NCBI GenBank assembly: GCA_023251215.1
Contig: JAHEZF010000002.1
Coordinates: 1 to 23,371, forward strand
From: Sphingobacteriales bacterium
GTDB lineage: Bacteria > Bacteroidota > Bacteroidia > Chitinophagales > Chitinophagaceae
Direction of reading: 5' to 3'
Length of the DNA stretch: 23,371 nt
Positions 1 to 23,371 of this stretch are shown in pieces. A program made the translations under genes and the position numbers. Position 1 is the first letter of the stretch; every line of letters starts with the position of its first letter. The notes under the pieces are model-generated. The model was not told the origin of the DNA, did not search any database, and worked only from the letters and a program-made list of their open reading frames with translations.

Positions 1-171
1 TGAAAGTATAATACTGCGATCAAAGTTTCAGGTGAAAAAATAGTTTACTATCGCAGTTATGAGCATTACAGTGGCCGCTTTCCCGCTAAAGATTATGCGG
101 AACTGGTAAAGTTTTACGATGCTGTTTACAAAGCTGATCGCAATAAAGTAGTATTGGTAAAAAATCAGTGA
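1..171 (+). CDS. C-terminal fragment, DUF3857/transglutaminase-type protein (partial)
   Basis: Frame 1 ends with TGA at 169-171 and encodes about 55 residues, including YYRSYEHYSGRFPAKDYAEL and the tail VYKADRNKVVLVKNQ. A beta-rich stretch followed by a tyrosine- and lysine-rich 'FPAKDYAELVKFYDAVYKADRNKVVL' style ending resembles the C-terminus of Bacteroidota DUF3857-domain proteins. These are secreted proteins of unclear function, often with a transglutaminase-like domain. The same frame carries a TGA at positions 1-3, the very edge of the window, and the other two forward frames stop within 45 bases. The fragment therefore cannot simply continue upstream; a frameshift or gene decay at the edge is possible. 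The family call is inference from a short tail. Confidence 0.4.
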
Positions 172-186
172 TAATTACCAGTCAAG

Positions 187-528
187 TCAGTTTTCCTCAA
201 GATTCATCCGGTGAAACAAACGGTGAACAGCCGGCGCAAGAATAATACCGACATTGGTGATAAACACAACCCCGCTGAAAAGAGCATACGCAGAAGAAAA
301 CCATTTTCCACTCACCGTTTTTATTTCCACCACCGGGCCCATGCCACTAAGGATCATGGAGGCATTATGCAATGAATCCAACCATGGAATGTTAGCAGTA
401 TAATGATAGCCGGCCACACCAATTGCCAGGCAGATCATCATAATGAATAGAGCAATGATCACATTTTTCAGTATCCTCTGATAAAAAGTACCCATCGGGG
501 CTACAGGTTGTTTCTTGTGTTCATACAT
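187..528 (-). CDS. Small two-helix membrane protein with potassium-channel-like pore fold (degenerate filter)
   Basis: I start this protein at the ATG at 528 (113 aa), not at the TTG nine codons upstream. It has two strong membrane helices, about residues 22-43 and 77-102. Between them is an amphipathic pore-helix-like stretch, IPWLDSLHNASMILSGMGPV (47-66). The order helix, re-entrant segment, helix is that of two-TM potassium channels. The usual TVGYGD filter is replaced by LSGMGPV, which keeps both glycines of G-x-G but loses the Tyr and Asp. Position and spacing fit an Ion_trans_2-like fold, but potassium conduction is not implied. The C-terminus HRLFHRMNLEEN is charged and cytoplasmic. 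It lies directly downstream of the serine hydrolase on the same strand, about 30 nt away, so the two may share a transcript. The reading frame is confident; the channel relationship is inference. Confidence 0.7.
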   Translation of the reverse strand: MYEHKKQPVAPMGTFYQRILKNVIIALFIMMICLAIGVAGYHYTANIPWLDSLHNASMILSGMGPVVEIKTVSGKWFSSAYALFSGVVFITNVGIILAPAVHRLFHRMNLEEN

Positions 529-559
529 ACAGGAAAGGTAAGAAGCAATCAGCAATTAT

Positions 560-1630
560 TTACCGGCAGGTGGAAGGAATCTGTTTGTCAATGATCTTTT
601 TGATCTCCCTGTGCGCATCTGCCCTTTCTTCTCCTAATAAATTTTTTACAAAAACAAGGTAAGCATATCCCCGGCAAAAGTCAATCATCGGCCAGGTGCC
701 AAACAATCCGGGGCTTGCCAATGAAGTGGCGATACCATCTTTTTCTTCTACTACCCAGCTACCCAGTGCATAATTAAAACCTTCAGCGGCTTTGGGAGTA
801 TATTTGATCTGGCCAGGCTTTGTTTGCACTTTCAGCATTTCATTTACCGAAGCTTCACTTATTATTTGCTGGCCATTGTATTTTCCTTTGTTCATCAGCA
901 TCACTAAAAATTTCATATAATCTTCAGCCGTTGATTGTGCTCCGCCTGATGGATTTACGGCGCTGTTGTCCTGGGTGCTGAAAGTGGTTTTTTTCATGCC
1001 GAGCGGAGTAAAAATTTTTTGTTTGATAAGCACATCAATTTTTTTCCTGCTGACAACTTCAAGGATGCGTCCTGCAATATTCAACCCCACGTTGCCATAC
1101 CAGAAATCGGTACCGGCATTGCCTCGGATCTCCCGTGCGGCAAACTCATTCACTTCTTCTTCCAGGGAAGAATATTTTCTGCGCTGCAAAATTCTTTTCA
1201 AAAAATTACCTTCATCTGAAATGCCGGTCATGTGGCTCAGGCATTGACGAATGGTAATATAATTCTTGAAATAGTTTCCAAAGACTGGGAGGTATTTTAC
1301 AACGGGGTCATCCAGAGAAATTTTTCCTTCATCCACAAACATCATCACCAGGGCAGCGGTCAGCCATTTACTGCAACTGGCAATGGGGGCCTGTGTTTTA
1401 GAATTAAAATCACCCATTTCTTTTTTATAAACAAGTGAATCACCTTTCTCCGAAGGAGTCCCTTTGGACCAGATCAAGGCCACCACATTATTACCCAGTA
1501 ATCTTTGTTTGTTCTGGAAGACCTGGTCCAGTTCATTAAAATTATATTGAGCCAAAATTGGCTGAAAGAATAACAGAAAAACAGTTACCGGTATGACTTT
1601 GATGCAGACGGAACTAACTTTACATGACAT
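560..1630 (-). CDS. Secreted serine hydrolase, beta-lactamase/PBP4-like family (class C type)
   Basis: The open frame reaches 1768, but the ATG at 1630 is the likely start because it is followed at once by a signal peptide (residues 1-28, hydrophobic core VIPVTVFLLFFQPILA, then Q). The longer version would translate a palindromic repeat. From this start the protein is 356 aa. The nucleophile motif S-x-x-K is SCSK at about 85-88. The second motif Y-x-N is YGN at about 178-180 in DFWYGNVGLNIAGR. The third motif is the atypical GLFGTWP near 307-313 instead of KTG. This matches the beta-lactamase-related serine hydrolases (PF00144), which include esterases and D-amino-acid peptidases. Antibiotic hydrolysis should not be assumed. 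Its upstream region is shared with the divergent clpB. Confidence 0.85.
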   Translation of the reverse strand: MSCKVSSVCIKVIPVTVFLLFFQPILAQYNFNELDQVFQNKQRLLGNNVVALIWSKGTPSEKGDSLVYKKEMGDFNSKTQAPIASCSKWLTAALVMMFVDEGKISLDDPVVKYLPVFGNYFKNYITIRQCLSHMTGISDEGNFLKRILQRRKYSSLEEEVNEFAAREIRGNAGTDFWYGNVGLNIAGRILEVVSRKKIDVLIKQKIFTPLGMKKTTFSTQDNSAVNPSGGAQSTAEDYMKFLVMLMNKGKYNGQQIISEASVNEMLKVQTKPGQIKYTPKAAEGFNYALGSWVVEEKDGIATSLASPGLFGTWPMIDFCRGYAYLVFVKNLLGEERADAHREIKKIIDKQIPSTCR

Positions 1631-1645
1631 AGTTACACTCCCTGA

Positions 1646-1659
1646 CCCCCTGAAGGGGG
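1646..1659. repeat. C5T-ga-AG5 palindrome
   Basis: Perfect 6-bp arms CCCCCT and AGGGGG around a GA centre. The sequence lies just upstream of the serine hydrolase ATG. A near-identical copy with TT in the centre lies at 1752-1765, so the pair brackets the divergent promoter region. Confidence 0.7.
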
Positions 1660-1751
1660 AATGAATGATTTTTGATAGTAGCATAGAACTTGTATTTAAT
1701 TTTAATAGGTACTGGAATCGAAAACTAAATTTAATAACAATTAAAATAAGA

Positions 1752-1765
1752 CCCCCTTTAGGGGG
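1752..1765. repeat. C5T-tt-AG5 palindrome next to clpB start
   Basis: Arms CCCCCT and AGGGGG around TT, followed by CACGGGGGT and then the clpB ATG at 1775. In a clpB transcript the hairpin would lie within 10-25 nt of the start codon and could hinder initiation. It pairs with the copy at 1646-1659. Confidence 0.7.
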
Positions 1766-1774
1766 CACGGGGGT

Positions 1775-4435
1775 ATGAACTTAGGAAACTTCACCATTAA
1801 AGCAGCTGAAGCTTTTCAACAGGCACAGCAATTAGCATTTAATGCACAGAATCCGAATATCGAGACGGAGCATATCTTAAAGGCATTGCTGGAACAGCAG
1901 GATTCGCCGGTGGATTATTTGCTGAAAAAAAATAATGTAACAGTGAATCTGGTTGACAGCAAACTGGATGAACTGATCAGTAAACTTCCCAAAACATCCG
2001 CTGAAGCAGCACAGTCCCTCGGACGTGATGCCAACAACGTTGTATTAAGAGCAGGCGCTGTATTGAAACAATTCAATGACGAATTTGTAACACCGGAACA
2101 TTTATTGCTGGCTATTGTACAGGGAAATGACGCATCGGCAAAATTGCTCAAGAATACAGGACTTACCGAGAAAGGTTTAATTACAGCCATTAAGGAATTA
2201 AGAAAAGGAGAGACCGTTACTTCACAAACACAATCACAGGAATTCAATGCACTGAATAAATATGCCAGGAACTTAAACGAACTGGCACGCCAGGGAAAAC
2301 TTGACCCGGTGATTGGCCGTGATGAAGAAATCAGGAGAACATTACACATACTTTCAAGAAGAACAAAGAATAACCCGATACTGGTGGGTGAACCCGGTGT
2401 TGGTAAGACAGCCATTGCCGAAGGCATTGCCCATCGTATTGTGAATGGGGATGTACCGGAGAATCTGAAATCAAAAATTATTTATGCATTGGATATGGGC
2501 TTGCTGATTGCAGGAGCAAAATATAAAGGTGAGTTTGAAGAAAGATTAAAAGGCGTTGTGAAAGAAGTAGCCGGTAGTGATGGAGAAATTATTTTGTTCA
2601 TTGATGAGATACATACACTCGTAGGTGCAGGTGGAGGCGAAGGTGCCATGGATGCCGCCAATATTCTGAAACCTGCTTTGGCCAAAGGCGATCTGAGAGC
2701 TGTTGGCGCCACAACTTTAAATGAATACCAGAAATTTTTTGAAAAAGACAAAGCCCTTGAACGTCGTTTCCAGAGAGTGATGATTGATGAGCCTTCAGTT
2801 GAAGATGCAATTTCAATATTGCGTGGTTTGAAAGACCGTTATGAAACCTACCACCACGTAAGAATTAAAGACGAAGCCATCATTGCAGCAGTAGAATTAT
2901 CGCATCGTTATATCACTGACAGGTTTTTACCTGATAAAGCCATTGACCTGATTGATGAAAGTGCCGCAAAGCTTCGTTTGGAAATGAATTCCATGCCCGA
3001 AGAACTGGACACATTAGAAAGACAAATTCGTCAATTGGAAATTGAAAGAGAAGCAATCAAAAGGGAAAATGATGAAACGAAACTGCATGAATTGAATACG
3101 GAAATTGCTAATCTTTCTGTGGAACGGGATACATTGAAATCGAAATGGAGGGAAGAGAAAGATATTGTGGAGAAAGTTCAAAATGCTAAAGCCGAAATTG
3201 AAAGCCTGAAGCAACAAGCGGAAAGAGCCGAGCGGGAAGGCGATTATGGCAAGGTGGCTGAAATACGATACGGAAAGATTAAGGAACAGGAAACTCTTAT
3301 CAACTCTTTAACCAGTCAACTTGCCAACTCAAATGAAAAGCGTTTGCTAAAAGAAGAAGTAGATGCTGAAGACATTGCAGAAAGCGTTGCCAAGGCAACA
3401 GGTATTCCCGTAACCAGGATGTTGCAAAGTGATAAGGATAAATTATTACATCTCGAAGAACATCTTCATGAAAGAGTTGTCGGGCAGGATGAAGCAATTA
3501 CTGCTGTAGCCGATGCAATAAGAAGAAGCCGTGCCGGTTTGCAGGATCCTAAGAAACCTATTGGCTCATTTATTTTTTTGGGAACAACCGGTGTCGGTAA
3601 AACAGAATTAGCCAAAGCACTTGCCGAATATTTATTTGATGATGAAAGCATGATGACCCGTATTGATATGAGTGAGTACCAGGAAAAACATACGGTGAGC
3701 CGTTTGGTTGGTGCACCTCCGGGATATGTAGGTTATGATGAAGGCGGGCAACTGACCGAAGCGGTGCGACGTAAACCCTATAGTGTGGTGTTGCTCGATG
3801 AAATTGAAAAAGCAAACCCTGACGTATGGAATGTATTATTACAAGTGCTGGATGATGGAAGATTAACGGATAACAAAGGCCGGGTGGTGAATTTTAAGAA
3901 CACTATTATTATTATGACCAGCAATATCGGCAGCCATATCATCCAGGATGTATTTGAAAACGTAACAGAAAAAAATGTGGAACAGGCAACCGAAAAGGCC
4001 AAACTCGAAGTGATGATTTTATTGAGGCAAACGATACGACCTGAGTTTCTGAACCGGGTGGATGAAATAATTATGTTCCAACCGCTGATGAAGAAAGAGA
4101 TAATGGGTATTGTAAGGATACAGTTGAACAGCCTGAAGAAATTAGTTGCTGAAAGCGGAATTGATTTAAGGTTTAGTGACTATGCATTAGAATTTTTAAC
4201 CGACCAGGGCTTTGACCCGCAGTTTGGTGCAAGGCCACTGAAGCGGCTGATACAAAAGGAAATTATAAACCAGCTGAGCAAGCGGATACTGGCGGGGGAT
4301 ATTGATAAGACGAAACCTGTGCTGGTGGATGTGTTTGATAATACGGTAGTGTTTAGAAATGAAACTGCATCACAGCCACTATTTATAGGACAAGAAAGTT
4401 CTTTGAAGTGGAAGGAGAAAAAAACGACTAAATAA
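1775..4435 (+). CDS. clpB: ATP-dependent chaperone ClpB
   Basis: ClpB is a hexameric AAA+ disaggregase that works with DnaK/DnaJ to extract polypeptides from aggregates in the cytoplasm. The 886-aa protein shows the full architecture. The Clp_N repeats span about 1-145. AAA1 has Walker A GEPGVGKT at 205-212 and Walker [10 protein letters not shown] around 273-281. A long charged coiled-coil middle domain, absent from ClpA, lies about 410-530. AAA2 has Walker A GTTGVGKT at 603-610 and Walker [11 protein letters not shown] around 671-680, followed by the D2-small domain with [10 protein letters not shown]. The start [14 protein letters not shown] is typical. It is about 20 residues longer than usual because of a divergent, lysine-rich tail ([10 protein letters not shown]). 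No CIRCE element is visible upstream; instead a C5T/AG5 palindrome sits directly before the ATG. Confidence 0.97.
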
Positions 4436-4511
4436 ATTATCATCAGGGCAGGTTAACTGGTTTACGGGAAAATTTGATAGTTATATCATCAATGTGTACG
4501 AAAATTGCCAT

Positions 4512-4549
4512 CTAACCCCCTGATTTTCAAAATGGGGTTTTCGTGTTAG
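4512..4549 (+). terminator. Possible terminator hairpin downstream of clpB
   Basis: Stem AACCCC (4514-4519), ATTTT (4523-4527), one-base loop region, AAAAT (4529-4533) and GGGGTT (4534-4539), with a CTG bulge on the left arm. An outer CTAAC/GTTAG pair (4512-4516 and 4545-4549) offers an alternative fold. It lies about 80 nt past the clpB stop and is followed by only a short T run (TTTTC), so termination is plausible but not certain. Confidence 0.45.
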
Positions 4550-4568
4550 GAAAATAGTTTTAGACGGG

Positions 4569-4599
4569 TTTGGCAGGGCATAAAAAAACATTACCTTCA
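4569..4599 (+). promoter_or_regulatory. Candidate Bacteroidota promoter for the DsbA-like gene
   Basis: TTTG at 4569-4572, a 19-nt spacer, then TACCTTCA at 4592-4599, close to the TAnnTTTG -7 consensus with the standard -33 TTTG and normal spacing. The predicted leader to the ATG at 4723 would be about 115 nt. Two mismatches in the -7 box keep this tentative. Confidence 0.4.
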
Positions 4600-4722
4600 A
4601 CCGGTTCGGAATTGTGACGGATTGGCATAAAAGCCTTTCTGTCAACCTAATGGCCGGAAATTTGTTAGTATAAACGAATCATAACCATAGACTGGGGATG
4701 AACTAAAAAGGAGAAATTTAAA

Positions 4723-5292
4723 ATGGCATTTAAAAAAGAAGAGATTATCATTATTGAACCAAAGGAAATTTTTGTGGGCAAAAAAGATGCTCCTGTTACA
4801 TTGATGGAGTTTGGCGAATATGAAAATGAAGATTGCGCCAAAGTCAATGAAGTTGTAAAGCAATTGCTGGAAGAATACGAAGGAAAAATAAAATTTCAGT
4901 TTCGTCATTTCCCGCTTACAATGGTACATCAGCGTAGCCTGAAGGCAAGTGAATCTGCCGTAGCGGCAGCACAGGAAGGAAAGTTCTGGGAAATGCACAA
5001 TGTGCTTTTCAACAACCGCCGCAACCTGGGCACTACCAGTTTGAAACTTCATTCAAAAGAAGCCGGAGTAAACAATAAAAAATTTTTGGATGAGTTGGTT
5101 AATGGTGTTTATGGCTGGCAGGTACAGGATGATCTCAAGGAAGGGATCAACAGGGGAGTAAAAGAGTTACCTGCTTTCTTCATCAACGATGAACCCTTTA
5201 CCGGTAAACCCACTTTTGCCAATCTTAGCGCAGCAATTGATTTGGCACTGAAAAAAAGTAAAAGAAAAACCCTGGCAAAACAGAGAGCTTAA
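4723..5292 (+). CDS. DsbA/thioredoxin-4-like protein lacking the CxxC nucleophile
   Basis: The 189-aa protein follows the DsbA-type thioredoxin plan: strand VTLMEFGEY, active-site helix, inserted helical domain (FWEMHNVLFNNRRNLG near 88-103), and a cis-proline loop KELPAFFIND with Pro at about 150. The family motif Y-x-C-P-Y-C is here Y-E-N-E-D-C (33-38). The first, reactive cysteine is Asn35 and only Cys38, the sole cysteine of the protein, remains. There is no signal peptide, so it should be cytoplasmic. It is unlikely to act as a dithiol oxidase; a chaperone, binding or mono-thiol role is inference. The start is fixed by AAAAGGAG at 4706-4713, an unusually strong Shine-Dalgarno for this phylum. 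A good terminator follows at 5319. Confidence 0.85.
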   Translation: MAFKKEEIIIIEPKEIFVGKKDAPVTLMEFGEYENEDCAKVNEVVKQLLEEYEGKIKFQFRHFPLTMVHQRSLKASESAVAAAQEGKFWEMHNVLFNNRRNLGTTSLKLHSKEAGVNNKKFLDELVNGVYGWQVQDDLKEGINRGVKELPAFFINDEPFTGKPTFANLSAAIDLALKKSKRKTLAKQRA

Positions 5293-5318
5293 GTAGATTG
5301 ATAAATGGGAAAAGATTG

Positions 5319-5354
5319 AATCCCCGTTTCATTTCAAATGAGAGGGGATTTTTT
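5319..5354 (+). terminator. Rho-independent terminator of the DsbA-like gene
   Basis: Arms AATCCCC (5319-5325) and GGGGATT (5344-5350), with an inner TCAT/ATGA pairing in the loop, followed by a T run (5349-5354). It begins 27 nt after the stop codon. Confidence 0.8.
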
Positions 5355-5388
5355 ATGCTCTTATCTTTTGTCAGGCTGAAGTGGGCTC

Positions 5389-5769
5389 TTATTTCCCGTC
5401 TTCTGCCGGAATACTTGCATCGGTTACTTCTTCTGTTGGCTCGTCAGGTGTTGGGATGGGTATATTTTTTATAAGGAGTTGAAAACTGGTATTCATGCTG
5501 AATTCAAAATCCTGCCGGCGAACGAGTGGGCGGGTCATATCATCTTCTTGTAATTTCACTGCAAGTTCTTTTGCCAGGAGCGGGGGATTTGTAACATTTT
5601 GAATCCGGCCTTTATGTAAACTGACGTTAAAGGTAAATTTCGTTTTGCGTCCGCCTGCTGCTCTTTCAAAATCAGAGCGGTTCATATCAAGAGTTTGATC
5701 ACCGTTGACTGAACGTTTCATTAAGATATTAATGATCGGGAGATATTTATTCCAAACCCTTGTGAACAT
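5389..5769 (-). CDS. Conserved hypothetical protein (126 aa)
   Basis: I do not recognise a named family. The protein has no signal peptide or membrane helix and is predicted to be cytoplasmic. Residues 1-45 (MFTRVWNKYLPIINILMKRS, then DQTLDMNRSDFERAAGGRKT) look highly constrained. They are followed by a beta-rich part (KFTFNVSLHKGRIQNVTNP) and a helix LLAKELAVKLQEDD. The C-terminus (IPTPDEPTEEVTDASIPAED) is acidic, proline-rich and probably disordered. The DMNRSDFERAAGGRK segment, with several basic residues, could contact nucleic acid, but this is only a guess. The gene stands alone between the convergent DsbA-like gene's terminator and the upstream small gene at 5832. Confidence 0.75.
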   Translation of the reverse strand: MFTRVWNKYLPIINILMKRSVNGDQTLDMNRSDFERAAGGRKTKFTFNVSLHKGRIQNVTNPPLLAKELAVKLQEDDMTRPLVRRQDFEFSMNTSFQLLIKNIPIPTPDEPTEEVTDASIPAEDGK

Positions 5770-5831
5770 GATAGAATAGCTTTAGATTATTAAATAACAA
5801 AGTCAATTGAATAAATATTTGAAAGACCCCT

Positions 5832-6083
5832 TTACTGTTCTGACAGCCTTGTAAACTCCATACCATTGAATATCCGGCAAAGATTCATGTCTTTTGTTTT
5901 TTTCCACTGCTCAATATTGGAGTGGGTTACTATGCGCCAGAAATTCTTCGACCGTAACTCTTCATAATCATTGCCTTTAATGAATAAGCCTGTTATGGTG
6001 TTGCGTTGTTTAAAATGAATTTGAAGGGCTTTTTCCGGGTTGCTCTTGGTTTCAATGAATTTGATGATAGCTTCATTTGTCAT
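5832..6083 (-). CDS. Conserved small hypothetical protein (83 aa)
   Basis: The frame is open to 6113, but the ATG at 6083 (MTNEAIIKFIETKSNPEKAL) is the better start. The earlier ATG would lie almost at the A-tract of the upstream RRM gene's terminator. The product is basic and soluble: an N-terminal helix, beta strands around HFKQRNTITGLFIKGNDYEE, and then FWRIVTHSNIEQWKKTKDMN and RIFNGMEFTRLSEQ. The pattern of alternating strands ending in 'RIFNG.EFT.L' suggests a compact alpha/beta fold. No catalytic motif is evident. It lies just downstream of an RNA-binding RRM gene but behind a terminator, so it needs its own promoter or read-through. Function unknown. Confidence 0.7.
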   Translation of the reverse strand: MTNEAIIKFIETKSNPEKALQIHFKQRNTITGLFIKGNDYEELRSKNFWRIVTHSNIEQWKKTKDMNLCRIFNGMEFTRLSEQ

Positions 6084-6111
6084 ATACCAGTTTTTTAAAG
6101 TTGTTGTCAAC

Positions 6112-6141
6112 AAAAAAAAGGAGAGCTCAATTCAGCCCTCC
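6112..6141 (-). terminator. Rho-independent terminator of the RRM gene
   Basis: On the minus strand an 8-bp stem GGAGGGCT/AGCTCTCC with one G-T pair and a GAATTG loop is followed by eight T residues (6119-6112). It lies 32 nt past the RRM stop codon. Confidence 0.85.
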
Positions 6142-6173
6142 CTGTAATCATTTCAATATTATTGATAACCTGA

Positions 6174-6461
6174 TTACCAGCGGCTGTTGGAATAAGACGG
6201 CTTTCCGGCAGGCCTTTCTTCTTTCGGCCTGGCAACGTTCACTTTAATAGAACGGCCATCAACCATAGCGCCATCCAGTTCAGTGATCGCTTTCTGAGCG
6301 GCTGCATCATCAGTCATTTCCACAAAACCGAAACCTTTGCTGCGGCTGGTGAATTTATCCATAATAACTTTGGCAGATGTTACTTCTCCGTAATCTGCAA
6401 AATAACCTTTTAAGTCTTCATCCTGAACGGCGAAGCTTAAATTTGAAACATAAATGTTCAT
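6174..6461 (-). CDS. RNA recognition motif (RRM) RNA-binding protein
   Basis: A 95-aa single-domain RRM protein (PF00076). RNP2 is IYVSNL at 3-8 and RNP1 is KGFGFVEM at 42-49, both with the aromatic residues that stack on RNA bases. The beta-alpha-beta-beta-alpha-beta order is complete by about residue 80 (GRSIKVNVARP), followed by a short basic, Ser/Pro/Asn tail (RPAGKPSYSNSRW). Such cytoplasmic proteins in Bacteroidota are thought to act as global RNA-binding regulators, a role inferred here. The gene has a long AT-rich leader of about 120 nt downstream of a good -7 box (6588-6595), and a strong terminator follows. This suggests a monocistronic, abundantly expressed and possibly leader-regulated transcript. 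Confidence 0.95.
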   Translation of the reverse strand: MNIYVSNLSFAVQDEDLKGYFADYGEVTSAKVIMDKFTSRSKGFGFVEMTDDAAAQKAITELDGAMVDGRSIKVNVARPKEERPAGKPSYSNSRW

Positions 6462-6587
6462 TGTAAAAAATTAATATTTAATAATACTTGAGAAAACGGC
6501 AACGTAAAGAAGACTCGATATTAGCAGAAAATACTCAGCCATAAAATCATTCAATTACAAAATGCTGAAGAACTCAAATTAACAAGG

Positions 6588-6615
6588 CAAAGATAGGCTT
6601 TAAAAGCCAGAACAA
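6588..6615 (-). promoter_or_regulatory. Promoter of the RRM gene
   Basis: On the minus strand, TATCTTTG (6595-6588) matches the Bacteroidota -7 consensus TAnnTTTG exactly. A TTG lies 17 nt upstream (6615-6613) as a -33 partner, at slightly short spacing. It predicts a start near 6581 and an mRNA leader of about 120 nt. Confidence 0.6.
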
Positions 6616-6654
6616 TAGTTTTATTTTATATTGATTCTTTTCATACCAGCCCCA

Positions 6655-6689
6655 GGTTTCGAAACGTAAGCTTTGTGTATAGCGAAACC
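6655..6689. repeat. 7-bp inverted repeat between receptor and RRM genes
   Basis: Arms GGTTTCG (6655-6661) and CGAAACC (6683-6689) are separated by 21 nt. It lies in the 3' region of the TonB receptor transcript. No T run follows on the minus strand, so it is not an obvious terminator; its role is unknown. Confidence 0.35.
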
Positions 6690-6724
6690 GATAGCCATTG
6701 GCCCGGGGCAAAAAAAGCTAATCA

Positions 6725-9181
6725 TTAATTTGTCTTTTCCGGCGATTCTACGTCCAGGATATTATTCTCTTCTTTTTTATGGATGCCGAAATTGTAACGG
6801 ATATTGATACCGAAACGCCTGGTATCAGATTGCCTGAAACCACTGGCATTTACTGAGCCCTGTTTAATAGTAAAATCATTTTTATTGGTAGCGAAAATAT
6901 CACTCATGCTAAGGGTTACAATCAGCTTTTCTTTCAGAAACCTCCTGTTGATGCTTGCATTCAATGCACCAAACGAACTAAGCTCATAAAACTGCTGCTG
7001 GCCTTTGAAGCGGACAAAACCGTTTACCGTTATCTGCGATCTTTTATCCAGTTTCAAAGTATGATAAGTAAAGAAAGTCCAGGTTCCTTTTTTAAATGAC
7101 AAAGGTTTATTCTCATACAATCCCTGGTAAAAATTATGGTTATATTGTGCACCCAGGACAAAAAAGTATTTACCCCCGGGTGGGATAGCGCCTAATCCCC
7201 GCAGATACCATTCTTTATTGCTGCCCAGGTTGTCGTAAGTTCTGTAAGCCTGTATCCGGCTGCTGTCGGCCTGGTAAATCACATTGGTAAATATGTCTTT
7301 TGTTTTATTTACTCCTATTGCCAGGATCGGACGTTCATCCACACTAACATTGGCTTCGTAGTTGCTGGTAAACTGAGGACGCAATGATGGATTCCCAACT
7401 TCTGAAACATATTGATCAACATATCTTGGAAAAGGATTCAATTGATCATAGACCGGCCTGCTGATAGTACGGCGATATACGAGATAAGCCCTAAGCTCAT
7501 AACCGGCTATTGTCATCACTTTTTTGCTGAGATAGAGATACGGAAAAAGATCGGTGCGGTGAATATCGAATGTTGTGTCGGAAGGAATGATCTGTCTTCC
7601 TTTCATATTCGTATTTTCCAGCCTTGTTCCAATTTTGATCACTATGTCTTTGCCGATGGTTTGTGAACCTTGTAAATAGGCAGAATTGATATTCTCGTTG
7701 TAATTGAATGTATTGGTTCGGCTCTTGTCTTTTGTTCTTACGCCACCGGTTTCCTTAAAATAGTTGGTGATATTTTTATATGCATGAACAGTTGTTTTCA
7801 CACCGGCCTCAAAAGTGAATTTCTTTTTCATCTTCAGCTTCAGATCTGATTTTGCAGAAAAAAAGTTTCGTTTGTTTTCGCCACTGCCATCTCCGCCAAT
7901 AGCAGGGAAGGGTGGAGAATAATAAGTAGTTGTAAAAAATTGGTCAGATGTATTGTGAGAATAATAAAAAAAGATATTATTTGCCCATTCAGAACCGAGT
8001 GTATCAATTTTTAACTTGCTTTCAATACCATTCCCGATGACCAATGAACTTCCTTTATTATTTACATTGTTCAGGTTATCGGTTAGTGTTTGTGAAGTAC
8101 TTATTTTTTTGATCACACTCCGGTTATCAGTGTTATTATTAAAATTATTCAGGTTTATATTGCCCGAAAAGTCAACATCCCATTTTTTACCCAACGAATA
8201 ACTGAGGCCATAACCGGCAAAATAACTATTAGCCGGGTATTTGGTAAAAGCATACTGGCTGAGCATCGAATCAGACGCAAAAATCCGGTCAGTAACTATC
8301 TTTTCATAACCATTCCTTTTGCTGTAATTCAGGTTAATGTAGGAACTCTTTTTACCATCATTATTGTTCAGGTTGAAACCAACAAACCGGTTGCCATAAT
8401 TGCCTTGCTGCATTCCTGTATTTACACTTCCTGTCATGCCGATCTTCACTCCCTTTTTCAACACCACATTTACAATACCGCCGGTGCTGGATGCATCGTA
8501 TTTGGCAGAAGGCGTTCTCACTATCTCAATTTTTGCAATAGCATCAGGCGGTAAACTTTTGAGTATGGTAGCCACATCTGATGCGCTCATCTTCATTTCA
8601 CGGCCATTGATCTGAACAGTGGCGGGAGTAAGACTACTGATATAAATGTTTCCATCCTGGTCAACAAACAGGCCGGGAGTTTTTTCAATTACTTCATAAC
8701 CATTGGTGGAGCTTGCCACTAAATTCTCCGTCTCAATAATGGTTTTATCATCTTCCTGCCTCATCAAAGGCTTTTGTGAAGTAACTACCACTGCGCCTAA
8801 TGTTTTAGGCAAGGGTTCAGCAATAAAATTGAAAAACGATTGATTACCTGAAACAGTGATCCTTTTTTCGACAGGCTGATAGTTGACCGAAGTAACCTTA
8901 ATAAGATATTGGCCTTTTGCCAGCTTAAAAATAACAATGCCGTTGCTATCGGCTACTTTTTTTAAGGTGCTAAGGCTATCTGACCGGTTAATAACTGTGA
9001 AGGAAGCAAAAGAAACCGGCTCTCTTTTTGGATTCATTATTTTAAAAGTTACTCTGATGTCCTCTTGCACAGGTATCACCGGTTGAGCCATAACGTGAAC
9101 CTGGATTAGAAGAAAAGGAAAGATAAATAGTTTATTAAACGATTGGTTTTTCAGCAAGGTGGCAGGTAAAAATGATTGCAT
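6725..9181 (-). CDS. TonB-dependent receptor, outer-membrane beta-barrel family protein
   Basis: An 818-aa outer-membrane protein. The N-terminus MQSFLPATLLKNQSFNKLFIF to VHVMAQP is a long signal peptide (about 1-33). Residues about 40-120 form a carboxypeptidase-regulatory-like beta-sandwich (FKIMNPKREPVSFASFTVI, then GQYLIKVTSVNYQPVEKRI). The plug follows (about 130-245), with typical VVVTSQKP, TPGLFVDQDGNIYI and KIEIVRTPSAKYDASSTGGIVNVVLKKG. The remainder is a barrel of the OMP_b-brl_3 type, ending in SDTRRFGINIRYNFG and a charged tail. No SusD partner is adjacent, so it is not a classical glycan SusCD pair. The substrate is unknown, and the downstream iron permease homologue does not prove iron uptake. 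A TATTTTTG -7 box lies 24 nt before the ATG. Confidence 0.93.
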   Translation of the reverse strand: MQSFLPATLLKNQSFNKLFIFPFLLIQVHVMAQPVIPVQEDIRVTFKIMNPKREPVSFASFTVINRSDSLSTLKKVADSNGIVIFKLAKGQYLIKVTSVNYQPVEKRITVSGNQSFFNFIAEPLPKTLGAVVVTSQKPLMRQEDDKTIIETENLVASSTNGYEVIEKTPGLFVDQDGNIYISSLTPATVQINGREMKMSASDVATILKSLPPDAIAKIEIVRTPSAKYDASSTGGIVNVVLKKGVKIGMTGSVNTGMQQGNYGNRFVGFNLNNNDGKKSSYINLNYSKRNGYEKIVTDRIFASDSMLSQYAFTKYPANSYFAGYGLSYSLGKKWDVDFSGNINLNNFNNNTDNRSVIKKISTSQTLTDNLNNVNNKGSSLVIGNGIESKLKIDTLGSEWANNIFFYYSHNTSDQFFTTTYYSPPFPAIGGDGSGENKRNFFSAKSDLKLKMKKKFTFEAGVKTTVHAYKNITNYFKETGGVRTKDKSRTNTFNYNENINSAYLQGSQTIGKDIVIKIGTRLENTNMKGRQIIPSDTTFDIHRTDLFPYLYLSKKVMTIAGYELRAYLVYRRTISRPVYDQLNPFPRYVDQYVSEVGNPSLRPQFTSNYEANVSVDERPILAIGVNKTKDIFTNVIYQADSSRIQAYRTYDNLGSNKEWYLRGLGAIPPGGKYFFVLGAQYNHNFYQGLYENKPLSFKKGTWTFFTYHTLKLDKRSQITVNGFVRFKGQQQFYELSSFGALNASINRRFLKEKLIVTLSMSDIFATNKNDFTIKQGSVNASGFRQSDTRRFGINIRYNFGIHKKEENNILDVESPEKTN

Positions 9182-9204
9182 AGGTTTCAGAGATGAAAAA
9201 GAAA

Positions 9205-9212
9205 CAAAAATA
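9205..9212 (-). promoter_or_regulatory. -7 box of the TonB receptor gene
   Basis: TATTTTTG on the minus strand matches TAnnTTTG. No clear -33 TTTG is visible at the expected spacing (TTTC is closest). The implied leader is about 15-20 nt. Confidence 0.45.
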
Positions 9213-9269
9213 ATTAAATAGCCGGGGTATGGAAATCCTCATTTACCGGAAAAAATATTTTTAAATCTT

Positions 9270-9761
9270 TTAGCTTTTGAGAGGCCCGCCTGAGTCTTCC
9301 ATTTTTACCGGTCTTTTCTTTTTCTTATGAACATTTATCGCTTCTTCAATAGAATGGGTGCTGTGAATATCAATTTCTTTTTTAGCCAACCGGGACAGTT
9401 CGATATAAAATTTTTTCAGTGTTTCAAGCTCTTTGGCCGAAAGGTCCTCCACATCAATCAGCCGGTTGCTGGCTGATGAACTGGCGGCGATCAGCTCATT
9501 CAGTTTTAGCTGAATGGCTATGGTATCTTTGTTCTGCGAATGCTGAATTACAAATACCATCAGGAAGGTAATGATGGTAGTGCCGGTATTGATTACGAGT
9601 TGCCAGGTGTCTGAAAAATGAAATATAGGTCCTGTTAAGATCCATACCAGGATCACCAGTATGGCTATTAGGAAGGCCATGGATGATCCTGTGGCTTTGG
9701 TTACTTTGGCTGAAAAATTTTCAAAAAAAGTAACAAATCTGTTTTTTGTTTTTTTATTCAT
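9270..9761 (-). CDS. Low-affinity iron permease family protein (PF04120)
   Basis: I use the ATG at 9761 (163 aa); the frame extends 16 codons further to a non-ATG start. Residues 1-25 are basic with FVTFFENFSAKVTKATGSS, the family's N-terminal signature. Two membrane helices follow, about 27-48 (MAFLIAILVILVWILTGPIF) and 53-73 (WQLVINTGTTIITFLMVFVI). Then comes the conserved QHSQNKDTIAIQLKLNELI (73-91), a feature of the low-affinity iron permease/Fet4-related family. The C-terminal tail is charged and lysine-rich (KKKKRPVKMED). Fe transport by bacterial members is unproven, so the name is a family label. It is divergent from the DUF1905 gene with a 77-bp spacer. Confidence 0.85.
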   Translation of the reverse strand: MNKKTKNRFVTFFENFSAKVTKATGSSMAFLIAILVILVWILTGPIFHFSDTWQLVINTGTTIITFLMVFVIQHSQNKDTIAIQLKLNELIAASSSASNRLIDVEDLSAKELETLKKFYIELSRLAKKEIDIHSTHSIEEAINVHKKKKRPVKMEDSGGPLKS

Positions 9762-9838
9762 ATAACCAGGTTTTAAGATGAATTGTTTGTTTTGCCAATT
9801 CAATATCAATTCCGAAATTTAATCAATATCTGCCAGTC

Positions 9839-10345
9839 ATGGTTGCATTCAGTGCTCACATTCACAAATTTGACAAACAGGGTGAAAAAACCGGTTGGAC
9901 ATACTTTGAAATTCCTGCTGATATAGCAGAAAAGATCAAACCCAATAATAAAAAGTCGTTTCGTGTAAAAGGTAAGCTGGATAATCACAAAATTTCCGGT
10001 GTTGCATTATTGCCGATGGGTGGTGCTGCATTTATTATGCCACTCAATGCAGCAATGAGAAAAAGGATTGGCAAACGGCATGGCTCAATGCTGAAAGCGC
10101 AACTGGAAGAAGACAAAAGACCTTTTGAGTTTAATAAAGATTTTATGGAATGTTTGAAAGATGAACCCAAAGCTGTTTTGTTTTTTAAATCGCTTCCTGG
10201 TTCTCATCAGCGGTATTTCAGCAAATGGATTGATGAGGCAAAAACAGAACCTACCAGAACAAAAAGGATTGCACTGGCCGTTAATGCTTTGGCGAAACGA
10301 TGGGGTTATGGTGAAATGTTAAGGGCCTCTCAGGGCAAGCAATAA
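9839..10345 (+). CDS. DUF1905 / YdeI-OmdA family protein
   Basis: A 168-aa cytoplasmic protein of two parts. Residues about 3-85 fit DUF1905 (PF08922): GWTYFEIPADIAEKIKP, then FRVKGKLDNHKISGVALLPMGGAAFIMPLNAAMRKRIGK, a small beta barrel. Residues about 105-160 fit the bacteriocin-protection/OmdA domain (PF13376): FMECLKDEPKAVLFFKSLP, then HQRYFSKWIDEAKTEPTRTKRIALAVNALAKRW. The family is widespread but biochemically uncharacterised; OmdA-type names come from indirect genetic links. The stop codon directly abuts the stop codon of the convergent cytochrome peroxidase gene, with no bases between. Confidence 0.9.
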   Translation: MVAFSAHIHKFDKQGEKTGWTYFEIPADIAEKIKPNNKKSFRVKGKLDNHKISGVALLPMGGAAFIMPLNAAMRKRIGKRHGSMLKAQLEEDKRPFEFNKDFMECLKDEPKAVLFFKSLPGSHQRYFSKWIDEAKTEPTRTKRIALAVNALAKRWGYGEMLRASQGKQ

Positions 10346-11518
10346 TTATTTAAATGGATTCGAGAATTTCACATCCATAGTCACATTTCTGTCTGTCAAA
10401 GTTTTTAGAAAAGCAAGCAGCGCCGATTTGTCCTGCGGGGAAAGATTTAATAACCTGGGGTTGCCATTTGGTAATTTAAGTTGGGGCGACAGGTTGGGAT
10501 GATTTTTTACTCCTGTACTGTAATGTTCTATTACCTGTTCGAGTGTGGTAAAACGGCCATCATGCATATAAGGAGCTGTCAGTTCTACATTGCGCAAAGA
10601 TGTTACTTTAAATAAACCATCCTGTGCCGTGTTATTAGTTACTGCGCCAAACCCCCTGTCTGTCGTTGTAAGATCAAGGCCATTATTTTTTTCGGATGGA
10701 GCAGTAAATGTTTCGGAGCCATGACAGGCGGCGCAGGCATTTTGGGGTAACAGAAATAATTCTTTTCCCCTGTTTTCTTCAGCGGTAAAATTGGGGAACA
10801 ATGCATTGGGTGGCGGAGCTGGAGCAGTGGGGAATGTTTGTCTTCCCTGGTCGTATTTGGATTGGTACGAAACAATAGAACGTACAAATTGCGACAAGGC
10901 TAATGACACACGGTCACTGGTAATATTCTTATCACCAAAGGCTTTTGTAAACAGTGTTGGATAATAAGGCAATGTTTTTAAGCGATTTTCAAGATCGGTC
11001 AGTGTCATGCCCATTTCTACATGATCCTGTATGGGCATAAGTGTTTGTATTTCCAGTGTGGCAGCCCTTTGATCCCAAAAGAAACGTCTATTGGGATAAT
11101 ATTTTGCATCAATGAGTGACATAGAATTTCTTCCCGTAAGCCCGCCGCTAAATCCTGAACTAAGTGCAACAGGATCGGCGAATGCATTGGCCTGTTTGTG
11201 ACAGGATGCGCAGGCAATATTAGTATTGATGGAAAGATTTTTATCATAAAACAAAACCCTGCCCAGTGTGGCTCCATTGTCTGAAATAGGATTGTTAGCA
11301 GGGGTATTTATCTGGCCTTGTATATTCGGTGACTGCAGGTAAGCGGGTATTGCAGGATTAGCATAATTAAAAGGAGTTGACGGCAAATTCAGGTAAGTAG
11401 CTACCGGATCAGGTACCGGGGCAGGAGTATCGCTGTTGTTTTTATTGCATCCGAAAATCAACAATACTAAAAATGGAATTGCTTTTACAAACAGGGCTTT
11501 GAATTTAGTTACAAACAT
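10346..11518 (-). CDS. Di-haem cytochrome c peroxidase, lipoprotein
   Basis: A 390-aa periplasmic or membrane-anchored lipoprotein: signal peptide with lipobox LIFGC (Cys24), then an Asn/Pro-rich linker. Two haem c attachment sites are visible: CASCH at 103-107 and CAACH at 262-266, spaced as in the CcpA/MauG family (CCP_MauG, PF03150). The sequence APYMHDGRFTTLEQVIEHY (315-333) is the conserved C-terminal region with Met/His near the second haem. The family reduces H2O2 to water using cytochrome c or similar donors, though some members carry out MauG-like oxidations. No partner gene is adjacent. The gene is convergent and end-to-end with the DUF1905 gene. Confidence 0.93.
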   Translation of the reverse strand: MFVTKFKALFVKAIPFLVLLIFGCNKNNSDTPAPVPDPVATYLNLPSTPFNYANPAIPAYLQSPNIQGQINTPANNPISDNGATLGRVLFYDKNLSINTNIACASCHKQANAFADPVALSSGFSGGLTGRNSMSLIDAKYYPNRRFFWDQRAATLEIQTLMPIQDHVEMGMTLTDLENRLKTLPYYPTLFTKAFGDKNITSDRVSLALSQFVRSIVSYQSKYDQGRQTFPTAPAPPPNALFPNFTAEENRGKELFLLPQNACAACHGSETFTAPSEKNNGLDLTTTDRGFGAVTNNTAQDGLFKVTSLRNVELTAPYMHDGRFTTLEQVIEHYSTGVKNHPNLSPQLKLPNGNPRLLNLSPQDKSALLAFLKTLTDRNVTMDVKFSNPFK

Positions 11519-11624
11519 GGTGGTTTTTTATAAGGCCATATGACTGGCCGGAGAATTAAGGGTTTAAGATACTATGATTTTTTTTATTATTCAGCAATTA
11601 TACCCGCACTTATCCCTTTTGACA

Positions 11625-11642
11625 GGATGCCCGGGTGCATCC
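11625..11642. promoter_or_regulatory. 6-bp hairpin upstream of the Mur ligase
   Basis: GGATGC, loop CCGGGT, GCATCC: a compact perfect stem 45 nt before the ATG at 11687. A TTGACA hexamer immediately precedes it (11619-11624), so it could overlap a promoter. No T run follows on either strand. Role unknown. Confidence 0.35.
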
Positions 11643-11686
11643 ACGATTAAAAATCCTTCTCCCTGATAATTTCTTTTATTTGCACT

Positions 11687-13078
11687 ATGATCTCTTCGGT
11701 TAATGACTTTCAGAATCCTTTTTTTATCGGTATAGCGGGAAGTGGTATGAGTGCTATTGCTCAATATCTGAAAGGTATGGGCAAAAAGGTAAGCGGCAGT
11801 GATCGTTTTTTTATAGAAGGTAAATACAATGAAACCAAAGAAAAACTGGAAGCTGAAGGCATTCATTGTTTTTTGCAAAATGGGGAAGGGATTACAACTG
11901 CAACAGACCTCGTAGTTATATCAACAGCAATAGAAGATACTGTGGCGGAACTGCAAAAAGCAAAAGCGCTGAATCTTCCGGTTATTAAACGTGCCGAATT
12001 GCTGGCTTTAATAGCAAAAAGTAAAAAAACAATTGCTGTTGGAGGAACCAGCGGCAAAAGCACTACCACTGCCATGCTTTTTGAAATCCTGGAATATGCA
12101 GGATTGAAACCCAGCATCATTACCGGTGCTGGTCTGACAAGCATTATTAAAGACGGAAAGATCGGCAATGCAAAAGTGGGAACAGGCGACCCGATAGCTA
12201 TCGGGTGGTTGGTAATAGAAGCCGATGAAAGCGATGGTTCTATTATCGAATACCATCCTGAGATGGGATTGCTGCTGAATGTAGATAAGGATCATAAAGA
12301 GATTGAGGCACTGATGGAAATTTTCAAAACGTTTAAAAACAACAGCAGGTTATTTGTCGTGAATCAATCAAATTCTCTGGCAAGACAACTTTCACGAAAC
12401 ATTCAACAGGATTTTTCAACTGATCCAAACTTTCAAGCAGGATATATGGCGACTGATTTCAGGCAAAGTGGGTTTAGCATCTCATTTAAATTGAACGGAG
12501 TTGATTTCGGTTTGAATCTTGCCGGAAAACATAACATGGAAAATGCAGTAGCTGCTTCGGCAGTTGCTGCTCAACTTGGAGTTGATTTGAAAGTTTGTGC
12601 AGAAGCATTGAATAATTATCAAGGTATTTACCGTCGCCACCAGGTGTTAGGAAATAAAAATGGTATATGGCTGGTTGATGACTATGCCCACAACCCGGTA
12701 AAATGTGCAGCAGCGATTGAAGCTTGTCAGCCGGTGGCTCCTAAAGTTATTGCCTGGTTTCAGCCACACGGGTATGGCCCCACAAAATTTTTGCGCAAAG
12801 ATTTTGTGCAGGAGATTGCAAAAGTATTAAGACCCGAAGATGAAATATGGATGAGTGAAATATTTTATGCCGGAGGAACAACAACTAAAGATATTTCTGC
12901 CAATGACCTGATTAACGATCTGAAGGCACTGGGCAAAAAAGTTTTTTTTGCAGAAGACAGGAATGACTTTTTACCGGCAGTCAGATCTCATTTTACCAAT
13001 AACTGTGTATTGCTCTTAATGGGAGCAAGGGATCCTTCGTTGGAAAATTTTGCCAAACAAATATGGGCTGATTTATAA
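11687..13078 (+). CDS. Mur ligase family protein, MurC/Mpl-like
   Basis: A 463-aa three-domain Mur ligase. The N-terminal Rossmann domain begins GIAGSGMSAIAQYLKGMG (about 15-32) as in MurC/Mpl. The ATP loop is GGTSGKSTTTAM, where MurC and Mpl normally have GTHGKTTT. The carbamylated/Mg site region is VIEADESDGS (176-185), then LLLNVDKDHKE; the third motif is GKHNMENAVAA. The C-terminal domain carries WLVDDYAHNPVK, with Asn where MurC/Mpl have DDxxHHP. The closest family is UDP-N-acetylmuramate-L-alanine ligase or the murein-tripeptide recycling ligase Mpl, but the motif changes argue for a paralogue with a shifted amino-acid substrate. An 18-bp palindrome is embedded in frame at 12189-12206 and encodes PIAIG just before the conserved WLVIEADES. 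ATP-dependent ligase chemistry is probable; the substrate is unknown. Confidence 0.88.
   Translation: MISSVNDFQNPFFIGIAGSGMSAIAQYLKGMGKKVSGSDRFFIEGKYNETKEKLEAEGIHCFLQNGEGITTATDLVVISTAIEDTVAELQKAKALNLPVIKRAELLALIAKSKKTIAVGGTSGKSTTTAMLFEILEYAGLKPSIITGAGLTSIIKDGKIGNAKVGTGDPIAIGWLVIEADESDGSIIEYHPEMGLLLNVDKDHKEIEALMEIFKTFKNNSRLFVVNQSNSLARQLSRNIQQDFSTDPNFQAGYMATDFRQSGFSISFKLNGVDFGLNLAGKHNMENAVAASAVAAQLGVDLKVCAEALNNYQGIYRRHQVLGNKNGIWLVDDYAHNPVKCAAAIEACQPVAPKVIAWFQPHGYGPTKFLRKDFVQEIAKVLRPEDEIWMSEIFYAGGTTTKDISANDLINDLKALGKKVFFAEDRNDFLPAVRSHFTNNCVLLLMGARDPSLENFAKQIWADL
12189..12206. repeat. In-frame palindromic element ACCCGATAGCTATCGGGT
   Basis: An 18-bp perfect palindrome inside the Mur ligase gene. 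In frame it reads (G)D-P-I-A-I-G-W at residues 168-174. A related copy with centre AC lies at 16970-16987 in the small lipoprotein gene, also within coding sequence. Confidence 0.85.
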
Positions 13079-13119
13079 GGTAAAATTTAATAGTAACTTC
13101 ATAGCCGAAAGACACGGTT

Positions 13120-13599
13120 ATGTACACTGAGAGAAAAAAGAAATTTTTGGAACGGGCCATTGAATTATCAAAGCTTGGGATGCAGAACGGAAGTGGAGGG
13201 CCATTTGGTTGCGTGGTAGTTATGGATGATAAGATTATTGGAGAAGGTTGCAATATGGTAACATCCACCAATGATCCTACTGCACATGCAGAAGTAGTAG
13301 CTATAAGGGAGGCCTGTAAAAAATTAGGAACCTACCAGCTTACAGATTGTGAAATATATACCAGTTGTGAACCTTGTCCCATGTGTCTCGGCGCCATTTA
13401 CTGGGCCAGGCCTAAACGGGTTGTGTATGCCAATACCCGTGAAGAAGCAGCTGCTATTGAATTTGATGATGCATTTATTTATGATGAAATTAATACGCAG
13501 CTTGGCGACAGAAAAATTCCATTTGAACATTTTCCCCATCCGAAAGCAAAAGAAATATTTGATGACTGGAAAAAATGGGAAGACAAAAAGAAATACTGA
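13120..13599 (+). CDS. guaD: Guanine deaminase (GuaD-like nucleoside/base deaminase)
   Basis: A 159-aa cytidine-deaminase-fold enzyme. Zinc ligands are His56 in TAHAEV and Cys86/Cys89 in SCEPCPMC; the proton shuttle is Glu58. Compared with TadA, several features fit the Bacillus GuaD group, which deaminates guanine to xanthine: GSGGPFGCVVV, TSTNDPTAHAEVVAIREACK, YQLTDCEIYTSCEPCPMCLG, AIYWARPKRV, the FDDAFIYDEI stretch, and the aromatic end W-KKWEDKKKY. The extended C-terminus is the swapped tail that closes the neighbouring active site in GuaD. It would act in cytoplasmic purine salvage. It starts 41 nt after the Mur ligase on the same strand, and co-transcription is possible. Downstream is an A/T-only imperfect palindrome (13601-13620). 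Confidence 0.88.
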   Translation: MYTERKKKFLERAIELSKLGMQNGSGGPFGCVVVMDDKIIGEGCNMVTSTNDPTAHAEVVAIREACKKLGTYQLTDCEIYTSCEPCPMCLGAIYWARPKRVVYANTREEAAAIEFDDAFIYDEINTQLGDRKIPFEHFPHPKAKEIFDDWKKWEDKKKY

Positions 13600-13630
13600 T
13601 GAATTTTTTAAAAAAAATTCTCAGCAGGAA

Positions 13631-13993
13631 CTATTGCTGAAGCATTCGCCTGATAAAAATATAGCTGAGAACCATCAGCAGTATCAGTATGAGAACCGCA
13701 ATGTATAACCAGGGCTGATCTTTCAGTTTCATTTTTTCCCGTTGCTGCTTTTTCTTTTTCAATTTGCTTTTGAGGTTGCGGTTCAGGATTTCCACCATGT
13801 AGGCGATCTGCTGTTTGTCTTTTATTTCCTGCAAACCCTCTACGGCATCATCTGCAAATTCATTTTCCAGCAATATCTTTTCCACTTCATGTTTTTTTTC
13901 TTCCGAAAGTTTATTTTGCAGGTAAAGCAGCAAAGTTTCCTGGTTAACTTCGGTGGACAGGTGGGATAATATGTCTTTATAGTTTTCTGACAT
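13631..13993 (-). CDS. Small membrane protein coupled to sigma factor (putative anti-sigma/partner)
   Basis: A 120-aa protein with an acidic helical N-terminus (NQETLLLYLQNKLSEEKKHEVEKILLE region), a Lys/Gln-rich linker (KSKLKKKKQQREK, about 75-88) and a single C-terminal membrane helix (about 94-116: PWLYIAVLILILLMVLSYIF) with almost nothing beyond it. This is a C-tail-anchored, N-in topology. The ATG lies 1 nt after the stop codon of the sigma factor, which implies translational coupling. The N-terminal 'LLLYLQNKLSEEKKHEVEKIL...FADDAVEGL' helical hairpin resembles the cytoplasmic part of some Bacteroidota anti-sigma proteins. The classical zinc anti-sigma HxxxCxxC motif and a periplasmic domain are both absent. 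A function in sequestering the sigma factor at the membrane is inference from position. Confidence 0.75.
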   Translation of the reverse strand: MSENYKDILSHLSTEVNQETLLLYLQNKLSEEKKHEVEKILLENEFADDAVEGLQEIKDKQQIAYMVEILNRNLKSKLKKKKQQREKMKLKDQPWLYIAVLILILLMVLSYIFIRRMLQQ

Positions 13994-13994
13994 T

Positions 13995-14633
13995 TTATTT
14001 CCGGTTCATTTCTTCATTCAATTTTTTTTCAATCAGTATTTTAAGGTTTCGTTTACCATTCTGAATATGGCTTTTTACCTGCAGCATGGAGAAGCCTGTT
14101 TCGATGCTTATTTCGTAGTAGCTTTTCTTCTGCAGGTAAAACAAAGTTACACATTGCTGCTGCTCCCCGTTCAGCTCTTTTAATGCGGATTCCATCAGGG
14201 TCAGTGTATGATCATCCTGCAGCATTGCCTGCCTGTCAGTTTCTTCTTCAGGAGTTGCAGCAAGGCGGTCATTGATCTCAGCAGTAAATTTCCCGTGCCC
14301 GGCACGCAACTTCATTAAACAATGATTTTTGGCTACCATATATATCCAGGATTTAAAATACTCCACCCTGTATTTCTGCAATTCCTGGATCGCTTTTAAA
14401 AATATCTGCTGTACGCTGTCCTTTGCTTCTTCCTCGTTTTTTAAATACTTCATGCATACACCCAGTAACAATAATGTGTACCGCTGCAACAGTATGCCGA
14501 GCCATTCGTTATTATGGTCATCATAAAACTGTTCAAGCAGTTGCTGGTCGGGTATATGCCGGTATTTGTCAGCCTTCACAAGCGGAAAATAGTTATTTTG
14601 TTTTGACTTAGATGCGGTCCGTTGCAATTTCAA
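13995..14633 (-). CDS. RNA polymerase sigma factor, ECF-like sigma-70 family
   Basis: About 200 aa. Region 2 runs from LLQRYTLLLLGVCMKYLKNE through AKDSVQQIFLKAIQEL to YFKSWIYMVAKNHCLMKLR, with the W-Y-A-N-H pattern typical of region 2.4. Region 4 is LKELNGEQQQCVTLFYLQKK, SYYEISIETGFSMLQVKSHI and QNGKRNLKILIEKK, a helix-turn-helix. The variable linker (GHGKFTAEINDRLAATPEEETD) separates them. The start is unresolved: no in-frame ATG exists before residue 62. The outer limit is a TTG at 14633, and a GTG at 14579 is equally credible. It directs transcription of an unknown regulon. The downstream membrane protein starts 1 nt after its stop. The divergent peptidase gene begins only 47 nt from the outermost start. 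Confidence 0.88.
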   Translation of the reverse strand: MKLQRTASKSKQNNYFPLVKADKYRHIPDQQLLEQFYDDHNNEWLGILLQRYTLLLLGVCMKYLKNEEEAKDSVQQIFLKAIQELQKYRVEYFKSWIYMVAKNHCLMKLRAGHGKFTAEINDRLAATPEEETDRQAMLQDDHTLTLMESALKELNGEQQQCVTLFYLQKKSYYEISIETGFSMLQVKSHIQNGKRNLKILIEKKLNEEMNRK

Positions 14634-14679
14634 TAAAAATTTGCTGCATTACTTTGCTTATATTGGATAAAAGTTTTGT

Positions 14680-15447
14680 ATGGAGTATGCTGTTATCGCA
14701 GTACCTGCTGCACCGGTTCGCAGAAAAGCCCGTCACCAGGTCGAAATGGTGAACCAGCTGTTATTTGGTGAAGCTGTAAAAGTGCTGAAGACAAGAGGAA
14801 ATTTATGGGTGAAGGTGCGTAGTCTTCATGATGGTTATGAAGGCTGGATGACCAGGACTTTAATAGAACCGGTTGAAGAACTTCCTGCTCTGGCAGTAAA
14901 CGAATTTGTAACCACTGACCTGATAAGTACCCTTTTAATCAATGATAAGACTATGCAAATACCGGCGGGAGCATCCTTACCGGGTTTTGCAGATAGTAAG
15001 GGAAACCTGGGCAAGCTTTCATACAGTTTTACCGGAAATTATTTGAAAAGGCATGAGCAACAACCCGGGGCCCAGTTGCTTAAACTTTTTACGTTAAACT
15101 GGCTGAATGTACCTTATATGTGGGGTGGACGTACGCCATTGGGTGTTGACTGCAGCGGATTTGTACAGGTAAATTATAAAATGATGGGCATTGACCTGCC
15201 ACGTGATGCCTGGCAACAGGCACAGGAAGGCAAACCGGTAAAAAAATTAAAAGAGGCACAGGCCGGCGACCTTGTTTTTTTTGATGATAAAGATGAGATC
15301 GTTCATGTAGGGATTCTGCTAAGTAATGAACAGATCATTCATGCATCGGGTAAAGTAAGGATTGATACGATGGATAAGAAGGGAATTATTAATGTGGATA
15401 CCGGTAAAAGAACACACCGGCTGGAAGCGATAAGGAGAGTTTGGTAG
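14680..15447 (+). CDS. SH3-domain NlpC/P60 peptidase (C40 family, YkfC-like)
   Basis: A 255-aa cysteine peptidase. One SH3-like domain occupies about 1-65 (VIAVPAAPVRRKARHQVEMV, then LWVKVRSLHDGYEGWMTRTL), a second SH3-like segment about 70-125, and the NlpC/P60 domain about 130-255. Catalytic Cys158 is in GVDCSGFVQ, His209 in IVHVGILL, and the third polar residue is His221 in QIIHASGKV. The layout matches YkfC-type gamma-D-glutamyl-L-diamino-acid endopeptidases, which need a free L-Ala terminus. There is no signal peptide, which fits cytoplasmic cleavage of murein peptides during recycling rather than wall hydrolysis. The final residues RLEAIRRVW are the family's usual ending. It is convergent with the TSUP gene, 4 nt apart. 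Confidence 0.9.
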   Translation: MEYAVIAVPAAPVRRKARHQVEMVNQLLFGEAVKVLKTRGNLWVKVRSLHDGYEGWMTRTLIEPVEELPALAVNEFVTTDLISTLLINDKTMQIPAGASLPGFADSKGNLGKLSYSFTGNYLKRHEQQPGAQLLKLFTLNWLNVPYMWGGRTPLGVDCSGFVQVNYKMMGIDLPRDAWQQAQEGKPVKKLKEAQAGDLVFFDDKDEIVHVGILLSNEQIIHASGKVRIDTMDKKGIINVDTGKRTHRLEAIRRVW

Positions 15448-15451
15448 TTAT

Positions 15452-15895
15452 CTAAGCAAATATTCCCTTTACCCATCTTACAATGGCCGAATCCCACTCC
15501 AGCATTTTAAAAGCGGTATAAAACAGTATGACTGCAAATATCTTTTTCAACATTTCTTTGTCAATCTTTAAAGCAATACTGCTGCCTGCATAACTACCCA
15601 CTACAAATCCAATAGCAAGGATGCCGATCACTTTAAAACTAATTGGCGTGCCTGCTTTATTGCATTCATAATAATACTTCAGGAAACCAAGGAGTACAAC
15701 AGGGAAAGTCAATACTCCCAACGACATTCCCTGTGCCTGGTGTTGTGTATAATTTAAAAATAAAACCATGGCTGGCACCAGGATGATGCCGCCGCCTACG
15801 CCTACCAGGCCGCTCAACATTCCCGCAGCAAGCCCGATCAGGATGATGGTGATCACTAGTTGCGCTGTCATATTTTTTTGTTGATTAAGGTTCAT
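15452..15895 (-). CDS. Half-size TSUP (TauE/SafE) family membrane protein
   Basis: 147 aa from the ATG at 15895, or 139 aa from the ATG at 15871. Four membrane helices are visible. The first is LVITIILIGLAAGMLSGLVGVGGGIILVPAMVLFL, with the GLVGVGGGxxxVP signature of TSUP transporters. Then come GMSLGVLTFPVVLLGFLKYYY, VIGILAIGFVVGSYAGSSIA and a last helix KKIFAVILFYTAFKML. Full-length TSUP proteins have about 250 residues and 7-8 helices made of two such repeats, so this is a single repeat that would have to dimerise. TSUP members export sulfite, sulfoacetate or related anions; the substrate here is unknown. The start lies 3 nt after the pyrophosphatase stop, so the two genes form an operon. 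Confidence 0.87.
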   Translation of the reverse strand: MNLNQQKNMTAQLVITIILIGLAAGMLSGLVGVGGGIILVPAMVLFLNYTQHQAQGMSLGVLTFPVVLLGFLKYYYECNKAGTPISFKVIGILAIGFVVGSYAGSSIALKIDKEMLKKIFAVILFYTAFKMLEWDSAIVRWVKGIFA

Positions 15896-15898
15896 GGA

Positions 15899-16441
15899 TC
15901 ATTTTTTAAAATTCTCTTTATATAAAGCAATGGCCTCTTCAATGATCTTGCAGGCCGTGGCCTTATCCTGGAAATTATCAATTTCCACTTTTTTATTCTC
16001 CAGCACTTTGTATTGCTCAAAAAAATTCCTTAGTTCCAGTAAAAAATGCTGGGGCAACTCTTCCATTTTAGTAATATGATTTACCGAAGGATCTTTGGCC
16101 GCCACGGCAATGATCTTATCATCCGGGATGCCATTGTCAATCATCTGCATATTGCCGATCACCGTTGCTTCAACAAGGCATAGCGACTGAACAGATTGGG
16201 AACAGATGACTAAAATATCCAGCGGATCATTATCCCGTGCCAGTGTTTGCGGAATAAAGCCATAATTGATGGGATAATGAAAGGAAGAATAGATCACCCT
16301 GTCCAATCTCAATAGCCCGGTAGCTTTGTCCACTTCATATTTTGATCTTGATCCCTGTGGTATCTCGATCAGGGCATTTACTTTTGCCGGTGCGTTTTCA
16401 CCGTAATGAACTCCATGCCAGGGATGATTAACGGTTAACAT
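15899..16441 (-). CDS. ppa: Inorganic pyrophosphatase (family I)
   Basis: A 180-aa cytoplasmic enzyme hydrolysing PPi to phosphate with Mg2+. Family I signature residues are present: ALIEIPQGSRSKYEVDKATG (23-42) with the catalytic Glu, Lys and Arg residues; YPINYGFIPQTLARDNDPLD (56-75) including the D-x-D-P-x-D metal site at 70-75; and AVAAKDPSVNHI further on. Length is normal for bacterial family I enzymes. The ATG at 16441 is immediately preceded by a 49-nt array of heptanucleotide repeats, so the translation initiation region consists of repeat sequence and lacks a Shine-Dalgarno. It is followed after 3 nt by the half-size TSUP gene. Confidence 0.96.
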   Translation of the reverse strand: MLTVNHPWHGVHYGENAPAKVNALIEIPQGSRSKYEVDKATGLLRLDRVIYSSFHYPINYGFIPQTLARDNDPLDILVICSQSVQSLCLVEATVIGNMQMIDNGIPDDKIIAVAAKDPSVNHITKMEELPQHFLLELRNFFEQYKVLENKKVEIDNFQDKATACKIIEEAIALYKENFKK

Positions 16442-16490
16442 GTTGCTGGTTACTGGTTTCTGGTTGCTTGTACCTTGTGCCTTGTTCCTT
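16442..16490. repeat. Seven tandem heptanucleotide units GTNNCTK abutting the ppa start
   Basis: On the plus strand seven consecutive 7-nt units fit GT-NN-CT-K. NN is TG, TA, TT, TG, AC, GC, TC in order; K is G in the first three and T in the last four. On the minus (coding) strand the array reads as (A/C)AGNNAC units and ends exactly at the ppa ATG. Units share a frame and fixed positions but no two adjacent units are identical. Confidence 0.85.
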
Positions 16491-16559
16491 AACTTTTATT
16501 TCTTCGGTTTGTAATATAAACAATGCCTCCACCTGGACCTTCCAGAAAAATATTTTTGA

Positions 16560-17015
16560 TCATTTATAATAACGGGTTGTGTCCATATCATGTTCATACA
16601 GGTACTTCAGGTCAATGAGCCACTCATCATTTACTTTCAGCACTTTTAACGTATCATGATCGTTCTTAAAGGAGTTGGAAAAAATAACAATCGTGGTGGA
16701 ATCATTCACCGGCTCCACTTTATGAATATTGATGGATGAACCGCGGTAACCATTCTTTGTATCCGCATCTGTTTTCCGGTAACTGCGTTCGGCGGCATCC
16801 ATGTATTGTATATTGGATGAATCGGGTAATAAATAAGTTCTCGCCTCGTCAAACTTTCCGTCTAATGCAGACCGGATAAAATCTCTTGCCGCATCAATAT
16901 CATTTTCCGGCTTACCGGGTGATTGGTTACTGGTGCAGGCACAAAAAGAAAGAAACAAGAATAAAATCCCCCCGATAACTATCGGGGCTATCGGGATGAA
17001 ACGGTATCCATTCAT
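16560..17015 (-). CDS. Small lipoprotein with NTF2/DUF4878-like domain
   Basis: 151 aa. The N-terminus is a long hydrophobic signal (RFIPIAPIVIGGILFLFLSF) leading to Cys25/Cys27 in SFCACTSN; Cys27 with -1 Ala is the likelier lipidation site, although the lipobox is imperfect. After a linker, residues about 40-145 have the helix then beta-sheet order of DUF4878/NTF2-like proteins: AARDFIRSALDGKFDEARTY, YLLPDS, SINIHKVEPVNDSTTIVIF, KNDHDTLKVLKVNDEWLIDL. The W-L-I-D-L end is typical. Such proteins probably bind ligands or are structural; no function is known. Residues 7-16 of the signal (IPIAPIVIGG) are encoded by a palindromic element (16970-16995). It starts 30 nt downstream of phoH on the same strand. 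Confidence 0.8.
   Translation of the reverse strand: MNGYRFIPIAPIVIGGILFLFLSFCACTSNQSPGKPENDIDAARDFIRSALDGKFDEARTYLLPDSSNIQYMDAAERSYRKTDADTKNGYRGSSINIHKVEPVNDSTTIVIFSNSFKNDHDTLKVLKVNDEWLIDLKYLYEHDMDTTRYYK
16970..16995. repeat. Palindromic element CCCCGATAACTATCGGGG plus half copy
   Basis: 8-bp arms CCCCGATA/TATCGGGG around AC (16970-16987), followed by an overlapping extra half site GCTATCGGG (16987-16995). It is the same element as at 12189-12206 and lies in the signal-peptide codons of the small lipoprotein gene, reading as IPIAPIVIGG. Confidence 0.8.
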
Positions 17016-17045
17016 TCCTGCAAAATAATAAATCTTTGGATGCGC

Positions 17046-18050
17046 TTATTGTTTATCCTTCTTTGAATGATCCCCGTCACTACGAGGCGGGTTTTCTTTT
17101 TCATGTTCTCTGGTATAAGCACGGAGTATTTGTTTCACCATGCGGTGACGCACCACGTCTTCTTCATCCAGTTCAATATGTGCAATGCCATCAATATTTT
17201 TCAGAATGCGGACAGCTGTCAACAGGCCACTACGCTGATGCCTGGGCAGGTCCACCTGAGTCACGTCGCCATTAATGATGGCTTTGGCATTGGGGCCAAT
17301 ACGGGTCAGAAACATTTTTATCTGCAGGTCAGTGGCATTCTGCGCTTCATCCAGTATGATAAAAGCATTGTCCAGTGTGCGGCCACGCATATAAGCAAGC
17401 GGAGCTATTTCAATAGTTCTTGTGGTCATGTAATAACCGAGCTTATCAGCAGGGATCATATCATCCAGCGCATCATATAAAGGGCGCAGGTAAGGATCAA
17501 TTTTTTCTTTCAGATCACCGGGCAGGAAACCGAGATTTTCTCCGGCTTCCACGGCAGGCCTTGTCAGTATGATCTTCTTTACCTGTTTATTCTTTAATGC
17601 CCTGACCGCAATGGCAACAGCAGTATAAGTTTTACCGGTACCTGCAGGGCCTATGGCAAAAACAACATCATTCTTTTCGGCTTCATGTACCAGTTTTTTC
17701 TGGTTGGCGGTTCTGGCCCTTACCGATTTTCCATTGGGACCAAATACAAGCACATCATTGGGATTGTGTTCTGTAAAATGATCCACCGTTTCGGCATCAT
17801 CGCCACCAAGCACCTGCTCAAAATAATTTTCACTCATGTGGCCGTTCCGCTCCAGGTACGATACAATGAGTTCGATCTTTTCCCGGGCATTCTCAATCTG
17901 CTCAGGGGCGCCACTCAACTTAAGCTTTGTGCCGCGGGAGAGAATCTTCAGCAGGGGAAATTTCTTTTTGAGGATGTCTAGTTTACCGTTATTTACGCCG
18001 AAAAACTCAATAGGGTTTACGGTTTCGAGGTTGATGATAGTGTCTGTCAA
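17046..18050 (-). CDS. PhoH family ATPase (PhoH-like/YbeZ)
   Basis: A 334-aa cytoplasmic protein. Residues about 10-70 form a KH-like N-terminal domain ([20 protein letters not shown], then [20 protein letters not shown]). The PhoH ATPase core follows: Walker A GPAGTGKT at 134-141, the conserved [39 protein letters not shown] with Walker B Asp234/Glu235, the sensor region [20 protein letters not shown], and [10 protein letters not shown]. The tail is charged ([16 protein letters not shown]). YbeZ-type proteins associate with YbeY and ribosome/RNA metabolism, which is family knowledge. The start is a TTG at 18050: an in-frame TGA lies three codons upstream and the sequence [18 protein letters not shown] matches the conserved N-terminus. 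The leader holds three hairpins. Confidence 0.94.
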
Positions 18051-18085
18051 ATCACATCAATTTTAATTGGTTCCTGTTCCTTTAT

Positions 18086-18109
18086 CATGGTGAGCGGAGC
18101 CGAACCATG
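18086..18109. repeat. Hairpin with TGAGCGGAGC core
   Basis: Arms CATGGT and ACCATG enclose GAGCGGAGCCGA. The TGAGCGNAGC core recurs at 23287-23296 inside another short-stem hairpin (23280-23302), where the arm sequence is different. Confidence 0.6.
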
Positions 18110-18151
18110 TTTCACTAAGCCGGCGAAGAGTGGTACCGGATTACTATGCGT

Positions 18152-18171
18152 CTTCTGACCATTTTCAGAAG
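18152..18171. repeat. 7-bp perfect hairpin
   Basis: CTTCTGA and TCAGAAG separated by six bases. No T run follows on either strand. It lies in the predicted phoH leader. Confidence 0.55.
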
Positions 18172-18189
18172 CTTACCCTTCCTTCTTTG

Positions 18190-18215
18190 TGCTACGAAGC
18201 CTTGGCGAAGTAGCA
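18190..18215. repeat. Hairpin TGCTAC/GTAGCA with CGAAG-type loop
   Basis: 6-bp arms enclose a 14-base segment beginning and ending with GAA and carrying GCC-TT-GGC. The layout of a variable outer stem with a symmetric inner core resembles a dispersed palindromic repeat. Confidence 0.6.
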
Positions 18216-18220
18216 TTTAT

Positions 18221-18228
18221 CAAATATA
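18221..18228 (-). promoter_or_regulatory. Candidate -7 box for phoH
   Basis: TATATTTG on the minus strand matches TAnnTTTG. No clear -33 partner is seen. It would give a leader of about 160 nt containing all three hairpins. Confidence 0.35.
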
Positions 18229-18364
18229 ACCTATGACAGTTATTATATCCTAAAGTTACTTATTAACAACTGTGAAAAGAATTTTTTCTGATGAAAATCT
18301 AGTTAATCATCTTTTATGTATTGTGCCTCTGACATAAATCATTTCATTCAATACCCAATATCAG

Positions 18365-18393
18365 TTGAATGGCAGCAGTATTAAATACCTTTG
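18365..18393 (+). promoter_or_regulatory. Promoter giving a probable leaderless hemerythrin transcript
   Basis: TTG at 18365-18367, an 18-nt spacer and TACCTTTG at 18386-18393, an exact TAnnTTTG. The ATG at 18398 starts 5 nt after the box, where transcription initiation is expected. Confidence 0.6.
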
Positions 18394-18397
18394 TTCA

Positions 18398-18880
18398 ATG
18401 TCAGAAGATATAGAACCCATTAAAAGAAGTAAAGAATTAGCCCCGTTAAGCCGTGAACATCACGACGGATTATTATTTGCATGGAGGTTGAAAGAGGGAT
18501 TAAAACTGAAATCAGCTGTTGGTAAAATGAAAGAATACACCTCCTGGTACTGGCAGCAACACATCAAGCCCCATTTTTTCCAGGAAGAAAAAATATTGCT
18601 GCCTTATTTGCCTTCGGATCATCCTATGGCCTTGCAGTTGAAAGAAGAACATGACCTGATAAGAGAATTCATTATAAGTCTTGACCAGGAAGCTGACAGG
18701 GGAACACTTGCCCGGTTGGCTGATTTGGTAAATGATCATATCCGTTTTGAAGAACGGCAGCTCTTTCCTTTTTTGGAGCAAACACTTCCTGCTGAAGATC
18801 TAAAGAAAATATATGACCAATTAGAAGAGCATCCTGTTTGTCCGGGTATATGGAAAGATGAGTTTTGGGTGAGAATGTAA
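18398..18880 (+). CDS. Hemerythrin-like (HHE) domain protein
   Basis: A 160-aa cytoplasmic four-helix bundle. The candidate di-iron ligands are His21/His22 (LSREHHDGLL), His55 and His59 with Glu63 (WYWQQHIKPHFFQEEKILLP), His85 (LKEEHDLIREF), and His114 with Glu118 (VNDHIRFEERQLFPFLE). The spacing fits the HHE cation-binding family (PF01814). Members bind O2 or NO, or act in iron-sulfur repair; none of these can be chosen from sequence alone. I start at the ATG at 18398, not at the one 11 codons earlier, because the earlier one overlaps the promoter's -33 to -7 region. The C-terminus HPVCPGIWKDEFWVRM holds one cysteine. It stands alone, with 253 bp before the next gene. Confidence 0.9.
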   Translation: MSEDIEPIKRSKELAPLSREHHDGLLFAWRLKEGLKLKSAVGKMKEYTSWYWQQHIKPHFFQEEKILLPYLPSDHPMALQLKEEHDLIREFIISLDQEADRGTLARLADLVNDHIRFEERQLFPFLEQTLPAEDLKKIYDQLEEHPVCPGIWKDEFWVRM

Positions 18881-19133
18881 AGAAAGAATGTCTTTAGAGA
18901 TTCAATTTTCTATGATTACAGCATATTCTTCACCGTTTATATTTCAGCACCGGTTTTGCCGATGATGATATGCAACCCTGGTTTTCCGGGAACCATCTCG
19001 TCTGATTGAATTAAGTATCAGAACAGATGCCAGTCATATTTTTTCTGTTAAATAATATGAAAAGATATTTTATATAAGAATTGATGCCGAAGAATGATAA
19101 TTTTTGCATTATAAACAGATTTCACACAAGAAA

Positions 19134-21584
19134 ATGAAGCTTAAGTTTTGTTCCTTATTCTTTACTCTTTTACTGGCAGTGGTTGCTAATGGTCAGCTAT
19201 ATAAAATATCCGGCCTGGTGCTGGATAACAGGAAAGAACCTTTGCCGCTTGCCAGCCTTGAAATAAAAGAATTAAAGAAAGGGTTGGTCAGCAAAGATGA
19301 TGGTTCATACGAGTTTTATCTTGAAAGGGGGAAATACGACCTGGTGATAAGCATGCTGGGTTTTAAAACAAAAATTGTTCCTGTGTATATTAATAATGCA
19401 GATGTAATAGAAAATATTACTCTGGAGACCGATGAGTCTGGCAGCCTGTCGGAAGTAGTTATAAGAGTAAAAGCAAGGGACAGGGCCGAGGAAATAATCA
19501 GGAATGTAATTATGCATAAAGAAAGCATTCTGGATGCCATAGGTCCATATTCCTGCAATGTTTATATTAAAGCTTTTCAGCTTGATTCAGGATTTACAAA
19601 AAAAAAGAATGAGAATGAAGGTGACAATATGGTAAAAGAGAATTATGAGAAAATGTCTCTCGCCGAAGTTTCACTCAGGCTTGATAAAGGAACCGGCGGA
19701 CAGATAAAAGAAGAACGGCTTGGCGTCAATAAAAGAGGAAACACCGAAAACCTTTTTTATTTAACGGCTACAGACGGGGATTTTTATATTTACAACAACA
19801 TGATACAGGCGCCGCCTGTTTCCAAAATACCTTTTGTTTCACCACTCAGTTACAGCGGGATGCTGGCATACAAGTTTAAAACATTGAAAACAGACCGGAA
19901 GCAGAAACCAAAAGTCTATACCATTGCAATAAGACCCCGTCAATTAAGCAATGCTACTATTGAAGGAGAAATAACTATCCAGGACAGTACCTGGAATGTT
20001 ATGAGTGCAGAATTCAGGCTTCCACCTGCCCACATGCCCGAATATGATTACATGGAAGTGAAACAACAGTATGAAAATATAGGCGATAGCGGCCGGATGA
20101 TTACCCGTCAGCAGTTTAATTATTATACCAAAACAAAGAAAGGCAAACTGTACGGAGAGACCACTGCTATTTATTCGGGATATGAGTTAAAGAAGAATTT
20201 CAGGAGAGGATATTTTGGTAATGAAGTAAGCACTACTTCAAAAGAAGCATATGAAAAAGATTCTACCTTTTGGAAATCAGTACGGACAGAACCCTTATCA
20301 CAACAGCAGGCATTGTATGCAAAATACCAGGACAGTATTTACCGGTACATGAGGAGCGAAGCCTATCTCGATTCGATGGACAGGATGCTTAATAAAATAA
20401 CCTGGGAAAAAGCGCTGATCTTCGGGCAGATATTTAATGATCATAAAAAAGAAAGAATGTGGGTACTGCCACCCATCACTTCATTGATCCAACCCATATC
20501 TTTTGGCGGAACCCGGTTAAAAATTGCGGGCGCCTTCCGTAAAACTTTTTCTTCCCGGAAAAATATATCAGTAGAGGGAGATATCAGTTATGGATTCCGT
20601 AACCACGATGTGAACGGCACAGTAGCTTTACGAAGGATGTACAACCCTTTCAGCCGGGGACACTACTCTTTAAAAGCCGGCAGGAATTTTGAATTTATTT
20701 ATCCGGGCGATGCGTGGGTGAATGTGCTGAAGAGAAGCAACATTTATTTAAACAACTCTGTGGAGTTCGGTCATGAAGTTCAGATAGCTAACGGCGTTCA
20801 TCTCTTCAACACTTTTGAAGTGGCTTTTCGCCGTTCGGTAAGCGATTATAAAGTGAGTAATAATGCCGACAGCATATTTGGTATTCCCAATGAGCCGCCT
20901 GTACCATTTGATGCTTATAACGCCACGTATAATGAAATAAAACTTTATTTAACGCCTGCCTTGAAGTATATCAGGGAACCAAAGGAAAAAATAATACTGG
21001 GTTCCAAATGGCCCACCTTTTATGTAATATGGAGAAAGGGCATACCAAAATTATTCTCAAGCAAAATAGATTTTGATTACGTGGAATTTGGATTGATCCA
21101 TCGTATTAACCTTGGAGTAGCTGGTAATACCACTTACATCATTAAGTCAGGCGACTTTTATAATACCAAAGACCTGCGAATAATTGACTATAAATTTATG
21201 CGCCAGGGCGACCCACTTTTTTTCCAGAATCCACAGAAAAATTTCCAGGCGCTGGACTCCACCTTTCCTGTGTTTGACCGCTATTTCCAGGGAAATCTGT
21301 TGCATGAGTTCAATGGGGCATTAATTAATAAGATTCCTTTTCTGAAAAAAATAAAACTGCAGGAAATTGCCGGCGGCGGTTTTTTGATTGCACCTGAAAG
21401 AGACTTTAGATACCTGGAATTTTTTGCCGGAATAGAAAGGGTATTTAAATGGCCTTTTAATCCTTTGGCAAGAGTGAAACTGGGTGTTTATGTAGTAGGC
21501 TCCGTGGCCAATAAATTCAATAATCCTGTTCAGGTTAAAATAGGATTAACTACCTGGGACCGGTTTAGGAATGACTGGCGGTGA
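19134..21584 (+). CDS. DUF5686 outer-membrane protein with carboxypeptidase-regulatory-like domain
   Basis: The start is the ATG at 19134, ten codons inside the open frame, giving signal peptide MKLKFCSLFFTLLLAVVANG and an 816-aa protein. Residues about 22-105 are a CarboxypepD_reg-like sandwich (YKISGLVLDNRKEPLPLASL, GSYEFYLERGKYDLVISMLG). DUF5686 follows: ARDRAEEIIRNVIMHKESIL, GPYSCNVYIKAFQLDSG, a beta-rich middle with TIQDSTWNVMSAEFRLPPAH, and a C-terminal barrel-like part (GFRNHDVNGTVALRRMYNPF, GRNFEFIYPGDAWVNVLKRS, HRINLGVAGNTTYIIKSGDF) ending VQVKIGLTTWDRFRNDWR. The family is confined mainly to Bacteroidota and is probably an outer-membrane beta-barrel. Its function is unknown. TAATTTTTG about 28 nt upstream may be its -7 box. 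Confidence 0.92.
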   Translation: MKLKFCSLFFTLLLAVVANGQLYKISGLVLDNRKEPLPLASLEIKELKKGLVSKDDGSYEFYLERGKYDLVISMLGFKTKIVPVYINNADVIENITLETDESGSLSEVVIRVKARDRAEEIIRNVIMHKESILDAIGPYSCNVYIKAFQLDSGFTKKKNENEGDNMVKENYEKMSLAEVSLRLDKGTGGQIKEERLGVNKRGNTENLFYLTATDGDFYIYNNMIQAPPVSKIPFVSPLSYSGMLAYKFKTLKTDRKQKPKVYTIAIRPRQLSNATIEGEITIQDSTWNVMSAEFRLPPAHMPEYDYMEVKQQYENIGDSGRMITRQQFNYYTKTKKGKLYGETTAIYSGYELKKNFRRGYFGNEVSTTSKEAYEKDSTFWKSVRTEPLSQQQALYAKYQDSIYRYMRSEAYLDSMDRMLNKITWEKALIFGQIFNDHKKERMWVLPPITSLIQPISFGGTRLKIAGAFRKTFSSRKNISVEGDISYGFRNHDVNGTVALRRMYNPFSRGHYSLKAGRNFEFIYPGDAWVNVLKRSNIYLNNSVEFGHEVQIANGVHLFNTFEVAFRRSVSDYKVSNNADSIFGIPNEPPVPFDAYNATYNEIKLYLTPALKYIREPKEKIILGSKWPTFYVIWRKGIPKLFSSKIDFDYVEFGLIHRINLGVAGNTTYIIKSGDFYNTKDLRIIDYKFMRQGDPLFFQNPQKNFQALDSTFPVFDRYFQGNLLHEFNGALINKIPFLKKIKLQEIAGGGFLIAPERDFRYLEFFAGIERVFKWPFNPLARVKLGVYVVGSVANKFNNPVQVKIGLTTWDRFRNDWR

Positions 21585-21601
21585 TTTTGTTTTCTGTTGA
21601 G

Positions 21602-21816
21602 TTATTGGATGAGAAAATTATCCCATATGGCTAAAAGCCAAAGAATAAAACTGCGAGGGCATGCCTCTTTGACTTGAGTAGTAGTGATTGAATAGAATCC
21701 AGCTGTTGGTGACAGCACCGCACAAAGCCCATACACACAGCAACTGCGGCGTAAAGGATTTTTATTTTTTGGGGAAAGCAGTTGTATAACCACCACCAAT
21801 GTTGTCAGCAGTGTTT
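21602..21816. other. Spacer between DUF5686 gene and T9SS cargo gene
   Basis: The two flanking genes converge across this segment. A minus-strand frame (21602-21844, 80 codons) is open and begins with a signal-like MKTLLTTLVVVIQLL. It overlaps the T9SS gene's end by 28 bases and its downstream part (Cys-rich, no domain) looks non-coding, so I do not call it. A small inverted repeat GGTG-ACAG-CACC lies at 21708-21719. Confidence 0.4.
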
Positions 21817-23088
21817 TCATTCGATTAAAATTCTCTTTGTCCAAGTTTCACTTCCATTTGTTACTTGCACGAAATAAACTCCCGATGGCAATTTGCATAT
21901 GATAGTTTTCTGTGTACCATTGAAAAACTCTGAATAAACTTTTACTCCCATCACATTAAACACATTCACTTCGCCTTGGTTTATGTTTTTATTTAAAGAG
22001 ATATTGATGGTGCCATTTCTAATGATAGGATTTGGATAAATGTTTAATTTTTGGTAAATAGCATTTGAGTCAGGTAAACCTAAATTAATACTACAACCAC
22101 TTATAAAAGGTACAAAATTCACCAAACCAAAGGAAGGGTTAATATATCCGTCATAAATTTTAGTCCGTATTTGTATGGAGTCTTCTAAGCACCAGCAATT
22201 ATTCGGAATATAAGCATTATTTATTCCCGAATTTTTTAAATTGAATAGAATGTTATTACAAATGGAATTGTTTTGAAACTGAATGTATCCATTAAAAAAA
22301 GAAAGCATCTCAACACCAACAATGTTATAATAAACTTGATTTTGTTTGAAAGTGTTGTTGCCCGAGTTGAAATAACACTTCACTCCTATGTTGTTATTGT
22401 AAATCGTATTACCGACAGCAGAGCCATATGGCGACAAGGCAATATTAGTGTTATTATAAAAAACGCAGGTGTCAACATGTTCGAAACCATTTACTCCATC
22501 TACATTATTGACAAATAAACTATGACTAACTCTACCACCAAATTGAACATAGTTTAATGCAGAATTATTAGATTCAAAGCGACAATAATTAAAATATGTT
22601 CCAGGCATTCCTCCATCATAATTAACTCGTAAATTTTTATAAAAATAACAATGATTGAAGATATAGGGGCCATGGTATGCTATATCCAAATCAATAAAAT
22701 TAGTCGCATACATTCCTTTGCAATATTCCATTCGTAACTGATTGCCTACTCCTAATGGGTTCGTTGTTCCAACTACTACAATTCCTTTCCATATTCCTTG
22801 ATTAGGAGTAGTTGAACTCGATGTGAAAGTAATTGAATCCTTCAAAGTCCCTATAGCTAATAATTTACCTCTGCACTCAAAACCAATTCCATCATTAAAC
22901 TTTACAATTACGCCAGGCTCTATTGTTAATGTGTTGTCAGGGAATAAAATTAATTGACTTATGACAACATATGGACTATTAGATAATGTCCATATTGTAT
23001 TACTGTAAATACCTCCACTTACATACGTCTGCCCCTTCACAACAAAAGAAATTATTATTAGAAAATTAATTGCAATTATTCTTTTCAT
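21817..23088 (-). CDS. Secreted beta-helix protein with T9SS type A sorting domain
   Basis: 423 aa. Signal peptide is MKRIIAINFLIIISFVVKGQ. Residues about 30-90 (LSNSPYVVISQLILFPDNTL, TIEPGVIVKFNDGIGFECRG) and the following Asn-rich repeats (FNHCYFYKNLRV, FNYCRFESNNSALNYV, VFYNNTNIALSPYGS, TFKQNQVYYNIVGVE) form a right-handed parallel beta-helix like pectate-lyase or NosD-type proteins; no catalytic motif is identifiable. The C-terminal 77 residues are a Por-secretion tail: NIYPNPI near 349, GEVNVFNVMGVKVYS, LPSGVYFVQVTNGSETWTKR, ILIE. It should cross the outer membrane by type IX secretion and be attached to the surface or released. Codon and base use look more A/T-rich than in neighbouring genes. 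Confidence 0.93.
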   Translation of the reverse strand: MKRIIAINFLIIISFVVKGQTYVSGGIYSNTIWTLSNSPYVVISQLILFPDNTLTIEPGVIVKFNDGIGFECRGKLLAIGTLKDSITFTSSSTTPNQGIWKGIVVVGTTNPLGVGNQLRMEYCKGMYATNFIDLDIAYHGPYIFNHCYFYKNLRVNYDGGMPGTYFNYCRFESNNSALNYVQFGGRVSHSLFVNNVDGVNGFEHVDTCVFYNNTNIALSPYGSAVGNTIYNNNIGVKCYFNSGNNTFKQNQVYYNIVGVEMLSFFNGYIQFQNNSICNNILFNLKNSGINNAYIPNNCWCLEDSIQIRTKIYDGYINPSFGLVNFVPFISGCSINLGLPDSNAIYQKLNIYPNPIIRNGTINISLNKNINQGEVNVFNVMGVKVYSEFFNGTQKTIICKLPSGVYFVQVTNGSETWTKRILIE

Positions 23089-23343
23089 TTTAACTTGCTT
23101 TTGGGATCTAAAAAAAATGATTAATATTCTTAATCTACATATAAGACGTAGTTTGAATTAGCATTACCGCCAACCAGCATATTGCCTTAAGTCTTGTTCC
23201 AAATTTAAATAATTATTAATGAAAATCAGAATAAAGGAAAATGATTTTACAATAGATATTGCTGAATAGCGAACCGAACCCTGAACTGAGCGTAGCAACA
23301 GGCGATGCCATGAAATACTGAAGCTGGTAATCAAAAATTTATC
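23089..23343. other. Gene-free right flank
   Basis: No ORF or RNA gene is recognised. The first 180 bases are strongly A/T-rich with no clear promoter for the T9SS gene. The last part contains a hairpin CCTG/CAGG (23280-23302) around AACTGAGCGTAGCAA. Confidence 0.5.
23280..23302. repeat. Short-stem hairpin with TGAGCGTAGC core
   Basis: CCTG and CAGG enclose AACTGAGCGTAGCAA. The core differs by one base from the TGAGCGGAGC core at 18091-18100, while the stem is unrelated. Confidence 0.45.
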
Positions 23344-23371
23344 TTACCACCTCGCCACTATCTTAAAATTC
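23344..23371 (-). CDS. Possible C-terminus of a further gene (partial)
   Basis: On the minus strand the last complete codons read NFKIVARW followed by TAA (23346-23344). A final aromatic residue after alternating hydrophobic and polar residues is typical of an outer-membrane beta-barrel C-terminus. Only eight codons are inside the window, so this is tentative. Confidence 0.25.

Follow-up and report, generated by a model that had tools for sequence, protein, structure and literature searches.

A short palindrome that has probably inserted in frame into protein genes of Bacteroidota

A perfect 18-bp palindrome lies inside a MurC-type ligase gene of a Sphingobacteriales bacterium, where it corresponds to a net gain of five codons. 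Comparison with related sequences makes a mobile in-frame insertion very probable. The explanation that we prefer, with a probability of roughly 80%, is that of a minimal REP-like mobile palindrome, a bare 18-bp hairpin that would insert anew while removing a few nucleotides of its target; this estimate covers the whole explanation except for a single-strand hairpin step considered below. The window means here the whole stretch of 23,371 nucleotides that was analysed (contig JAHEZF010000002.1), and its relevant features are collected in Table 1.

Table 1. Features of the window that bear on the palindrome
Feature	Position	Strand	Remarks
MurC-type Mur ligase, host gene	11687..13078	+	463 aa; TIGR01082, Pfam, alignment to solved MurC
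18-bp palindrome ACCCGATAGCTATCGGGT	12189..12206		codons 169-173 (PIAIG), corresponding to a net 15-nt gain
Small lipoprotein-like protein (putative), host gene of the second copy	16560..17015	-	151-aa ORF
Second copy, C-CCCGATAACTATCGGG-G	16970..16987		palindromic but for central AC; minus strand reads PIVIG
Apparent half of an older copy (GCTATCGGGA)	16987..16996		directly adjoins the second copy

Abundance of the palindrome

An initial annotation had placed an 18-bp perfect palindrome in a Mur ligase gene, held that it was not there by chance and proposed counting it genome-wide. The palindrome is indeed found within coding sequence, and the count shows the motif to be hugely over-represented: the whole MAG to which the window belongs contains 72 copies of CCCGATANNTATCGGG and none of the reversed control, while about 0.004 copies are expected from its base composition. 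Allowing up to three mismatches, the window gives four strand matches, whereas 100 shuffles average 0.15. The presence of the palindrome is far beyond chance. An origin through chance, local slippage or faulty assembly might be brought to mind by the fragmentation of the genome (2,021,486 bases, 72% complete, 345 contigs) and by the many copies lying within degenerate tandem repeats, but its likelihood is negligible. It is rejected by the window shuffles and the reversed control; moreover, copies also occur in isolates and single-contig genomes (G195 and G404, for example), and one filled site is common to two species, G412 and G568 (loci L360 and L380).

The five-residue gain in MurC

The ligase matches Mur_ligase, Mur_ligase_M and Mur_ligase_C of Pfam, and its match to the TIGR01082 murC model (E 2e-94, 317 bits) falls under the model cut-off of 335. 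The palindrome encodes residues lying between GD and WLVIEADESD. It had been suggested that these residues, 169-173, result from a 15-nt in-frame insertion and would be missing from homologues, and the comparison supports this: exactly PIAIG is absent in 50/50 orthologues from other genomes, 25 of them close ones found among relatives and 25 obtained in a family-wide search. All 25 close orthologues (55-77% identical by tblastn) lack the five residues, and both solved MurC sequences seen aligned show a five-residue gap at the site. The empty site reads GA-n-TGG in 45 of the 50 orthologues. The net gain of 15 nt in genes was borne out, while the idea of a clean 15-nt insert was not, an 18-mer replacing about 3 nt being the better description.

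Protein database homologues of the ligase add a further dimension. Among the best 120 of 4885, the window's own included, the other 119 were compared; 113 have nothing at the site and six have five residues, namely PIAIG (three times), PMAIG, PMATG and QFENG, as far as the proteins alone were compared. On a tree built without the inserted columns, the seven carriers, including the ligase of the window, need six changes, five of which are forced by well-supported branches. With six carriers among 119 homologues and no fewer than five changes on the tree, the MurC site has apparently been struck repeatedly, and repeated insertion at this one site seems the natural reading of the alignment; the same pattern could also be produced by repeated loss or recombination. 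AlphaFold models the ligase with a mean pLDDT of 85; residues 168-170 score below 50 and are located in a coil right before the strand formed by residues 174-178. Such a prediction fits a tolerant loop at the insertion point.

Other copies in the same genome

Of the 72 copies, 50 were read, in 386,963 bases that comprise the window and 40 contigs or parts of contigs; 38 of the latter had been picked for holding a copy. Nearly half of these copies (24 of 50) lie in frame within 21 ORFs of about 150 aa or longer, a count from which one 151-aa ORF and shorter ones were excluded. PIAIG is the reading in 17 cases and PDSYR in seven. The statement that no copy is found in the TAG frame is true for these 24 copies but only by construction, because the third frame reads TAG and is therefore barred from any ORF.

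Pfam supports the identity of 18 carrier genes, MurC included. They encode CofH, saccharopine dehydrogenase, an epimerase, MnmE, PheS, HisS, ArgS, UvrA, RsmE, iPGM, PurH, RsmG, GldD and others. Comparison with orthologues from seven relatives revealed an exact five-codon gain in CofH (6/6), saccharopine dehydrogenase (6/6), iPGM (7/7), MnmE (5/5), RsmE (5/5) and PheS (5/5, one PheS having an extra one-residue gap), as well as at UvrA sites 1 and 4 (7/7 genomes each). For two further carriers, an amidohydrolase and an M23 protein, the exact gain was seen against only one of six and three of four orthologues, respectively, the remaining ones differing by another length. HisS, ArgS, RsmG and the middle UvrA sites were too variable for measuring the gain, and no orthologue from the seven relatives aligned at the PurH site. 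To judge from these alignments, the net gain is 15 nt where the loop length is conserved. The ArgS of genome G047 holds a motif copy of its own a few codons off (L291).

Several individual loci are worth describing. In one uvrA (L070, 10432-13353) the palindrome occurs four times, with a distance of 29 bp between two of the copies. The PurH copy is found at a questionable start and possibly lies ahead of the gene; here, upstream of or at the purH start (L077, 9600-9640), the copy is exactly central in an inverted repeat, GCGTGCCAC / GTGGCACGC.

A second copy in the window itself had also been reported, in another gene at 16970, and it was found there, its letters being CCCCGATAACTATCGGGG and its symmetry imperfect at the centre. 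It looks as if this copy was nested in half of an older one (window 16970-16996). The 151-aa ORF that hosts it has no match in Pfam or NCBIfam, and its product may be read as lipoprotein-like from the N-terminus alone. The copy falls in this signal-peptide-like N-terminus, where homologues vary in carrying the insert: PIxIG or PD(S/N)YR is present in 16 of the 120 homologues listed, counting the record of the query itself. Homologous N-termini placed side by side read MKRYPFI-PIAIG-ILFLF and MKRYPFI-FLFLL.

Distribution in Bacteroidota and a possible function

A scan of GTDB yielded at least 117 stretches with the palindrome; of the 80 matches listed, 79 are Bacteroidota by name and one is an 'uncultured bacterium'. 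Carriers, the window's genome being counted in each case, make up 22 of 99 relatives, 114 of 394 genomes of the family (with up to 112 copies per genome) and 44 of 395 genomes in a sample of the phylum. Copy number varies from 0 to 112 within genera, and sister species of carriers may have none. As a refinement of the initial reading, the element is patchy over Bacteroidota and not peculiar to the window's genome. Most copies are intergenic in a Flavobacterium-like genus: of the 37 read there in two genomes, 31 lie outside any ORF of at least 80 aa.

Copies are also found in RNA genes, as seen among 12 loci searched with Rfam. An RNase P RNA (L114, RNaseP_bact_a at 4440-4846) contains a copy at 4479-4494, and Flavo-1 RNA was found with copies at five loci (L334, L353, L358, L359 and L364). 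The palindrome was also observed in 42 stretches of putative viral contigs (L203-L244), which may be phage or misassigned chromosome. The wider pattern CCCGAN{2,10}TCGGG is strongly enriched in genome G003 (184 against 15 in the control) and not in G033 (39 against 35) or G057 (5 against 22). G003 has its 184 CCCGA-loop-TCGGG hairpins without the CCCGATANNTATCGGG form, as though they belonged to a sister family with other loops.

A single sequence common to a phylum, forming a stable hairpin and often located between genes, might be taken for a conserved binding site or RNA signal (a terminator, a regulator or a nucleoid site) whose abundance reflects function under selection. We regard this as very improbable. 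The palindrome is missing from 351 of the 395 phylum genomes, sister species range from none to dozens of copies, and two dozen copies lie within protein genes of unlike function; moreover, a site arising through point changes would not produce a 15-nt gain. An intrinsic terminator is ruled out, as no T tract follows the hairpin: TTTT occurs within 8 nt after it in only 7/100, 3/190 and 0/74 flanks.

Structure of the unit and its flanks

The unit comprises 18 bp of the form N-CCCGATAGCTATCGGG-N', in which the outer bases are complementary. In 49 of 50 copies of the window's genome (57% expected) and 89 of 93 GTDB copies (70% expected), base -1 is complementary to base +1, while complementary pairs at the ±2 positions are rarer than expected (5/50 and 19/93, respectively). 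A at +2 is nearly absent, being found in 5, 3 and 1% of the flanks in three sets of copies. As a single strand, the unit forms a hairpin with 7 bp in its stem and 4 nt in its loop (-5.9 kcal/mol as DNA). That it might consist of two IS ends joined head to head was considered and rejected, given that half-sites CCCGATAG outside full copies are rare: the 387 kb read contain 14, of which some are decayed copies.

Direct repeats of at least 6 nt are present somewhere in the 24-nt flanks of 65/227 copies. Many copies are thus located in tracts of tandem repeats, in which DNA could be gained or lost through local slippage. After removal of the 16-mer, the commonest spacings are 13 (12 copies), 20 (eight) and 18 (seven); the first two equal 7n-1, in keeping with tandem tracts of 7 bp that have gained a net 15. 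Inverted runs of at least 6 nt flank 13 of 94 GTDB copies (permuted mean 2.6, largest 8), 5 of 50 copies of the window's genome (mean 1.4, largest 4), 4 of 45 viral copies (mean 1.8) and 5 of 36 copies in the Flavobacterium-like genus (mean 3.6, not raised). A wider hairpin around the 18-mer is rejected as a rule by the last of these sets; some copies, nonetheless, lie at hairpin tips, such runs being raised among the GTDB copies and slightly so among those of the window's genome and the viral ones. Degenerate 7-bp tandem repeats (for example GACTCAC, GAAAGAT and AACCAGC) were observed around many copies, at L026, L070, L089, L093, L099, L126 and L146.

Filled and empty sites and a putative mechanism

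Alignments of sister species in the Flavobacterium-like genus reveal intergenic sites in both filled and empty states. At one of them, compared in 20 sister species, five have a CCCGATA copy, two have a variant hairpin (TCCCGA-AGnC-TCGGGA) and 13 have none; three of the five CCCGATA carriers have identical flanks and perhaps represent one event. At another intergenic site, two species have a copy and three have none. Overall, 3-6 nt of target are lost where sites were compared: about 3 nt in genes and, between genes, 4 nt at five of six sites and 6 nt at the remaining one. A MITE of a classical DD(E/D) transposon would be expected to have a target-site duplication beside it; set against that expectation are these losses on the one hand and, on the other, the direct repeats present in the flanks of 65/227 copies. 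A loss of 4 or 6 nt rather than 3 means that a single fixed rule of insertion is not established.

On the preferred explanation of a REP-like mobile palindrome, the 18-mer would insert and, in genes, replace about 3 nt of the target, giving the net gain of 15 nt. It is possible, though we offer this step only tentatively, that the element moves as a folded single strand with the stem and loop given above, and an enzyme encoded elsewhere and recognising the hairpin would then handle the folded strand. Copies with a net gain of 15 nt in a tolerant loop and an open frame would be inherited, while the others would be purged; with two of the three frames open (PDSYR and PIAIG), the persistence of such copies in tolerant loops is what one would expect. 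It is tempting to go one step further, to a conjecture that we think somewhat more likely to be wrong than right: a hairpin-copying system of Bacteroidota, working with 18 bp and no spare sequence, might put a self-complementary 18-mer in place of some 3 nt of target, return to the same codons of essential genes and so leave the same small loop in dozens of housekeeping proteins and RNAs. To our knowledge, such an 18-bp unit would be the smallest autonomous-looking mobile DNA unit.

RAYT transposases as candidate movers

A RAYT (TnpA_REP), which is a Y1 HUH transposase of the IS200/IS605 type, might mobilise the palindrome in trans, and the palindrome would then be an ordinary REP. One comparison speaks in favour of this. 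Among 47 genomes selected by hand, Y1_Tnp was matched over its full length (E below 1e-15) in 19/24 high-copy and 5/23 low-copy ones, the latter comprising 20 without a copy, G832 with one, and G553 and G537, counted only by the wider pattern. A subclass of Bacteroidetes TnpA-Y1 with atypical flanking structures is also on record (PMC6006769). However, among 99 relatives that were not hand-picked, Y1_Tnp occurs in 12/22 carriers and 34/77 others (p 0.47), and no match was found in G000 (72 copies), G047 (54) and G087 (21), of which G000 and G047 are incomplete. The CCCGA-TCGGG hairpin lies within 500 bp of only 2 of 40 RAYT-like loci, 35 of which come from high-copy genomes, although a cognate gene could have been missed; neither GTAG nor CGTC tags are visible in the flanks of the copies. 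Several RAYT-like loci are flanked instead by different hairpins, with arms of 9 bp and TTnnAA at the centre, which are probably the REPs belonging to these genes. Overall, with the neighbourhood test negative and the link with copy number contradictory, a RAYT as the mobiliser is not upheld and appears unlikely; the search for a mobiliser, in which RAYT transposases were tested as the mover, found none. Hairpins such as CCCACGGTTTCAACCGTGGG were noted beside the RAYT-like genes at L452, L453, L455, L459, L460, L461 and L465.

Comparison with known systems and significance

The palindromic elements of Rickettsia (RPEs) measure 105-146 bp and are reported to occur in 19 reading frames and also in tmRNA and RNase P RNA (PMC2229807). 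The initial annotation had likened the palindrome to them, and for behaviour the likeness holds: both have in-frame copies in conserved protein genes (here MurC and others) and copies in structured RNA genes, RNase P RNA in both cases. In contrast to the RPEs of that report, the unit here measures 18 bp, the bases at ±2 no longer pairing; it adds only five residues and lives in Bacteroidota. The palindrome works like an RPE, yet given its size it is not one.

REPs inside genes are likewise in print, and PMC3733652 mentions uvrA genes struck more than once. Like the GTAG/CGTC REPs of that paper, the palindrome is a short high-copy hairpin, patchy between species and at times located in genes, and here, too, a uvrA carries multiple copies. 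Unlike them, it is perfect, has no spacer and lacks the GTAG/CGTC foot tag, its flanks instead showing A at +1 and few A at +2; in contrast to the GTAG REP or REPtron arrangement, no RAYT gene adjoins it in 38 of 40 loci. The TnpA-Y1 subclasses 2.4, with REPs inserted in frame in their own gene, and 2.6, mostly from Bacteroidetes and with atypical structures, were compared with the palindrome by description only (PMC6006769). The RAYT-like genes that we examined are flanked by hairpins other than the palindrome. A search of the open-access literature retrieved no paper evidently about this palindrome sequence; in PMC12548429, the matching string is a primer.

In-frame palindromes are already known from tagged REPs and from Rickettsia, where the elements measure about 100 bp; the same behaviour appears here with an 18-bp unit and in Bacteroidota. 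As numerous relatives in this phylum have been sequenced, filled sites can be set against empty ones, which makes the question of insertion directly testable, in particular the target, the net length and the return to one site. The copies also yield a natural collection of essential enzymes that either have or lack an identical five-residue insert, and they call for caution in annotating Bacteroidota proteins.

Finally, we would like to mention the cyanobacteria, whose HIP1 is a very abundant short palindrome of 8 bp that is not known to be inserted, and whose HIP1 genomes also have heptamer repeats, that is, degenerate 7-bp tandem repeats. The genomes considered here resemble them in combining an abundant palindrome with degenerate 7-bp tandem repeats. 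Unlike HIP1, however, the present palindrome is associated with 15-nt gains in genes.
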